NCBI RefSeq assembly: GCF_001429395.1
Contig: NZ_LMJT01000012.1
Coordinates: 245,482-309,481 of the forward strand
Reading direction: 5' to 3'
Length of the DNA: 64,000 nucleotides
Origin: Allobosea sp. Root381
GTDB taxonomy: Bacteria > Pseudomonadota > Alphaproteobacteria > Rhizobiales > Beijerinckiaceae
Every line of letters begins with the position of its first letter. Position 1 is the stretch's first letter. The translations under genes were made by a program, and so were the position numbers. This document shows positions 1-64,000 of this stretch, piece by piece. The notes beneath the pieces were generated by a model. The model searched no databases. It was given only the letters and a program-made list of their open reading frames with translations, and was not told the origin of the DNA.

Positions 1-278
1 GCGCTGGTCGCCGATCAGCGAGCGTATCGTCCCGCCATGGCGCCCGGGCTCGCGGCCCTCGCCCGAAACCTCGACGATGCGGGGAGCCTGCGACACGCGC
101 TGCGCGACGGCCGGCAGCTTTCCGGCGGCGACCATCTCGGCGAAGAATGGGCTGTCGATCAGCTCGGCCGGCATCGCGGTCGCCGCCCGCGAAAGCCGCG
201 GTAGCCCTGCCGCGACCAAGGCGGCGGTGCCGAGCAGCAGGGCGCCGCGCCGCGTCGGGGAATGACGGGATGCGCTCA

Positions 279-279
<1 letters not shown>
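1..279 (-). CDS. ABC transporter substrate-binding protein, N-terminal part (partial)
   Basis: The first 93 residues are visible; the rest lies beyond the left edge. The N-terminus reads MSASRHSPTRRGALLLGTAA, a twin-arginine-like signal with a short hydrophobic core ending near ALPR-LSRA, so export to the periplasm is likely. The mature start (PAELIDSPFFAEMVAAGKLP) resembles extracellular solute-binding proteins of family 5, which deliver peptides or nickel to Dpp/Opp-type importers. The start codon overlaps the stop of the preceding ATPase gene by one base (TGATG), so the two are translationally coupled and belong to one transport operon whose permeases are presumably further left. Family assignment rests on context and a short N-terminus. 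Confidence 0.75.
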
Positions 280-2162
<1,883 letters not shown>

Positions 2163-2415
2163 CAGCCGCCTTCGCAAGGACGCCTCGCCCCGCGCCACAA
2201 CTCACAACGTCAATAGACGCGGAAAGTGCCGCCTTGCCAACGCCTTTCGGCAGCCGGGCCTGCGTGGGAGGGAACCTGCCCGGGGCCGGTGACGCAAGCG
2301 TGACGATCCATGGAACCGTTGCGGTCGCCGGCGCATTGCGCTGGGGCCGAAGCTGGCACACATATGGACGCAACAGGCCAGAAGGCGGGCGGGTGCCCAG
2401 GCGCGTCGGACAGGA

Positions 2416-5148
2416 TTGCCGTTGGAGACCAACCTCTTCCGCTATGTCTGGGAGAAGAGCCGCGGCGAGCAGATCATCGTCCTGCTGATCATCGTCGTCT
2501 CGATCCCGTTCAACTGGGCGTCCTTCGACGTGCCGAAGCGGATCGTCAACGATGCGATCCAGGGCGGGGCGTTCAGGGACGGCAAGCAGACCGCGACGCT
2601 GCTCGACTTCACGCTGCATATGCCGGGCTTCCTCGGCGGCGGCAGCTATATGGTCCATGAGGGCTTCCAGGTCGGCCAGGTCGGGCTGCTGATCGGGCTG
2701 AGCAGCTATTTCCTGTTCCTGGTCCTGATCAACGGCGCCTTCAAATACGTCATCAACGTCCGCAAGGGCATTCTCGGCGAGCGCATGCTCAGGCGGATGC
2801 GCTACGACCTGTTCAGCCAGCTCATGCGCTTCCGGCCGGAGGCGATGCGCGCGGTCAAGCCGGCCGAGGTCGCCAGCATGATCAAGGACGAGGTCGAGCC
2901 GATCGGCGGCTTCGTCGGCGACGCCTTCATCCAGCCGGTGTTCCTGTTGTCGCAGGCGCTCACGGCGCTCGCCTTCATCATGGTGCAGAGCGTCTGGCTC
3001 GGCTCGATCGCGCTGGTGATCGTGCTGGCGCAGGCGATCATCATCCCGATCCTGCGGCGCGAGCAGCTGCGGCTCGGGCGCGAGCGACAGATCGCCTCGC
3101 GTCAGCTCGCCGGCCGCATCGGCGAGATTGTCGATGCCGGGCCGACGATCCAGGGCCATGGCGCGACGAGCTATGTCCAGTCAGACATCGCCGGGCGGCT
3201 GGGGCGGCTGTTCGACATCCGCTATGCGCTTTACAAGCGCAAATTCGCGGTCAAGTTCCTGAACAACCTGCTGGCGCAGATCACGCCGTTCTTCTTCTAC
3301 GCGATCGGTGGCTTCTTCGCCCTGCAGGGACGGCTCGACATCGGCCAGCTCGTGGCCGTCATCGCCGCCTATCGCGACCTGCCGCCGCCGATCAAGGAAC
3401 TGATCGACTGGGACCAGCAGCGCAACGACGTCACCATCAAGTACGAGCAGGTGATCTCCCAGTTCAACACCGACGAGACGGTGGAACTCGACGAGGGGGA
3501 AGGCATCATCCGGCTGCCCGAGAAGGGCGCGATCAGGCTCGACAGCGTGCAGATGCTGGACAATCGCGGCCAGCCACTGCTGACGCCGCTCTCTCTACGG
3601 ATTCCGCGGCCGGCAACGGTGGCGCTGATCGGGCCCCCGGGCAGCGGGCTCGATGTGCTCGGGCGCATCCTCGGCCGGCAGGCCATGAACTATTCCGGCC
3701 GGGTGCTGATCGACGGCACGCCCCTGGCGCGCCTTTCCGTCGAGCGGGCGAGCCATCTGATCGGCTATGCCGGCAACGAGACCGAGGTCATCGCGGGCAC
3801 GATCCGCGACAACATCCTGCTGCCGCTGAGACGGCTCAGGCCCAGCCTGACGACCGACGAGAGGCTCACGCCGGCCGAGCACCGCCGCTTCGTCGAGGCG
3901 ATCCGCTCCGGCAACACGCCCTTCTCGTTCGAGGCGGACTGGACGGATTATGACGGCGCCGGGGTGGCCGACGAGGCCGAGTTGGCCTTACGCGTGCGGG
4001 CCGTGCTCGATGTTCTCGGCTGCGCCGAGGACATCTATGAACTCGGCCTCGACGGCAAGGTCACAGCGGCGCTCGGGCCCGAGGCCAGAGCGCGGATCGT
4101 CGAGGCGCGCCGGGCCGTCGCCGAGGAACTCGCCCAAAGCAAGCTTGCCGGGCTGATCACGCCCTTCGACCCGCAGGGCTACAACGCCAACGCCACGATC
4201 GCGGAGAATCTGATCTTCGGCGCAAGGCTCACCCCGCGCTTCGCCAATGAGACCTTGCTGTTCGAGCCCTACGCCGTTGCGATCCTGCAGGCTGAATCGC
4301 TTGTCGAACCGCTCGTCGAGGTCGGTTCGCGCATCGCCGCCACGGTGGTCGAGATCTTTGCCGGCCTGCCGCAGGGCCATGCCCTGTTCGAGCGCTATTC
4401 CTTCGACGCCGCGCTCGATCTCGAGCGGCTGGGCGAGCTGGCGGCGTTGCTGAACAAGCACGACATGCGCGCGCCGCTCGACGAAGCCGCCAAACGCGAC
4501 CTGGTGGCGCTGGCGCTGGGCTATATCGAGCCGAAGCACCGGCTCAACCTGCTTGACGAGCGCCTGCGGCGGCGCATCCTGCGGGCGCGGGCGAGCTTCA
4601 AGGCGCATCTGCCGGCGGACGCCGCCGAGGATGTCGATTTCTACGATCCCGGCAAGGTGATGCTCGGCGCCAGCCTGCGCGACAACCTGATGTTCGGCCG
4701 TATCGGCTTCGGCGTCGCCGATGCCCGCCGAAAGGTGGCTGCGATCGTGCGCGCCGCGCTCGCGCGGGCCGGGCTCGACGGCGAACTCTACCGCATCGGC
4801 CTCAACACCGATTGCGGTATCCGGGGCCGCTACCTGCCGGCGCGGCTGAAGCTGGCGGTGCCGCTGGCCCAGGCCCTGATCAAGGCACCGCAGATCGCTG
4901 TGCTCGATATCGGCGCCTTCCTGGCGCTGTCCGGCGAGGCAAAGGCGGTCGTCGATCGGCTGAGGGAGCATTGCGCCGGCATGACGCTGTTTCTCCTTGC
5001 CGGGGATGCTAGTCTCGTCGGCGACATTCCGCTGCGGATCGTCTTCATCGGACCGACAGGCACGGTCGAAAGCACGGCCGACGGAGAGGCGGACGCCGCG
5101 ACGCCGAGGCGGTCCGGCGATATCGAACGGATGGAGGCGCGACCATGA
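2416..5148 (+). CDS. ABC exporter-like membrane protein with degenerate nucleotide-binding domains
   Basis: About 910 residues. Residues 1-330 form a type I ABC-exporter membrane domain with hydrophobic segments near 18-35, 90-112, 170-205 and 290-310. The rest looks like decayed ATPase domains. A Walker A-like stretch near residue 404 reads GPPGSGLDVLG and lacks the essential lysine. No LSGGQ is present. Near 810-832 a Walker B-like stretch reads QIAVLDIGAFLALS, with isoleucine where the catalytic glutamate should be. The motif that usually follows the Q-loop occurs three times (TIRDNILL, TIAENLIFG, SLRDNLMFG, near residues 460, 592 and 751), suggesting duplicated or fused domain pieces. The start is TTG at 2416; TTG at 2422 is possible. 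The 3' end overlaps the next gene by four bases (ATGA). Probably not an ATP-driven pump; a sensor or scaffold role is inference. Confidence 0.8.
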   Translation: MPLETNLFRYVWEKSRGEQIIVLLIIVVSIPFNWASFDVPKRIVNDAIQGGAFRDGKQTATLLDFTLHMPGFLGGGSYMVHEGFQVGQVGLLIGLSSYFLFLVLINGAFKYVINVRKGILGERMLRRMRYDLFSQLMRFRPEAMRAVKPAEVASMIKDEVEPIGGFVGDAFIQPVFLLSQALTALAFIMVQSVWLGSIALVIVLAQAIIIPILRREQLRLGRERQIASRQLAGRIGEIVDAGPTIQGHGATSYVQSDIAGRLGRLFDIRYALYKRKFAVKFLNNLLAQITPFFFYAIGGFFALQGRLDIGQLVAVIAAYRDLPPPIKELIDWDQQRNDVTIKYEQVISQFNTDETVELDEGEGIIRLPEKGAIRLDSVQMLDNRGQPLLTPLSLRIPRPATVALIGPPGSGLDVLGRILGRQAMNYSGRVLIDGTPLARLSVERASHLIGYAGNETEVIAGTIRDNILLPLRRLRPSLTTDERLTPAEHRRFVEAIRSGNTPFSFEADWTDYDGAGVADEAELALRVRAVLDVLGCAEDIYELGLDGKVTAALGPEARARIVEARRAVAEELAQSKLAGLITPFDPQGYNANATIAENLIFGARLTPRFANETLLFEPYAVAILQAESLVEPLVEVGSRIAATVVEIFAGLPQGHALFERYSFDAALDLERLGELAALLNKHDMRAPLDEAAKRDLVALALGYIEPKHRLNLLDERLRRRILRARASFKAHLPADAAEDVDFYDPGKVMLGASLRDNLMFGRIGFGVADARRKVAAIVRAALARAGLDGELYRIGLNTDCGIRGRYLPARLKLAVPLAQALIKAPQIAVLDIGAFLALSGEAKAVVDRLREHCAGMTLFLLAGDASLVGDIPLRIVFIGPTGTVESTADGEADAATPRRSGDIERMEARP

Positions 5149-5594
5149 GCCTTGATACCGATATCAGTTGCCTGCGCCGGCTGCCGCTGTTCGGCACCCT
5201 GCCGCCGCCGCGGCTCAAGCTCGTGGCGCTGATGGGCCAGAAGCTCGCATTCGCGGCGGGGGAACGGATCATCCATGCCGGTGACGAACCTGCTGGGGTG
5301 CATGTCGTGCTGGAGGGCGAGGTCGAGATCACGCAGGAGCATCCCGAAGGGGGCGGGCGGCGCATCACATTGGCGTCGGGAAGCCTGCTCGGGGACGTCC
5401 CGATCCTGTGCGGCCGGCGCTATCTCGGCGAGGTCACGGCCAAGACCGCGGTGAGCGCGCTCTGGCTGCCGAAGGACCTGTTCTTCGAACTCCTCGAGAC
5501 GATCCCCGATTTCAGCCTGGCGCTGTCGCGCGATCTCGCCTCGCGACTCTACCGCCTGGCGGATGCCGCGCTTCACGAGGAGAAGATGCATTGA
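5145..5594 (+). CDS. Cyclic nucleotide-binding domain protein (stand-alone)
   Basis: A 149-residue protein made almost entirely of one CNBD/CRP-type cupin: leading helix (LRRLPLFGTLPPPRLK), beta-roll, the G-containing turn GDEPAGVHVVLEGEVEI, and a phosphate-binding-cassette region around GSLLGDVPILCGRR. There is no helix-turn-helix, so it is not a CRP-like transcription factor; it more likely acts on a protein partner. It overlaps the ABC-like gene by ATGA and is followed 16 bases later by an adenylate cyclase, so the likely ligand, cAMP, is made by its own operon. Binding itself is inferred from the fold; the cassette is atypical and may bind weakly or not at all. Confidence 0.85.
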   Translation: MSLDTDISCLRRLPLFGTLPPPRLKLVALMGQKLAFAAGERIIHAGDEPAGVHVVLEGEVEITQEHPEGGGRRITLASGSLLGDVPILCGRRYLGEVTAKTAVSALWLPKDLFFELLETIPDFSLALSRDLASRLYRLADAALHEEKMH

Positions 5595-5610
5595 TGACGC
5601 GGGAGCGGGC

Positions 5611-7563
5611 ATGAGCCTGGAGCAGGCAGCCGGCACGCGGCGCGCCGGGATGGGCGCCGGCATGAACCAGGTTTCGTCGTGGAGCCGGGACATCCGCTTC
5701 GCGTCGGGCATGGTGCTGCTCTTCTTCGCGGCGACGCATTTTCTCAACCACGCAGCCGGCATCGCCGGCGTCGCGGCGATGGAGCAGGTGCAGGAATGGC
5801 GCTACGGGCTCTGGCATTCCTGGATCGGGACGGTCGCGCTCTACGGGGCGCTGATCTCACACCCGCTCTTCGCGCTGATCCGGGTGGCGCAGCGGCGCAC
5901 CTTCAAGATGCCACTGCGCGAGATGCTGCAGATCGCGCTGGGCCTCGCGATCCCGATTTTCCTGGTCGACCACATCGTCGGCACCCGTGTGATGGGCGCC
6001 TATTTCAATCTCGACGAGAGCTACAGCGCCGTCCTGCGGCGGCTCTGGCCGGGGTTGGCCGGCACGCAGTCGCTGCTTCTGCTCCTGGTCTGGACGCATG
6101 GCATGATCGGCCTGCATTTCACGCTGCGCTCGCGCGACAGCTACCGGCACTGGCGCGACCCGTTCCTGCTCGCCGCGATCCTGATCCCGGTGCTGGCTCT
6201 GATCGGCTTCGCTGTCGGCGGCCGGGAGGCCGGCGCCATGGCGCCGCCGCCCGAAGCGGCTTCCGACGCGCAGATCGTCATGTTCAACCAGCATGTGATG
6301 TGGGCGAAAACCGCGTTCTACGGTCTGGTCGGCGGTTTCGTCGCCTTCGTCGCCATACGTGAGATCAGGGTGCGTACGACGAGGCAGATCACGGTGCGTT
6401 TCGTCGGCCATGGCGTGCGCAAGCTCGCTCCGGGCGCGACCGTGCTCGAGATGTTCCGGCGCTTCGGCATTCCCCACGCGGCGCTCTGCGGCGGACGGGC
6501 GCGCTGCGCCACCTGCCGCGTGCTGGTGCTGGACGGGGCTGACGGGTTGCCGCCGCCTGGACCCAACGAGCGCAGGCTGCTGAGCCGGATCGCGGCGCCG
6601 GATCGCGTGCGCCTCGCCTGCCAGATCAGGCCGCGCGAGGACATCCAGGTCCAGATCCTGCTGGCTTCCCGGCTGAAGGCGACCGTGCCGGGCGATCTGG
6701 CGGTCGATCCCAGCATCGGCAAGCGCGGGCTGACCGTGATGGTGGCGGATCTGCGGGCGTTCTCGGCCCTGTCGGCGCGGCAGCTGCCACAGGAGCTGAT
6801 CGGGCTGCTCAACCGCTTCTTCGACGAGATGTCGCAGGCCATCACCGCCCATGGCGGCCGCATCGACGCCTTCTATGGCGACGGCTTCATGGCGGTGTTC
6901 GGGCTGGAAGGGACGCCGGCCAAGGGGGCGCAGGCGGCGGTCAGCGCGGCCGGCGACATCGTGCGCGCCGTCGAGGCGCTGAACCGGGAGTTCGGCGCCG
7001 CGCTGCCGCTGCCGCTGCGGATCGGCATCGGCATCCATACCGGTCAGGCGATCACGGGCGCGGTGGAGAACGACAGCCTCGGCCGGCGCGAGATCACCGT
7101 CGGCGAGACCGTGGCGGTGGCGAGCCAGCTCGAGCTCGCGACGCGCCGGGTGCTGGCCGATATTCTCGTCTCGGAGGAAACCGTCCGCATCAGCGGGCGC
7201 TTCTATCGCGGCACGACGCCGCTCAAGATCACCATCCAGGGGCGGGAGACGCCGCTGAACGCGCTCGGCTTCGCCAGTGCCCCCGAGATCGCGAAGCCGG
7301 AGGAGGAGATGAATGCTCTTGCCGACTCCGACGCGGGGATGGAGGTCGCTGTGGCGGAGAGGGAGGTCGTAGACGCCGAGGGTGCTGTCGGCGTCGAGCT
7401 TGCTGCTCCGCCGGCGGAGGCTGCCTTGCGCGAGGAGGCTTCGCCGCGAGACGTGACGGATGGGGCCCGCCCTGCGCGGGGCGGGCGGCCACCCCGCAGG
7501 AAGGCTGCGGTCAAGAAGCCTGCAGCCAAGAAGGCCGCAGTTCCCGATGAGGCGGAGCCGTAA
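5611..7563 (+). CDS. cyaC: CyaC-like adenylate cyclase: heme-type membrane anchor, [2Fe-2S] ferredoxin and class III cyclase domain
   Basis: 650 residues. The first ~245 residues carry about six membrane helices with several helix histidines (THFLNH, LWHSW, ISHPL, VDHIVG, WTHGMIGLHF), resembling diheme-b anchors of succinate dehydrogenase. Residues ~255-345 are a plant-type [2Fe-2S] ferredoxin with cysteines in ALCGGRARCATCRV and a fourth in RLACQIR. Residues ~365-555 are a class III cyclase with the metal-binding VADLRAFSAL and FYGDGFMAVFG regions. A 90-residue acidic tail ends in lysine/alanine repeats (KKPAAKKAA). Sinorhizobium meliloti CyaC, of the same layout, is a quinone/redox-controlled adenylate cyclase, so redox-gated cAMP synthesis is expected. 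I chose ATG 5611 for its GGGAG site at 5601; an earlier in-frame start at 5563 has none. Confidence 0.9.
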   Translation: MSLEQAAGTRRAGMGAGMNQVSSWSRDIRFASGMVLLFFAATHFLNHAAGIAGVAAMEQVQEWRYGLWHSWIGTVALYGALISHPLFALIRVAQRRTFKMPLREMLQIALGLAIPIFLVDHIVGTRVMGAYFNLDESYSAVLRRLWPGLAGTQSLLLLLVWTHGMIGLHFTLRSRDSYRHWRDPFLLAAILIPVLALIGFAVGGREAGAMAPPPEAASDAQIVMFNQHVMWAKTAFYGLVGGFVAFVAIREIRVRTTRQITVRFVGHGVRKLAPGATVLEMFRRFGIPHAALCGGRARCATCRVLVLDGADGLPPPGPNERRLLSRIAAPDRVRLACQIRPREDIQVQILLASRLKATVPGDLAVDPSIGKRGLTVMVADLRAFSALSARQLPQELIGLLNRFFDEMSQAITAHGGRIDAFYGDGFMAVFGLEGTPAKGAQAAVSAAGDIVRAVEALNREFGAALPLPLRIGIGIHTGQAITGAVENDSLGRREITVGETVAVASQLELATRRVLADILVSEETVRISGRFYRGTTPLKITIQGRETPLNALGFASAPEIAKPEEEMNALADSDAGMEVAVAEREVVDAEGAVGVELAAPPAEAALREEASPRDVTDGARPARGGRPPRRKAAVKKPAAKKAAVPDEAEP

Positions 7564-7566
7564 CGC

Positions 7567-8160
7567 TCAGGCGGGGCCGAAGGCGAGAAAGCGCCTGCGG
7601 TCGAAGCCGGCCTTGCGCAGGCCCTCGTCATTGATCGTCAGGGCGAGATCGATCGTCGGCGGCGCGCTGCGCGTTCCCGTCAGCGCGCCGATCTGCCCCT
7701 GCGCCCGCTCCAGATCGAGCGCGTAGTCGATCACCAGGACATCGGCGCCGGCCGCGAGTGCGAGCAGTTCGGGCGGGGTCGCGCCACGCGCCCCGAAGGG
7801 CTTGAGCGACAGCCCGAGCAGAATGAGGGCGTAGGGCCCCGGCGGCGCGAGCTCGACCTGCTGCAGCTTGGCGGCGTGATGGCGCAGCCGGCAAGGGGCG
7901 CCGTTCAGCGTCGAGGCCAAAAAATCCGGGATCTTCGGGTCGATCACGGTCACGGTTTCGGGGCGATGGGTCAGGAAGCCGGTGATCGGCAGGCCGGCCC
8001 CGCCGATCTCGACGATATGGGCGCAGTTGCGTACGGCATGGGCAGCGAGTACCTGCCGCATGGCCGCCGCCGGTCCGGACAACTGGGGCAGAAGGGTGCC
8101 TCGTGGCGCCTCGGCGGCGTCGCTGGTCTTTGCTGCGGCGCTTGCATATGGTCTCGCCAC
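7567..8160 (-). CDS. Class I methyltransferase-like protein, function unknown
   Basis: About 197 residues. A glycine-rich loop IVEIGGAGLPITGFL near residue 48 followed by VTVIDPKIPDF resembles motif I and the acidic end of beta-2 of SAM-dependent methyltransferases; downstream strands include ALILLGLSL and DVLVIDYAL. No further family motif is clear. The start is uncertain: GTG at 8160 has GGAGG eight bases upstream, GTG at 8166 is also possible, and the first ATG is at 8061. The start lies only 21 bases from the start of the divergent gene at 8182, whose product looks like the same class of protein, and the neighbours are glycosyltransferases, so a role in modifying a surface polysaccharide is plausible but unproven. 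Confidence 0.6.
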   Translation of the reverse strand: MARPYASAAAKTSDAAEAPRGTLLPQLSGPAAAMRQVLAAHAVRNCAHIVEIGGAGLPITGFLTHRPETVTVIDPKIPDFLASTLNGAPCRLRHHAAKLQQVELAPPGPYALILLGLSLKPFGARGATPPELLALAAGADVLVIDYALDLERAQGQIGALTGTRSAPPTIDLALTINDEGLRKAGFDRRRFLAFGPA

Positions 8161-8181
8161 CTTCACCCCTCCCGATACGGC

Positions 8182-8844
8182 ATGACACGCGACACGCCTC
8201 CCGACGCCTTCTATGACATTCTGCGCGGCGTCGCAGCCCTCACCGGCAACGCCGTGGTGGCGGACCTCGCGCGTCTCGTCGCGGACGAGATGCCGCCCGA
8301 TCTCTGGATCGCCTTCAATCACAAGCAGATCGGCTCGAAGCGCTGGCTGGTCGATGCGCTGGCGCAGGCGATGCCGCAGCCGCAGGGACCGGTCTGGATG
8401 CTGGGGGCCTGGTACGGCGTGCTGGGAGCACTGCTGCTCGCCGACGAGCGGCTGGCGATCCCGGCCGTCGTCAGCCTCGACCGGGACGCTACCTGCGCGC
8501 CGGTTGCCGAGCGCCTCAATCGCCGCCATGTCGCATCGGGACGTTTCCGGGCTATCACCGCCGACATGACGACGCTGGACTTCGCGGCGCAGCAGCCGCG
8601 GCCAGGCCTTGTCATCAATACGAGCTGCGAGCATCTCGACGATGTGCCGGGCTGGCTGGCGACGTTGCCGCCGGGACTTCCGCTGCTGCTGCAGTCCAAC
8701 GACTATTTTCGCGAGCCGGACCATCGCAGCTGCGTCGGTTCGCTCGACGACTTCAAGGCGCAGGCCGGCCTGTCGGATCTGCTGTTCGCCGGCGCGCAGC
8801 CGACTAAGAACTATACCCGCTTCATGCTGATCGGGCGGCGATGA
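8182..8844 (+). CDS. Putative class I SAM-dependent methyltransferase, first gene of a glycosyltransferase operon
   Basis: A 220-residue protein. The stretch VWMLGAWYGVLGALLL near residue 72 fits a methyltransferase motif I, AVVSLDRDATCAPVAERLN the beta-2 acidic position, and GLVINTSCEHLDDV the motif IV strand. The C-terminal half (LLLQSNDYFREPDHRSCVGS) is well formed but not family-diagnostic. The stop overlaps the following glycosyltransferase start (ATGA at 8841), so these genes are co-translated. The upstream gene is divergent with only 21 bases between starts, so its promoter must lie inside the neighbour's coding sequence. Substrate unknown; methylation in glycan synthesis is inference. 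Confidence 0.65.
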   Translation: MTRDTPPDAFYDILRGVAALTGNAVVADLARLVADEMPPDLWIAFNHKQIGSKRWLVDALAQAMPQPQGPVWMLGAWYGVLGALLLADERLAIPAVVSLDRDATCAPVAERLNRRHVASGRFRAITADMTTLDFAAQQPRPGLVINTSCEHLDDVPGWLATLPPGLPLLLQSNDYFREPDHRSCVGSLDDFKAQAGLSDLLFAGAQPTKNYTRFMLIGRR

Positions 8845-10163
8845 GCCTGGCGCAGGCGCAGCGATCCGACGGGCGGGAGGCATCGCCCTCGATCGCGTCG
8901 ACAAGGGAGGCGCCGCCGCGCATCGCCGTCGCGATGAAGGGCTATCCGCGCCTGTCGGAGACCTTCATCGCGCAGGAACTGCTCGGCCTGCAGCAGCGCG
9001 GCCTGGCTTTCGCGATCTGGTCCTTGCGCCGGCCGACCGATGTGGCGCGGCACCTGATGCACAACCAGATCACCGCGCCGGTGAGCTACCTGCCGGAATA
9101 TCTGCACGAGGAGCCGGGGCGGGTGCTGCGCGGCATGCTACGGGCGCTGACCCAGCCCGGCTTCACGCGGCTATTCGGCGTCGTCCTGCGCGATCTCGCC
9201 CGCGACCGGACGCGCAACCGCCTGCGCCGCTTCGGTCAGGCCTGCGTCATGGCTCGCGAGCTGCCGGACGAGACCACCCATCTGCATGTGCACTACCTGC
9301 ACACGCCGGCCTCGGTGATCCGTTATGCGGCGCTGCTGCGCGGGATCTCCTGGTCCTTCTCGGCCCACGCCAAGGACATCTGGACGACGGCGGACTGGGA
9401 GAAGCGCGAGAAGATCGCCGCCGCGGCCTGGGGCGTCACTTGCACGCAGGACGGCCATTGCGAGCTGACGCGCCTCGCCGACCACGCGGAGAAGGTGGGC
9501 CTCGTCTATCACGGGCTCGACCTCGCGCGCTTTCCGGTGCCGTCGCCTCGGCCGCCGCGGGATGGCGGCGATGCCGCCGATCCGGTGCGCTTCGTCACGA
9601 TCGGCCGTGCCGTCGAGAAGAAGGGTTTCGACGACCTGCTGGCAGCGCTGGCGAAACTGCCTCCTGGCCTCGGCTGGCGGCTGACCCATATCGGCGGCGG
9701 CGAGCGGTTGAAAGCGCTGCAGGCGCAGGCACTGGCGCTGGGCATCGCGGAGCGCGTCACCTGGGCCGGACCGAAGGCGCAAACCGAGGTCATCGGCGCG
9801 CTGCGCGAGGCCGATCTATTCGTGCTGCCCTCGCGGCAGGCCGGCGATGGCGACCGCGACGGCTTGCCCAATGTGGTGATGGAGGCGGCGAGCCAGGCCC
9901 TGCCCATCGTCGCCACGGATTTCGCCGGCATTCCCGAATTCGTGCGCGACGGCATCGAGGGGCTGCTGGTCCCGCCCGGCGATGTCGAGGCGCTGGCGAA
10001 AGCGCTGGCCGACCTTGCTGCGGACCCGGAACGGCGCGCACAGCTCGGGCACGCCGCCTTTGCGCGGCTGACCGGTTCCTTCTCCGCCGCTGCGGGGCTC
10101 GACGGCATCGCGGCGAAGCTGCGGGTTTCCGCCGGGCTTTCGACCGGAGTCGGTCTGGCATGA
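8841..10163 (+). CDS. Glycosyltransferase family 4 (colanic-acid/exopolysaccharide type)
   Basis: 440 residues with a GT-B fold. The N-terminal domain begins after a ~25-residue variable leader at RIAVAMKGYPRLSETFIAQE, the start typical of WcaL/EpsF-like GT4 enzymes. The C-terminal domain has the donor-site signatures FVTIGRAVEKKGFDDLLAAL, the loop GDGDRDGLPNVVMEAAS with the conserved E-x7-E-like arrangement, and FVRDGIEGLLVPPGD. It should transfer a sugar from a nucleotide donor onto a lipid-linked or polysaccharide acceptor at the inner face of the membrane. It overlaps both neighbours by ATGA, placing it in a tight unit with the putative methyltransferase upstream and a second glycosyltransferase downstream. 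Confidence 0.88.
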   Translation: MSLAQAQRSDGREASPSIASTREAPPRIAVAMKGYPRLSETFIAQELLGLQQRGLAFAIWSLRRPTDVARHLMHNQITAPVSYLPEYLHEEPGRVLRGMLRALTQPGFTRLFGVVLRDLARDRTRNRLRRFGQACVMARELPDETTHLHVHYLHTPASVIRYAALLRGISWSFSAHAKDIWTTADWEKREKIAAAAWGVTCTQDGHCELTRLADHAEKVGLVYHGLDLARFPVPSPRPPRDGGDAADPVRFVTIGRAVEKKGFDDLLAALAKLPPGLGWRLTHIGGGERLKALQAQALALGIAERVTWAGPKAQTEVIGALREADLFVLPSRQAGDGDRDGLPNVVMEAASQALPIVATDFAGIPEFVRDGIEGLLVPPGDVEALAKALADLAADPERRAQLGHAAFARLTGSFSAAAGLDGIAAKLRVSAGLSTGVGLA

Positions 10164-11344
10164 CCACCGCCGTCCTGATCGCGGTGACGCATCTGCTCGG
10201 CAGCGGGCATCTGGTGCGGGCGGCGCATCTGGCGCGGGCTCTGGCGGAGCACGGCTTCGCCGTCACGCTCGCCAGCGGCGGCATGCCGTTGCGGGGGATG
10301 GCGGCCGAGCCCTTCGATTTCGTGCAACTGCCGCCGGTGAAGGTCGAGGGCGTCGATTTTCGCAACCTGCTCGATGAGGAGGGCCGCCCGGTCGATACGG
10401 AACGGCTGACGGCACGCAGGGCCATGCTGGACGGGCTGGCGGCGTCGCTCCGGCCCGGCGTCGTCATCACCGAGCATTTCCCCTTCGGCCGCCGGCAGTT
10501 GGCGGAGGAGTTTCTCGCCCTGATCGGCGCGGCAAAGGCCGCCGATCCCAGGGCGCTGGCCCTATCTTCGGTGCGGGACGTACTGGTGACGCCGCGCCCA
10601 GAGCGGATCGCGGAGGCCGAGCGGCGCCTCGCCGAATATTTCGACGGAGTGCTGGTTCACGGCGATCGCGATTTCCTGCCGTTGGAGGCCTCCTGGCCGG
10701 TGTCGCCGGAGCTGGTGCCCCGTCTGCATTACACGGGTTATGTCGCGGCGGCTCCCGCGAGCCCTCATCCTGAGGAGCGCCGTAGGCGGGCCTCGAAGGA
10801 TGAAGGCTTGGAAGGGGAGGGCGAGATCCTGGCGTCGGGAGGCGGTTCGGGGGCGGCGCTGCCGCTGTTCCGGCTGTGCCTCGAGGCCGCGCGGCTGTCC
10901 AGGCGGCGCTGGCGCCTGCTCGCGGGCCGCGGCCTTGCCGAAGCCGATTTCGTCGCCCTCCGGGAAGCCGCCTCGCCGAATGTCACCGTCGAGCGGGCGC
11001 GCCCGGATTTCCCCGACCTGCTCGCCCGCTGCGCCCTCTCGATCAGCCAGGCCGGCTACAACACCGTGCTCGATCTGGTGGCGGCCGCCCGCCCGGCGAT
11101 CGTCGTGCCCTTCGACGAGGGGGGCGAGACCGAGCAGGCGGTCCGGGCGCAGGCGATGGAGCGGGCGGGGCTGGCGCGATGTCTGCGGCTTTCGGACGAG
11201 GCCGCGGCGGCGCCGGCGGCCTTCGCGGCTGCGGTAGAAGCGGCGCTGAGGCGCCCGCCGCCGGCTGCCCTCGTAATCGACCGCGACGGGGCGGGCACGG
11301 TCGCGGGCATCGTGCAGCGGCTTCTGGCTGAGCGGGCTAAGTGA
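10160..11344 (+). CDS. MurG-like predicted glycosyltransferase (COG4671 type) with an in-frame palindromic repeat insertion
   Basis: 394 residues. The N-terminus (VTHLLGSGHLVRAAHLARAL) is the glycine-rich HLxGxGHxxR loop of MurG-like GT-B enzymes, and the C-terminal donor domain includes LLARCALSISQAGYNTVLDL and IVVPFDEGGETEQ, close to the MurG G-G-x-N-T and ExEQ sites. Between the two domains, around residues 200-222, the reading frame runs through a repeat translated as PHPEERRRRASKDEGLEG, which matches another repeat copy at 35.7 kb and is not expected in the enzyme. The insertion keeps frame and sits in the interdomain linker, so the enzyme may still work. It is the last gene of the cluster and starts by ATGA overlap. 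Confidence 0.8.
   Translation: MTTAVLIAVTHLLGSGHLVRAAHLARALAEHGFAVTLASGGMPLRGMAAEPFDFVQLPPVKVEGVDFRNLLDEEGRPVDTERLTARRAMLDGLAASLRPGVVITEHFPFGRRQLAEEFLALIGAAKAADPRALALSSVRDVLVTPRPERIAEAERRLAEYFDGVLVHGDRDFLPLEASWPVSPELVPRLHYTGYVAAAPASPHPEERRRRASKDEGLEGEGEILASGGGSGAALPLFRLCLEAARLSRRRWRLLAGRGLAEADFVALREAASPNVTVERARPDFPDLLARCALSISQAGYNTVLDLVAAARPAIVVPFDEGGETEQAVRAQAMERAGLARCLRLSDEAAAAPAAFAAAVEAALRRPPPAALVIDRDGAGTVAGIVQRLLAERAK
10760..10812 (+). repeat. Palindromic repeat (PHPEER family), half copy inside a gene
   Basis: The sequence begins CCCTCATCCTGAGGAGC and ends with GCCTCGAAGGATGAAGGC. The same two blocks occur, in the same order and similar spacing, in the larger copy at 35743-35868. Here it lies in frame within the MurG-like glycosyltransferase. 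Elements of this type, reading PHPEERR..ASKD, recur in many Hyphomicrobiales genomes. Confidence 0.8.
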
Positions 11345-11633
11345 GCTGTGTTTTGACGGAGGCGTGCCGTCTTTCCTGGCTGCGGCCGACCCGAAACGAT
11401 GCGCTGTTCCGTGAAAATGCAGCACGCTCCGGCGGCCTGGGGGCTTGCCGGCACGGCTCTTGCGTCATGTCTCCTGTCCTTTCGGCATGCCTCCGGCGAA
11501 CGGCTGCCCCGGCGCTTTGCGAATTGCCGCTGCCGGGCTTTCGCTCTAATTAGGGTTTGATATGCCTCCCTCCTCGGTCGGCGCTGGGACAACCGGTCAT
11601 TTACCCGGCCCTCGTTTCACGCCCGGAGACTAG

Positions 11634-12620
11634 ATGATGACAACGACGACTGCCGCCGGCCTGCCCGACATGAAGCTGTCGGTGCGCCAGACATTCGGGA
11701 TCGACACCGACCTGGAGGTGCCGGCCTATTCCACGACCGAGGCCCATGTCCCGGATTTCGACCCGGACTATCGCTTCGACCGCGACACCACGATCGCGAT
11801 CCTCGCCGGCTTCGCGCATAACCGTCGCGTCATGATCTCGGGCTATCACGGCACCGGCAAGTCGACCCATATCGAGCAGGTCGCCGCCCGTCTCAACTGG
11901 CCCTGCGTCCGCGTCAACCTCGACAGCCATGTCTCCCGCCTCGATCTCGTCGGCAAGGACGCGATCGTGCTGAAGGAAGGCAAGCAGGTCACCGAGTTCC
12001 AGGACGGCATCCTGCCCTGGGCGCTGCAGAACAACATCGCGCTCGTCTTCGACGAATACGATGCCGGCCGCCCGGACGTGATGTTCGTGATCCAGCGCGT
12101 GCTCGAGCAGTCCGGCAAGCTGACGCTGCTCGACCAGAAGCGCGTCATCCGCCCGCATCCCGCCTTCCGCATGTTCGCCACAGCGAACACGGTCGGACTC
12201 GGCGACACGTCCGGCCTCTATCACGGCACCCAGCAGATCAACCAGGGCCAGATGGACCGCTGGTCGATCGTGACCACGCTGAACTACCTGCCGCATGACA
12301 ACGAGGTCGCGATCGTCCTCGCCAAGGCCAAGCACTACCAGCAGACGCCGGACGGCAAGGACATCGTCAACAAGATGGTCCGCGTCGCCGACCTGACCCG
12401 CAACGCCTTCATGAACGGCGACCTCTCCACCGTGATGAGCCCGCGCACGGTCATCACCTGGGCCGAGAATGCCGCGATCTTCGGCGATATCGGCTTCGCC
12501 TTCCGGGTGACCTTCCTGAACAAGTGCGACGAGATGGAGCGCACGCTGGTGGCCGAGTTCTTCCAGCGCTCCTTCGGCAAGGAACTGCCGGAGAGCGCGG
12601 CAAACGTGGTCCTGAGCTGA
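11634..12620 (+). CDS. cobS: Cobaltochelatase subunit CobS
   Basis: 328 residues, the normal CobS length. This AAA+ ATPase works with CobT and CobN to insert cobalt into hydrogenobyrinate diamide in the aerobic cobalamin pathway (cytoplasm). Walker A is [14 protein letters not shown], Walker [16 protein letters not shown], and sensor-1-like [14 protein letters not shown] follows. The near-invariant N-terminal peptide [20 protein letters not shown] is present. ATG at 11634 is followed by a second ATG at 11637. CobT lies at 13405 in the same direction, separated by two small genes, and no CobN is in the window. No cobalamin riboswitch is apparent upstream. Confidence 0.97.
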
Positions 12621-12633
12621 GGAGCGGACGGCG

Positions 12634-12984
12634 ATGGCGCGGTTCGAGGGCAGTTGCCATTGCGGGCGGGTCGCCTACGAGGTCGAGGCCGACCTCGACC
12701 GGACGGTCGTCTGCAACTGCTCCTGGTGCCAGCGCCGCGGCTCGATCCTGACCTTCGCGCCGGCGACGGCGTTCACGCTGAAGAAGGGCGAGGAGGCGCT
12801 GACCGAGTACCGCTTCCATACGCAGAAGATCCAGCATCTGTTCTGCGCGACCTGCGGCATCGAATCCTTCGCGCGCGGTGCGATGCCGGACGGCACGGCG
12901 ACGGTCGCGGTCAATGTCCGCTGCCTGGCCGGCGTCGAGCCGACGGAGCTGACGCCGACTGTGTTCGACGGGCGTTCCCGCTAG
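12634..12984 (+). CDS. GFA-family (CENP-V/GFA) zinc protein
   Basis: A 116-residue member of the glutathione-dependent formaldehyde-activating family. Zinc ligands are visible in GSCHCGRVAY, VCNCSWCQRRG and FCATCGIESF, the usual CxC...CxxC...CxxC set. Most members are not shown to act on formaldehyde; the name reflects fold only. It lies 13 bases after cobS and 7 bases before a GNAT gene, so it is carried in the cobS-cobT transcript. No link to cobalamin synthesis is known to me. Confidence 0.88.
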   Translation: MARFEGSCHCGRVAYEVEADLDRTVVCNCSWCQRRGSILTFAPATAFTLKKGEEALTEYRFHTQKIQHLFCATCGIESFARGAMPDGTATVAVNVRCLAGVEPTELTPTVFDGRSR

Positions 12985-12991
12985 GAGAGCC

Positions 12992-13408
12992 ATGGCCACG
13001 ATACAGCGCGAGACCGATGTCGCGGCGACGCGGGAGGCCGTCGTCGGCGGCCTCAGCGCCTTCAACGCAGCGGTCGTGGGAGCACGCAACAGCCAGCCTT
13101 TCGCGCTCAGCCTGCGTGATGACGCCGATGCGATCGTCGGCGGCCTGATCGGGGAGCTGAAATGGGAATGGCTCCATATCGACTTGCTCTGGATCGACGA
13201 TGCGCATCGCGGCAAGGGGCATGGCGAGGCCCTCGTCGCCATGGCTGAGAATGCGGCGCGCGATCAAGGTGCGCGCGGCGTCTATCTGAGTACGATGAGC
13301 CTGCAGGCGCCGGATTTCTATCCGAAGCTGGGCTATCGCCAGTGCGGCCTGATGGAAGATTATCCCGTGGCCGGCCATCGGATCCACCATTTCGCGAAGG
13401 CGCTATGA
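12992..13408 (+). CDS. GNAT-family N-acetyltransferase
   Basis: 138 residues. The acetyl-CoA-binding signature is seen in [22 protein letters not shown] (R/Q-x-x-G-x-G/A type), followed by the beta-5 strand [20 protein letters not shown], where an F-Y-x-K-L-G-Y element is common in GNATs acting on small molecules. The stop overlaps the cobT start (ATGA at 13405), so it is translationally coupled to cobT. Substrate unknown. Confidence 0.85.
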
Positions 13409-15306
13409 GCATTTCCAATCGCAAGCCTGGAACGAGCAAGGAAGCGCCGGCCGAGCCGCTGAAGCGGGCCATTTCCTCGGCGATGAAGGCGATCGCGCGC
13501 AAGCCGGAGATGGAAATCGTCTTCGCGGCCGACAAGCCTGCACTCGTCGGCGAGCGGGCCCGCCTGCCCGAACCGCCGCGCAAATTGACGCTCGAGGATG
13601 TGGCGGTGCTGCGCGGCCATGCCGATTCGATGGCGCTCAGGCTCGCCTGTCACGATGCCGGCGTGCATCGCCGCGCCGCCCCCGAGGGCGATGCCGCCCG
13701 CGCTGTCTTCGACGCGATGGAGCAGGCGCGCGTCGAATCGATCGGCTCGCGGCGGATGGCCGGCATGGCCGGCAATATCGGCGCCATGCTCGAGGACCGC
13801 TATCACCGCGGCGGGCGCTACGAGGAGATCACCGACCGGGCCGATGCGCCGCTCGAGGATGCGCTGGCGCTGATGGTGCGCGAGCGCCTGACCGGCCTCA
13901 AGCCGCCGAAGGCGGCCGAGAAGCTGGTCGATCTCTGGCGCGAGCAGATCGAGGAGAAGGCCGGCGCCGATCTCGACCGGCTGTCGAAGGCAGTCGAGGA
14001 CCAGCGCGTCTTCGCCCGGACCGTGCGCGACCTGCTCGCCTCGCTCGACATGGCCGAGCAGACCTCGCAGGGCGACGAATCGGATGAGGACGAGGACAGC
14101 CAGGACCAGTCCTCCGAGGAACAGCAGCAGCAGGACGGCGAGGCCGAGCAGGAAAGCGCCGGCGAGCGCTCCGAGGTCGAGGTCTCGGACGAGGCGACCG
14201 AGGAACTGCAGGAGGGGGCAAGCGAAGCCTCCGACGCACCCTCGGGCGACTGGGACGACGAGGACGAGAACTCGGAGGCCGAAGAAGCCGGCGAGGCACC
14301 GCGCCCGCGCGAATCCAAGAACGACGGCCGCCCACAGACGGACTACAAGGCCTATACGGTCAAGTTCGACGAGACGGTCACTGCCGAGGAGCTCTGCGAC
14401 GCCGAGGAACTGACGCGCCTGCGCGCCTATCTCGACAAGCAGCTCGCCCATCTGCAAGGCGTCGTGGCGAGATTAGCAAACAGGTTGCAGCGGCGCCTGA
14501 TGGCGCAGCAGAACCGCTCCTGGCAGTTCGACCTGGAGGAGGGCTCGCTCGACCCGGCGCGCCTGCCGCGAATCATCATCGACCCTTATCAGCCGCTGTC
14601 GTTCCGGCAGGAATCGGATGTCAATTTCCGCGATACGGTGGTGACGCTGCTGATCGACAATTCCGGCTCGATGCGCGGCCGGCCGATCACGGTCGCCGCC
14701 ACCTGCGCCGACATCCTGGCCCGGACGCTGGAGCGCTGCGGCGTCAAGGTCGAGCTGCTCGGCTTCACGACGCGCGCCTGGAAGGGCGGGCTCTCGCGCG
14801 AATCCTGGCTGCAATCGGGCAAGCCGGCCAATCCCGGCCGCCTCAACGACCTGCGCCACATCATCTACAAGGCGGCCGACGCGCCCTGGCGGCGTGCGCG
14901 GAAGAATCTCGGGCTGATGATGCGCGAGGGGCTGCTCAAGGAGAACATCGACGGCGAGGCGCTGGACTGGGCCCATAAGCGCATCCTGGCGCGGCCCGAG
15001 CAGCGCAAGATCCTGATGGTGATCTCGGACGGCGCGCCGGTCGACGATTCGACGCTCTCGGTCAATGCTGGCAACTATCTCGAGCGGCATCTGCGCCATG
15101 TCATCGCCGAGATCGAGAGCCGCTCGCCGGTCGAGCTGATCGCGATCGGCATCGGCCACGACGTGACGCGCTATTATCGCCGCGCCGTCACCATCGTCGA
15201 TGCCGAGGAGCTCGGCGGCGTGATGACGGAGAAGCTCGCCGAGTTGTTCGAGGAGGATGCCGGGCTGAATGCCCGTGGGTCGAACGGTTCGCGGCGCCTG
15301 CAGTGA
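13405..15306 (+). CDS. cobT: Cobaltochelatase subunit CobT
   Basis: 633 residues, in line with CobT of the aerobic cobalamin pathway, the partner of CobS in the cobalt-insertion motor. The centre (about 215-310) is a very acidic, glutamate/glutamine-rich linker, as usual. The C-terminal third is a von Willebrand A domain with a MIDAS motif [11 protein letters not shown] and a later [11 protein letters not shown] took ATG 13405, overlapping the GNAT stop, rather than the in-frame start at 13342 inside the GNAT gene. Together with cobS it marks an oxygen-dependent B12 route. Confidence 0.96.
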
Positions 15307-15370
15307 GGCCAGCCTCTGTCGTACAGGATTTTTGCGCGGTTCCCCGCGCCTGCGGCATCGCGGCGCGCCC

Positions 15371-16378
15371 ATGAGCCTGAGCCGCCGTGGCGTTCTGGCC
15401 GGCCTCGCCTCGACGGCGTTCGCCGTGCCGGGCGCTCTCGCCCAGGCCTCTGAAACCAGCCGCAACCCAGTCGCCATCGCGGCCCGGCCGATCACGGCCT
15501 TCGAACCGCGCAATCCGGAGAAGAGCCGCTTCGGCAAGCTCACCTTCCGCGGCGGACTGGTGCTGAGCGCCAGCGATTCGGCATTCGGCGGCTTCTCGGG
15601 GCTCTGGCGGAGCGCTCAGGGTGACGACCTCGTGGCGGTCTCCGACAAGGGCATGTGGCTGACGGCGAAGGTCGGCTCCCGCAATGGCCGCCTCGCCGGT
15701 CTCGCGGAGGCGGAGCTTGCGCCGATCCTCGGCAGCTCGGGCAGGCCGCTGCGTCGCTCGCGCTACTACGACACGGAAAGTCTCTGCATCGCCGACGGCG
15801 TCGCCTATCTCGGCGTCGAGCGGACGCATGACGTGCTGCGTTTCGACTGGGCCCGCGACGGCGTCCTGGCGCGGGCGCGGATCGTGCCGGTGCCGCGCGA
15901 AGCCAAGCGCCTGCCGAGCAACAAGGGGTTGGAGGCGATCGGCGTGGTGCCGCGTGGCCAGCCGCTGGCGGGCGCCATCGTCGCGATCGCGGAGCGCTCG
16001 GGAGCCGAGGACGAGCCGACGGCGGGTTTCATCATCGGCGGGCCGCAGCCCGGCCTGTTCAGGGTGGCGCGGCATGACGGCTTCGACATCACCGATCTCG
16101 CCTTCCTGCCCGATGGCGACCTGCTGCTGCTGGAGCGCTGGTACCGGCCGTTCAGGGGCGTCGGGATGCGCATCCGCCGGGTGGCGGGCGAGCGCCTGAA
16201 GCCGGGGGCGCTGCTCGATGGGCCCTATCTGATCGAAGCCGATCTCGGCCAGGAGATCGACAACATGGAGGGATTGTCCGTCCATCTGGAGCGCGGGCGC
16301 CCCGTGCTGACCCTGATCTCCGACGACAACTTCTCGTTCCTGCAGCGGACGCTGCTGCTGGAATTCGGGCTGGAGTAA
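15371..16378 (+). CDS. Secreted esterase-like-activity-of-phytase family protein (Tat signal)
   Basis: 335 residues. The N-terminus MSLSRRGVLAGLASTAFAVPG is a twin-arginine signal with cleavage near ALAQA, so a folded periplasmic protein is expected. The body is a beta-propeller-like domain of the PF13449 type: GGFSGLWRSAQGDDLVAVSD, YDTESLCIADGVAYLGVERT, SNKGLEAIGVVP, NMEGLSVHLERGRPVLTLIS. Members are annotated esterase-like activity of phytase, but most are uncharacterised. It follows cobT by 64 bases in the same direction; cobT-neighbouring copies are common in Hyphomicrobiales, though no functional tie is known to me. Confidence 0.85.
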   Translation: MSLSRRGVLAGLASTAFAVPGALAQASETSRNPVAIAARPITAFEPRNPEKSRFGKLTFRGGLVLSASDSAFGGFSGLWRSAQGDDLVAVSDKGMWLTAKVGSRNGRLAGLAEAELAPILGSSGRPLRRSRYYDTESLCIADGVAYLGVERTHDVLRFDWARDGVLARARIVPVPREAKRLPSNKGLEAIGVVPRGQPLAGAIVAIAERSGAEDEPTAGFIIGGPQPGLFRVARHDGFDITDLAFLPDGDLLLLERWYRPFRGVGMRIRRVAGERLKPGALLDGPYLIEADLGQEIDNMEGLSVHLERGRPVLTLISDDNFSFLQRTLLLEFGLE

Positions 16379-16393
16379 GGGCGAGCTATGGCC

Positions 16394-16481
16394 GTCATGG
16401 TCGGGCTTGTCCCGACCATCCACGTCTTCGCTGGTCGAGTATCGTGTTCAAGACGTGGATGCTCGCCACAAGGGCGAGCAG
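16394..16481 (+). repeat. Palindromic repeat, VGLVPTIHV family, copy 1
   Basis: Two hairpins, ATGGTCGGGCTTGTCCCGACCAT and GCTCGCCACAAGGGCGAGC (given here by their stems GTCGGG/CCCGAC and CTCGCC/GGCGAG), are joined by complementary ATCCACGTCTT and AAGACGTGGAT arms. A second copy is at 21273-21359, with the two hairpin stems exchanged. It lies between the phytase-like gene and the rpmB terminator. Confidence 0.88.
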
Positions 16482-16519
16482 GACGGCGGAGCCAAGCCCG
16501 AACGAAGAGATGCCCAAAC

Positions 16520-16545
16520 GAAAAAAGCGGCCTTGCGGCCGCTTC
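16520..16545 (-). terminator. Rho-independent terminator of rpmB
   Basis: Perfect 8-bp stem AAGCGGCC / GGCCGCTT with a TTGC loop at 16525-16544. Read on the minus strand it is followed by a run of T, and it sits 25 bases after the rpmB stop codon. Confidence 0.88.
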
Positions 16546-16569
16546 ATTCAGTCGCGAAGCGCGATCCGC

Positions 16570-16857
16570 TCAGGCGGTGGCGAGCTTCTTCTCGATGTCG
16601 CGCTTCAGCGTCAGGGCGCCGGTCGAGAGGTCGCCGGCCGGAGCCTTGATCAGGAAGGCGTCGAGGCCGCCACGATGATCGACCGTGCGGAGCGCGTTAG
16701 CCGAAATCCGCAGGCGCACGGCGCGGCCGAGCGTGTCGGACTGCAGCGTGACGTTCACAAGGTTCGGCCGGAAGACGGTCTTCGTCTTGCGGTTCGAGTG
16801 GCTGACGAGGTGGCCGGTCTGGGTGGCTTTCCCGGTCAGTTCGCAACGGCGCGCCAT
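16570..16857 (-). CDS. rpmB: 50S ribosomal protein L28
   Basis: 95 residues beginning [20 protein letters not shown], the standard L28 start; [16 protein letters not shown] and the basic central region follow. It is a component of the large ribosomal subunit near the exit-site tRNA. An upstream in-frame start at 16944 adds a leader not found in the family, so ATG 16857 was taken. Monocistronic, with its own terminator downstream. The alphaproteobacterial length (~95 rather than ~78 residues) is normal. Confidence 0.97.
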
Positions 16858-17136
16858 GGTGTCGTTCCTTACAGCAACCGGCTGGCTCAAACAAAAATGC
16901 CGACACGCGTCGTGCCGGACATGAGCACCGGAAGTCAAAATCAAGTCGCGGTTCCATAGCCAAGCGCGGCGGAGGCGTCAAGGAAAAGTCACGCGGCCGG
17001 CGCCACTATCGCCGATGTGATCCCGGACGCGCGAGGAGCTGCGCTTTGTGGCTCGCCAAAAGCGGCGAAAGGGGCCACGATTCGGACCGATTCGCAGCGC
17101 ATGTCCCGATCAACGCCGAACGCCCGGAGGAAGTGG

Positions 17137-17958
17137 ATGAAGCCCGCCATCGCATCGTCCCTGGCCGGGTTCGCCCTCGCCGTGGCCACTCTCGGTGCAA
17201 CGAATCTCTCCGCGGCCTCGCTCGATGCACGCTACGACGTCTCGCTGCTCGGCCTGACGCTCGGCACGGCGAGCCTCAATGGCGGCATCGACGGCTCGAA
17301 CTACAAGCTCGACGTCGCCGCCAAGCTGACCGGCCTGGTCGGCGGCTTCACCGGCGGGCGCGGCTCAGGCGCCGCGACCGGCAGCCTCAACGGTACCAGA
17401 TTGTCGCCGGCGAGCTTCGCCGTCAGTTCGGCCAGCTCCAGCGAGAGCCGCACGGTGCGGATGGCACTCGACAGCAACAGCGTCTCGGCCGTCGAGATCG
17501 TGCCGCCGATCGACGCCAAGCCGGACCGCGTGCCGATCAAGGACGACCACCGGCGCAACATCGTCGATCCGCTCTCCGCCTTCCTGATGCCGGTGAACGG
17601 CAAGGGCCTCGCCTCTGCCTGCAACCGCACGCTGCAGATATTCGACGGCGCGGCGCGCTACGACATCAGGCTCAGCCAGACCGGCACGCGCGAGGTCAAG
17701 CTCGACGGCTATAGCGGGCCGGTCGCGGTCTGCCAGGTGCGCTATGTGCCGATCTCAGGCCATCGGGCGCTGCGGCCGAGCACCAAGTTCATGGTCGAGA
17801 ACAAGGACATCAGCACCTGGCTGGCGCCAGTCGCGGGCACCAACCTGATGGTGCCCGTGCGCGTCTCGGTGAAGACGATGATCGGGACGGCGGTGCTGGA
17901 AGCGTCGAGCTTCAAGGTCGATCCTGGCCAGACCGCGACGAATTCCCGGCGGGAGTGA
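17137..17958 (+). CDS. Exported DUF3108-type protein
   Basis: 273 residues with a Sec-type signal (MKPAIASSLAGFALAVATLG, cleavage near LSAASLDA). The mature part is mostly beta strand (SLDARYDVSLLGLTLGTASL, YKLDVAAKLTGLVGGFTG, VKLDGYSGPVAVCQVRYVPI), matching the DUF3108 proteins found in the periplasm of many alphaproteobacteria; the fold resembles outer-membrane-linked lipid-binding beta cups, function unknown. ATG 17137 is preceded by CGGAGG at 17125, which decides the start against an in-frame start at 17017. It is divergent from rpmB, a placement often conserved in this order. Confidence 0.85.
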   Translation: MKPAIASSLAGFALAVATLGATNLSAASLDARYDVSLLGLTLGTASLNGGIDGSNYKLDVAAKLTGLVGGFTGGRGSGAATGSLNGTRLSPASFAVSSASSSESRTVRMALDSNSVSAVEIVPPIDAKPDRVPIKDDHRRNIVDPLSAFLMPVNGKGLASACNRTLQIFDGAARYDIRLSQTGTREVKLDGYSGPVAVCQVRYVPISGHRALRPSTKFMVENKDISTWLAPVAGTNLMVPVRVSVKTMIGTAVLEASSFKVDPGQTATNSRRE

Positions 17959-17974
17959 GCGGCCCGAGCGGGGC

Positions 17975-19159
17975 TCAGGCCGCCTTGGCGTTTTCCAGGA
18001 AACCCTTCATCCGCTCCAGCGCGCGCTCGATGTTATCAAGCGAGTTGGCGTAGGAGAGGCGGATATAGCCCTCGCCATGGACGCCGAAATCCGGGCCGCC
18101 GATGGTGGCGACGCCTGCCTCCTCCAGCAGCGCGGAGGCCAGCTTCTTGGCCTTCCAGCCGGTCTCAGAGACGTTCGGGAAGGCGTAGAAGGCCCCCTTC
18201 GGCACGATGCAGGAGATGCCGGGCAGGGCGTTCAGCCCCTCGACGACCGCCTTCCGACGCCGGTCGAATTCGGCCAGCATCGATGCCACTGCGTCCTGCG
18301 GGCCGGTTAGCGCCGCCAGCCCCGCCCATTGCGCCGGTGCGTTGACGCAGGAATGCGAGTTCACCGCGAGCTTGCGGGCATTGTCGTAGAGCGGCTTCGG
18401 CCAGACCGAATAGCCCAGGCGCCAGCCGGTCATGGCATAGGTCTTCGACCAGCCATTGAGCAGGATCAGCCGGTCGCGGATCTCGGGATAGCTCAGCAGG
18501 CAGACATGCTCCTCGCCGTCATAGAGCATCTGGTCGTAGATCTCGTCGGACATGATCGCGACATCTGGGAAATCGCTGAGGCCGGCCACGAGCTTGTCGA
18601 CCTCGGCCTCGGGCGTGACGCCACCGGTCGGATTGGCGGGCGAGTTGACGATCAGCAGGCGCGTCTTCGGGGTGATCAGCGCCAGCGTCTCCTCGGCCGA
18701 GAAGGCGAAGCCGTTCTCCTCGCGGATCGGCACCGGGACGGGGGTCGCGCCGGTGTACTCGATCATCGAGCGATAGATCGGGAAGCCGGGGTCGGGATAG
18801 AGGATCTCGGCGCCGGGCTCGCCGAACATCAGGATCGCCATGAACATGGTGACCTTGCCGCCGGGCACGATCATCACGCTGTCCGGCGAGACCTCGACCT
18901 TGAAGCGCTTGTGCAGATCCGCCGAGACCGCCTCGCGCAGCGGCAGGATGCCGTTGGCCGGGGTGTAGCCGTGATGGCCGTCGCGCAGGGCCTTCACCGC
19001 CGCCTCGACGATGTGGTCGGGGGTCGGGAAGTCCGGCTGGCCGATGCCGAGATTGATGATGTCCTTGCCCTGGCGCTGCAGCTCGGTGGCGCGCGCCAGC
19101 ACGGCGAAGGCATTCTCCTCGCCGATGCGGGCGAAGGACGGGACGACATGCAGCGTCAT
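17975..19159 (-). CDS. Pyridoxal-phosphate aminotransferase, class I/II
   Basis: 394 residues, fold type I. Landmarks: INLGIGQPDFPTPDHIVEAA, the substrate segment NSPANPTGG, the PLP-binding lysine in LNGWSKTYAMTGWRLGY, and the C-terminal arginine in GEGYIRLSYANS. The protein resembles the aspartate/aromatic aminotransferase group (AspC/AatA-like) that uses glutamate/2-oxoglutarate. ATG 19159 is preceded by AAGGAAA and begins MTLHVVPSFARIG; the longer frame to 19327 is not family-like. It converges with the DUF3108 gene and diverges from the dehydratase at 19433. Exact substrate undetermined. Confidence 0.9.
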   Translation of the reverse strand: MTLHVVPSFARIGEENAFAVLARATELQRQGKDIINLGIGQPDFPTPDHIVEAAVKALRDGHHGYTPANGILPLREAVSADLHKRFKVEVSPDSVMIVPGGKVTMFMAILMFGEPGAEILYPDPGFPIYRSMIEYTGATPVPVPIREENGFAFSAEETLALITPKTRLLIVNSPANPTGGVTPEAEVDKLVAGLSDFPDVAIMSDEIYDQMLYDGEEHVCLLSYPEIRDRLILLNGWSKTYAMTGWRLGYSVWPKPLYDNARKLAVNSHSCVNAPAQWAGLAALTGPQDAVASMLAEFDRRRKAVVEGLNALPGISCIVPKGAFYAFPNVSETGWKAKKLASALLEEAGVATIGGPDFGVHGEGYIRLSYANSLDNIERALERMKGFLENAKAA

Positions 19160-19432
19160 GACGGCGTTTCCTTGGGGCGTGCGGCTTCGATCGGGCCCGC
19201 TTACGCCGGGCTCTTGCGCTTGTCTTGGCGCCAAAATGCGCCGTGGCGCAAGTCCGCAGACCGGTGCGCGGGCGCTGCCACGGCAAGGCGGGGCTGCAGA
19301 AATAGTATGACTATCTCGCTTTTGCATCTTGCTCCGGCAGGGCCGATCGGCATGATGGCGTGATTACAATCGTTTCAAGAAACGACCGGCAAACGGCCGC
19401 CAGCGCCGTCCCGCGCGAGAGGAAGAACCAGG

Positions 19433-21247
19433 ATGGCCAAGACCCCGGAAAGCAAGCGCCGCATCGACAAGAGCCAGCTGCGCTCGAAGGCCTGGTTCGA
19501 CAATCCCGACAATGCCGACATGACGGCGCTCTATATCGAGCGCACGATGAATTTCGGCCTGTCGCGCGAGGAGCTGCAATCGGGCCGGCCGATCATCGGC
19601 ATCGCCCAGACCGGCTCGGACATCGCGCCCTGCAACCGCCACCATCTCGAGCTCGCGCCGCGCATCCGCGACGGTATCCGCGAGATGGGCGGCGTGCCCT
19701 TCGAGTTCCCGATCCATCCGATCCAGGAAACCTGCAAGCGGCCGACCGCCTCGCTCGACCGCAATCTGCAATATCTCTCGCTGGTCGAGATCCTCTACGG
19801 CTATCCGCTCGACGGCGTCGTGCTGACGACCGGTTGCGACAAGACCACGCCGGCCCAGATCATGGCCGCGGCCACCGTCGACATCCCGGCGATCGCCCTG
19901 CCGGGCGGGCCGATGCTGAACGGCTCCTTCCGAGGCGAGCGCACCGGCTCCGGCACCATCGTCTGGAAGGCGCGCCAGATGATGGCAGCCGGCGAGATCG
20001 ACTATCGCGGCTTCGTCGACCTGGTCGCATCGTCGGCGCCGTCGGCCGGCCACTGCAACACGATGGGCACCGCCTCGACGATGAACGCGCTGGCCGAGGC
20101 GATGGGCATGACGCTGCCGGGCGCGGCGGCGATTCCCGCGCCCTATCGCGACCGCTACGAGATGGCCTATCTCACCGGCCTTCGCATCGTGGAGATGGTC
20201 TGGGAGGACCTGAAGCCTTCCGACATCCTCACCCGCGAGGCCTTCGAGAACACCATCGTCATCAATTCGGCGATCGGCGGCTCGACCAATGCGCCGATCC
20301 ACGTCAACGCCATCGCCAAGCATATCGGCGTCGCGCTCGACAACGAGGACTGGACCAAGATCGGCTACGACACTCCGCTGCTGGTCAACATGCAGCCGGC
20401 GGGCGAGTATCTCGGCGAGGATTACTACCGCGCCGGCGGCCTGCCCGCGGTCATCGCCGAGCTGCTCGATAAGGGCAAGCTCAAGCCGGCGATCACCGCC
20501 AATGGCCGCACCCATGAAGAGAACTGCAAGGGCTTCTTCTCGGGCGACCGCAAGGTCATCAAGGCCTATGACGAGCCGATGAAGGCCGAGGCCGGCTTCC
20601 TCAACATCTCCGGCAACCTGTTCGACTCGGCGATCATGAAGACCAGCGTGATCACGCCGGAGTTCCGCAAGCGCTATCTCGAGAACCCGAACGATCCGAT
20701 GGCCTTCGAGGGCAAGGCGATCGTCTTCGACGGTCCGGAGGACTACCACCACCGCATCGACGACCCGTCGCTCGCGATCGACGAGCATTCGGTGCTGTTC
20801 ATCCGCGGCGTCGGCCCGATCGGCTATCCGGGCGCGGCCGAGGTCGTGAACATGCGGCCGCCGGACTACCTGATCAAGAAGGGCGTCTCGGCGCTGGCCT
20901 GCATCGGCGACGGGCGCCAGTCCGGCACGTCGGGCTCGCCCTCGATCCTCAACGCCTCGCCGGAAGCCGCGACCGGCGGCGGGCTCGCTTTGCTCAAGAC
21001 AGGCGACCGCGTGCGCATCGATCTCAAGAAGCGCACCGCCAACATCCTGATCTCTGACGAGGAGCTGGCCGAGCGTCGCAAAGCGCTGGAGGCGGCCGGC
21101 GGCTACAAATACCCGCCGAGCCAGACGCCATGGCAGGAGATCCAGCGCAACATCGTCGACGAACTCTCCGAGGGCATGGTCCTCAAGCCGGCGGTGAAGT
21201 ACCAGAAGATCCACAAGACCTTCGGCGTGCCGCGCGACAACCACTGA
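19433..21247 (+). CDS. IlvD/EDD-family sugar-acid dehydratase (arabinonate/xylonate type)
   Basis: 604 residues, the length of pentonate dehydratases rather than the ~560 of IlvD. It dehydrates an aldonic acid to the 2-keto-3-deoxy acid using an iron-sulfur cluster; candidate cluster cysteines sit in [21 protein letters not shown] and [11 protein letters not shown]. Other landmarks are [33 protein letters not shown] and the C-terminal [20 protein letters not shown]. Downstream are a PEP-mutase-like protein, an SDR dehydrogenase and DenD, which supports a role in C4/C5 sugar-acid catabolism. Closest guess L-arabinonate or D-xylonate dehydratase; fuconate is possible. No regulator gene is adjacent. 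Confidence 0.9.
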
Positions 21248-21272
21248 GCGCTGCGGAGCGGGTGTCTCAACC

Positions 21273-21359
21273 GTCATGGTCGCCCTTGTGGCGACCATCC
21301 ACGTCTTTCGCTGGTCGAAGCTCGTGTTCAAGACGTGGATGCTCGGGACAAGCCCGAGC
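21273..21359 (+). repeat. Palindromic repeat, VGLVPTIHV family, copy 2 (stems exchanged)
   Basis: Aligns with 16394-16481 over its length, including CATCCACGTCTT, CGTGTTCAAGACGTGGATGC and the outer GTCATGGT. The first hairpin stem is GTCGCC/GGCGAC and the second CTCGGG/CCCGAG, the reverse assignment of copy 1, so pairing is kept while the bases are swapped. Located between the dehydratase and the PEP-mutase-like gene. Confidence 0.88.
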
Positions 21360-21507
21360 GTGGCGGCATGGAGATGCTGGAAGGCCGGGCGCCATTCCAC
21401 CCGCGCATTGGCGCCGATCCTGCTGCGCGCGCCTCCGGGGCTGACAAACGCCCCCGAGCCCGACACTATGCCGGCCCGCCGCCCGGTTCGTCTTGAAACG
21501 ATTTAAA

Positions 21508-22347
21508 ATGAGCCATTCCCCGCAGGTCGACGCTTTCCGCAAGCTGCACGAGGCGGGCTGCTTCGTGATGCCGAACCCGTGGGACTTCGGGTCGGCCCGT
21601 TGGCTGCGCGGGCAGGGGTTCAAGGCGCTGGCCTCGACCAGCGCGGGCTTCGCCTTCACGCAGGGCCGTGCCGACCAGGACGTGCCGCGCGACATGATGC
21701 TGGCGCATCTGGCCGAGCTGGTGAAGGCGGTGCCCGACCTGCCGGTCAATGCCGATTTCGAGAACGGTTATGCCGACACGCCGGACGGCGTCGCCGCGAA
21801 CGTCAAGCTCTGCGTTGCGACCGGTGTGGCGGGGCTCTCGATCGAAGACGCGACCGGCCGCGACGAGGAGCCGCTCTACCCGTTCGAGCTCGCCGTCGAG
21901 CGCATCCGCGCCGCGCGCAAGGCGATCGACGACACCGGGAGCGGCGTGCTGCTCACCGCGCGGGCCGAATGCTTCCTGACCAGCCATCCCGACGCGCTGA
22001 ACGAGTCGGTCCGGCGCATCGCGGCCTATGCCGAGGCGGGCGCCGACGTGCTCTACGCGCCCGGCCCGAAGACGCGGGATCAGATCGGCGCGATCGTCGC
22101 GGCGGCCGGGGACAAGCCGGTCAACACGCTGGTCTATGGCGATTTCGGCCTGACGGTCGCTGATATCGCGGCGCTGGGCACGCGCCGAATCTCGATCGGC
22201 GGGGCGCTGGCCCGCGCCGCCTGGGCCGCCTTCATCGAGGCGACGCGTTTGATCCGCGACGAGGGCAGCTTCGCGGGCTTTGCCGGCAACGGCGCCTCGG
22301 CGCCGCTCAACCCCTTCTTCAGCGAAGACCGGAAGGCGCACTCGTGA
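21508..22347 (+). CDS. Isocitrate lyase/PEP mutase-family protein
   Basis: 279 residues, the compact form of the superfamily (oxaloacetate decarboxylase/2,3-dimethylmalate lyase-like). Signatures: CFVMPNPWDFGSARWLRGQG at the start, LPVNADFENGYADTP with the Mg-binding acidic residues, LSIEDATGRDEEPLYPFEL and LLTARAECFL. The classical KKCGH loop of isocitrate lyase is absent. It probably cleaves or decarboxylates a small 2-oxo/hydroxy acid. ATG 21508 follows an A-rich stretch; a TTG at 21493 is in frame but less likely. Its stop overlaps the next gene by GTGA. Confidence 0.88.
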   Translation: MSHSPQVDAFRKLHEAGCFVMPNPWDFGSARWLRGQGFKALASTSAGFAFTQGRADQDVPRDMMLAHLAELVKAVPDLPVNADFENGYADTPDGVAANVKLCVATGVAGLSIEDATGRDEEPLYPFELAVERIRAARKAIDDTGSGVLLTARAECFLTSHPDALNESVRRIAAYAEAGADVLYAPGPKTRDQIGAIVAAAGDKPVNTLVYGDFGLTVADIAALGTRRISIGGALARAAWAAFIEATRLIRDEGSFAGFAGNGASAPLNPFFSEDRKAHS

Positions 22348-22670
22348 GCGGGACGCTGCTGATCGCGCCGGCATGGCTCGGCCGGAGCGGTCTCTGGACC
22401 GTCGATGCCAAGGGCCGGCGCAAGGCCGTCGACGCCGATGATGTCGGCCTGCCCGACGACCTCGCCGATCGGCTGGAAGCCTGGATGGATAGTTTCGACG
22501 CGATCTATGAGGAAGACGAGGAGGCGCGCTCGCGCTTTCCCAGCGCGGCCGAGCAGGCCGAATGGGAGGGCGAGGGGGCCGCGATCGCCGAGGCCATCGC
22601 CGCGGAACTCGGGCCCGGCTGGGCCGTCTCGACCGATCTGACCGGCTGGCGGGAGATGACCAAGCCATGA
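22344..22670 (+). CDS. Small acidic conserved hypothetical protein
   Basis: 108 residues, GTG start overlapping the previous stop (GTGA), and its own stop overlapping the next gene's ATG, so clearly translated in the operon. The sequence is acidic, with WLGRSGLWTVDAKGRRKAVD at the front and a helical, glutamate-rich middle (YEEDEEARSRFPSAAEQAEW). I do not recognise a family or function. Confidence 0.7.
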   Translation: MSGTLLIAPAWLGRSGLWTVDAKGRRKAVDADDVGLPDDLADRLEAWMDSFDAIYEEDEEARSRFPSAAEQAEWEGEGAAIAEAIAAELGPGWAVSTDLTGWREMTKP

Positions 22671-23362
22671 CGAGCACCGCCGAAGCCGCCAATCCCGGGC
22701 TCGAAGGCTGGAAGGCGCCGCCCTTTCCGCCGGCGAAGGTGCTGGACGGCCGCTATTGCCGGCTGGAGCCGCTCGACGTCGCCCGCCATCTCGACGATAT
22801 CTGGGCCGCCAATGGCGGGCAGGAGCAGGTCTGGGACTGGCTGCCGGCCGAACCGCCCAAGGACCGGGATGCCTATGGCGCCCTGCTCACCTCGATGGTC
22901 GCGCAGGCCGGCATCGTGCCTCTCGCCGTGATCGACAAGGCTGACGGCAAGGCCAAGGGCCATCTCTGGATCATGGAGATCAGGCCGGCGCATGGCGTCT
23001 TCGAGATCGGCTGGATCACTTATTCGCCAAGCCTGCAGCGCACGCGCGTGGCGACGGAGGCGGTCCATCTCGTCGGCGCCTATGGCTTCTCGCTCGGCTA
23101 TCGACGCTATGAGTGGAAGTGCAACGACCTGAACGAACCCTCCAAGCGCGCGGCGCTTCGCTTCGGCTTCCGCTATGAGGGGCTGTTCCGGCAACACATG
23201 GTGGTGAAGGGCCGCAACCGCGACACCGCCTGGTTCTCGATCCTCGACAGCGAATGGCCGGGCGTGAACGCCGGTTTCGAGGCCTGGCTCGATCCGGCGA
23301 ATTTCGATTCCGAGGGGCGCCAGCAGGCGCGCCTCGAAACTTTCAGGGCCGCTCAGGCCTGA
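22667..23362 (+). CDS. GNAT-family acetyltransferase (RimJ/RimL-like)
   Basis: 231 residues. After an N-terminal strand (YCRLEPLDVARHLDDIWAAN) come the RimJ/RimL-type elements FEIGWITYSPSLQRTRVATE (acetyl-CoA pyrophosphate loop region), GYRRYEWKCNDLNEPSKRAA and LRFGFRYEGLFRQHMVVKGR, which are very typical of the subfamily that acetylates protein N-termini or small amines. The ATG overlaps the preceding stop. Substrate unknown; the operon context (sugar-acid catabolism) does not clarify it. Confidence 0.88.
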   Translation: MTSTAEAANPGLEGWKAPPFPPAKVLDGRYCRLEPLDVARHLDDIWAANGGQEQVWDWLPAEPPKDRDAYGALLTSMVAQAGIVPLAVIDKADGKAKGHLWIMEIRPAHGVFEIGWITYSPSLQRTRVATEAVHLVGAYGFSLGYRRYEWKCNDLNEPSKRAALRFGFRYEGLFRQHMVVKGRNRDTAWFSILDSEWPGVNAGFEAWLDPANFDSEGRQQARLETFRAAQA

Positions 23363-23395
23363 ATTGCAGCAGACAAGATCAGCGAAGGACAGATC

Positions 23396-24142
23396 ATGGC
23401 AGGACGTTTGAAGGGCAAGGTCGCCGTCGTCACGGCGGCGGGCCAGGGCATCGGCCGGGCGATTGCGGAGGCCTTCGTCGCCGAAGGCGCGACCGTCTGG
23501 GCCACCGACAAGGACGTCGCCCTGCTCGAGGGGATTCCGAAGGCGAAGAAGCGCAAGCTCGACGTGCTGTCGAGCAAGGCGGTGGAAAGCTTCGCGGCCA
23601 AGGTCGGGACGATCGACATCCTCGTGAACGCCGCGGGCTTCGTGCATCACGGCACCGTGCTCGACACCGACGACAAGGCCTGGGATTTCTCCTTCGACCT
23701 GAACGTCACCTCGATGCACCGCACGATCAAGGCGTTCCTGCCCGGGATGCTGGCGAAGGGCGCCGGCTCGATCGTCAACATCGCCTCGGGCGCCGGCTCG
23801 GTCCGTGGCATCCCGAACCGCTACGCCTATGGCACCACCAAGGCTGCGGTGATCGGGCTGACCAAGGCGGTCGCGGCCGACTTCATCAAGAAGGGCATCC
23901 GCTCCAATGCGATCTGCCCGGGCACGATCCAGTCGCCCTCGCTCGACCAGCGGATCAAGGATCTCGCCAAGATCCAGAACGTCAGCGAAGCCGCCGCACG
24001 CCAGGCCTTCATCGACCGCCAGCCGATGGGCCGGCTCGGCACGGCCGAGGAGATCGCCCTGCTCGCGGTCTATCTGGGCTCCGACGAGGCCAGCTACACC
24101 ACCGGCCAGATCCATCTCGCCGATGGCGGCTTCGCTCTCTGA
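23396..24142 (+). CDS. SDR-family dehydrogenase (2-keto-3-deoxy sugar-acid or 3-hydroxybutyrate dehydrogenase-like)
   Basis: 248 residues, classical short-chain dehydrogenase using NAD(H): TAAGQGIGRAIAEA cofactor loop, NIASGAGSVRG with the catalytic serine, and YAYGTTKAAV containing the YxxxK pair. The short deletion in the middle and the C-terminal HLADGGFAL are like the DHRS6/2-keto-3-deoxy-L-fuconate dehydrogenase subgroup. With the aldonate dehydratase upstream, oxidation of a 2-keto-3-deoxy acid is a reasonable guess. It lies 33 bases after the GNAT gene and 26 before denD, with an AAGGA site upstream. Confidence 0.88.
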   Translation: MAGRLKGKVAVVTAAGQGIGRAIAEAFVAEGATVWATDKDVALLEGIPKAKKRKLDVLSSKAVESFAAKVGTIDILVNAAGFVHHGTVLDTDDKAWDFSFDLNVTSMHRTIKAFLPGMLAKGAGSIVNIASGAGSVRGIPNRYAYGTTKAAVIGLTKAVAADFIKKGIRSNAICPGTIQSPSLDQRIKDLAKIQNVSEAAARQAFIDRQPMGRLGTAEEIALLAVYLGSDEASYTTGQIHLADGGFAL

Positions 24143-24168
24143 GCGCCAGAAAAACAGGGAGGAAGCCC

Positions 24169-25149
24169 ATGCATATTCTCGTTCTCGGCGGCGCCGGCAT
24201 GGCCGGCCGCAAGTTCATCGAGCGGCTGGCGCGTGACGGCCAGCTCGGCGGCAAGACCATCGCCAAAATCACGGCGCAGGATGTCGTCGCTGCCCAGGCG
24301 CCGGCGGGTGCGGCCTTCGCCTTCGAGGCGGTGGTCTCCGATCTCGCCGTGCCCGGCCAGGCGGAGGCGCTGATCGCCTCGCGTCCGGAACTGATCGTGC
24401 ATCTGGCAGCCGTCGTTTCCGGCGAGGCCGAGGCCGATTTCGAGAAGGGCTACCGGATCAACCTCGACGGGACGCGCTTCCTGTTCGAGGCGATCCGGCT
24501 GGCGGGCGGCTACAAGCCTCGCCTTGTCTTCACATCCTCGGTCGCGGTCTTCGGTGCGCCGTTCCACGAGAAGATCGAGGACGAGTTCTTCACGACGCCG
24601 CTGACGAGCTACGGCACCCAGAAGGCAATCTGCGAACTGCTGCTGTCGGACTATTCCCGTCGCGGCTTCTTCGACGGCATCAGCATCCGCTTCCCGACGA
24701 TCTGCGTGCGGCCCGGCACGCCGAACAAGGCGGCCTCCGGCTTCTTCTCGAATATCATCCGCGAGCCGCTGAACGGCATCGAGGCGGTGCTGCCGGTCTC
24801 CGACCAGGTTCGTCACTGGCATGCCTCGCCGCGCTCGGCCGTCAACTTCCTGATCCATGCCTCGACCATGGATCTCGGCGCGGTCGGGCCCCGCCGCGCG
24901 CTGACCATGCCGGGCTATTCCTGCACCGTTGCCGAGCAGATCGAGTCCCTGCGCAAGGTCGCCGGCGACAATGTCGTGGCGAGGATCAAACGCGTGCCCG
25001 ATCCGGTCATCGACAAGATCGTCGAGGGCTGGCCACGCAACTTCGATCCGCAGCGCGCGCTTTCGCTCGGCTTCAAGGCCGAGTCGAGCTTCGACGAGAT
25101 CATCCGCATCCATATCGAGGACGAACTCGGCGGCAATTTCGTGAAGTAA
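24169..25149 (+). CDS. denD: D-erythronate dehydrogenase-like NAD-dependent epimerase/dehydratase
   Basis: 326 residues. Extended SDR with the N-terminal loop VLGGAGMAGRKFIERLA, HLAAVVSGEAEADFEKGYRI, and the catalytic YGTQKAICELLL (YxxxK). The stretches RFPTICVRPGTPNKAASGF and RHWHASPRSAVNFLIHA are typical of DenD, which oxidises D-erythronate to 2-oxo-tetronate as the first step of tetronate catabolism. The usual partners (OtnK kinase, OtnC/I) are not in the window, so a different C4/C5 acid is possible. ATG 24169 follows a GGGAGG site. End of the operon; a strong hairpin follows at 25221. Confidence 0.85.
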   Translation: MHILVLGGAGMAGRKFIERLARDGQLGGKTIAKITAQDVVAAQAPAGAAFAFEAVVSDLAVPGQAEALIASRPELIVHLAAVVSGEAEADFEKGYRINLDGTRFLFEAIRLAGGYKPRLVFTSSVAVFGAPFHEKIEDEFFTTPLTSYGTQKAICELLLSDYSRRGFFDGISIRFPTICVRPGTPNKAASGFFSNIIREPLNGIEAVLPVSDQVRHWHASPRSAVNFLIHASTMDLGAVGPRRALTMPGYSCTVAEQIESLRKVAGDNVVARIKRVPDPVIDKIVEGWPRNFDPQRALSLGFKAESSFDEIIRIHIEDELGGNFVK

Positions 25150-25220
25150 GCGGGCGGGCTTTCGGCCTGCCGGCGCGGGTCGGCTAGCGCCTGTCGTGTT
25201 AAGCTAAAGCTTGAAAACAA

Positions 25221-25248
25221 GACTGCCCGGCCATGAGGCCGGGCAGTC
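25221..25248. terminator. Bidirectional terminator between denD and a GNAT gene
   Basis: Perfect 12-bp stem GACTGCCCGGCC / GGCCGGGCAGTC around an ATGA loop. The minus-strand read-out is followed by TTGTTTTC, so it best serves the minus-strand GNAT gene, but it lies between two converging genes and can stop both. Confidence 0.85.
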
Positions 25249-25263
25249 GTTGATATGGATCGC

Positions 25264-25917
25264 TCAGGCAGGGCAGGGCTCGCCCGTTGTCTCGACGCGC
25301 TTGATGCCGTCATGCTCCGGCGCATGAGCCCAGCCGCTGGCGCCCCAGCTCTTCAGCGCCGCCCAGGTCGAGCGGTCGAGCCGGTACTGCTCGCAGGGGA
25401 AGAGCCCGCCGCGCGCCGGCAGCGACTTCAGGAACGAGCCCTCCGCGCGGAAGCCGGACTTCTCCAGCACCCGCCGCGAAGCCGGGTTGATGACGCGCGT
25501 ATCCGCCTCGATCGCCGGAATCTCGACCAGCGTGAAGAGCGAGTCGATCAGCGCCTGGACGGCCTCGGTGGCATAGCCCTTGTTCCAATGCTGGGCGCCG
25601 AGCCAGTAGCCGATGAAGGGCACGCCCTTCGCCTGCCGGTGCGCGCCAATCATCCCGATCAGCTCGTTCGGCCGCGAGCGCGGCGTCACCGCCAACACGA
25701 GATGGTCACCCAGCGCGTTGCCCTTGCGCATGGCGAAGATGAAAGGCTCGACCGCATCGACCGGGTAGGGATGCGGAATCGAAGCCGTCATCTCGGCCAC
25801 GGCTTTCTCCCCGGCCTGGCGGAGGATGGCCGAGCCATCGGCCATGCGCGGCCAGCGCAGCCAGAGACGGCGGGTCTCGAGGCGGAAGACATCGTCGCGG
25901 GTCAGTTCGGGGAACAT
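25264..25917 (-). CDS. GNAT-family acetyltransferase of the rplU-rpmA neighbourhood
   Basis: 217 residues. RimJ/RimL-like: RLETRRLWLRWPRMADGSAI at the start, GYWLGAQHWNKGYATEAVQA (acetyl-CoA loop), INPASRRVLEKSGFRAEGSF. ATG 25917 (MFPELTRDD) is the family-like start. In Hyphomicrobiales a GNAT gene commonly sits between rpmA and obgE, and this one occupies that place, but obgE does not follow it here. A terminator of rpmA lies upstream, so it may have its own promoter. Confidence 0.87.
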   Translation of the reverse strand: MFPELTRDDVFRLETRRLWLRWPRMADGSAILRQAGEKAVAEMTASIPHPYPVDAVEPFIFAMRKGNALGDHLVLAVTPRSRPNELIGMIGAHRQAKGVPFIGYWLGAQHWNKGYATEAVQALIDSLFTLVEIPAIEADTRVINPASRRVLEKSGFRAEGSFLKSLPARGGLFPCEQYRLDRSTWAALKSWGASGWAHAPEHDGIKRVETTGEPCPA

Positions 25918-25942
25918 GGCGTCTCTCCGTCGGCGCAAACGA

Positions 25943-25977
25943 AAAAAGGGAGCTGGGACTTTGGTCCCATCTCCCCT
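25943..25977 (-). terminator. Terminator downstream of rpmA
   Basis: Hairpin GGGAGCTGGGAC / GTCCCATCTCCC with a TTTG loop, followed on the minus strand by CCTTTTTTC. It stops transcripts coming from rplU-rpmA before the GNAT gene. Confidence 0.8.
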
Positions 25978-26072
25978 TTCGCTTGACCTTCGGGAAACCC
26001 GTATTGGGCGGGAGCCCTTGATCCGATCGGTTCGATGGAACCGGCGGATCGAGAAATCTCCCTATCCGCCTC

Positions 26073-26339
26073 TTACTCTGCGGCCTCTTGGGCCGGGACT
26101 ACGTTCACGAAAGCTCGCCCGAGTTTCGTCGTGAATCGGACTCGGCCGGCGGTCGTCGCAAAGAGGGTATGGTCTTTGCCCATGCCGACATTGACGCCGG
26201 CATGCCAACGCGTGCCACGCTGACGAATGATGATGTTGCCGGACACGACCGCCTGGTCGCCGAACTTCTTCACGCCGAGGCGCTTGCTTTCGGAGTCGCG
26301 ACCGTTGCGGGACGAGCCGCCTGCCTTTTTGTGAGCCAT
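26073..26339 (-). CDS. rpmA: 50S ribosomal protein L27
   Basis: 88 residues starting [20 protein letters not shown], the normal L27 N-terminus that reaches the peptidyl-transferase centre. There is no Firmicutes-type cleaved leader. Followed by the conserved [20 protein letters not shown]. It is downstream of rplU on the same strand, 100 bases apart. Confidence 0.98.
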
Positions 26340-26439
26340 AACGCCCTACCTCAAAACTGATGTGTTCTCTCTAACCCGAATCGGCGGCGAAAGCCAGCCG
26401 GTCCGGGCGTCGAAGGCGAAGTCAGACTGACGGGTGCCG

Positions 26440-27135
26440 TCAGTAGTCCTCGCCGGAAGCCTGCTCGGCCTGGTCGGCCTTGGCGCGCGGGGGCTTGCCG
26501 GCCAGCAATTCCTTGGCCTGCTCGACCCATTCCTCGCGGGTGGCGCGGCCACGGAGCTTGAGCTCCTCGTCCCACTTGGCGACGTCGGCCTCGGTCCAGG
26601 CGGCGATGTCGTTCCAGGAGGCGATGCCGGCAGCGCGCAGCTTCTTCTCGATGGTTGGGCCGACGCCCGAGATCAGCGAGAGGTTCGAGGCGTCGAGAGT
26701 CTCGGCGGCCGCAGCCTTGGCCTTCGGAGCGGCCTTCGCCGCAGCCTTGCCCTTGGCCTCGGAGGAGCCGGCCTTCAGCGCCACGGCCGAAGCGTCACCC
26801 TTCTTCATCTCCGGCTTCTTGCCGCCGGTGAGGATGTCGGTGATGCGGATCACGGTCAGCTCGGCGCGGAAGCCGCGCTTGCGCTTGGAGTTCTGGCGGC
26901 GGCGCTTCTTGAAGGCGATGACCTTCTCGCCACGGGCCTGCTCGACGATCTCGGCCGCGACGGTGACGGCGGCGAGGTCCTTGGCGGCGAGCGTGGTCTT
27001 CTCGCCCTCGGTGAGGAGGAGAACGGTCTCGAAGGCGACGGTATCGCCCGGGTTGCCCTCGATCTTGGCAACGGTGATCTTGTCGTTGGCGGCGACGCGG
27101 AACTGCTTTCCGCCGGTCTTGATGACTGCGAACAT
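26440..27135 (-). CDS. rplU: 50S ribosomal protein L21 with helix-hairpin-helix C-terminal extension
   Basis: 231 residues, more than twice the 103 of E. coli L21. Residues 1-103 are the ribosomal domain (MFAVIKTGGKQFRVAANDKI ... KKRRRQNSKRKRGFRAELT). After an alanine/lysine-rich linker (AKGKAAAKAAPKAKAAAAET) there is a helix-hairpin-helix domain, LSLISGVGPTIEKKLRAAGI, ending in an acidic helix. This long form is usual in Hyphomicrobiales; the role of the extension, possibly rRNA contact, is unknown to me. First gene of the rplU-rpmA pair. Confidence 0.96.
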   Translation of the reverse strand: MFAVIKTGGKQFRVAANDKITVAKIEGNPGDTVAFETVLLLTEGEKTTLAAKDLAAVTVAAEIVEQARGEKVIAFKKRRRQNSKRKRGFRAELTVIRITDILTGGKKPEMKKGDASAVALKAGSSEAKGKAAAKAAPKAKAAAAETLDASNLSLISGVGPTIEKKLRAAGIASWNDIAAWTEADVAKWDEELKLRGRATREEWVEQAKELLAGKPPRAKADQAEQASGEDY

Positions 27136-27437
27136 TTTATCCTCCATGTTCGGCCCCGCCCTGTCATGGCCTCGACGAGGCGCATGCGGGACGGCTTTTT
27201 GGCAGTCGTTACGGGTTCGGGTGCGCTCTTGCCGGCCTGGGCATGCGCGGTTTGCGAGCAACAGGCCAAAAGAGATCAGGCGCAGGTTTCCCCACGCCGG
27301 ACGAGGCTCGATAGTCGCAAGGTCGGTGCAGGTCAAGGGAAAGCGTGCCGGCTGCTTGCGAATTATACCGGCCGCAAGACTTGTTTTGCCGGAACGCGCC
27401 GTGTAGTAACCAGCCCGCTTCGACCGAAGGCGACCGC
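27136..27437. other. Intergenic region between rplU and tRNA-Ser
   Basis: About 300 bases separating the divergent rplU and tRNA-Ser genes. It must carry both promoters; I see no convincing ORF or hairpin. Consensus promoter boxes could not be assigned by eye. Confidence 0.5.
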
Positions 27438-27527
27438 GGACAGGTGGCAGAGTGGTTGAATGCACCGCACTCGAAATGCGGCATACCTGCAAGGGTATCG
27501 GGGGTTCAAATCCCTCCCTGTCCGCCA
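27438..27527 (+). tRNA. tRNA-Ser (anticodon CGA)
   Basis: Acceptor stem GGACAGG pairs with CCTGTCC; the anticodon arm is CCGCA-CTCGAAA-TGCGG, giving anticodon CGA (reads UCG). A long variable arm (ACCTGCAAGGGTAT region) and the T arm GGGGGTTCAAATCCCTC confirm a class II serine tRNA. The 3' CCA is encoded at 27525-27527. Downstream lies a coding-poor accessory stretch, so this tRNA is a candidate old integration site, although no integrase or duplicated 3' end was found. Confidence 0.95.
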
Positions 27528-27622
27528 TTCTTTGGCCCTAACCGGTTGAAATGTCCCAGGAAAAATTTGGGACTGAGGTCGCCGCCCCACCATTTACCCC
27601 ACCGGCTGAAAAAGTTTGGCTT

Positions 27623-28336
27623 TCAGTCGAGTTCGAACATGTCGGCAGCGTCCTCGCCTTCGCGCAGCCCCTTGAACGACGCATGGCGCAGCTTGCCGTC
27701 ATCGGTCCAGGCTCGAAACGAAATTTCCGCCAGCAAATCGGGCTTGATCCATCGGGCGGTCTTTCGCCTGCCTCTCATGCCGGCCGCTGACTTCAGGACC
27801 ATGAGTTTGTCCATCTGCTTCCGCAGCGCCGTGCCGCTCGCCTGCGTGAAGCCGGTGCCGACGCCGCCCACATAGACGAGCGAGTCCCCGCGTCGAGCGG
27901 CCAGCAAGAGTTTCCCGATACCGCCGAGCGCTACAGGTGACGGTTCATAGCCGATAATGGCGAACGTCTCGGACTGGCTGCACTTGATCTTGAGCCAGTC
28001 GCCGCCGCGGCCCGACCGGTGAGGCGCGTCACGGTCGTTGGCGATGATACCTTCGAGGCCAAGTTTGCAAGCCAAATCGAGGTAGGCGCCGCCATCTACA
28101 TCGACCTCCTCGCTGAAGCGGAGCGAGCTGTGTCGGGCGCGGACAAGTGTATCGCCCAGGAGCTCGCGCCGCTGGCCGAGCGGGAGCGAGCGCAGATCCT
28201 GGCCGTTCAGGTAGAGCAGATCAAAAGCATAGAGGATGGCGCCGGCCGCCGAACGCTTGCCGCCGCGCCCGCCAAGCGCCTTCTGCAGCGCGCCGAAGTC
28301 GGAAGCGAAACGCGGCCGCTGCTCTCGTGTTTGCAA
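27623..28336 (-). pseudogene. ligD: Remnant of ATP-dependent DNA ligase D (ligase domain C-terminal part)
   Basis: About 237 residues matching the middle and end of the LigD ligase domain: GAILYAFDLLYLNGQDLRSL, FSEEVDVDGGAYLDLACKLG, LEGIIANDRDAPHRSGRGGD followed by WLKIKC, then the OB-fold part (LLLAARRGDSLVYVGGVGTG, ARWIKPDLLAEISFRAWTDD, FKGLREGEDA). The adenylation lysine motif (KxDG) and everything N-terminal to it are missing; the frame upstream of 28336 is open but unlike LigD and offers only a TTG start. Full LigD proteins are 600-900 residues with polymerase and phosphoesterase domains and act with Ku in end joining. No ku gene is nearby. I take this as an inactive fragment. Confidence 0.8.
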
Positions 28337-28403
28337 GCGATCCGTAGCAGAGACGGGTGGGAGCCGCGGCTCAGTGCGCCCGCAGATTCCGATAGCGTCG
28401 TGA

Positions 28404-29225
28404 TTACGTTGACGTACGCGTGGCGCTCCAGGCGGCTCCGCTATCGGCCTGGCCCGTCATTTTTCCATCGATAACCTGGCCTGTGAAACGTTTCCCGCCG
28501 GCCGTAAAGGTGATCCTGGCTCCGTCCATCTTCGCGTCGCTGATGGTCAGGTCTTTGCCTCCCTCCAGAAGCGTGCCGGACAGCATTTGGTAGGTTTGGC
28601 TCAACTTCAGTTCACCATCATTGAGTCGCCACGTACCCGCGACCTTGGCGGGAACGACCCACTTGAAGGCTGTGCAGTATGATGTGCAATTGCCGCCGGC
28701 AGAGATGGTCTCGTCCGGCTCCCAATCGCCCATATTGAAGGTATTCGATACGATCCGGGTGCCGGAAGGCATATCCAGAAGCGTCGGGCGCAGTTTCAGG
28801 TTGAGCGCTGAGAGCAGGAACAGCGTGACCACCGATGCTTTGGAAAAGTCAGATTGGAAAATGTCGGCGCGCTCGAACGTTGCACGATCGGACACTCCTT
28901 CGTTCTTTGCCGCCTCCTGCGCCAGCTTGACCAAGTCCGGATTGTACTCGATGCCGTGAGCCCGGACGCCGCGTTTCGCGGCGGTAATGACGGTACGCCC
29001 GTCGCCGGATCCAAGATCGACCAGGTTGTCGCTCGGAGTGACCTTGGCCATGTCGAGCATGCGGTCCACCAAGGCCTGCGGTGTTGGCACCCAAACGACA
29101 TCCTTTCCGGCCTGACCGGATGAAGGCGTGTACTGACTGGTAGCCGGTGCGCTCTGTGCCAGCGCGCCGTTGAGCATGAGCGCCGAGATGGCGCAGGCGC
29201 TCGCGATCGTGCGGAGTATTTTCAT
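28404..29225 (-). CDS. Exported methyltransferase-domain protein
   Basis: 273 residues. A Sec signal (MKILRTIASACAISALMLNG, cleavage after GALAQS) precedes a class I SAM-binding domain: VPTPQALVDRMLDMAKVTPS, DNLVDLGSGDGRTVITAAKR (motif I), GVRAHGIEYNPDLVKLAQEA (motif II) and ERADIFQSDFSKASVV. The front resembles the FAM173/ATPSC-KMT lysine methyltransferase group. The last ~85 residues form a separate beta-rich domain (WRLNDGELKLSQTYQMLSGT ... ITFTAGGKRFTGQVIDGKMT). SAM is not normally available in the periplasm, so the location is puzzling; the signal could instead be a membrane anchor. Monocistronic, in the accessory region. Confidence 0.85.
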   Translation of the reverse strand: MKILRTIASACAISALMLNGALAQSAPATSQYTPSSGQAGKDVVWVPTPQALVDRMLDMAKVTPSDNLVDLGSGDGRTVITAAKRGVRAHGIEYNPDLVKLAQEAAKNEGVSDRATFERADIFQSDFSKASVVTLFLLSALNLKLRPTLLDMPSGTRIVSNTFNMGDWEPDETISAGGNCTSYCTAFKWVVPAKVAGTWRLNDGELKLSQTYQMLSGTLLEGGKDLTISDAKMDGARITFTAGGKRFTGQVIDGKMTGQADSGAAWSATRTST

Positions 29226-29564
29226 GGCGGCTCTCTAGAGTGGAATGTTCATTCAACGAGGCCACACAGTTGTAGACGTCGCAGAAACAAATTCGAACGA
29301 CCGTCGTGTTAACGATCACGTCACCAGCGATAGATCGTTTGTGAAGACAGAGAATTATCGGGTCCTTGCCGTCCGCACAGCATCCGCGTGGCTCCTTGGC
29401 CTCGCCTCCTATCGCGAGAATCGAAATTTACGCCGCCCATCAGTTCTTTGAAGTGCGCGGCCTGGGGAGCGAGATCGAAGCGGCTGTCCTGAATGCAAAA
29501 GGCCGCCGACCCTTTCGGAGCCGCGACCAAGTGGGTCGTGGTGCAGAGAATGCGGCTAAGCTGC
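29226..29564. other. Non-coding stretch upstream of the exported methyltransferase gene
   Basis: About 340 bases. It should hold the promoter of the minus-strand gene starting at 29225. Short open frames exist on both strands but none has a convincing ribosome site or recognisable product. Confidence 0.45.
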
Positions 29565-29636
29565 CTAGTCCAGTGCAATGGACCAACCGGCCACTACCGC
29601 AGCAACCATTCCGACGACAACGACAATCGCAATCAT
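29565..29636 (-). CDS. 23-residue single-helix membrane peptide
   Basis: The frame reads MIAIVVVVGMVAAVVAGWSI then ALD and TAG. The whole peptide is one hydrophobic helix of about 19 residues. What supports it is the ribosome site: AAAGGAG followed by six bases and ATG, close to ideal for this organism. It lies alone between the exported methyltransferase gene and a duplicated hairpin element, in a region otherwise short of genes. Function unknown; comparable stress-induced tiny membrane proteins exist in many bacteria, but no homology is claimed. Confidence 0.5.
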   Translation of the reverse strand: MIAIVVVVGMVAAVVAGWSIALD

Positions 29637-30120
29637 GGGAGGCTCCTTTCGGCAAGCGACCTATGGGAGCAACCCTGTCGAACCCCGGAGGTTCTGCGCC
29701 GCCAACGCCGGCGGTCTGCGATTGTGGCGAAGCTCCCAGCGAGATCATCCGGTACGCTGCGCTGGTGGCGGTGCGCTGAAACGAAAAAGGCCCGGCCTCC
29801 TTTCGGGGAACCGGGCCTCTGACCGTCGTCGCGCGAGGCGAACGGCCGCTACTGAAACTGCGCTACCGCACGATCCGATGCCACCGTTACATCCGCGGCT
29901 CGCACCCTGATCGGCGGTAGAGCGTGTGGGTGCCAGGTCGTTGGGGGAACGGCAACCACACGGCGCCAGCAAGCCGGCGCGGTTTGTTAACCCGGAAGCT
30001 ACTTACTGGTTCCCGCGTGGGACATCGTGCTCGGGCCGTCAGGAACTGCCATCTAATATGATCCGCGAGATTCGGTGATCAGGCGCTGAACGTTTCTCCA
30101 AAGTATGGGGAGCATATGAC
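29637..30120. other. Region holding a hairpin repeat, otherwise no gene seen
   Basis: About 480 bases. Contains repeat element 29768-29834 and the likely upstream region of the plus-strand gene at 30121. On the minus strand a short open frame ends just before the hairpin, but I found no good start for it. Confidence 0.4.
29768..29834. repeat. Duplicated hairpin/terminator element, copy A
   Basis: Contains AAACGAAAAAGGCCCGG-CCTCCTTTCGGGGAA-CCGGGCCT, a stem of seven pairs GGCCCGG/CCGGGCC. Flanking GCGGTGCGC on the left and GTCGTCGCGC on the right are shared with copy B at 30538-30602. On the minus strand the stem is followed by TTTTTCGTTT, so it can terminate minus-strand transcripts. Confidence 0.8.
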
Positions 30121-30435
30121 ATGGCCTCTTGCATCATCCACTACAAAGGGCTGTTTCTGGAATGGTCCAGCATCACTAATGCTCCGAGCAGTTTCGCGTT
30201 GGCCCGCGGTGAATTCGAGCGCTACTACGACGTTTGCTACGGCTCGGAAGGTGTGAAGGATCTTCCCGAACACTTGGATCGTGCTGTCAGCAGCGGCAGC
30301 AGTGCTATACCGCCTATGACTGCGCTGGATGTGGTCTCTGGCAACAGAGCCGGCCCAAAAGAATCGGAACTGACACTCGACGAGATCTTCGCGCGATTTT
30401 ACGCGGGGGTAGAGCGGGCTTCCCCTCGGCCTTAA
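30121..30435 (+). CDS. Hypothetical protein
   Basis: 104 residues starting MASCIIHYKGLFLEWSSITN; the C-terminal half is acidic and helical (SELTLDEIFARFYAGVERAS). The ATG is preceded by TATGGGGAGCATATGAC, giving a GGGGAG ribosome site eight bases away. I recognise no domain. The overlapping antisense frame of similar length has no comparable start signal. Located in the accessory stretch after tRNA-Ser. Confidence 0.5.
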   Translation: MASCIIHYKGLFLEWSSITNAPSSFALARGEFERYYDVCYGSEGVKDLPEHLDRAVSSGSSAIPPMTALDVVSGNRAGPKESELTLDEIFARFYAGVERASPRP

Positions 30436-30537
30436 GCGCCCGTGCGTGACGTGCGCGCTCCAGCGCGATGTCATGCCTGCCGTTCGTTGCGGGCCGGGCG
30501 TCGGCGAACTTGCTACCTAATGCCATAAGAACCGACA

Positions 30538-30602
30538 GCGGTGCGCGGAAACGAAAAGGCCCGGCCTCCTTTCGGGGACCGGGCCTTTGACTGTCGTCGC
30601 GC
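30538..30602. repeat. Duplicated hairpin/terminator element, copy B
   Basis: Near-identical to 29768-29834 including flanks. The stem GGCCCGG/CCGGGCC is followed on the minus strand by a T-rich run, 67 bases beyond the stop of the PRC-barrel gene at 30669, where it would act as terminator. Confidence 0.82.
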
Positions 30603-30668
30603 AAGGGCAAAACGCCGTCGGTGCTCCAGCAGCACGAAGACGGCAAGACCTCTACTGGGTTCGTTTGG

Positions 30669-31064
30669 CTACTTCGCGAAGCGGCCTTCGAACTTGAACT
30701 GGGGGGCGGCCTTAAGCTGATCCTTGGTCGCGTTGATGCGAGCGTTCCACTTCTTGTCGGTCTCGTTCCAGGTAATGGCCAAGCCCGCTGGGCTCACCGC
30801 GACATAGTGCGTGCCCATGCCCAGAAAACCGCCGACCGACAGGATATAGGAAGCCAGCGCATTGCCCTGCACCACGACGTCTTCGATTTCGCCGACAGTC
30901 TCATCACCAGCGTTCTTGACATTCAGCCCCTTGAGGCTGCTGCCGAGCGCCGAGGCTTGATTGACCTGAGTGAACACCGGTCCGTCAGCAAGTGTCGGTG
31001 CGGACTGCGCGAACGCAGCGCTGGAAGCAAGCAGGGCGGCGAGTGAAAGGGCGATATAGCGCAT
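30669..31064 (-). CDS. Exported PRC-barrel domain protein
   Basis: 131 residues with a Sec signal (MRYIALSLAALLASSAAFAQ) and a PRC-barrel-like domain: LKGLNVKNAGDETVGEIEDV, ASYILSVGGFLGMGTHYVAV, SPAGLAITWNETDKKWNARI. Such periplasmic PRC-barrel proteins are frequent in Hyphomicrobiales and often rise under stress; their role is unclear. ATG 31064 was chosen because the signal peptide begins there; the longer frame is basic and unlike the family. A second PRC-barrel gene lies directly upstream on the same strand. Confidence 0.82.
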   Translation of the reverse strand: MRYIALSLAALLASSAAFAQSAPTLADGPVFTQVNQASALGSSLKGLNVKNAGDETVGEIEDVVVQGNALASYILSVGGFLGMGTHYVAVSPAGLAITWNETDKKWNARINATKDQLKAAPQFKFEGRFAK

Positions 31065-31513
31065 TGGAGTAGCTTTCGAGATATGGCGCCCGCGGCAGAT
31101 GTCAGGCGACCTATCCGACGAACTGCCCACCCCCGGCTTGCGTTCCATCGAAACAAAAAACGGCCTGGCCCCGCGGAAGCGAGGCCGGGCCTTGTGACGC
31201 GGCACATATTCGGATCAGGGGGCGGTATGCTCGGCATGTCCTTGGGCTGATCCTTGGTCCAGTTCGTGACCGCATGAACGTCGCCGTCTTCATCGCGCAT
31301 GAAGTCGAGCTGGCTCAGCGGAACCGCCACCGGCTTCGCCCCGATGCCGAGGAAGCCGCCGACGTCGACCACGACCTGCGTCGTCGGTCCGGCTCCGTGG
31401 ACGTGGGAGACTGAGCCGATCGTTTCGTCGCCAGGCCCGTAGATCGTCGCGCCCTCCAGAACGTTCGGCGTCAGCTCCGTGTCGGAAAGGCGGATATGCT
31501 TGGAATGGTCCAT
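30923..31513 (-). CDS. Cytoplasmic PRC-barrel domain protein, probably frameshifted near its end
   Basis: As sequenced, the frame is 196 residues. The first ~95 are a normal PRC-barrel protein: MDHSKHIRLSDTELTPNVLE, GATIYGPGDETIGSVSHVHG, VVDVGGFLGIGAKPVAVPLS and HAVTNWTKDQ. After KDQPK the frame continues for ~100 low-complexity residues, through the terminator at 31153-31193 and into the next gene. In the alternative frame, one extra G near 31236 would give ...KGHAEHTAP and a stop at 31215, the expected length. Either a natural frameshift or a sequencing error. The true C-terminus is therefore probably at 31215. Confidence 0.7.
   Translation of the reverse strand: MDHSKHIRLSDTELTPNVLEGATIYGPGDETIGSVSHVHGAGPTTQVVVDVGGFLGIGAKPVAVPLSQLDFMRDEDGDVHAVTNWTKDQPKDMPSIPPPDPNMCRVTRPGLASAGPGRFLFRWNASRGWAVRRIGRLTSAAGAISRKLLQCAISPFHSPPCLLPALRSRSPHRHLLTDRCSLRSIKPRRSAAASRG
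31153..31193 (-). terminator. Terminator of the upstream PRC-barrel gene
   Basis: On the minus strand, AAGGCCCGGCCTCGC pairs with GCGGGGCCAGGCCGTT and is followed by TTTTTGTTT. Its place, just after the proposed intended stop at 31215, supports the frameshift reading of that gene. Confidence 0.75.
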
Positions 31514-31903
31514 GACATGCTCCTTTTAGGGCTGTCAGGGTTGCCGGGCTTGAACCGGGCAGGCGAGCGCATCGGCTGCGCCGTTAACAGCGTCGACGAG
31601 CACCAGGCGGACCAGTAACGGGGTCGGCCCGCGAATAGCATTGCCCAGGAGGCGCCGGCCGCAGAATTCGGGAGTTGGCGCAGGTCGATTCGGCCGGAAT
31701 CGCAGCTGTCTTCGCCAAGTGTCCCAGATTGGTGATTTCGCGATCCCTCCGAATCTGACCTGATCTTCCGGAAATCTGAGATGAAGATTGAAATCGATAA
31801 GATTTTATTTACCAAAATCGATTGGATTTTAAGTATCCGCCTTGGATCGGGGAACGTCACGACGCGTCCAGCATTATCTCGAAGTCAACAGGGAGCAGGC
31901 TCG
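31514..31903. other. Intergenic stretch, unusually AT-rich in part
   Basis: About 390 bases upstream of the PRC-barrel gene and of the small peptide gene at 31904. The part near 31781-31850 (ATCGATAAGATTTTATTTACC and neighbours) is much richer in A/T than the rest of the window and may hold promoters. No gene recognised. Confidence 0.5.
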
Positions 31904-32008
31904 ATGCGCTACCTTGCCTCGCTGGATTTTTGGCTTTGGTTCGCCGTTGCGACCCTCGTCTCGCTGATGGCGATTCACGTCTTCGGCGCTTCGATGTCGT
32001 CCATCTGA
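31904..32008 (+). CDS. 34-residue membrane peptide
   Basis: Reads MRYLASLDFWLWFAVATLVS followed by LMAIHVFGASMSSI: one membrane helix of about 20 residues with tryptophans at its border and a short polar tail. ATG 31904 follows CAGGGAGCAGG, a usable ribosome site. The in-frame start at 31781 lies in an AT-rich leader and is less likely. No family known to me. Confidence 0.5.
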   Translation: MRYLASLDFWLWFAVATLVSLMAIHVFGASMSSI

Positions 32009-32521
32009 GTTGAGTTCAAGCCGGACCATGCCGTTCCACGCTCTTGGCACAGAACGCCTGCCAATGGCCGGAGCCATGGGGGGCGTTTCCGGCTCCGTGG
32101 ACCGGCCTTGAGGGCGAGCCTCGGGCATTCGGGTCCGTCCGATGAGACCCTTTCCGCCTCACCGCACTTTCCGGGATTGGCCTGCATCGGCCGTCGACAG
32201 CGCCGGCGAGCCTGACCAGCCGTCCGGAGATCCAGCCGCCGCCAATGCTGGACACCGGAAGGGGCTGAAGCGCGCCATGTGCTGCGGCGTCAACACGGCG
32301 CGGCCATCAGCCAGCACCCGTGAACCTCACTCGGCTCATCCGCGACCAAGAAGGGAAGCCAGAGGAAACCTTCCTCCCGCTCATCGCGGCAGCCGCCGTG
32401 TATCCGTGCCGGACGGTTTCCGGAGTCCGAAGTGGGCATGAGCCCGCCAACGACTATTTCCCCGTCTGCGACTCGCCGCCGTCATCCCCCGGGTGGCGGC
32501 GGCCTTTTCAGGCGACGGGGG
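32009..32521. other. No gene seen; two GC hairpins
   Basis: About 510 bases. Contains CCGGAGCC...GGCTCC near 32068-32100, a possible terminator of the small peptide gene, and CGCCGCC...GGCGGCG near 32474-32500. Open frames here lack ribosome sites and have arginine/proline-rich translations typical of shadow frames. Confidence 0.45.
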
Positions 32522-32743
32522 TCAGTCGGGCGCGTCCTCGTCCGGCTGCAGCGCTGCGCGGAGCAGTTCGCGGAGCTGGCCGATCGTTCCAACCGTCCTT
32601 CCGCAGCCCTCGCAGGAGATGGGCGTCCGCTCGTTCGACCATACGGGAATGTTAAGGGCGAGTGCGCCGCAATCATCACAGCCCGGTCGTGGCTCGCGGA
32701 ACTCCGGGGCGTCCCCCCGGACCGATGCCGTCTCTTGTCGCAT
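32522..32743 (-). CDS. Small zinc-ribbon protein
   Basis: 73 residues. Two CxxC pairs, CDDCGALALNIPVWSN and ISCEGCGRTVGTIGQL, form a zinc ribbon followed by a helix RELLRAALQPDEDAPD. ATG 32743 is preceded by GGAGGGAGCGCAGCAT, a good ribosome site; the longer frame to 33232 runs antisense through the riboswitch and is not used. Similar short zinc-ribbon proteins are common and uncharacterised. It reads away from the thiamin operon. Confidence 0.7.
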   Translation of the reverse strand: MRQETASVRGDAPEFREPRPGCDDCGALALNIPVWSNERTPISCEGCGRTVGTIGQLRELLRAALQPDEDAPD

Positions 32744-32967
32744 ATGCTGCGCTCCCTCCGCACAGATAGCCAGACCGACAGTGCAAGGATAACCTGCATC
32801 CGGCGCTGGTCTACCTCCGGCAGCGGGATGGCGCGCTGCGTTGACGGAATGTCCGTGCCGCATCGCCTGGCCCCGCCATGGGGCGCCGTTTGCCCTCGCT
32901 GCTCGCCTCGACCTCGCGATCCGCGCGACGATTCTTGACATCGCGGCGCGCGCGCCTTCATGCTGGA

Positions 32968-33079
32968 CGCGTTCCCAGGGGGGCCTCGCTAGGAGGCTGA
33001 GATTCCGCCCGTCCAGCGATGCCGGACAACGCGGTGACCCTCCGAACCTGATCCGGTTCATACCGGCGTAGGGATGCGG
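32968..33079 (+). promoter_or_regulatory. TPP (THI-box) riboswitch
   Basis: All conserved TPP-aptamer blocks are present in order: CCAGGGGGGCC, GGCTGAGA (32995-33002), a variable arm, GACCCTCCGAACCTGATCCGG (33036-33056) and ATACCGGCGTAGGGATGCGG. The 5' CGCGTTCCC pairs with 3' GGGATGCG to close P1. Binding of thiamin pyrophosphate would normally switch off the genes downstream. The next genes on this strand, from 33.2 to 39.1 kb, are closely spaced and end with a ThiXYZ-type importer and a reductase, so the whole set is expected to be induced in thiamin shortage. No clear terminator stem follows, so control of translation is possible. Confidence 0.95.
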
Positions 33080-33191
33080 GACATCGGTGCGGATCGCCGC
33101 CCCTTTTCCATGCTTTCGCGTCGGCCGGATTCGCGGTCTCGTGCCAGGCATTCCGCCTGTCCGCGAAGCTTTGCGGGAAAGTGTGGCTGAC

Positions 33192-34268
33192 GTGACGGAA
33201 GCGCAGATCATCGAGGCTTTGCTGGGCTTCATCGACCAGGGCGAAGCCTCCGAGGCGGAATTCGAGCGGATGGCGCTCGCCGTCTTCGCCTATCAGTTCG
33301 CGAACAACCAGTCCTATCGCCGCTTCGCCATCCAGCGTGGGCGCACCACGCTGACGGTGAGGAACTGGCGCGACATCCCGGCCGTGCCGATCACCGCCTT
33401 CAAGGACCTGACGCTGAGCTGCTGCGCGCCCGAGGCGGCAGAACGCATCTTCATGACGAGCGGCACGACGCAGGGGCTGCGCGGCCGCAGCCATCATCCG
33501 ACGCTCGCGGTCTGGGACCGCTCGATGCTGGTGAATTTCCGCCGCCGCTTCATGCAGGGCACGAAGCGCATCCGCATGGGCATCCTGTTCCCGGACGAGG
33601 CGGCGATGCCGAACTCCTCGCTGGCGCGTTACCTTGCGCTGGCGCAGCGCGAATGCGGGGCGGCCGGAAGCGCGGGTTTCGTCGGGCCGCAGGGGCTCGA
33701 CGTGGTCGGCGTGATTGCCGCGCTGACCCAGGCCGAGGCTTCCGGCGAACCCTACGCGCTGCTCGGCGCGAGCTGGAGCTTCGTACATCTGCTCGATGCG
33801 CTGACGGGGCAGGGGCGCCGCTTCGCCCTGCCCGAGGGCAGCCGCATCCTCGACACCGGCGGCTTCAAGGGCCAGTCGCGCGAGATGGGCGCCGATGCCT
33901 TCTACGATGCGCTGTCCGCGACCTTCGGCGTGCCGCGCAACCTCTGCATCAACATGTACGGCATGACCGAACTCAGCACGCAGTTCTATGACGACGGCAA
34001 CGCCGTCTGCCCGCCGGTGAAATCAGGCCCGCACTGGATTCGCAGCCGGGTGGTCGATCCGGTGAGCGGGCGGGACCTGGCCGAGGGCGCGACAGGCGTG
34101 CTGGTCCATCACGACCTCGCCCATTTCAACTGCGCCTCGGCGATCCTGACGGAGGATGCAGGCGTCATGGTCGAGGGCGGGTTCAAGCTGCTCGGCCGCG
34201 TCGACGGCGCCGATTCCAAGGGCTGCTCGCTCGCCGTCGAGGAGTTTCTGAAGGCGGCGCGGGGCTGA
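33192..34268 (+). CDS. LuxE-like acyl-protein synthetase (adenylate-forming enzyme) under TPP control
   Basis: About 358 residues from GTG 33192. LuxE family (PF04443), related to acyl-CoA ligases: IFMTSGTTQGLRGRSHHPTL near residue 88 is the phosphate-binding motif, MYGMTELSTQFYDDG near 255 is the aromatic-TE motif. In luminous bacteria LuxE activates a fatty acid with ATP and passes it to LuxC; here no luciferase genes exist. The substrate is likely another carboxylic acid. The start is uncertain: GTG 33087 lies seven bases after the riboswitch without a ribosome site; GTG 33183 and 33192 have GGGAAAG upstream. It is followed three bases later by the LuxC-like gene, as in lux operons. Confidence 0.88.
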   Translation: MTEAQIIEALLGFIDQGEASEAEFERMALAVFAYQFANNQSYRRFAIQRGRTTLTVRNWRDIPAVPITAFKDLTLSCCAPEAAERIFMTSGTTQGLRGRSHHPTLAVWDRSMLVNFRRRFMQGTKRIRMGILFPDEAAMPNSSLARYLALAQRECGAAGSAGFVGPQGLDVVGVIAALTQAEASGEPYALLGASWSFVHLLDALTGQGRRFALPEGSRILDTGGFKGQSREMGADAFYDALSATFGVPRNLCINMYGMTELSTQFYDDGNAVCPPVKSGPHWIRSRVVDPVSGRDLAEGATGVLVHHDLAHFNCASAILTEDAGVMVEGGFKLLGRVDGADSKGCSLAVEEFLKAARG

Positions 34269-34271
34269 TCC

Positions 34272-35723
34272 GTGAACTTGTTCGCCGGACATCTGCCGGG
34301 GATTGCCGCGACCGAGGTCGAGTGGCGGCGGCTGGACTTTTCTGCCTGGGGTGAGGGCGTCACGGTCGATGTGCCCTTGCTGAGCGAGGCCCAGGGGCTC
34401 GCTCTGGCCGCGAGGGTCAGGGAGAATGCACGCAGCTATCTTAAGACGCTCCCCGTCGCCGAGATCGTCGCGACCATCGACAAGGCGATCGCGCGGCTGC
34501 TCGACCGCGAGGACCCGTTGCGCCGGCAGGCGGAAGCGCTGCTGCCGGTGGTGACCGGCTATGACGCGGAGACGGTGAGGCTCGGCCTGTCCGGCTATCT
34601 CAGGACCTTTCGCGCACCTCAGCTGCAGCGTTTCCTGGCCGAGGATTTTGCCAATCCGGGCGTGCTCGATGGCTTCCAGCCTGCGATGAAGGGTGGCTTC
34701 GCCCGCGCCCATGGTCCGGAGCTCCTGCTCCACATCTGGGCCGGCAACGTGCCGGGCCTGTCGCTCTGGAGCCTGATCTCCGGCCTCCTGGTCAAGGCCG
34801 GCAGCATCGGCAAGGTTGCCAGCGCCGAACCATTGCTCGCCGGTTGGTTCGCGCAGATCCTGGCCGAAATCGATCCGAGGCTCGGAGAATGCCTCGCCAT
34901 CGTCTGGTGGAAGGGTGGGGATGCCGCAAGCGAGCAGGTCTGGCTGAACCAGGCGGACACGATCGTCGCCTATGGTGGCAACGATGCGTTGGCGGCGATC
35001 CGCGAGCGCGCCCCGATCACGGCGCGCTTCCTGACGCATGGCCACAAGATCGGTTTCGGCGTGGTCTCGGTGGCGGCACTCGATGCGCGCAAGGCCGGCG
35101 CGCTCGCCCGCCTCTGCGCCCATGATGCGATGCGCTACGAGCAGCAGGGATGCTACTCGCCGCAGATGCTGTTCGTTGAGCGCGGCGGCAAGGTCTCGCC
35201 CCGAGAATTCGCCGAAATGGTTTCGCGGGAGCTCGCCGCCTTCGCGCGCCGGCATCCGCGCCGGGCGCTGTCGGTTGCGGAGGCGGCCGGCGTTGCCGCC
35301 TGGCGCAGCGGTGAGGAGATGCGGGCTTTCGACAACGAGGGCAGGCTCGTCCTCGGCGATGCGGAGGATGGCTGGAGCGTCGTCCAGGTCGATGCGGCCG
35401 AGCCGCTGGCGCCGAGCGGGCTGAACCGCACGCTCAAGATCGTCGCTGTGGAGAGCCTCGACGCCGTCGTGCCGCTGGTCGCGCCGTTCCGGTCCTTTCT
35501 GCAAAGTGCAGCGATCGCGGCCTCCCCGGAGGAACTGTTCCGGATCGCCGCGCTGCTGGGCGAGGCCGGCGTGACCCGCATCGCGGCCTTCGGGACGATG
35601 ACTGCGCCCGAGGCCGGCTGGCATAATGACGGGCGCTTCAACCTGCTCGACCTCGTGACCATCACCGAGATCGAGCACTCGGCCGAGCTCGCGGCGGAAG
35701 CGTTCGCACCCTATGTCGATTGA
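34272..35723 (+). CDS. LuxC-like acyl-CoA/acyl-protein reductase
   Basis: 483 residues, PF05893 (LuxC). This NADPH-dependent enzyme family takes an acyl group from a thioester or from LuxE and reduces it to the aldehyde. The catalytic cysteine is visible in YEQQGCYSPQMLFVE (about residue 294), and the cofactor region in HIWAGNVPGLSLWSLISGLL. GTG start. With the LuxE-like neighbour it makes a complete carboxylate-to-aldehyde pair. It lies in the TPP-riboswitch transcript, before a thiamin-precursor-type importer, and overlaps the importer's ATPase gene by 11 bases. Confidence 0.9.
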   Translation: MNLFAGHLPGIAATEVEWRRLDFSAWGEGVTVDVPLLSEAQGLALAARVRENARSYLKTLPVAEIVATIDKAIARLLDREDPLRRQAEALLPVVTGYDAETVRLGLSGYLRTFRAPQLQRFLAEDFANPGVLDGFQPAMKGGFARAHGPELLLHIWAGNVPGLSLWSLISGLLVKAGSIGKVASAEPLLAGWFAQILAEIDPRLGECLAIVWWKGGDAASEQVWLNQADTIVAYGGNDALAAIRERAPITARFLTHGHKIGFGVVSVAALDARKAGALARLCAHDAMRYEQQGCYSPQMLFVERGGKVSPREFAEMVSRELAAFARRHPRRALSVAEAAGVAAWRSGEEMRAFDNEGRLVLGDAEDGWSVVQVDAAEPLAPSGLNRTLKIVAVESLDAVVPLVAPFRSFLQSAAIAASPEELFRIAALLGEAGVTRIAAFGTMTAPEAGWHNDGRFNLLDLVTITEIEHSAELAAEAFAPYVD

Positions 35724-36633
35724 GCGCCATCCCCCACCCTTCAGCCCTCATCCTGAGGAGCGGCGAAGCTGCGCCTCGAAGGATGTTCCAAGCGGTTCCG
35801 GAGCCTCCGGGAGCATCCTCCGAGACGCCATTCCCAAGGGACTGGCTCCTCAGGGTGAGGGCTTAGATCACGCACGAGGGAGGCAGCGAGAGACCTTCGT
35901 CGCGATCGAGGCTGCCCGCTACGGCTACGGCACGGGGCCGGCGATCGTCGACGATGTCGACTGGACGATCCCGTGCGGCGCATTCCACGGGCTCGTCGGC
36001 CGCAGCGGCAGCGGCAAGACCACATTGCTCAAGCTGGCCGCCGGTCTGCTGCAGCCTGAGGCCGGTCGCGTCCGCATCGACGGCGCGCTCCTGAGCGGGC
36101 CGGGGCCGCGGATCGGCTTCGTCTTCCAACAGCCGACGCTGCTCGACTGGCTCAGCGTCGCCGACAACGTGCTGCTGCCGATATCGCTGAAGCGCCGGCC
36201 TCGTTCGGAGGATCGCGATCGCGCGCAGACCCTGCTCGAGCTGGTCGGGCTGGGCGCCCTGGCGCATCGCCATCCCGGCCAGCTCTCGGGCGGCCAGCAG
36301 AGTCGGGTCGCCGTGGCGCGAGCCCTGGTCGCGGAGCCCGACCTGCTGCTGCTCGACGAACCTTTTGCTGCGCTCGACGCGCTGACGCGGGAGGAACTGC
36401 AGGATGACCTGCTGGCGCTCTGTGCGCTCAAGGCCACCACAGTGCTCTTCGTCACCCACGACATCGGCGAGGCGGTCTATCTTTCCGACCGGGTCGCGAT
36501 CATGGCGGCCGGACGGCTGCATCACGCGCTCGATGTCGCGCTGCCCCGGCCGCGTCGGCGCGAGATGCGCTACGAGCAGCCCTTCAACGCGCTCTGCCGG
36601 GAACTCCGGCAGGCGATGGACGAAGCGTCATGA
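35713..36633 (+). CDS. thiZ: ThiZ-like ABC importer ATP-binding protein with repeat-encoded N-terminus
   Basis: 306 residues. The ATPase is complete: Walker A GRSGSGKTTLLKLA, Q-loop VFQQPTLLDWLSV, signature LSGGQQSRVAVARAL, Walker B LLLLDEPFAALDAL, switch histidine VTHDIGEAVYL. This is the nitrate/taurine/HMP importer class. The ABC domain begins only at about residue 60 (FVAIEAARYGYGTGPAIVDD). The leader before it is encoded by a palindromic repeat and reads SPHPEERRSCASKD, not a protein domain. The only upstream start in frame is ATG 35713, which has no good ribosome site; it may be reached by coupling from the luxC-like gene. Its stop overlaps the permease start (ATGA). Confidence 0.88.
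   Translation: MSIERHPPPFSPHPEERRSCASKDVPSGSGASGSILRDAIPKGLAPQGEGLDHARGRQRETFVAIEAARYGYGTGPAIVDDVDWTIPCGAFHGLVGRSGSGKTTLLKLAAGLLQPEAGRVRIDGALLSGPGPRIGFVFQQPTLLDWLSVADNVLLPISLKRRPRSEDRDRAQTLLELVGLGALAHRHPGQLSGGQQSRVAVARALVAEPDLLLLDEPFAALDALTREELQDDLLALCALKATTVLFVTHDIGEAVYLSDRVAIMAAGRLHHALDVALPRPRRREMRYEQPFNALCRELRQAMDEAS
35743..35868 (+). repeat. Palindromic repeat (PHPEER family), full copy
   Basis: Begins AGCCCTCATCCTGAGGAGC and ends CTGGCTCCTCAGGGTGAGGGCT, which are near-perfect inverted repeats. Inner blocks CGCCTCGAAGGATG and GCATCCTCCGAGACGC are also mirror images. The element lies between the start codon and the ABC domain of the ThiZ-like gene and is open in that frame. A half copy is at 10760-10812. 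Confidence 0.88.
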
Positions 36634-37379
36634 GCTTGCGTCTCGCCTCCGCCCTGCTGCTGGTCGTCCTCCTCGGTGCATGGGAGGCTTATTGCCGGCT
36701 CGGCAGCGTGCCGGCGCTGATCGTGCCGGCGCCGTCCTCGGTCTTCGCGACCTTGTGGGGCGAGATCGCGAGCGGGCGGCTCTTGCCGCATCTGTGGGTC
36801 ACCGCGGCGGAGATGGCGCTCGGCCTCGCCCTGGGCTGTGCGGTCGGGCTCGGCACCGGCATTCTGCTGGCGGAGGCCCCGGTCCTGCAGCGCATGCTGC
36901 ACCCTTACATCGTCGCGAGCCAGGTCGTGCCGAAGCTCGCCCTCGGCCCGCTCTTCATCATCTGGTTCGGCTTCGGCATGGCGCCAACCGTGGTGATCAC
37001 GGCGCTGATCTGCTTTTTCCCGCTGATGGAGAACACCCTGACCGGGCTGTCGCAGGTCGATCCCGGGCGGCGCGAGCTGTTCCGCATGCTTGGCGCCGGC
37101 CGCCTGCAGACCCTGTTGCGGCTGAAGCTGCCGAGCGCGTTGCCTGTGGTTCTCGCAGGGCTTCGCGTCGCGGTGGTGCTCTCGCTGGTCGGGGCGGTGG
37201 TCGGCGAGTTCATCGGCGGGCGGGAGGGGCTCGGCGCCTCGATCATCGCGGCCCAGAGCGTGATGGATTCGAGCCTGATGTTCGCGCTGTTCATCGTGAT
37301 CACGCTGCTCGGAATGCTGTTCTACCAGGCGACGCTGATGCTCGAGCGGCTGCTGCTGCGCCACCATCTGAAAGGATAG
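36630..37379 (+). CDS. thiX: ThiX-like ABC importer permease
   Basis: 249 residues, BPD_transp_1 family. About six membrane helices, starting at SLRLASALLLVVLLGAWEAY. The EAA loop that contacts the ATPase is FRMLGAGRLQTLLRLKLPSA. IVPAPSSVFATLWGEIASGR is typical of the SsuC/TauC/ThiX class that imports small sulfonates or pyrimidines. Overlaps the ThiZ-like gene by ATGA and precedes the binding protein by four bases. With a TPP riboswitch upstream, HMP or a related thiamin precursor is the natural cargo. Confidence 0.92.
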   Translation: MSLRLASALLLVVLLGAWEAYCRLGSVPALIVPAPSSVFATLWGEIASGRLLPHLWVTAAEMALGLALGCAVGLGTGILLAEAPVLQRMLHPYIVASQVVPKLALGPLFIIWFGFGMAPTVVITALICFFPLMENTLTGLSQVDPGRRELFRMLGAGRLQTLLRLKLPSALPVVLAGLRVAVVLSLVGAVVGEFIGGREGLGASIIAAQSVMDSSLMFALFIVITLLGMLFYQATLMLERLLLRHHLKG

Positions 37380-37383
37380 GCCG

Positions 37384-38367
37384 ATGCTTCGCCATTCCCG
37401 CCGCCATATGCTCGCGTTGCTTGGCGCGGTCCTGATCGGCACCGCACCGCTTCAGGCCCAGCCCCTCGACAAGGTCACCGTGGCGGGCTGGAGCCAGCCG
37501 ATCAGCGAGATCACCAATCTGCTGGCCGAGCCGGACAAGGGCTTCTTCAAGGCGAAGGGCATCGAGCTTGGCTATGTGCCGGGCACCGGTGGCGGCTCGG
37601 CGATCCAGAACATGCTGACGGGGCAGGCCGACATCGCCTTTACCGATCCGGCCGCCTTCTATCTCGCGCTCGACAAGGGCGAGAAGCTGGTCGCGATCTA
37701 CAACATCTACCCGCAGAACGTCTTCAACGTGGTCGCGCCGAAGGCCAAGGGGATCAAGGGGCCAGCCGATCTCAGGGGCAAGCGTGTCGGCGTCTACAGC
37801 CTGTCGAGCGGCACGCGGCAGAACCTGCAGGTGCTGCTGCACCAGGTCGGGCTGACCGAGAAGGACATCGCCATGGAAGTGACCGGCCTGCTCAACTTCG
37901 CGCCGCTGATCCAGGACCAGGTCGATGCCACCGCCGCGACCGATACCGGCCTGCTGGTCGGGCGGATGAAGGGGCTCCCCGAGGTCGATGTGATCGAGGT
38001 GAAGGACCATCTCAACCTGCCGAGCGACATCTTCGTCGTGACGCAGGCGACCTATGAAGCGAAGAAGCCGCTGCTGAAGCGCTTCCTCGCGGCCTATCGC
38101 GACAGCGCCGCCTGGATGATCGCGAAGCCCGAGGAGGCGGCGAAGATCGCCGTGACGCGCGCGATCAACGGCCGCGACGAGGCGCTGAACCTCGGGATCA
38201 TCAAGCTGCGCAACGCCTCTAGTGTGTCGCCGACCACCGATGCGAAGGGGCTCGGGCATTTCGACATGGAGCCGATGCAGAAGGGCGCCGACACCTTCCA
38301 CAAGCTCGGGCTGATCGCAAAGCCGCTCGACATGGGGCAGGTGGTGAAATCGGACCTGATCCCGTGA
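37384..38367 (+). CDS. thiY: ThiY-like (NMT1/THI5-like) periplasmic binding protein
   Basis: 327 residues with a Sec signal (HSRRHMLALLGAVLIGTAPL, cleavage near LQAQP). NMT1/THI5-like fold: VAGWSQPISEITNLLAEPDK, FFKAKGIELGYVPGTGGGSA, MLTGQADIAFTDPAAFYLAL. Members bind HMP-like pyrimidines (ThiY), taurine or nitrate analogues. In known ThiY proteins the CCCFC iron-pyrimidine motif of yeast Thi5 is absent, as here, so it is a binder and not an HMP synthase. Sits between permease and reductase in the riboswitch operon. Confidence 0.92.
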   Translation: MLRHSRRHMLALLGAVLIGTAPLQAQPLDKVTVAGWSQPISEITNLLAEPDKGFFKAKGIELGYVPGTGGGSAIQNMLTGQADIAFTDPAAFYLALDKGEKLVAIYNIYPQNVFNVVAPKAKGIKGPADLRGKRVGVYSLSSGTRQNLQVLLHQVGLTEKDIAMEVTGLLNFAPLIQDQVDATAATDTGLLVGRMKGLPEVDVIEVKDHLNLPSDIFVVTQATYEAKKPLLKRFLAAYRDSAAWMIAKPEEAAKIAVTRAINGRDEALNLGIIKLRNASSVSPTTDAKGLGHFDMEPMQKGADTFHKLGLIAKPLDMGQVVKSDLIP

Positions 38368-38377
38368 GGCGAGAGCC

Positions 38378-39145
38378 ATGAAGTTTCGCGACAGGACGAT
38401 CCTGGTCACCGGCGCCAGCCGCGGCATCGGGGCCGCCATCGCCAGGGCCTTCGCCGCCGAGGGCGGGCTGGTCTTCGTCAACTACCGGCGCAGCGAAGCG
38501 GAGGCGCAGGCGGTGGTCGAGGCCTGCCGGGCGGCGGGCGGGCAGGCGCTGGCGATCGCGGCGGACGTCACCGTTCCGGCCGAGGTCGAGGCGATGCTGG
38601 CGCGCATCGGCGAGGAGGCCGGCCGGCTCGATGCGGTCGTCAACAACGCCTTCGCGCCTTACGTCTTCGACCCGGAGGCTCGGGCGCGCTTCTGGGAGAC
38701 GCCGTGGTCGGCCTATCAGGCGCAGGTCGATGGTGCGCTGAAGGCGACCTATAATGTCTGCCAGGCAGCGTTGCAGCTGATGCGCAGGCGTGGGCGCGGC
38801 GCCATCGTCAACATCGCGACCGACCTCGTGGCCCGGCCGAGCATTCCCTATCACGACTACACGACGGCCAAGGCGGCGCTGGTCGGCTTCAGCCGCAATC
38901 TCGCCGCTGAGCTCGGGCCCCTCGGCATCCGCGTCAACTGCGTCGCGCCGGGGCTGGTCTGGCCGACCGGCGCCAGCCGCCGCACGCCGGAGGATGTCAA
39001 GGAGGCGCTGATCGCGCAGACGCCGCTCGGGCGCATCGCGACGGCGGAGGATGTTACGGGGCCTGTACTGTTCCTGGCCTCCGACTGGAGCGGCTTCGTC
39101 ACCGGCCAGACGCTGCATGTCGATGGCGGGCTGGTGATGGGCTAG
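38378..39145 (+). CDS. SDR-family reductase ending the TPP operon (OarX-like)
   Basis: 255 residues, FabG-like short-chain reductase: TGASRGIGAAIARAFAAEGG, NNAFAPYVFDPEARARFWET, YTTAKAALVGFSRNLAAELG with the YxxxK pair. The expected catalytic serine position reads threonine (NIATDL). From memory, 3-oxoacyl-ACP-reductase-like genes (called oarX) have been noted among THI-box-regulated genes, which fits. After LuxE/LuxC-type acid-to-aldehyde reduction, this enzyme could make the alcohol. Ten bases after the binding-protein gene. Its TAG stop and the stop of the converging gene share the palindrome CTAG at 39142-39145. Confidence 0.88.
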   Translation: MKFRDRTILVTGASRGIGAAIARAFAAEGGLVFVNYRRSEAEAQAVVEACRAAGGQALAIAADVTVPAEVEAMLARIGEEAGRLDAVVNNAFAPYVFDPEARARFWETPWSAYQAQVDGALKATYNVCQAALQLMRRRGRGAIVNIATDLVARPSIPYHDYTTAKAALVGFSRNLAAELGPLGIRVNCVAPGLVWPTGASRRTPEDVKEALIAQTPLGRIATAEDVTGPVLFLASDWSGFVTGQTLHVDGGLVMG

Positions 39146-41481
39146 CTGCCTGCCGCCTGCGCATCCCTGATCGCCCGCCAGATCTTCGCCGGCGTCGCCG
39201 GCATGTCGAGATGGGTCACGCCGAGCGGGCGCAGCGCGTCGAGGATCGCATTCATCACCGTCTGCGGCGCGCCGATGCAGCCGGCCTGGCCCGAACCCTT
39301 GACGCCGAGCGGATTGGCCTTGGTCGGAACCTCGACCATTTCGAGATCGAAGAAGGGCAAGTCGTCGGCGCGGGGCATGGCGTAGTCCATAAAGGTCGCG
39401 CTCAGCAATTGCCCGGAATCGGGATCGTAGAGAGCCTCCTCCAGCAGTGCCTGGCCGATGCCCTGCGCCAGACCGCCATGGACCTGGGATTCGGTCAGCA
39501 GCGGGTTGACCAACGTGCCGTAGTCGTCGACCGCGACATAGCGCTCCAGCGAGATCGCGCCGGTTTCCGGATCGATCTCGACCTCGGCGACCTGGGCGCC
39601 GTTCGGGAAGGTGATGACGTCGCAGACATTGTCGCCATGGCTTTCGAGCGCGGCGCCCGTGCTGTCGCGGACATGCCGGGCTATGGCGAAGAGGTCGATC
39701 TCGCGGGCGAGCCCATCCCTCTCTGCGGTGGCGCGGAAGCGGCCATCCGCGAACTCCAGCCGATCGGCCGAGACCTGTAGCAACTGCGCTGCGGCGGGCC
39801 GCGCCTTGGCGATCAAATCGTCCGCGGCCATCACCAGCGCCGTGCCGCCGAGATGCAGCGAGCGGGCGCCGCCATGGCCGCCGCCGCGCGGCACGCGGGC
39901 GGTGTCGCCCTGCACCAGGTTGAAGGTCTCGACGGGCAACCCAAGCCGTTCGGCCGCGACCTGGGCGAAGCTGGTCTCGTGGCCCTGGCCGTTCGACTGC
40001 GTGCCGACCGCCATGTCGATGGTGCCGTCGTCATGCATGCGCAGCCAGGCTTCCTCATCGGGCTGGCCGCGCGAGGTTTCGAGAAAGCAGCTTATGCCGA
40101 AGCCGCGCAACTTGCCGCGCTTCTTCGCGGTGCGCCTGCGGGCGGCGAAGCCCCCGCGGTCGGCAGCCAGCAGCACCTTGTCGAGATTCTCGGTGAAGGT
40201 ACCGCAGTCGATCACGGTGCCAAAGGCGGAGCGGTAGGGGAATTTGCGGATGAAATTGCGCTTGCGCAGCGTGGCGGGATCGATGCGCAGCTGATGGGCG
40301 GCAGCCTCGATCAGGCGCTCGATCAGGTAGTTCGCCTCCGGCTTGCCGGCACCGCGATAGGCGTCGATCGGCGCGGTGTTGGTGAAGACGCCGCGCACGT
40401 CCATCGACATGGCGGGGATGTCGTAGAGCCCGCCCATCGCCGCTGAGGGTGCATTGGTCGAGCTGCCCGGGCCGAGCGAGGAGACATAGGCGCCGAGATT
40501 GCCGATGGTCTCGACTTCGAGCGCCAGGAAGCGGCCCCGCCGGTCGAGCGCGAGACGCCCGGCGCTGAGATTGTCGCGGCTGTGGACGCCGCCGGTAAAG
40601 TCCTCGATGCGCTCGGAAATCCAGCGCACCGGCCGTCCGAGCGTGCGCGCCGCCCAGAGCACCAGCGCATATTCGGGATAGGTCACGTTCTTCATGCCGA
40701 AGCCGCCGCCGACATCGGGGCAGGAGACCTCTATGTGGTCGAGCGGCAGGCCGAAGACGCCCTGCGCCAGCTCCTGCCGGATGGCGTGGACCGAGGCGCC
40801 GCTGATCTCGAGACGGTAGACGCCGCTTCCGGGATCGAAACGGCCGAGCGCGACGCGTGTCTCCAGCGGCGCGGCGACGATGCGGTTGTTGACGAGCTCG
40901 CAGGTCACGATATGGGCGGCCCTGGCGAAGGCCTGCTCCACCGCGGCCGGATCGCCGCGCCGGAAGCGGTAGGCGAGGTTGCCGGGCGCCTCCTGCCAGA
41001 TCTGCGGCGCATCCGGCTCGGGCGCGGCGCTGAGCTCCGTGACCGAGGGCAGCATGTCGTAGTCTACCGCGATCAGCTCGCAGCCCTCGCGGGCGAGCGC
41101 GGTGCTCTCGGCGACGACGAAGGCCACCGGATCGCCGACATGGCGGACGCGCTCGCGGGCCAGCGGCAGGCGCGGCGGCACGATCAGCGGCTCGACCGTC
41201 GCCACCTTGATCGAAGTCGGCAGCGGGCCGAGGTCGGCCAGGTCGTCGGCGGTGTAGACGCCGTGTACGCCCGGCAGGGCGAGCGCCGCTGCCGTGTCGA
41301 TCGAGACGATTACCGCATGGGCGTGGGGCGAGCGCAGCACGGCGGCGAAGAGCTCGCCCGTCGCCGGGCGGTCGTCGAGATAGTCGCCCTCGCCTATGAG
41401 GAAGCGCCGATCCTCGCGCCGCCGCCGCGAACGCGGGTCCAGGGCTGCGGTCAGCGGTCGCGCGCCTTCGCCGTCATTCAT
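39142..41481 (-). CDS. Molybdopterin-binding large subunit of a xanthine dehydrogenase/CO dehydrogenase-family enzyme (orphan)
   Basis: 779 residues. Family landmarks: RRREDRRFLIGEGDYLDD, RSPHAHAVIV, CPDVGGGFGMKNVTYPEYAL, DAYRGAGKPEANYLIERLIE (form II type, not the AYRCSFR of true CO dehydrogenase). Near the C-terminus NPLGVKGSGQAGCIGAPQTV has glutamine (about residue 732) at the place of the catalytic glutamate in CoxL-type GVGEAG. No FAD or iron-sulfur subunit gene is adjacent. ATG 41481 chosen; GTG 41517, overlapping the pgi stop as GTGA, is a real alternative and would make it coupled to pgi. Substrate unknown. Confidence 0.88.
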   Translation of the reverse strand: MNDGEGARPLTAALDPRSRRRREDRRFLIGEGDYLDDRPATGELFAAVLRSPHAHAVIVSIDTAAALALPGVHGVYTADDLADLGPLPTSIKVATVEPLIVPPRLPLARERVRHVGDPVAFVVAESTALAREGCELIAVDYDMLPSVTELSAAPEPDAPQIWQEAPGNLAYRFRRGDPAAVEQAFARAAHIVTCELVNNRIVAAPLETRVALGRFDPGSGVYRLEISGASVHAIRQELAQGVFGLPLDHIEVSCPDVGGGFGMKNVTYPEYALVLWAARTLGRPVRWISERIEDFTGGVHSRDNLSAGRLALDRRGRFLALEVETIGNLGAYVSSLGPGSSTNAPSAAMGGLYDIPAMSMDVRGVFTNTAPIDAYRGAGKPEANYLIERLIEAAAHQLRIDPATLRKRNFIRKFPYRSAFGTVIDCGTFTENLDKVLLAADRGGFAARRRTAKKRGKLRGFGISCFLETSRGQPDEEAWLRMHDDGTIDMAVGTQSNGQGHETSFAQVAAERLGLPVETFNLVQGDTARVPRGGGHGGARSLHLGGTALVMAADDLIAKARPAAAQLLQVSADRLEFADGRFRATAERDGLAREIDLFAIARHVRDSTGAALESHGDNVCDVITFPNGAQVAEVEIDPETGAISLERYVAVDDYGTLVNPLLTESQVHGGLAQGIGQALLEEALYDPDSGQLLSATFMDYAMPRADDLPFFDLEMVEVPTKANPLGVKGSGQAGCIGAPQTVMNAILDALRPLGVTHLDMPATPAKIWRAIRDAQAAGS

Positions 41482-41513
41482 GGCCGATGCTCTTCTCGCC
41501 CTCCCGTGGTCGC

Positions 41514-43139
<1,626 letters not shown>

Positions 43140-43297
43140 GATGATGCTCCTGTTCGGTGCGATGGGCCGCGAACGCGGCCGCTGCGGCGAGCCGGCTGGG
43201 GCTCGCTGTCGGGTGGAAGGGTGGGACGGCAGGCGGCGGGAATCAACCCCGGTCAGGCTGGAGGCGCGCCCGCAGCGCTCGCGGCAGCGCCGCCGGA

Positions 43298-43834
43298 TCA
43301 GCCCCGCGCAGGGTCAGGAGAATCCGGGCGGGCGGCAAAGGGAGCGAACAGGGCCGCCACCTCGCGATAGACGTCCTGCTTGAACGGGATGATCAGGGCT
43401 GGCGTCCGCTCCAGACGCTCCCAGCGCCAGGCGTCGAACTCGGCCTTGTGGCCGCCGGCCGGCGTCGCGATGTCGATCTCGCTGTCGGGGCCGGTGAGGC
43501 GGAAAGCGAACCATTTCTGGGCCTGGCCGCGCCAGCGGCCCTTCCAGGCCTGTTTGCCGATTTCGCCGGGCAGGTCATAGGCCAGCCAGCCCGGAGCCTC
43601 GGCCAGCAGTGCGACAGAGGTGACATTGGTCTCCTCCTGCAATTCGCGCCTTGCGGCTTCGACCGGCGTCTCGCCCTTGTCGATGCCACCTTGCGGCATC
43701 TGCCATTCATGGCCAGGCGCGACATGCTCGGGCTCGCCCTTGTTGGCGCGGCGGCCGAGGAAGACGAGCCCCTCGGCATTGAACAGCGCCAGCCCGACGC
43801 AGGGGCGATAGCCTTCCGGCGGGTGCTCGGTCAT
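43298..43834 (-). CDS. rppH: RNA pyrophosphohydrolase RppH (Nudix)
   Basis: 178 residues. Removes pyrophosphate from 5' ends of mRNA to start decay. The Nudix box is [20 protein letters not shown] followed by TNV. The start [20 protein letters not shown] and WQMPQGGID are typical of RppH. It lies one base after the polysaccharide-deacetylase gene on the same strand and closes the ctpA-deacetylase-rppH run conserved in this order. Confidence 0.95.
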
Positions 43835-43835
43835 C

Positions 43836-45077
43836 TCAGAGATCCGGTTGTCTTGTCAGAGATCCAGTTGTCCTGGGGCTGCGCAGCTCGCGCGCGGCGC
43901 TCATCGGCACGATGACGAGGCCCTTGGCCTCGAGCGACTGCGCCCAGCGCGCGATCCGCTCGATCGAGACCGGCAGGGCGCTGGCGCTGGCGATCGCCAC
44001 GCCCTGGTCGCGGGCAAGCGTCTCGAGGGCGGCGAGTTCCTTGTCGATCGCTTCGGGCCGAGCGACATTGTCGATGACGCGATCGACCTTCAGCGCCGGA
44101 ATCTGCGCGCGCTGCGCGGAGGATGCGAGCAGGCTGCGGGCCGAGGAACCGTCATCCACCACCATCAGGCCGCGGCCGGCAAGCTCCCGCAGAATCGGGG
44201 AGATGGCGCTCTCGTCGGAGGTCAGCCGCCCGCCGAGAAAGTTGACGATTCCGACATATCCGGTGAAGCGCCCGAGCGCCCAATACAGGCGATCGATGTT
44301 GTCGGCCGATTTCGGGCCGGTCAGCAAGGTATGCGGGCCGGGATCGCTGTCGGGATAGTCGAAGGGCTCCATCGGCACCTGGAGGAAGACCTCGTGGCCC
44401 TGGCCGCGGGCGCGCTGGACGCTGCGATCCAGCTCGGCGCCATAGGGGGCGAAGGCTAGCGACACCGCGCCCGGCAACTTCGCGATCGCCTCAGTCGTGC
44501 CGCTCTGGCTGATGCCTAGGCCGCCGACGAGAAGTGCGATCCGGCCGTTGACCTTGCCGGCCGGCGGCGGGCCTTCGGGGCGGGCATAGACCTGCGCGGG
44601 CGTTGCGCCGTCGGCCCCGATCTTGGGCAGGAGCCCATGGCGTGTCCGCTCGACGAGCCGGGCGTCTGGCGCCGCGGCGAGCGTAACAGTCGCGGCGCTG
44701 TCGGGAATGGTGATGACGATGGCGCCGGGTGCCTCGGCGCCGGGCCGCACGACCGTGACGCCGGACTCGCTCTCGAGCTGGCGGGCGTTCGATTGCGTGC
44801 GGGCGGTCTGGGCGGCGTCCGGGCTGGAGGCCGCGCCCGCGGGCGCGGCAGAGGCCGAATCGGCCGGTGCGGCGCGTTTCTCGATCAGGGCGGTGACGAT
44901 CGGCTCGCCGCCATCGGGGTCGCGCCTGAGTGCGACGATCAGGAGGATCGATACCCAGCCGAGACCGACGAGGCAGGCGCAGGCGGTCACGAGCCAACGG
45001 CCCCATGGTTTGCCATGGGGCGCGGTGCGGTCCCGGCCGAGCGGCCGATTGAGCTCCGTGAGCGGCGTTCCGGCCAA
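43836..45077 (-). CDS. Divergent polysaccharide deacetylase family protein
   Basis: 413 residues. An N-terminal membrane anchor (WGRWLVTACACLVGLGWVSI) and a proline/alanine linker precede a PF04748 domain: GRIALLVGGLGISQSGTTEA, VSLAFAPYGAELDRSVQRAR, FLQVPMEPFDYPDSDPGPHT, LMVVDDGSSARSLL. The family sits beside envC and ctpA in many proteobacteria and is thought to act on cell-wall glycans in the periplasm; activity is not well shown. The only plausible start is TTG 45077, with AGGA nine bases upstream. Confidence 0.88.
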   Translation of the reverse strand: MAGTPLTELNRPLGRDRTAPHGKPWGRWLVTACACLVGLGWVSILLIVALRRDPDGGEPIVTALIEKRAAPADSASAAPAGAASSPDAAQTARTQSNARQLESESGVTVVRPGAEAPGAIVITIPDSAATVTLAAAPDARLVERTRHGLLPKIGADGATPAQVYARPEGPPPAGKVNGRIALLVGGLGISQSGTTEAIAKLPGAVSLAFAPYGAELDRSVQRARGQGHEVFLQVPMEPFDYPDSDPGPHTLLTGPKSADNIDRLYWALGRFTGYVGIVNFLGGRLTSDESAISPILRELAGRGLMVVDDGSSARSLLASSAQRAQIPALKVDRVIDNVARPEAIDKELAALETLARDQGVAIASASALPVSIERIARWAQSLEAKGLVIVPMSAARELRSPRTTGSLTRQPDL

Positions 45078-45184
45078 GCGAAGCCGTCCTCAAGCTTGCG
45101 AAGCGGGCCCGAATCAGTGGCCCGCAGGGCTAGTCTTGGCGTGCCCGGCGGCCGGCGTCGAGCCCGGAGGGCCTGCTTTCGCCG

Positions 45185-46528
45185 TCAGTTCGGCTTCGGG
45201 GCCTCGGGCGCGGGGGCCGGAGCCGGCGCTGCAGCGTCCTTCTTGACGCCGCGTAGCTGGTTCAGGGCCGCGATCAGCTGGGTGTCCTTGGTCGGGTCGT
45301 TGGGGACATAGGAGCCGGAACCCGACTGCTCGTCCTTGCCGTCGCCGGCCTTGAGATGCCCCTTCAGCGCCGCCTCGCCCTTGTTCTCGGCGATCTTCTC
45401 CTTGATCTCCGGCGGGATCTCCTGGACGATCTCGACATCGGGGCTGATGCCCTTGGCCTGGATCGAATTGCCGGACGGCGTGTAATAGCGCGCCGTCGTC
45501 AGGCGCAGGCCGCCATTGCCGGCAAGCGGGATCACGGTCTGGACCGAGCCCTTGCCGAAGGAGCGCGTGCCCATGATGGTCGCGCGCTTGTGGTCCTGCA
45601 GGGCGCCGGCGACGATCTCGGCGGCCGAGGCCGACGAGCCGTTGATCAGCACCACGACCGGCTTGCCCTTGGTCAGGTCGCCCGACTTCGCATTGAAGAC
45701 CTGGGTCTCCTCGGCGTTGCGGCCGCGGGTCGAGACGATCTTGCCGCGATCGAGGAAGGCGTCGGAGACCAGTACGGACTGGTCGAGGCGGCCGCCGCGG
45801 TTGTTGCGGAGGTCGATGACATAACCCTTGATCTTGTCGGCGCCGATCTCGGTGTTGACCTTGTCGATCGCCTTGCGCAGCCCTTCATAGGTCTGCTCGC
45901 TGAAGGTGCCGATGCGGATATAGCCGACATCGCCCTCGACCCGCTCCTCGACCGCCGGCACGACGATCGTCGTCCGCGTCAGGGTGAATTCGAGCGGCTC
46001 TGTCTTGCCCGGGCGATCGACCGTGAGCTTGACTTGGGTGTTGATGATGCCGCGCATCTTCTCGACCGCCTGGGTCAGGGACAGGCCCTTCACCTCGGTG
46101 CCGTCGATCTGGGTGATGATGTCGTTGGCCAGGATGCCGGCCTTCGCGGCGGGCGTGTCGCGGATCGGCTTGGCGACCTTGAGGATGCCCTCCTCCATCG
46201 TGACCTCGATGCCGAGGCCGCCGAACTGGCCACGCATGTCGGTATCCATGTCCCGGAAGGACTTGGAGTCGAGATAGGAGGAATGCGGGTCGAGCGAGGA
46301 GACCATGCCGTTGATCGCGGCCTCGATCAGCTTCTGCTCATCGGGCTTCTCGACGTAGTCGGTGCGAATCTTCTCGAAGATGTCACCGAACAGGTTGAGG
46401 CTGCGATAGACCTCGGCCGAGGCCGCGACCGCGCTGGTCGAGGTCAACAGGCGGGTCTGCGTGACCATGCCGGTCAGGCCCGCGCCGAGGACGGCTCCGG
46501 CGAAAACGAGAGAAACCTTGCGCATCAT
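45185..46528 (-). CDS. ctpA: C-terminal processing protease CtpA (S41 peptidase)
   Basis: 447 residues. Signal/anchor MMRKVSLVFAGAVLGAGLTG, PDZ domain (FGGLGIEVTMEEGILKVAKP ... GLSLTQAVEKMRGI), then the S41 core with catalytic serine in VVLINGSSASAAEIVAGALQ and lysine in GTRSFGKGSVQTV. It trims periplasmic proteins, often murein hydrolases. Its start ATG overlaps the stop of envC, a murein-hydrolase activator, supporting a joint cell-wall role. Ends in a proline/alanine tail. Confidence 0.95.
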   Translation of the reverse strand: MMRKVSLVFAGAVLGAGLTGMVTQTRLLTSTSAVAASAEVYRSLNLFGDIFEKIRTDYVEKPDEQKLIEAAINGMVSSLDPHSSYLDSKSFRDMDTDMRGQFGGLGIEVTMEEGILKVAKPIRDTPAAKAGILANDIITQIDGTEVKGLSLTQAVEKMRGIINTQVKLTVDRPGKTEPLEFTLTRTTIVVPAVEERVEGDVGYIRIGTFSEQTYEGLRKAIDKVNTEIGADKIKGYVIDLRNNRGGRLDQSVLVSDAFLDRGKIVSTRGRNAEETQVFNAKSGDLTKGKPVVVLINGSSASAAEIVAGALQDHKRATIMGTRSFGKGSVQTVIPLAGNGGLRLTTARYYTPSGNSIQAKGISPDVEIVQEIPPEIKEKIAENKGEAALKGHLKAGDGKDEQSGSGSYVPNDPTKDTQLIAALNQLRGVKKDAAAPAPAPAPEAPKPN

Positions 46529-47862
46529 CCGCGAACCTTTTCGCCAAGCGGTTTCGTCCACCACGGCGCCGGATCGACCGAAACACCGTCTTTTCTGAAC
46601 TCGATATACAGAACCGGTTGCCCGGTTCCCGAACCTACGATCGTCGCCACCGCTTCAGACGTCTCACCCATGATCCCGACGGGCTCTCCCGCGAGAACGA
46701 ACTGGTTCAGCGCCACGTCGATCCGCTGCATGCCGGCCAGTAGCATATAGTATCCCCCGCCGGCATTCAGGATCAAGAGTTGGCCGAAGGAACGGAAGGG
46801 GCCCGCATAAACCACCCAACCGTCCGAAGGCGCCGAAACTAGGGCATTGGGGCGCGTTTCGAGAGAAATTCCGCGTGTGGTCCCGCCCGCGCCATCGGAA
46901 TCGCCGAAGCCACGCAATCGTGAACCCGCCACCGGCAGCGGCAGCAGCCCCCTGGCCTCGGCGAAGGCGATCTTCGGGCTGAGCCGGGCCGGGTCCTTGA
47001 AGGCGAGCGCCGCCATGCGCTGGCGTTGCTCGCGCGTCTCGGCCTCGAGCGCCTGGCGTGCCGCTTCGGCGGCGCGATTGGCGGTGGAAATCTCCTTTTC
47101 CATCCGCTCGACGAAGTCGCGCAGGCTGCGGGCCTGTGCGGCGAGCTCGCCGGCCTGCCCGCGCTGGGTCTCGGCGTCCTTGGCGGCGCTGGCTTCGCGC
47201 TCGCGCCTGGCCTCGACGAGCGAGGCGAGGCGCTGGCGCTCGGATGCGAGCTGCTCCATCTCGGTGGAGAGTGCCTTGCGCTCATCGGCGATGCCGTCGC
47301 GCAGCCGGACGAGTTCTCCGAGATCGGTGCCGAGCACTTCGATCTCCTGGCGCAGGTCGGGGACCACGGCGCCGAGCAGCATCGAGGCGCGGACGGCTTC
47401 CAGGATGTCTTCCGGCCTTACCAATACGGCGGGGGGCGGGCGGCGGCCGATGCGCTGCAGCGCGGCCAGCACTTCGGAGATCAGGCCGCGTCGGCCTTCC
47501 AGCGAGCGCCTGATGGCGGCCTCGCTCGACTGCAGTAACGCGAGGCGCTGTTCGAGCGCACCGATACGCTGCTCGGCGCCCTGCGTCCGGGCCGTGGTCT
47601 CGAGCAGGGCCTTGTTGAGCGCTGCGCGGTCGGCGCGGATGGCGGCGATCTCGGCGTCCAGCTTGGCGCGAGCTTCGACATTGCCGGCGAGGCGCTGCTC
47701 GATCGCCTTTAGCTCGCCCTCGCGCGCCTGCTTCTCGACCAGCTTCTGCATCGCCTCGCGGGCAAGGAGGTCCGGATCAGGCGTCTGGGACTGGGCGGAT
47801 GCGGGCCGAACGAGGCACAGAACCAGGAGGAGCACGGGCACGCCGCAGCGCCGCAGCGTCAT
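46525..47862 (-). CDS. envC: Murein hydrolase activator EnvC family protein
   Basis: 445 residues. Signal peptide MTLRRCGVPVLLLVLCLVRP (cleavage near ASAQS), a long coiled coil (residues ~30-290, e.g. EARAKLDAEIAAIRADRAAL), and a C-terminal LytM/M23 domain (GISLETRPNALVSAPSDGWV, YAGPFRSFGQLLILNAGGGY, LAGEPVGIMGE). The metal-binding histidines of active LytM are largely missing, as in E. coli EnvC, which activates amidases instead of cutting. The start codon lies inside one arm of a palindromic repeat (47851-47918). An in-frame start at 47961 would translate the repeat and is not used. Confidence 0.92.
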   Translation of the reverse strand: MTLRRCGVPVLLLVLCLVRPASAQSQTPDPDLLAREAMQKLVEKQAREGELKAIEQRLAGNVEARAKLDAEIAAIRADRAALNKALLETTARTQGAEQRIGALEQRLALLQSSEAAIRRSLEGRRGLISEVLAALQRIGRRPPPAVLVRPEDILEAVRASMLLGAVVPDLRQEIEVLGTDLGELVRLRDGIADERKALSTEMEQLASERQRLASLVEARREREASAAKDAETQRGQAGELAAQARSLRDFVERMEKEISTANRAAEAARQALEAETREQRQRMAALAFKDPARLSPKIAFAEARGLLPLPVAGSRLRGFGDSDGAGGTTRGISLETRPNALVSAPSDGWVVYAGPFRSFGQLLILNAGGGYYMLLAGMQRIDVALNQFVLAGEPVGIMGETSEAVATIVGSGTGQPVLYIEFRKDGVSVDPAPWWTKPLGEKVRG

Positions 47863-47918
47863 TGCGAGCCCCCGGGCTTGCCGAAGGCAAGATCCGGGGG
47901 CTCGCAATGACGCTGCGG
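47851..47918. repeat. Large perfect palindrome (CGTCATTGCGAG type) at the envC start
   Basis: Arms of 25 bases (47851-47875 and 47894-47918) are exact reverse complements, containing GCGTCATTGCGAGCCCCCGG. The 18-base centre holds a second small hairpin CTTGCC-GAA-GGCAAG. One arm carries the envC ATG and its upstream bases. CGTCATTGCGAG repeats are widespread in proteobacteria. Confidence 0.93.
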
Positions 47919-47957
47919 TGTCAGCTCGCGAACGACGAATCAGATGCCGAAAAGGGC

Positions 47958-48437
47958 TCATGCGCGATGATAGGGGTGTCCGGCGAGGATCGTCATCGTC
48001 CGATAGAGCTGTTCGAGGACGAGTACCCGCACGAGCTGGTGCGGGATCGTCAGGGCGCCGAAGGCGAGCGTCAGCCCGGCCGCGTCACGAATCTCCTCGG
48101 CGAGGCCGTCGGCGCCGCCGATGACGAAGCTGGCCGAGGCGGTACCCGCGTCGCGAGCCGCGGCGATCCGCTGGGCGAAGGCCTCGCTGTTCTGGCTCCG
48201 GCCGCGCTCGTCGAGCGCGATCACCAAGCCTGGCGCGAGCCTGGCGGTGATCGCCGCGGCTTCGTCGCGCTTGCGCTCGTCGGGCCTGCGGCCGCGGCTT
48301 TCCGGAAGTTCGACGATCTCGGGCCCGTTCAGGCCCAAACCGCGGCCCAGCGTCGCGGCGCGCTCGCGATAGCGTTCGCAGAGTTCGCGCTCAGGGCCGT
48401 CCTTGAGGCGGCCGACGGCGATCAGGGACAGACGCAT
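47958..48437 (-). CDS. rlmH: 23S rRNA (pseudouridine1915-N3)-methyltransferase RlmH
   Basis: 159 residues, SPOUT methyltransferase that modifies helix 69 of 23S rRNA in the assembled 70S ribosome. MRLSLIAVGRLKDGPERELC at the start and the knot motifs LVIALDERGRSQNSEAFAQR, SFVIGGADGLAEEIRDAAGL and IPHQLVRVLVLEQLYRTMTI are diagnostic. Downstream of rsfS on the same strand; a long palindrome lies between the two. Confidence 0.97.
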   Translation of the reverse strand: MRLSLIAVGRLKDGPERELCERYRERAATLGRGLGLNGPEIVELPESRGRRPDERKRDEAAAITARLAPGLVIALDERGRSQNSEAFAQRIAAARDAGTASASFVIGGADGLAEEIRDAAGLTLAFGALTIPHQLVRVLVLEQLYRTMTILAGHPYHRA

Positions 48438-48461
48438 GCCTGCGCGTGGCCGTCAGATCAC

Positions 48462-48493
48462 TTTGTAATCGGACGATATCGTCCGATTACAAA
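48462..48493. repeat. Perfect 32-base palindrome upstream of rlmH
   Basis: TTTGTAATCGGACGAT is followed directly by its reverse complement ATCGTCCGATTACAAA. It lies 25 bases upstream of the rlmH start and could be a terminator for rsfS, an operator, or a hairpin in the leader; the sequence does not decide. Confidence 0.8.
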
Positions 48494-48516
48494 AAAAGTG
48501 ATTTCTTTCAAAAGCT

Positions 48517-48569
48517 TAGAGCATTGCTTTTGCGAAAAGCCGGTTTCCACTTTTCCGCGCAACGCTCTA
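48517..48569. repeat. Imperfect palindromic repeat (AGAGC...GCTCT family) over the rsfS stop
   Basis: TAGAGCATTGCTTTTGCGAAAA is mirrored imperfectly by TTTTCCGCGCAACGCTCTA around CCGGTTTCCAC. Related elements with GAAAA(C/G)CGGTTTCCACTTTTCCG are abundant in Hyphomicrobiales. The rsfS stop codon (48567-48569) is the last three bases of the element. Confidence 0.75.
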
Positions 48570-48923
48570 CCCGACCAGGCGCTCGTTCGGCCGGTCGGCC
48601 CCCCACATCTTCTCGAGATTGTAGAACTGGCGCACTTCCGGGCGGAAGACGTGGACAATGATGTCGCCGGTGTCGATCAGCACCCAGTCGCAGGCGGGCA
48701 TGCCCTCGACCTTCGGAGCGGGCAGGCCTGAGTTCTTGATCGCCTCGACCAGCGAATCGGCGATGGAGGCGACGTGACGATTCACCCTGCCGGACGCGAT
48801 GATCATCGCGTCAGCCAGCGAGGTCTTGCCGACAAGGTCGATGACGGTGATGTCTTCGGCCTTCATGTCTTCGAGAACATGCAGTGCGAGGGCCACGCTG
48901 GCGGCAGAGGGGTTCTCCGACAC
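48567..48923 (-). CDS. rsfS: Ribosome silencing factor RsfS
   Basis: 118 residues. Binds L14 and blocks subunit joining when nutrients are short. Signatures: ALHVLEDMKAEDITVIDLVG, TSLADAMIIASGRVNRHVAS, GDIIVHVFRPEVRQFYNLEK followed by MW. GTG start. Sits between nadD (upstream) and rlmH (downstream) as is usual. Confidence 0.97.
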   Translation of the reverse strand: MSENPSAASVALALHVLEDMKAEDITVIDLVGKTSLADAMIIASGRVNRHVASIADSLVEAIKNSGLPAPKVEGMPACDWVLIDTGDIIVHVFRPEVRQFYNLEKMWGADRPNERLVG

Positions 48924-49046
48924 AGCGGCATGGGGAAGCGGCGCAGGCTCGGCTTCACCAAGGGTTGAACGGTTCAGTTCCGTATCCTCACATGACGACG
49001 CGCTCTCGGCGCGACATGTCCAAAATAGGGCCTTCGGGCCAAAAAT

Positions 49047-49673
49047 TCAATCGCGTTCGGCCCGTTGGCGCAACATCGTCGAGGATAGCTCCGATCTGCG
49101 GCCGTGCAGGAAGATCCAGGCCGGCGGTCGCGTCGCGGCAAGCGCGGCGCCCTGGCTTTCGGAAATCCGCCAGCGCGACAGCCAGTTGGCGGCGGGCGAG
49201 GCGACCGCGCTATGGGTCGAGCCCGGGCGGTCGATCACCGCGATCGGCATCATCCGGGCGATGGCGCGCCACTCGTTCCAGCGATGGAAGCTGGCGAGAT
49301 TGTCCGACCCCATGATCCAGACGAAGTTCACGCCGGGGCAGCGGCGCTTCAGGGCGCGCAGCGTGTCGGCGGTGTAGCGGGTGCGCAGGCGGGCCTCGAT
49401 GCCGGTGACATGGATGCGCGAATGGTCGGCGAGCTGGCGGGCGAATCGGATGCGTTCCGCCAGGGAGGGCAGGGTGGAGTTGTCTTTCAGCGGATTGCCA
49501 GGCGTGACCAGCCACCAGACCCGGTCGAGCTGGAGCCGGCGCAGCGCGGTCAGGCTCGCCATGCGATGCCCGTCATGGGCGGGATTGAACGAGCCGCCGA
49601 ACAGCCCGATGCGCAGGCCCGGCGCATGCGAGGGCAGCCGCAGATGTTCCGTCGCCGCGGGATCGACAATCAC
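49047..49673 (-). CDS. nadD: Nicotinate-nucleotide adenylyltransferase NadD
   Basis: 208 residues. Joins ATP and nicotinate mononucleotide in NAD synthesis. [20 protein letters not shown] contains the nucleotidyltransferase GxFxPxHxGH motif, and the C-terminal [17 protein letters not shown] ... LSSTMLRQR holds the ISSTxIR-like motif. The GTG start overlaps the proA stop (GTGA), so it is translationally coupled. Confidence 0.96.
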
Positions 49674-50995
49674 GGCCGGATCTGGCCGCTGCCATGGACG
49701 CGGTATTTGAAGGAGCAGAGCTGCTCGACGCCGACGGGGCCCCGCGCATGCATCCGGCCCGTGGCGATGCCGATTTCCGCGCCGAAGCCGAATTCGCCGC
49801 CATCGGCGAACTGGGTCGAGGCGTTGTGCAGCACGATCGCCGAATCGACCTCGGCCAGGAAGCGCGCTGCGGCGGCCTCGTCGGCGGTGACGATCGCGTC
49901 CGTATGGTGCGAGCCGTAGCGCTCGACATGGTCGATCGCAGCGTCGAGCCCGGTGACGACCTTCACCGCGATGATGCGGTCGAGATATTCGGTCGCCCAG
50001 TCCTCCTCGGTCGCCGGAGTGACGCGGGCGTCGGCCTTTTGCGCCATGTCATCGCCGCGCACGGCGCAGCCCGCGTCGAGCAGGGCCGCGACGAGCGGGC
50101 GAAGATGCGTCTCCGCGCAGGCCCGGTCGACGAGCAAGGTCTCCGCAGAGCCGCACACGCCGGTGCGCCGGAGCTTGGCGTTGAGCAGGATTTCACGCGC
50201 CATGGCGAGGTCGGCCGCGGCATCGACATAGACATGGCAGTTGCCGTCGAGATGGGCGAAGACCGGCACGCGGGCATCGCTCTGGACGCGGGCGACCAGG
50301 CTCTTGCCGCCGCGCGGGACAACGACGTCGACAGTGCCGTCGAGGCCCTTGAGGATTTCGCCGACGGCGGCGCGATCTCGCGTCGGGACGAGCTGGATGG
50401 CATCGCCCGGCAGGCCGGCGCTCTCCAGGCCCTGCCGCAGGGCGGCGGCGATCTCGGTGGCGGTGCGGAAACTGTCGGAGCCGGCGCGAAGGATCGCGGC
50501 GTTGCCGCTCTTCAGGCAGAGCGCGCCCGCATCGGCCGTAACGTTCGGGCGGCTTTCGAAGATCACGGCGATGACGCCGAGCGGCGTCGCGACGCGCTCG
50601 AAGCGCAGCCCGTTGGGCTGCGTCCAGCTGGCCAGGACCCGCCCGAGCGGGTCGGGCAGCTCGGCTACGCTGGCGACTGCGGCGGCGACGTCCTCCAGCC
50701 GGGCCGCGTCGAGCAGGAGCCGGTCGATGAAAGCTGAGTTCTGGCCGCCTTCCCGCGCATCGGCCAGATCGAGCGCATTGGCGGCGAGGATCGGGGTGGC
50801 GCGCTCGCGCAAGGCAGCGGCCATGGCGTGCAAGGCCGCGTTTCGCTGCGGCTCCGGGGCGAGCGCTACGAGGCGGGCGGCGGCGCGGGCGCGCCGGCCG
50901 AGATCCTGCATCCGCGCGGCGACGTCGCGAACCGCGCCGTCCTCGCGGTCGGTGCCGCCCGTCGCGGCGCCGAGCAGCGCGCTTTCGCTCGTCAT
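49670..50995 (-). CDS. proA: Glutamate-5-semialdehyde dehydrogenase (gamma-glutamyl phosphate reductase)
   Basis: 441 residues. Second step of proline synthesis, using NADPH. Landmarks: [57 protein letters not shown] with the catalytic cysteine, and [23 protein letters not shown] 50995 is preceded by AGGGTGG; an in-frame ATG at 51016 is possible. Lies 33 bases downstream of proB. Confidence 0.97.
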
Positions 50996-51028
50996 GTCCA
51001 CCCTGCCGAATGCCATTGCGGTAGAACC

Positions 51029-52153
51029 TTAGCCGACCCCGAGCGCCATGTCGTCCCGGTGGATCATCTCGGCCCGGCCGGGATAGCCGAGGACGGCCTC
51101 GATGTCGCGCGAGGCCCGGCCGAGGACGAGCCCGGCTTCGGCCGCGTCATAGGCGACGAGCCCGCGCCCGAGCACGCGGCCTTCGGGGTCGCGGATCAGA
51201 ACGGAGTCGCCGCGGGCGAAATCGCCTTCGATCCGGCTGACGCCGACCGGCAGCAGGCTTGCGCCGCCGCGCAGCGCACGGACCGCGCCTGCGTCGACGT
51301 GGAGCGCCCCGCGCGGCTCGAGCGAGCCGGCGATCCAGGTCTTGCGCGCGGTCGCGGGGGTCGAGGCGGTGAGGAACCAGGTGCAGCGTGCGCCTGCCGC
51401 GATGGCACCGAGCGGGTTCTTCTGCCGCCCGTCGGCGATCAGCATATGGGTGCCGCCGCTGGCGGCGATCTTGCCGGCTTCGATCTTGGTGCGCATGCCG
51501 CCGCGCGAGAGCTCGGAAGCCGCGCCGCCCGCCATGGCGTCGATCTCCGGCGTGATGCGCTCGACCAGCGGGATATGCCGGGCGGCCGGGTCGCGTGCCG
51601 GCGGGGCGGTGTAGAGGCCGTCGATGTCGGAGAACAGCACCAGCAGATCGGCGCCGGCCATGGTGGCGACGCGGGCGGCGAGCCTGTCGTTGTCGCCATA
51701 GCGGATCTCGGTGGTGGCGACGGTGTCGTTCTCGTTGATGACCGGAATGGCGCGCAGGTCGAGCAGGCGGCCGAGCGTGGCGCGCGCATTGAGATAGCGC
51801 CGGCGTTCCTCGGTGTCGGCCAAGGTCAGCAGGATCTGCCCGGCGGTGAGGCCGTGATGGCCGAGCGCTTCCGCCCAGGTCCGCGCCAGCGCGATCTGGC
51901 CGACGGCTGCCGCCGCCTGGCTCTCCTCGAGGCGGAGCGAACCCGAGGGCAGGCCGAGCACGGTGCGCCCGAGCGCGATGGCCCCGGACGAGACGACGAG
52001 AACATCGGCGCCGCGCTGATGCAGCTCGGCGAGATCCTCCGCCAGGGCTGCGAGCCAGGCCTGGCGAAGCCGGCCGTGGGCGCGGTCGACCAGCAGGCTC
52101 GAGCCGACCTTGACGACGATGCGGCGGAACTGGTTCAAGGACGGCGTCTGCAC
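51029..52153 (-). CDS. proB: Glutamate 5-kinase
   Basis: About 374 residues. First, feedback-controlled step of proline synthesis. The amino-acid kinase domain begins [35 protein letters not shown] and [17 protein letters not shown] are family signatures. The C-terminal ~80 residues ([20 protein letters not shown] ...) are the PUA domain. The GTG at 52153 is the family-like start but has no clear ribosome site; a TTG at 52216 is also in frame. First gene of the proB-proA-nadD-rsfS-rlmH run; obgE, which normally precedes it, is absent here. Confidence 0.95.
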
Positions 52154-52442
52154 GGGTGGGGACCGGACGGGTTGGCGGTGGCGCGACCCCCTGCCTCTTG
52201 GCGAAAAGCGCGCCAATGTAAAGCGTCGGAGCGGTCAGGCCGCCGCGCGGCCAGCGCATCCGCGCGCCGGCCGGTTTGACAATACGGCCTCAAGCCCCCA
52301 TATAGCTCCTGTCGATATTTAGGCCGAACGACTTGGCCCCGCGCATGTGAATGCGCTTGCTGACGAACTTCCCGCTCAAATTCGCAAATCGACTCGCGGA
52401 ATCCTCCGCTAGTCTCACAACAATACCGTGAAAGGGTTCGTC

Positions 52443-52652
52443 ATGAGCGTCGGTACAGTCAAGTGGTTCAACTCGACCAAGGGTTTCGGTTTCATTCAGC
52501 CGGATGATGGTGGTCAGGACGTGTTCGTCCACATCAGCGCCGTGGAGCGTGCTGGCATGCGCGATCTCAGGGAAGGTCAGAAGATCTCCTACGAGCTCAC
52601 GCAGGACAAGCGCTCCGGCAAGATGTCGGCCGACCAGCTCCGCGCCGAGTGA
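52443..52652 (+). CDS. Cold-shock protein (CspA family)
   Basis: 69 residues, single cold-shock domain binding single-stranded nucleic acid: RNP1 KGFGFIQPD and RNP2 VFVHISAVE are intact. AAAGGG precedes ATG 52443. The upstream ~290 bases up to proB are large enough for the long structured 5' leader common in csp genes. Followed by a strong terminator and then rpsU. Confidence 0.96.
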
Positions 52653-52749
52653 GACGAAGACCGCGTCGGCGGGCAGGGAGATCAGGCAGGGCGACCACGG
52701 ATGTACTGGCGCCTGCCATTTCACAGCCCCGATGATGTGGTTTGACGAA

Positions 52750-52778
52750 GGGTCGGGACCCACGCCCGGCCCTTTTTT
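52750..52778 (+). terminator. Terminator of the cold-shock gene
   Basis: GGGTCGGG pairs with CCCGGCCC (one G-U pair) around a 7-base loop, directly followed by TTTTTT. Confidence 0.85.
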
Positions 52779-52804
52779 CCATCCGCCAACCGGAGGAGAC
52801 AGAG

Positions 52805-53068
52805 ATGCAGGTTCTCGTTCGCGACAACAATGTCGAACAGGCCATCCGCGCCCTCAAGCGCAAGTTGCAGCGCGAAGGCGTGTTCCGCGAGATGAAGCGT
52901 CGCTCGGCCTATGAGAAGCCGTCCGAGAAGCGCGTTCGCGAGAAGGCCGATGCCATCCGCCGCGCCCGCAAGGCTGCTCGCAAGCAGATGCAGCGCGAGG
53001 GGCTGATCGCAGCGCCGAAGCCGAAGCCGCGGCCGGTCCGCGCTGGAAGCGCAGCGCCTGCGCGCTGA
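52805..53068 (+). CDS. rpsU: 30S ribosomal protein S21
   Basis: 87 residues: [40 protein letters not shown], then a basic arginine/alanine-rich tail. S21 helps mRNA binding during initiation. ATG 52805 follows GGAGGAGACAGAG. The tail is longer than in E. coli (71 residues), as usual in alphaproteobacteria. The position after a cold-shock gene is a recurring arrangement. Confidence 0.97.
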
Positions 53069-53152
53069 ATTCGATACCCATCGGGCGCGTTTTGGATTAT
53101 TGCGCCCCCGCGGGCCATATGGCGCCCGTAACAACCCGAGAGAAGGCAACCC

Positions 53153-53533
53153 TTGAAGAACCCGAACGACCGCAGCTTCACTGATCGTCAGGCCAATTCG
53201 GCAGCCGCCAAGAAGGCGCTCCTCGAGCGTTTCAAGAAGCGGCCCGGTCCGGATGACCCGATCATGCAGCAGCGACGCGCGGAACGCGAAGCCATCGCCG
53301 TCGCCCGCGCCGAGCGCGAGGCCGAGAAGGCTGCAGCCCGCGTCGAAGCCGAGCGCCTCGCCGAGATCGAGCGCGCCCGCCTCGCCGAGGAAGAGCGCAT
53401 CGCCGAGCTGGCGCGCGAGGCAGCCCGCAAGGCGGAGCAGGCCAAGCGTGACGCCGAGCGTCCGCGCAAGGTGCTTCTCGAGGCCGTGCAGTACATGCAG
53501 ATGCGGTCGGCGGGCAAAGGCGGCCGCCGCTGA
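53153..53533 (+). CDS. DUF6481-like charged helical protein
   Basis: 126 residues from a TTG start preceded by GAGAGAAGG. After FTDRQANSAAAKKALLERFK the protein is one long alanine/arginine/glutamate-rich helix (AREREAEKAAARVEAERLAE and similar), ending in QMRSAGKGGRR. This matches the DUF6481 type found next to csp/rpsU genes in alphaproteobacteria. High charge and the ribosome/cold-shock neighbourhood suggest an RNA- or ribosome-associated role, which is inference. Confidence 0.8.
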   Translation: MKNPNDRSFTDRQANSAAAKKALLERFKKRPGPDDPIMQQRRAEREAIAVARAEREAEKAAARVEAERLAEIERARLAEEERIAELAREAARKAEQAKRDAERPRKVLLEAVQYMQMRSAGKGGRR

Positions 53534-53775
53534 AGGCCTTAAGGCCGGGCGCAACCGCTCCCGGCATCAGGCCGACACATTCTCGCATGCACGCCCATGG
53601 TCCCGGGAATTTGGCGGCGGGAACCCGGCACTCGACGAGTCCGGTCAAGACGGATGCCTTCAAAGGCGGATGTTCCGGCTGGTATGACGTGCCTATCCCT
53701 CTGGGGCAGGGTCGCTTCGGGCCATTCGACCCGAAGCGCGAACCCGCTCCCCGCCCTAACCCGGAGCGAGCCGCC

Positions 53776-54093
53776 ATGGCGACGCGAGGCCTCTCCCCTG
53801 ACGAGATCAAGCTCAGGGCCCAGCGCACCTTCGACAAGGCCGATGCACGCAGGCAGGAAGCCACGCGCGCGATGGAGGCCGAACAGCTGGAGCGCGATGC
53901 CGTGCTCCAGAAGACGGCGCGCCTGAAAGCGCTGCGGCTCGCCAAGGAGGCTGCCGACGCCGAGACAGCGGTCATCGTTGCGGAAGAACAGGCTCGCGCC
54001 AAGGCCGAGATCGCGGAAGCGAAAGCCGCCGCGCGAACCGCGAAGATCGCCGCCGCGGTCAAGAAAACTGCCAAGGTCAAGTCAGCGTCCTGA
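53776..54093 (+). CDS. Second charged helical protein, related in composition to the DUF6481-like neighbour
   Basis: 105 residues from ATG 53776, preceded by CCGGAGCGAG. MATRGLSPDEIKLRAQRTFD is followed by a continuous helix rich in A, E, K and R (AVIVAEEQARAKAEIAEAKA) and a lysine-rich end (KIAAAVKKTAKVKSAS). The in-frame start at 53587 would add an unconvincing leader. No known domain. Probably a paralogue or functional partner of the preceding protein. Confidence 0.7.
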   Translation: MATRGLSPDEIKLRAQRTFDKADARRQEATRAMEAEQLERDAVLQKTARLKALRLAKEAADAETAVIVAEEQARAKAEIAEAKAAARTAKIAAAVKKTAKVKSAS

Positions 54094-54489
54094 CGATTTG
54101 AGTGGCCCTGATCCCGATTATGCGGCGCTTTTCTGCGCCGAGAGTTGGGATGAGCTTTGGCATGTCGACTTTTCCTCCCACTACGACATCATCCCTGCTC
54201 TGCGTTGCTCCGCGGCCTGCCCGAGATGACGCGGTGTTTCCAATAAGAACCGCCTTCCGCTTTTCGTGCCGATGCGCCGGCCGCGACAGGTAGAGCATCG
54301 CTTCCCAAAAAGCCGCCAAATGCCTCCGCGAAGGTTCATTTCGCGCGGATCGGCGTCACTTCCGGTTGACCACGCCTGTCGATGACGTAAGGAAAGGCGT
54401 CGCGGCCAGATTATTCTCGCCGCCGGTTGAACCTTTTCCACGCTCGCCGCGACCATCCCTTGCGAGCCGGATGTCAGGCCTCGAGGGCA
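54094..54489. other. Upstream region of the sigma-factor operon
   Basis: About 400 bases without a convincing gene. It should contain the promoter of the ECF sigma-factor gene, probably autoregulated; no box could be fixed by eye. Confidence 0.45.
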
Positions 54490-55050
54490 ATGCATACGGA
54501 ATCGGACGACGAACTCGTCAAACGGATTGCCGGTGGCGAGCGGCTCGCGATGAAGGTGCTGTTTTCGCGGCACCAGACGCGGGTCTACCGTTTCGCGCTG
54601 CGGCTGCTGCGCGACGAGACGATGGCAGAGGATGTGACCGGTGACGTCTTCATGGACCTCTGGCGTCAGGCCAGCCGTTTCGAGGGGCGCGCCTCGGTTA
54701 CGACCTGGCTGCTCACCATCGCACGCAACAAATCCTACTCAGCCCTTCGCAAGCGCCGCGACGCCGGTCTCGACGACGACTACGCCGAAAGCATCGAGGA
54801 CGAGGCCGACGATCCGGAAGTCGTGCTGCAGAAACAGGACAAGGGTCTGGCGATCCGCGCCTGCCTCGCAAAGCTCTCCCGCGAGCATGCCGAGGTCATT
54901 GACCTCGTCTATTATCACGAGAGTTCGGTCGAGGAGGTCGCCCGGATCGTCGGCATTCCCGAGAACACGGTCAAGACGCGGCTCTTCCACGCCCGCAAGA
55001 ACCTCGGCGAGCTGCTCAAGACCGCCGGCATCGATCGGGGCTGGCCTTGA
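54490..55050 (+). CDS. ECF-family RNA polymerase sigma factor
   Basis: 186 residues. Region 2 is FSRHQTRVYRFALRLLRDET, MAEDVTGDVFMDLWRQASRF (core binding and -10 recognition), linker with acidic residues, and region 4 HAEVIDLVYYHESSVEEVAR, IVGIPENTVKTRLFHARKNL (helix-turn-helix for -35). The next gene begins 78 bases later and looks like its anti-sigma factor, followed by a secreted protease. ATG 54490 follows GAGGGC. Confidence 0.95.
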   Translation: MHTESDDELVKRIAGGERLAMKVLFSRHQTRVYRFALRLLRDETMAEDVTGDVFMDLWRQASRFEGRASVTTWLLTIARNKSYSALRKRRDAGLDDDYAESIEDEADDPEVVLQKQDKGLAIRACLAKLSREHAEVIDLVYYHESSVEEVARIVGIPENTVKTRLFHARKNLGELLKTAGIDRGWP

Positions 55051-55128
55051 GGGCGGCCGGGTGAGCCAGGCCCGTTACGATCCGCCGATGCCGATCCGCC
55101 CTTCATCGAGCCGTCCGGGAGTTCAGTC

Positions 55129-55803
55129 ATGACCGACGCCATCGCGAACGACCCGAAGCGCGCCGAGCTCGAGCTGCTGCTCCCCTTCTATGCCAATGGA
55201 CGTATCTCGGCCGCCGACAAGGCGCGGATCGAGGCGGCGCTCGCAACCGACCCCGAACTCCGCCAGCGGCTCGAGATCATCCGTGACGACATGGCCGAGA
55301 CGACGCTGCTCAACGAGAGCCTTGGCGCGCCGTCGCCGCGTGCTCTCGACCGGCTGATGGCCGGGATCGAGGCCGAGCCGCGCAAGCTCGGCCTGTTCGC
55401 CACTGCCAAGGGCGGCCTCATGACCCGGCTGGGCAAACTGCTGGCCGCGCAGCCGCCGCGGCGGCTCGCCTATGCCGGTGCGGCCGCCTGCGCACTGATC
55501 GCGATCCAGGGTGCGGCGCTGACCGGTGTCGCCATGCGCGGCGGCGGCTTCGAGACGGCCTCGGTGCCCGCCGCGAGCTCGGAGCGTTACGTGCTGCTGA
55601 GCTTCGCAGCCGATGCCAGGGCCGGCGATATCGCATCGTTCTTCAGGCGCTTCGACGCCTCGGTGGTCGATGGGCCGCGCTCCAACGGCTATTTCAAGGT
55701 GCGCGTCGGCGACGCCTCGCTGACGCCGGCGCAGGTTGATGCCATCGCGGCGCGGATGAAGGCGGAAGCCACGATCGTGAGTTTCGTCGCGCCCGCGCCT
55801 TGA
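55129..55803 (+). CDS. Membrane anti-sigma factor-like protein
   Basis: 224 residues. The N-terminal cytoplasmic part (ELELLLPFYANGRISAADKA, RIEAALATDPELRQRLEI) looks like a zinc-less anti-sigma domain; a single membrane helix AYAGAAACALIAIQGAALTG near residues 118-137 follows, then a periplasmic domain (YVLLSFAADARAGDIASFFR, FKVRVGDASLTPAQVDAIAA). The order sigma, anti-sigma, protease is repeated in many Hyphomicrobiales. The HxxxCxxC zinc motif of ZAS proteins is absent. Confidence 0.85.
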   Translation: MTDAIANDPKRAELELLLPFYANGRISAADKARIEAALATDPELRQRLEIIRDDMAETTLLNESLGAPSPRALDRLMAGIEAEPRKLGLFATAKGGLMTRLGKLLAAQPPRRLAYAGAAACALIAIQGAALTGVAMRGGGFETASVPAASSERYVLLSFAADARAGDIASFFRRFDASVVDGPRSNGYFKVRVGDASLTPAQVDAIAARMKAEATIVSFVAPAP

Positions 55804-55934
55804 CGCCATGGACGCGGCGGCGGATGAGCGGCATTCTGGTAGCTTGACGCAACGACAGGGCGTCGGGCCGAAAGTGGAATGCGATTCTCGGAAAAGCCGA
55901 CGCATAATCAAAAGCTGTAGCATCGGGAGAGCGC

Positions 55935-57422
55935 ATGATGACGTTGGCCCGCCCCCTTGACCGTCACTGCGCTGGCTCTGCCGTGCGCCTTGCCGGCGGA
56001 TGCTGCCTCGCTCTCATGCTGGCACTGGGCGCCGCTCCGGTTTCAGCACAACAATCGTCAGGGAGCGGCTCGCCTTCGGTCGGCCCGTCCGGCGATTCGG
56101 GTTCGGCCGGAACTGGCCAAGCGAACCGTTCGATCCGGGTCACGCCACCGGCCTGGCAATTGCCGCCGGCCCTTGGCGGCCCCCCGACCCCGGGCCAATC
56201 CCGCACCGTCGTGCCGGCGGCGGACGAGACGCGCTTCGTTCCCGACGAGATCCTGTTCGAGCTCGCGCCGGATGCGCAGGCCGAAACGGTGCTGCAGCGC
56301 TATGGCGCAACGCTGATCACGAGCCGCCGGGTCGAGCTCGCCGGGACGACGATCATCCGGGCGAAGCTGGAGGCCGGGCGCGACTTGCGCAGCGTGCTGG
56401 TGCAGATGGCCGGCGACAACGCCATCGCCGGGGCACAGCCCAACTTCACTTACGAACTCCAGCAGGAGAGGCCACGGCCGGTCAGCACGACCGCTTCCGG
56501 CGGACGCCCGGACGTCCCGGCGCGGCTCTCCGATCCCGCCGCCGTCCGGACCACCCCGGCACCGCGGCGCGACCTGCCGCCGCAATATGTCGTCGACAAG
56601 CTGCGCCTCGGCGATGTGCACAAGCTGGCGCGGGGGGCGAGCATCCGCGTCGCCGTGATCGATTCCGGCGTCGATATCGGCCATCCCGAACTGCGCGGCG
56701 CCGTGGCCGGAGTTTACGATGCGCTCGACGAGGATTTCGTCCCGCATTCCCATGGCACGGCGATGGCGGCGGCGCTGGTGGCGCAGGGCCAGCTCCAGGG
56801 CGTCGCTCCCGCTTCGCGGCTGCTCGCGGCGCGCGCTTTTTCGGGCCGGGCCAGTTCGGCCTCGGCCAGCGGCACGAGCCTGCACATCATGGCGGCGATC
56901 GAATGGGCGGTGGGCCAGGGCGCGCGGGTCATCAATCTCAGCTTCGCAGGACCGCAGGACCGGCTGCTCTCGCGCGGGCTCGCGGGACTCACGGCCAAGG
57001 GGATGATCGCGGTCGCCGCGGCCGGCAATGGCGGGCCGCGCGCCGCGGCGCTCTATCCCGGTGCCGACCCGAACGTGATCGCGGTTACGGCGACCGATGC
57101 CGACGACAGGATCTTCCCGCGTGCCAATCGGGGCGGCTACATCACTTTGGCGGCGCCCGGGGTCGACGTGCTCGCCGCCGAGCCGCAGGGGCGCTACGCC
57201 TTTTCCTCAGGCACCTCGATCGCCGCCGCGCATGTCTCGGGGCTGGTCGCCCTCTTGCTCGAGAAGCGGCCCGATCTCGATCTGGATGGCGTTCGCCGGC
57301 TCCTGACGGAAAGCGCCATCGACCTCGGCTCGCGGGGGCGGGACCCGGTCTATGGCGCTGGCCGTATCGATGCCGCCGCGGCGCTGGCGCGGGCCATGCC
57401 GGTCACGGCCTCGCGGCCATGA
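55935..57422 (+). CDS. Secreted subtilisin-like serine protease (S8)
   Basis: 495 residues. Signal (AGGCCLALMLALGAAPVSAQ), a low-complexity G/S/P stretch, an inhibitor-like propeptide (RFVPDEILFELAPDAQAETV ...), and the S8 catalytic domain with Asp in IRVAVIDSGVDIGHPEL, His in VPHSHGTAMAAALVAQG and Ser in YAFSSGTSIAAAHVSGLVAL; the oxyanion asparagine is in VAAAGNGGPRAA. It should act outside the cytoplasm. Downstream of the sigma/anti-sigma pair, it may either be a target of that sigma factor or take part in signalling. Confidence 0.93.
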   Translation: MMTLARPLDRHCAGSAVRLAGGCCLALMLALGAAPVSAQQSSGSGSPSVGPSGDSGSAGTGQANRSIRVTPPAWQLPPALGGPPTPGQSRTVVPAADETRFVPDEILFELAPDAQAETVLQRYGATLITSRRVELAGTTIIRAKLEAGRDLRSVLVQMAGDNAIAGAQPNFTYELQQERPRPVSTTASGGRPDVPARLSDPAAVRTTPAPRRDLPPQYVVDKLRLGDVHKLARGASIRVAVIDSGVDIGHPELRGAVAGVYDALDEDFVPHSHGTAMAAALVAQGQLQGVAPASRLLAARAFSGRASSASASGTSLHIMAAIEWAVGQGARVINLSFAGPQDRLLSRGLAGLTAKGMIAVAAAGNGGPRAAALYPGADPNVIAVTATDADDRIFPRANRGGYITLAAPGVDVLAAEPQGRYAFSSGTSIAAAHVSGLVALLLEKRPDLDLDGVRRLLTESAIDLGSRGRDPVYGAGRIDAAAALARAMPVTASRP

Positions 57423-57456
57423 GAGCTTGCCGTCCTTGCGATCGAAGCCGCGCTAG

Positions 57457-57924
57457 CTAAGTCGTTCCCTTCGCGCTGGAGCCGAGGCGCCGCGCCGGCT
57501 CGTACTGGCCTTCGAGGCGATTGGCGTGGCGGTGGAGCAGCCGCCAGCCGCCCTCCTCGAAGCGAAAGACGTGGGTGACGCGGTTGGTCCATTGCGTCGG
57601 CCGGTCCATGTCGGGCAGCGTGACGTTGAACGTCTCGATCTCGGTGGTGCAGGCGAGCTCGGTTCCGACGACGGTGGTGATGGTACGGTGGCTGACGGTG
57701 CCGCCCCGGAACTGCTTCGCCGCCCAGTCCCAGCGCTGCGAGACGTCGTCCCAGCCCTTCTCGTAGCCGCCCCAGCCATACATGCTGGTGGCGTCGTCGG
57801 CGTGGGAATAGAGCGTCTTGATCGGCCCGACATCGCCGTTCGCGACATGGGCCAGTGCGTCGTGGAGCGCAGCGAGTGCCGCAGGGAAGGCCTCTGCCGG
57901 CGAGAGCGTCGATGACCGGTCCAT
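57457..57924 (-). CDS. SnoaL/NTF2-like protein
   Basis: 155 residues, NTF2-like cone fold: ALAALHDALAHVANGDVGPI, KTLYSHADDATSMYGWGGYE, CTTEIETFNVTLPDMDRPTQ, WTNRVTHVFRFEEGGWRLLH. Similar to DUF4440/SnoaL-3 proteins with enzymatic or binding roles on small molecules. ATG 57924 has AGGAGGTG directly upstream; a GTG two codons before is part of that site. Converges with the protease gene. Confidence 0.85.
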   Translation of the reverse strand: MDRSSTLSPAEAFPAALAALHDALAHVANGDVGPIKTLYSHADDATSMYGWGGYEKGWDDVSQRWDWAAKQFRGGTVSHRTITTVVGTELACTTEIETFNVTLPDMDRPTQWTNRVTHVFRFEEGGWRLLHRHANRLEGQYEPARRLGSSAKGTT

Positions 57925-58056
57925 GTGCACCTCCAGGAAGCCTCCGTGAAGCTTGGGAAGCTAACACGCCGGCCGGTCCATCATTCAAGTACCGCCCTAT
58001 CGTTTCCACGCGCCTGCCGCTTGACCTTCCGTGCCGCATCGGACTGATGTCGCGCC

Positions 58057-59211
58057 ATGCCCCGCCCGAGACTTCTCTTCGTCGCGACCGAGGACTGGTT
58101 CTTCGCTTCGCATTTCCTGCCGATGGCGCGTGCCGCCCGCGAGCTCGATTTCGAGGTCGCGGTGATCGCGCGCGAGCGCAAGCATCGCCGCGTGATCGAG
58201 GCCGCTGGCGCGCGGCTGATCGCGCTGGAGGCGGAGCGCCGCAGTCTCGATCCGCGCGCTTTGTTCCGGCAGGTGACGGCGCTGCGACGACTGATCGAGG
58301 CCGAGCGCCCCGACATCCTGCACTGCATCGCGCTGAAACCGATCGCGCTGGCGGGCCTCGCGGGGCGGCTCGCGGGCGTCGAGCGCAGGGTCTATGCGCT
58401 GACCGGGCTCGGCTTTCTCGGCGCGCGGCAGGACATCGCGGCGCGCGCGGCGCGGCTCGCGGCGACGCTCTGGCTGCGCGGCGCTGTCGACGGCCCGCAG
58501 GTGCGCTTCCTCTTCGAAAATCCGGATGATCCGGTGACCCTCGGGCTCGACCCGCAGGATGCGAACAAGGTCGCGATCGTCGGTGGGGCCGGCGTCGACC
58601 CCTTGCTGCTGATGCCGGAGCCGATGCCGGCGACGCCGCCCTTCAAGGTCGCTCTGGTGGCGCGGATGCTCTGGTCCAAGGGCATCGATCTCGCCGTCGA
58701 GGCCGTGCGGCTGGCGCGGGCCGAGGGCGCGCGGGTCGAGCTGACCATCCATGGTGCGCCCGACCCGTCCAACCCCAAGGCGATCCCCGAGGACACCCTC
58801 AAGCAATGGGCGGCGCGGCCGGGCATCAACTGGGCCGGGCCGACGCGCGACATCGAGGGGGTCTGGCGCGGGCACCACCTCTGCATCCTGCCCTCGCGCG
58901 GGGGCGAGGGCCTGCCGCGCACCATCCTGGAGGCTGCCGCCTGCGGGCGCGCGATCCTGACGACCGATGTGCCGGGCTGCCGCAGCTTCGTCCGCGACGG
59001 TCAGGACGGCCTGGTCGTGCCCGTCGACGATGCCGCGGCGCTGGCGCAGGCGCTGACCGTCTTTGCCCGCTCGCCGGCGCTGGCCGAGCGGATGGGGGCG
59101 AGCGCCCGGGCCCGGCTGCTCGACGGCCATACCGAGCGCGATGTCATGAATGCGGTGAAGGCGCTCTACCGCTCGATGCTCGCGCGGCCGACCACGGATG
59201 TCGCGGCGTGA
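58057..59211 (+). CDS. Glycosyltransferase family 4
   Basis: 384 residues, GT-B. N-terminal acceptor domain RPRLLFVATEDWFFASHFLP, with DILHCIALKPIALAGLAGRL resembling the WbpA/PglA-like undecaprenyl-linked sugar transferases; donor domain KVALVARMLWSKGIDLAVEA, LPSRGGEGLPRTILEAAACG with the E-x7-E motif, and VRDGQDGLVVPVDD. Probably works in lipid-linked glycan synthesis at the inner membrane. Its stop overlaps the next gene (GTGA). Confidence 0.9.
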   Translation: MPRPRLLFVATEDWFFASHFLPMARAARELDFEVAVIARERKHRRVIEAAGARLIALEAERRSLDPRALFRQVTALRRLIEAERPDILHCIALKPIALAGLAGRLAGVERRVYALTGLGFLGARQDIAARAARLAATLWLRGAVDGPQVRFLFENPDDPVTLGLDPQDANKVAIVGGAGVDPLLLMPEPMPATPPFKVALVARMLWSKGIDLAVEAVRLARAEGARVELTIHGAPDPSNPKAIPEDTLKQWAARPGINWAGPTRDIEGVWRGHHLCILPSRGGEGLPRTILEAAACGRAILTTDVPGCRSFVRDGQDGLVVPVDDAAALAQALTVFARSPALAERMGASARARLLDGHTERDVMNAVKALYRSMLARPTTDVAA

Positions 59212-59891
59212 GCGCGCCTGCTGCCGAACTCGACCGGCGTGGCTTCATCCTGGAGCACACCCGCCTCCTGCCCGTGCCGCATGCGCCCGAGATCGGCCTG
59301 CATGTTGCGCAGGAGGCGACGGAGCTCTGGCAGAAGACCGAGGACGAACTCGCCACGATCGGGCTGCCGCCGCCGTTCTGGGCCTTCGCCTGGGCCGGAG
59401 GCCAGGCGCTGGCGCGCTATCTGCTCGACGATACCAGCATCGTGCGCGGCCGGCGCGTGCTGGATTTTGCCAGCGGTTCCGGACTGGTCGCGATCGCGGC
59501 GGCGAAGGCGGGTGCGGCCGCGGTCGAGGCCTGCGACATCGATGCCTTCGCGGCGGAGGCGATCGCCATCAATGCCGACGCCAATGCGGTGCGGATCGCG
59601 GTCAGGCTCGACGGCCTCGTCGGTCGCGACGAGGGCTGGGACGTCGTCTGCGCCGGGGACGTCTGCTACGAACGGGCCATGGCCGAGCGCGTGATCGCCT
59701 GGCTGGAGCAGCTGGCGGCGCGGGGCGCGCAGGTGCTGATCGGGGACCCCGGCCGCAGCTACCTGCCCAGGGCGCGGCTGGAGACCCTGGCGAGCTACGC
59801 CGTGCCGGTGACGCGCTCGCTTGAGGATGCCGAAATCAAGCAGAGCTCGGTCTGGCGCCTGAAGGGCGAGGGCGTTCGGCTAACGGTGTGA
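59208..59891 (+). CDS. METTL20-like protein lysine methyltransferase
   Basis: 227 residues, class I SAM-dependent. LPPPFWAFAWAGGQALARYL and VLDFASGSGLVAIAAAKAGA (motif I) with VEACDIDAFAAEAIAINADA and WDVVCAGDVCYERAMAERVI are typical of the METTL20/ETFB-KMT group. Human METTL20 methylates lysines of the electron-transfer flavoprotein beta subunit; a bacterial homologue has similar activity. GTG start overlapping the glycosyltransferase stop. ETF genes are not in the window. Confidence 0.87.
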   Translation: MSAPAAELDRRGFILEHTRLLPVPHAPEIGLHVAQEATELWQKTEDELATIGLPPPFWAFAWAGGQALARYLLDDTSIVRGRRVLDFASGSGLVAIAAAKAGAAAVEACDIDAFAAEAIAINADANAVRIAVRLDGLVGRDEGWDVVCAGDVCYERAMAERVIAWLEQLAARGAQVLIGDPGRSYLPRARLETLASYAVPVTRSLEDAEIKQSSVWRLKGEGVRLTV

Positions 59892-59958
59892 ACAAGAAGG
59901 CTCGCCATCCCGGGCCAAGTGCGGGATGACGCGCGGTTCCGTCCAGAATCCGTTCACG

Positions 59959-61470
59959 CTAGGCGGCGTCGCGGGCCTTGGGCTTCGCCGGCATGCGGCC
60001 ATCCTGTGTGCGGAAGGTCGAGACGAGCTCGTTGAGCTGGGCGATCTGGTCGAGGAGCGTGCGGGCGGAGGCGGCGCTCTGTTCGGCGAGCGCGGCGTTC
60101 TGCTGCGTGATCCCGTCCATATGCGTGACCGCCTGGTTCATCCCGTCGATGCCCCTGGCCTGCTCTCCCGAGGCGCTGGCGATCTCCTCCACCGTGGCCG
60201 AGACGCGGGCCGAGGCGTCGACGATCTGCTCCAGCGTGTCGCCTGCCAGGCGCACGAGCTTGACGCCCTCGGTGACCTCGGCATCGGACGAGGCGATCAG
60301 CCCGGTGATACCCTTGGCGGCTTCCGAGGAGCGCTGCGCGAGCGCGCGCACTTCCGCCGCGACCACCGCGAAGCCGCGCCCGGCCTCGCCGGCGCGGGCG
60401 GCCTCCACGGCGGCGTTCAGCGCGAGCAGGTTGGTCTGGAAGGCGATGCCGTCGATCACGCTGGTGATCTCCGAGATCTTCTTCGAGGCCTCCTCGATGC
60501 GGGCCATGGCATCGGTCGCATCCTTGACGATGGTTCCGCCTGTGCGGGCGATCTTGGTCGCGTCGTCGGCGAGCTCGGCCGAGCGGCGCGAGGCCTGGGC
60601 CGAGGTCTTGACGGAGGCCGCGAGCTGCTCAGTGGTGGCGGCGCTTTCCTCCAGCGCCGCAGCCTGCTGCTCGGTGCGCGCCGACAGATCCTCGGCTCCG
60701 GTGTTGATCTCCAGCGAGGAGGCGGCGATGGCGGCCGAACTGGCCTTGATCGTCGCGACCATTCCCTCCAGCCGGGCCATGGCGTCGTTGAAGTTGTCGC
60801 GGATCAGCCCGTACTCCGCCGGGATGTCCTGGCCGATGCGGAAGGTCAGCTCGCCCCGGGCGAGGGCGGCCATGCCTTCGCTGACCTGGCGCACGGCCTT
60901 CTCGCGCTCGGCGGCAGTGGCGAGCTCGACGGCGCGGGCCTGTTCCTCAGCCCGGACACGGGCGCTCTCCGACGCGGCAAGATAGACCGATATGGCGTAA
61001 TCCATGTCGAGCAGCGCCGCCTTCACCAGCGCGCTGATCTCGGCGCTGCGCGCGGCCGCGCCCGCGACCTTGCCGCCGAAGCGCTGCCTCGGCCAGCGCG
61101 CTTCGAGCACCTCCGTGATCAGCTTCTCGAGGAGCAATGCGTAGCCGCCGATGTACCACCGCGGTTCCAGCCCGATGCGGGCATGCGTTTCCCCCACCCT
61201 TGTGACGCCGGCGACATAATCCTGGTCGAACTGGCCGGCCGCGATCCGTTGCCAGTGCGAGATCTGGCGCTGCTTGGCGCCCTCGACATGCTGGGCACCG
61301 CTGAAGAAGGAGCGGGTCTCGGGAAAGCTGGTGATCTGGCGGTAGAACGTGTCGAGCGCCCCGGGCAGGGCCTCCACCACGATCTCCCGGATATCGTTCA
61401 GATGCTCCTTCGCATGCGCATCGAACTGCAGGAAGGACAGGCGGTTGGCGAGGTGATCGGGGGCAGTCAT
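59959..61470 (-). CDS. Globin-coupled methyl-accepting chemotaxis protein
   Basis: 503 residues, no membrane helix. Residues ~1-165 are a protoglobin-type heme sensor ([40 protein letters not shown], probable proximal histidine in ETHARIG). A helical linker and HAMP-like segment (residues ~185-235) lead to the cytoplasmic signalling domain with the hairpin tip [40 protein letters not shown]. This is the HemAT/aerotaxis layout: oxygen binding changes kinase control through CheA/CheW. A C-terminal CheB/CheR pentapeptide is not evident. Confidence 0.94.
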
Positions 61471-61618
61471 GGGCGGTTTCCAAGGCAGGCTGCCCGCCGC
61501 CGGTGGGCGGGCACGCTTCCCCTTAGGCTACCTTGGGTTAACGACCGATCACCCGTGTCCTGCCAAGTTTACATGGAAGTTATGCGGCCCATGACTTCGT
61601 GGGTTGCTAGCGTCCAGG

Positions 61619-62317
61619 TTAACGGCCGAGCATGAAGCTATCGAGAATGCGGAAACGGCTCGCGCGATCATCCTGCTTGAACACGACGATACGGTCGATC
61701 GCGACCGACCCGGCTGGGACGCGTTCCGAATGGGCGTGCGCAAGCGCCGCCTTGACGCCGTCCAGCTTTTCCGGCGGCAGCGAGCCGGTCAGCGTCATGT
61801 GGAAGCGGAAGGCGTCGCCGACATAGGGGTAGCCATAGGCTTCGAGACAGGCGCGCTCCGCCGGCGTCATCGGGCTGGCGAGCCGGCGCTCCCGATCGGC
61901 CGCGCTCAACGGCGCACGCAAAGGCTCGAAAGCCTGGACGATGTCGAAGGCGAGCTTCTGGAGTGCGCCGCTCGCCGCCGCCGGCGTCAGCGCGATGAAG
62001 CGGCCGAGCGCGGTGACGGCGAGGCCGGCCAGCGGCACCGGCGCGAGGCCGGCTGCGGTCTGGTGGGCGAAGGCGCGCAGCTGCCCTTCGCTGCGGCCAT
62101 CGGCTAGCTCGAAGGGCGCCTTCAGCGTGGCGTGGAAGCCGTAGCGGCGCGGCTCGGCCGTGCGCTGCGGCCAAGAGGTCGCGTCGCAGCCGAGCGGAGC
62201 GTCGAAGGCCACGTCCACGCCCGTATAGGCGTCATAGCCGAGCACCGCGCTGCCGAAGCGCCAGAGCGGATTGTCTGCGGCGGGCGCGTAGTAGATGGCG
62301 TAGCGCGGGCCGCTCAA
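61619..62317 (-). CDS. DUF1045 phosphonate-metabolism protein
   Basis: 232 residues. Two-H phosphoesterase-like (2'-5' RNA ligase fold) DUF1045 protein: RYAIYYAPAADNPLWRFGSA, RRYGFHATLKAPFELADG with the first H-x-T, FRFHMTLTGSLPPEKLDGVK with the second. These proteins follow phnM in C-P lyase clusters; a 5-phosphoribosyl cyclic phosphodiesterase-type role has been proposed for relatives. The start is TTG 62317, overlapping the phnM stop (TTGA); no ATG is available upstream in a sensible place. Confidence 0.88.
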   Translation of the reverse strand: MSGPRYAIYYAPAADNPLWRFGSAVLGYDAYTGVDVAFDAPLGCDATSWPQRTAEPRRYGFHATLKAPFELADGRSEGQLRAFAHQTAAGLAPVPLAGLAVTALGRFIALTPAAASGALQKLAFDIVQAFEPLRAPLSAADRERRLASPMTPAERACLEAYGYPYVGDAFRFHMTLTGSLPPEKLDGVKAALAHAHSERVPAGSVAIDRIVVFKQDDRASRFRILDSFMLGR

Positions 62318-63453
62318 AATGCGCGCTCGCCCTTCGACCAGACCGCGCCGATGACCGGTGTCGGGCCGAGGACCCGGAAGCGGACGAGGTCGGCGCGCAG
62401 GCCCTGCCTGAGATGGCCGCGATCCTTCAGGCCGAGGATGTCGGCAACCTTCCAAGTCACCATGCCCATGGCTTCCGGCAAGGCGATGCCATGGCTGGCA
62501 TTCAGCTTGACGACCGCCTGCAGCAGGCTTGCCGGCACATAATCCGAGGAGAGCCCGTCAAGGAGCCCCTTCTCGGCCAGCTCCGAGACGGAGACGCCGC
62601 CTGAATGCGAACCGCCGCGCACAACGTTCGGCGCGCCTGCGACTGTGGCGAGGCCATGCTGCCGCGCGGCCTCCGCCGCCACCACGGTCGTCGGGAACTC
62701 GGAGATCACCGCGCCCGATGCGACGCCGGCCTCGACATGGTCCGGCGTGGTGTCGTCATGCGTCGCGATCGGGATGCCGCGGCCGGAGAACATCTCGACG
62801 ATGGCGGACCAGTTCGCCGGGACATATTTGTGGCTTTCGGCCTGGCGCTCGCGCACATCCGTCTCGAACTCGGCTTCGCTCTTGCCGATGCCGAGGGAAT
62901 AGGTCTTCAGGTGCTCGATATTGCTCCACTGCCGCTGGCCGGGGGTGTGGTCCATCAGCGAGACGAGCTGGACAAGCTCATGCGTGCGATAGGGTTCGAC
63001 CTCGTCGAGCAGGAATGGGCTGGTCAGTTCGCAGCGCATGTGGATGCGGTGGTCGATGCGGAAGAGGTTCTGCTCCTGGCCGTCGGTCAGCGCTTTCATC
63101 AGGCCGTGGAAGATGTCCTTGCGGTAGTCCTTGGCCGAGAAGGGCGTGCCGGCGCAGACGGCGTCGTAGACGGTGGTGACGCCGGCAGCGGCCATCTGCG
63201 CGTCATGGACCAGGGCGGCTGCGAGCCCGTTCGGCCAGAAGACCTTTGGGCGCGGCATGAAGTGCTTTTCCATGTTGTCGGTGTGCATCTCGACGAGGCC
63301 GGGCGCGACATAGTCGCCGCCGACATCGATGGCGCCGGGAAGGGATGAGTTGCCCTGGTCTACTGCGACGATGCCGCTTCCGTCGAAGGCGATGGTGCCG
63401 GTGACGACCTCGTTCTCGAGGATCAGCTTGGCGTTGGTGAGAACGGTCTGCAT
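62314..63453 (-). CDS. phnM: Alpha-D-ribose 1-methylphosphonate 5-triphosphate diphosphatase PhnM
   Basis: 379 residues, amidohydrolase fold. Removes pyrophosphate to give ribose methylphosphonate 5-phosphate before C-P cleavage. Metal-binding and family motifs: DYVAPGLVEMHTDNMEKHFM, IPIATHDDTTPDHVEAGVAS, GAPNVVRGGSHSGGVSVSEL and DYVPASLLQAVVKL. Two bases after phnL, and overlapped by the DUF1045 gene. Confidence 0.96.
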   Translation of the reverse strand: MQTVLTNAKLILENEVVTGTIAFDGSGIVAVDQGNSSLPGAIDVGGDYVAPGLVEMHTDNMEKHFMPRPKVFWPNGLAAALVHDAQMAAAGVTTVYDAVCAGTPFSAKDYRKDIFHGLMKALTDGQEQNLFRIDHRIHMRCELTSPFLLDEVEPYRTHELVQLVSLMDHTPGQRQWSNIEHLKTYSLGIGKSEAEFETDVRERQAESHKYVPANWSAIVEMFSGRGIPIATHDDTTPDHVEAGVASGAVISEFPTTVVAAEAARQHGLATVAGAPNVVRGGSHSGGVSVSELAEKGLLDGLSSDYVPASLLQAVVKLNASHGIALPEAMGMVTWKVADILGLKDRGHLRQGLRADLVRFRVLGPTPVIGAVWSKGERAF

Positions 63454-63455
63454 CG

Positions 63456-64000
63456 TCAGGCCTTCCGGAAAGCGGTGATATCGAGATAGCGGGTTGCGAC
63501 GCGTTCGCGAACCGCCTCGTCATGGAAGATGCCGACGATGGCGGAGCCGGCGGCGCGTGCCTCCGCGATGAGTTCGACGACGACGTCGCGATTGGCGGCG
63601 TCGAGCGAGGCGGTGGGCTCATCGATCAGCATGATCGCAGAGGGATCGACGAAGGAGCGGGCGATGTTGACGCGCTGCTGCTCGCCACCGGAGAAGGTGG
63701 CCGGCGCCAGGCTCCAGAGCCGCTCCGGCAGGTTGAGGCGGGCGAGCATCGCGCGCGCCTTTTCCGTCGCGGTTTCAGGTGAGGCGCCGCGGGCGAGCAG
63801 CGGGTCGCGCACGATGTCGAGGGTCGAAACGCGCGGGATCACGCGCAGGAATTGCGAGACGAAGCCGAGCGTGCGGCGGCGGATGTCGAGCACGGTGCGC
63901 GGCACCGCCGAGACGATGTCGATGGGCCGGCCGGCATGGGTGATGCGGATCGTGCCCGCGGTGGGCTTGTAGTTGCCGTAGAGGATGCGCAGCAGGCTCG
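63456..64000 (-). CDS. phnL: Phosphonate C-P lyase system protein PhnL (partial)
   Basis: C-terminal ~180 residues, running off the right edge. ABC-type ATPase of the C-P lyase: [15 protein letters not shown] just after Walker [20 protein letters not shown] (Q-loop), [16 protein letters not shown] (signature) and [20 protein letters not shown] (Walker B). The [14 protein letters not shown]-like block is specific to PhnL. PhnL is thought to assist the PhnGHIJK core, not transport. The rest of the phn genes should lie to the right. Confidence 0.95.

Follow-up and report, generated by a model that had tools for sequence, protein, structure and literature searches.

A TPP riboswitch operon encoding LuxE- and LuxC-like enzymes

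A TPP riboswitch heads a six-gene operon on a single strand of the Bosea genome, within a 64,000-nucleotide window (the whole stretch of DNA analysed). The genes code, in order, for a LuxE-like protein, a LuxC-like protein, an importer ATPase, a permease, a binding protein and an SDR (Table 1). Rfam and Pfam matches bear out the description given by the first-pass annotation, namely a complete aptamer followed by six tightly packed genes without luciferase: LuxE and LuxC are separated by 3 nt, LuxC overlaps the ATPase by 11 nt and the ATPase overlaps the permease by 4 nt, while the remaining gaps are 4 nt (permease to binding protein) and 10 nt (binding protein to SDR), and the gene content of the operon includes neither LuxD nor luciferase. 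By homology, LuxE starts at the GTG at 33189; the mechanical ORF start at 33087 falls inside the aptamer. The ATPase start, an ATG overlapping the luxC stop, is also kept in other Bosea, whose ATPases lack the palindromic repeat that supplies about 50 extra in-frame residues here. Inside the operon there is a single weak promoter-like match and a single weak terminator-like one; shuffled sequences give about as many or more. A Mo-hydroxylase gene convergent with the SDR gene trails the operon in one Bosea subclade only, and was set aside as a part of the system.

Table 1. Coordinates of the operon and its parts, as positions in the window.
Feature	Position	Strand	Evidence
TPP riboswitch aptamer (THI element)	32967..33092	+	Rfam RF00059, 65.9 bits (gathering 54.3), all 105 model positions
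Leader from aptamer to LuxE start; putative expression platform	33093..33188	+	Folding and terminator scan; weak evidence
LuxE-like ANL-fold carboxylate adenylating enzyme (predicted)	33189..34268	+	PF04443, 63.4 bits (cut-off 24.9); match to 7xc6 chain E
LuxC-like acyl-thioester reductase (predicted)	34272..35723	+	PF05893, 280.6 bits; match to 7xc6 chain A
ABC importer ATPase, 306 aa	35713..36633	+	PF00005 (ABC_tran)
Palindromic repeat, in-frame in the ATPase N-terminus	35747..35859		Inverted copies of CTCATCCTGAGGAGC
ABC importer permease	36630..37379	+	PF00528 (BPD_transp_1)
ABC substrate-binding protein, THI5/NMT1 family, ThiY-like fold	37384..38367	+	PF09084, 151 bits; AlphaFold model
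SDR oxidoreductase, proposed aldehyde reductase	38378..39145	+	PF13561/PF00106; near miss to NCBIfam PRK08642

The residues expected of such enzymes are conserved. The C-terminal acyl-acceptor cysteine of LuxE (C346) and the catalytic cysteine of LuxC (C294) are each invariant in 89 sequences and align with the corresponding cysteines of Photorhabdus LuxE and LuxC; the Y161-x3-K165 motif of the SDR is likewise invariant. The family names LuxE and LuxC, together with an SDR of the 3-oxoacyl-ACP reductase kind (a close relative of PRK08642 at 282.4 bits, just below the cut-off of 292), could be taken to indicate the synthesis of fatty aldehydes or fatty alcohols as in luminous luxCDE, with TPP control being incidental. 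We regard this as very improbable, since both proteins score far under the cut-offs for the lux equivalogs (LuxE, NF052244, 66.1 against 550 bits; LuxC, NF052251, 78.2 against 750 bits), LuxD and luciferase are missing, the TPP aptamer is nearly universal, and ThiD, ThiW, an NCS2 permease and a ThiY-like binding protein are found linked to the operon. A long-chain lipid role was thus rejected on gene context and profile scores. The AlphaFold model of LuxE lies nearest to PaaK-type aromatic-acid ligases (Z of 20-24 for EhpF/PaaK-type structures), and the lux structure 7xc6 is absent among the matches listed for this fold. PaaK-like folds are common to many acyl ligases, and this similarity does not fix the substrate.

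Distribution of the operon and riboswitch control

The first-pass annotation had proposed looking in other genomes for LuxE-LuxC pairs under TPP aptamers. Among relatives, distant as well as close, the arrangement recurs across two phyla: of the 87 that could be assessed, 86 have a TPP aptamer in front of the LuxE-LuxC-SDR core, and an importer is present in 68 of 88 loci. A recognisable aptamer was not found in just one of the 87. The relatives include Bosea, Azospirillum, Methylobacterium, Pantoea, Enterobacter, Polaromonas, Geobacillus, Priestia, Niallia, lactobacilli and marine Alphaproteobacteria, so that carriers are scattered among soil, plant-associated, marine and fermented-food bacteria. 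The LuxE orthologue is found in 34 of 67 Bosea genomes, and the 290 relatives recovered in one genome scan rule out a curiosity confined to Bosea. Most aptamers in the tested relatives score at or above the RF00059 gathering score, with two falling below it at 49.0 and 51.7 bits. Since a genome carries 1-5 TPP aptamers, we estimate the chance of one heading a random gene at less than about 1 in 1000; the association between aptamer and operon is more than chance.

At four Firmicute loci an intrinsic terminator lies just 3' of an aptamer. This is the layout of a TPP OFF-switch, and is expected for a synthesis or salvage operon rather than for degradation. Because the SDR and LuxC reactions are reversible in principle, the enzymes might instead run backwards, oxidising HMP to the aldehyde and then the acid. 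This seems scarcely credible, given that LuxE would spend ATP to activate the acid, that the Firmicute terminators imply that expression stops once the vitamin is abundant, and that the operon occurs in genomes without ThiC. We infer that the riboswitch acts as an OFF switch for the operon. The putative expression platform in Bosea is probably translational: a terminator scan of the Bosea leader found no intrinsic terminator, and folding predicts that the start codon is paired within a hairpin, with weak support in that the whole-leader z-score is not significant. Across 87 loci (sequences from the plasmid collection were left out of folding) the mean pairing of the start codon, 0.61, equals the background of 0.60, with the Shine-Dalgarno region being slightly higher at 0.69; start-codon sequestration is therefore not claimed for Proteobacteria.

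Linked thiamin genes and the candidate substrate

The model of the binding protein (pLDDT 90.8) best matches ThiY (3ix1; Z 32.7, rmsd 2.7 over 294 residues), followed by the thiamin-binding structure 4nmy (Z 31.3), making the protein ThiY-like by predicted fold. The earlier label 'ThiXYZ' holds in this structural sense, but the similarity in sequence is weak, with 17-18% identity to ThiY. The importer also proved not to be essential to the pathway in which the first-pass annotation had placed it, as it is missing or replaced in 20 of the 88 loci. It is absent from many Enterobacterales and many marine relatives, including 17 Enterobacterales and marine loci that consist of LuxE-LuxC-SDR alone. 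The importer is replaced by an NCS2 nucleobase permease in Niallia as well as on small plasmids of lactobacilli (10-21 kb; order TPP-NCS2-LuxE-LuxC-SDR). The Niallia locus combines two TPP aptamers with ThiW, the NCS2 permease and LuxE-LuxC-SDR, ThiW being the leading gene. ThiW is a thiazole-precursor ECF component, implying that the thiazole has an importer of its own here and that the nucleobase-type permease accompanies LuxE-LuxC. In three Burkholderiales the first gene after the aptamer is that for ThiD, the HMP/HMP-P kinase (order TPP-ThiD-LuxE-LuxC-ABC-SDR); in one of them ThiO and ThiG lie downstream of the SDR gene.

The thiamin genes of the carriers provide case logic. ThiC, the HMP synthase, is absent from 9 of 50 carriers; ThiG is found at full strength in eight of these nine, the ninth being an incomplete MAG, and no carrier in the 50-genome set has ThiC without ThiG. 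ThiD and ThiE were each present in all 14 carriers tested. One ThiC-less carrier with a complete chromosome (OX638326.1, a single 4.15-Mb contig), which possesses ThiD, has just two TPP aptamers: one precedes LuxE-LuxC-SDR, the other thiO-thiG-thiE. These genomes serve as cases only, since the loss of ThiC is not enriched as a statistical association: in a sample of 385 Alphaproteobacteria, ThiC is absent from 256 of the 385 and from 6 of the 7 carriers. Nor is ThiG always kept, being present in 5 of those 7. Two carriers (G393 and G507) lack both ThiC and ThiG, and fit a supply of HMP only if thiazole is imported too. ThiC is present in most carriers, Bosea included, where the pathway is not strictly needed.

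The first-pass annotation had proposed salvage from acid to aldehyde to alcohol under TPP control, with three candidate substrates. The salvage reading gains from the aptamer over LuxE/LuxC in 86 of 87 relatives; the list of substrates narrows, as genomic context favours a pyrimidine and counts against a thiazole and whole thiamin. Were the substrate 4-methylthiazole-5-acetate, a known thiamin metabolite, it would be reduced to hydroxyethylthiazole for ThiM, a possibility to which the operon adjoining ThiO/ThiG in one Ramlibacter MAG lends some support. We consider it quite improbable: ThiG is kept in nearly all ThiC-less carriers, so the pyrimidine is what they lack; ThiC never occurs without ThiG in the 50-genome set; and the Niallia operon has ThiW as a separate thiazole-precursor component. 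A second alternative is that thiamin acetic acid, a known oxidation product, is imported and its side chain reduced back to the hydroxyethyl group of thiamin. Although the thiamin-bound 4nmy is one of the two structures nearest to the binding protein, and ThiC and ThiG are both missing from two carriers, this too is unlikely, as neither ThiD nor ThiE (each 14/14) would be needed if whole thiamin were recovered, a TPP-controlled thiO-thiG-thiE operon is kept in ThiC-less carriers, ThiD shares the operon, and an NCS2 nucleobase permease can substitute for the importer.

We therefore favour, with a probability of about 0.6, a TPP-repressed operon for salvage of the pyrimidine half of thiamin, through import and an ATP- and NAD(P)H-dependent reduction of a pyrimidine carboxylate to HMP. 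This reading draws on the aptamer in 86 of 87 relatives, the linkage to ThiD, ThiW and NCS2, the ThiC-less carriers, the retention of ThiD and ThiE, the ThiY-like fold, the invariant C346 and C294, the PaaK-like LuxE model and the Firmicute terminators. When TPP is scarce, the riboswitch would permit expression, and the acid, for which the likeliest candidate is 4-amino-2-methylpyrimidine-5-carboxylate (known as an oxidised metabolite of thiamin), would enter via the ThiY-like ABC system in Bosea, the NCS2 permease in some Firmicutes, or another route elsewhere. The LuxE homologue would use ATP to adenylate the acid and then load the acyl group onto its own C-terminal cysteine; the LuxC homologue would accept it on its cysteine and reduce it to the aldehyde, which the SDR may convert to the alcohol HMP. 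ThiD would then phosphorylate HMP, with ThiE coupling the product to thiazole phosphate. The identity of the acid, the direction of the SDR step and the acyl hand-off are what we infer. The 17 loci with LuxE-LuxC-SDR alone count against this scheme, since they offer no linked importer through which the acid might arrive. More speculatively, and with considerable doubt, LuxE-LuxC-SDR may replace ThiC in bacteria lacking both ThiC and a linked importer, and so provide HMP by a third means in addition to ThiC and yeast Thi5, using pyrimidine carboxylate excreted by others or made by the cell itself; the oxidised pyrimidine of B1 might then be a nutrient traded in sea and soil.

Relation to known systems

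We know of no earlier carboxylate-reducing route in vitamin B1 salvage, and searches of the open-licence literature turned up no account of LuxE/LuxC acting in thiamin metabolism. LuxE/LuxC-type enzymes are also missing from a list of B1 genes published in 2024 (thiV, thiY, cytX, ykoF, tenA and thiM; PMC10881298). If correct, the proposed pathway would be the first known of its kind and would give a non-luminescent role to LuxC/LuxE homologues, which are currently annotated widely as 'long-chain fatty acid-CoA ligase' and 'acyl-CoA reductase'. Hundreds of genomes (one scan gave 290 relatives) would have their annotation corrected, and the pathway would also explain where some ThiC-less bacteria obtain their pyrimidine and point to a new B1-related nutrient to be sought in soil, sea and food. 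Its location on 10-21-kb lactobacillus plasmids makes the system easy to test.

The operon shares with the luminous luxC-luxE fatty acid reductase (PDB 7xc6) the pairing of an acyl-adenylate synthetase with a thioester reductase, and both acyl-carrying cysteines. It differs in that the Bosea LuxE shows 22-23% identity, the lux equivalog cut-offs lie far above the observed scores, and TPP control and an SDR are added while LuxD and luciferase are not present; the substrate of Bosea-type LuxE/LuxC is probably a small aromatic acid rather than a fatty acid. EhpF/PaaK-type ANL adenylases, several of which activate aromatic acids, give the best alignments to the LuxE model, but PaaK makes CoA esters, whereas the Bosea protein has the C-terminal cysteine of LuxE and pairs with LuxC. 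With the ThiXYZ importer of pyrimidine precursors (ThiY, 3ix1), the Bosea system shares TPP control and a THI5/NMT1-type binding protein whose fold is closest to ThiY, despite the low sequence identity; here, however, the importer is optional and tied to carboxylate-reducing enzymes, not to a hydrolase or TenA. Finally, as in TenA salvage of FAMP/AmMP and ThiM salvage of thiazole, a damaged half of thiamin would be recovered for ThiD/ThiE, but the chemistry would differ: amine hydrolysis or phosphorylation in the known routes, and an ATP- and NAD(P)H-dependent reduction of a carboxylic acid in the one proposed here.

Architecture and control of the Bosea operon

The first-pass annotation had described a complete TPP aptamer followed by LuxE-like, LuxC-like, ATPase, permease, binding-protein and SDR genes, with gaps of at most 10 bases or overlaps. 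These spacings hold, the aptamer matches the full Rfam model, and domain matches confirmed six genes on its strand: LuxE (PF04443), LuxC (PF05893), ABC ATPase, permease, a THI5/NMT1 binding protein (PF09084) and SDR, with LuxE starting ~100 nt 3' of the aptamer. The source genome (G000; operon on contig C12), whose closest named relatives are Bosea, carries two further TPP aptamers, 5' of a ThiO/ThiG operon (C2) and 5' of ThiC and a ThiM-like gene (C14); the gene names on both contigs come from our reading of the sequence, that of ThiC also from Pfam. Given these, this Bosea looks like a thiamin prototroph, with the LuxE-LuxC operon as a third TPP-controlled unit.

Features of the operon and its surroundings in the window
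Feature	Position	Strand	Remarks
TPP aptamer	32967-33092	+	RF00059, 65.9 bits, all model positions matched
LuxE start	33189	+	GTG, by homology
Palindromic repeat	35747-35859		inverted copies of CTCATCCTGAGGAGC, in frame inside ABC ATPase
Similar element	10764
Mo-hydroxylase large subunit	39142-41517	-	CODH/xanthine-dehydrogenase type; convergent with SDR, 4-nt overlap

The palindromic repeat, which resembles protein-coding palindromic elements of Rickettsia, adds ~50 residues absent from other Bosea ATPases; similar elements also occupy the permease-binding protein gap of two compared loci (L037 and L039). The Mo-hydroxylase neighbour recurs only in one Bosea subclade.

Directly 3' of an aptamer, the Geobacillus, Priestia, Niallia and lactobacillus loci carry a stem of 9-12 bp and a T-run, exceeding shuffles. 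TPP OFF switches are laid out in this way, which fits a role for the operon in synthesis or salvage rather than degradation. Scanning of the Bosea leader revealed no terminator; folding predicts a hairpin at its start codon, and across loci start-codon pairing was not above background.

Distribution of the cassette

Few genomes of the order have a LuxE-family gene (PF04443 exceeds its cut-off in 1 of 199), and orthologues of the window's LuxE occur in 34 of 67 Bosea genomes. A species-genome scan identified 290 relatives, the best 80 of which were retrieved; together with plasmid and class-sample loci, the best relatives gave 88 loci for comparison. The first-pass annotation had proposed searching genomes for LuxE-LuxC under TPP aptamers, and a TPP core motif was found within 400 nt 5' of LuxE in 79 of these loci. 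Elsewhere the aptamer precedes ThiD, itself followed by LuxE (L107, L110, L115), or an NCS2 permease (L119, L120), is doubled before ThiW-NCS2 (L122), or was found by Rfam (L180); L066 ends at a contig edge, and L095 is the sole real miss, with no aptamer found. In the L095 MAG (locus positions 7650-8010), LuxE lies closely behind an apparent methyltransferase gene (pcm-like by our reading) and ThiC is broken by apparent frameshifts. Rfam confirmed aptamers across diverse members, those of Priestia and one Ramlibacter MAG falling slightly under the gathering score (49.0 and 51.7 bits).

The constant core is LuxE-LuxC-SDR. An ABC importer is linked to it in 68 loci and absent from 20, including many Pantoea/Erwinia/Enterobacter and marine ones, and is replaced in Niallia and lactobacilli. 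One alphaproteobacterial MAG (L087, 5642-8001) has TPP-ThiC immediately 5' of TPP-LuxE-LuxC-ABC-SDR, as tandem TPP-controlled units.

Since Enterobacterales sequences are nested inside Bosea and other Alphaproteobacteria in the LuxE tree (starred node), they were probably gained by transfer. Large plasmids of Pantoea and Azospirillum carry complete cassettes, as do lactobacillus plasmids of 10 and 21 kb. On a Pseudomonas silvicola plasmid (CP093281.1, L124) the TPP motif is kept and LuxE, LuxC and SDR are each split into shifted reading frames, reflecting either decay or sequencing error.

The thiamin half probably handled

Four lines of evidence point to the pyrimidine. ThiD, the HMP/HMP-P kinase, is the first operon gene in three Burkholderiales, one of which has ThiO and ThiG 3' of SDR. 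In Niallia, LuxE-LuxC-SDR adjoins an NCS2 nucleobase permease (PF00860) that is paired with ThiW (PF09512), a thiamine-precursor transporter whose precursor, by current knowledge, we take to be thiazole; lactobacilli have NCS2-LuxE-LuxC-SDR under a TPP aptamer. ThiC is absent from 9 of 50 carriers, eight of which have full-length ThiG; the remaining one, a MAG of 2.5 Mb, has a second aptamer where a contig ends. The single-contig genome OX638326.1 (99% complete as G611) lacks ThiC, has ThiD, and contains exactly two TPP aptamers, before LuxE-LuxC-SDR and before thiO-thiG-thiE. Across 385 genomes sampled from the whole class, neither ThiC loss (6/7 carriers, 256/385 overall) nor ThiG retention (5/7, 194/385) was enriched in carriers. 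ThiD and ThiE were each kept in all 14 carriers tested, so the product is more likely a moiety that enters thiamin synthesis than whole thiamin. Among the acids first suggested (pyrimidine, thiazole or whole thiamin), the pyrimidine is favoured by ThiD, ThiW/NCS2 and the ThiC-less carriers, and whole thiamin is disfavoured by ThiD/ThiE retention.

Two alphaproteobacterial carriers, G507 and G393, lack both ThiC and ThiG. In each, a second TPP aptamer lies some distance 5' of genes resembling the LivKHMGF branched-chain amino-acid importer (L181, G507:C5:67000-75000; L182, G393:C28:33000-42000), making this Liv-type ABC system a candidate new importer of thiamin or of thiazole.

Proposed route and relation to known systems

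LuxE keeps the adenylate-forming TSGTT motif, a YGMTE motif, D309, R337 and the C-terminal C346, and in LuxC the catalytic C294 is retained; these two cysteines are invariant (at least 97% of 89 sequences) and align with those of Photorhabdus-type proteins, taken from an engineered F plasmid. The SDR has a conserved YxxxK and narrowly missed PRK08642. For the binding protein, the structures nearest to the model (pLDDT 90.8) are ThiY (3ix1, Z 32.7) and then a thiamin-bound protein (4nmy, Z 31.3), with yeast-type Thi5 (28.6) and sulfonate-binding SsuA (27.5) lower. We propose that an imported acid would be adenylated and loaded on LuxE Cys346, and its acyl group passed to LuxC Cys294 and reduced with NAD(P)H to an aldehyde, which SDR would reduce to HMP; ThiD and ThiE could then complete thiamin phosphate.

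The only PDB sequence match of LuxE and LuxC is the LuxC-LuxE structure 7xc6, whereas both score far under the lux equivalog cut-offs. The nearest structures to the AlphaFold LuxE model (pLDDT 87) are PaaK-type ligases (Z 22-24), a group with several members that act on aromatic acids. PLSDB labels these genes fatty acid-CoA ligase or acyl-CoA synthetase, and acyl-CoA reductase. The first-pass annotation knew of no such described pathway, and full-text searches of open-licence literature returned no LuxE/LuxC-thiamin link. For transport and salvage, a 2024 survey covering B1 vitamers and B1 genes gives thiV, thiY, cytX, ykoF, tenA and thiM, and it does not include carboxylate reduction (PMC10881298). 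The operon would belong to a known kind of system, thiamin precursor salvage, working by new chemistry.
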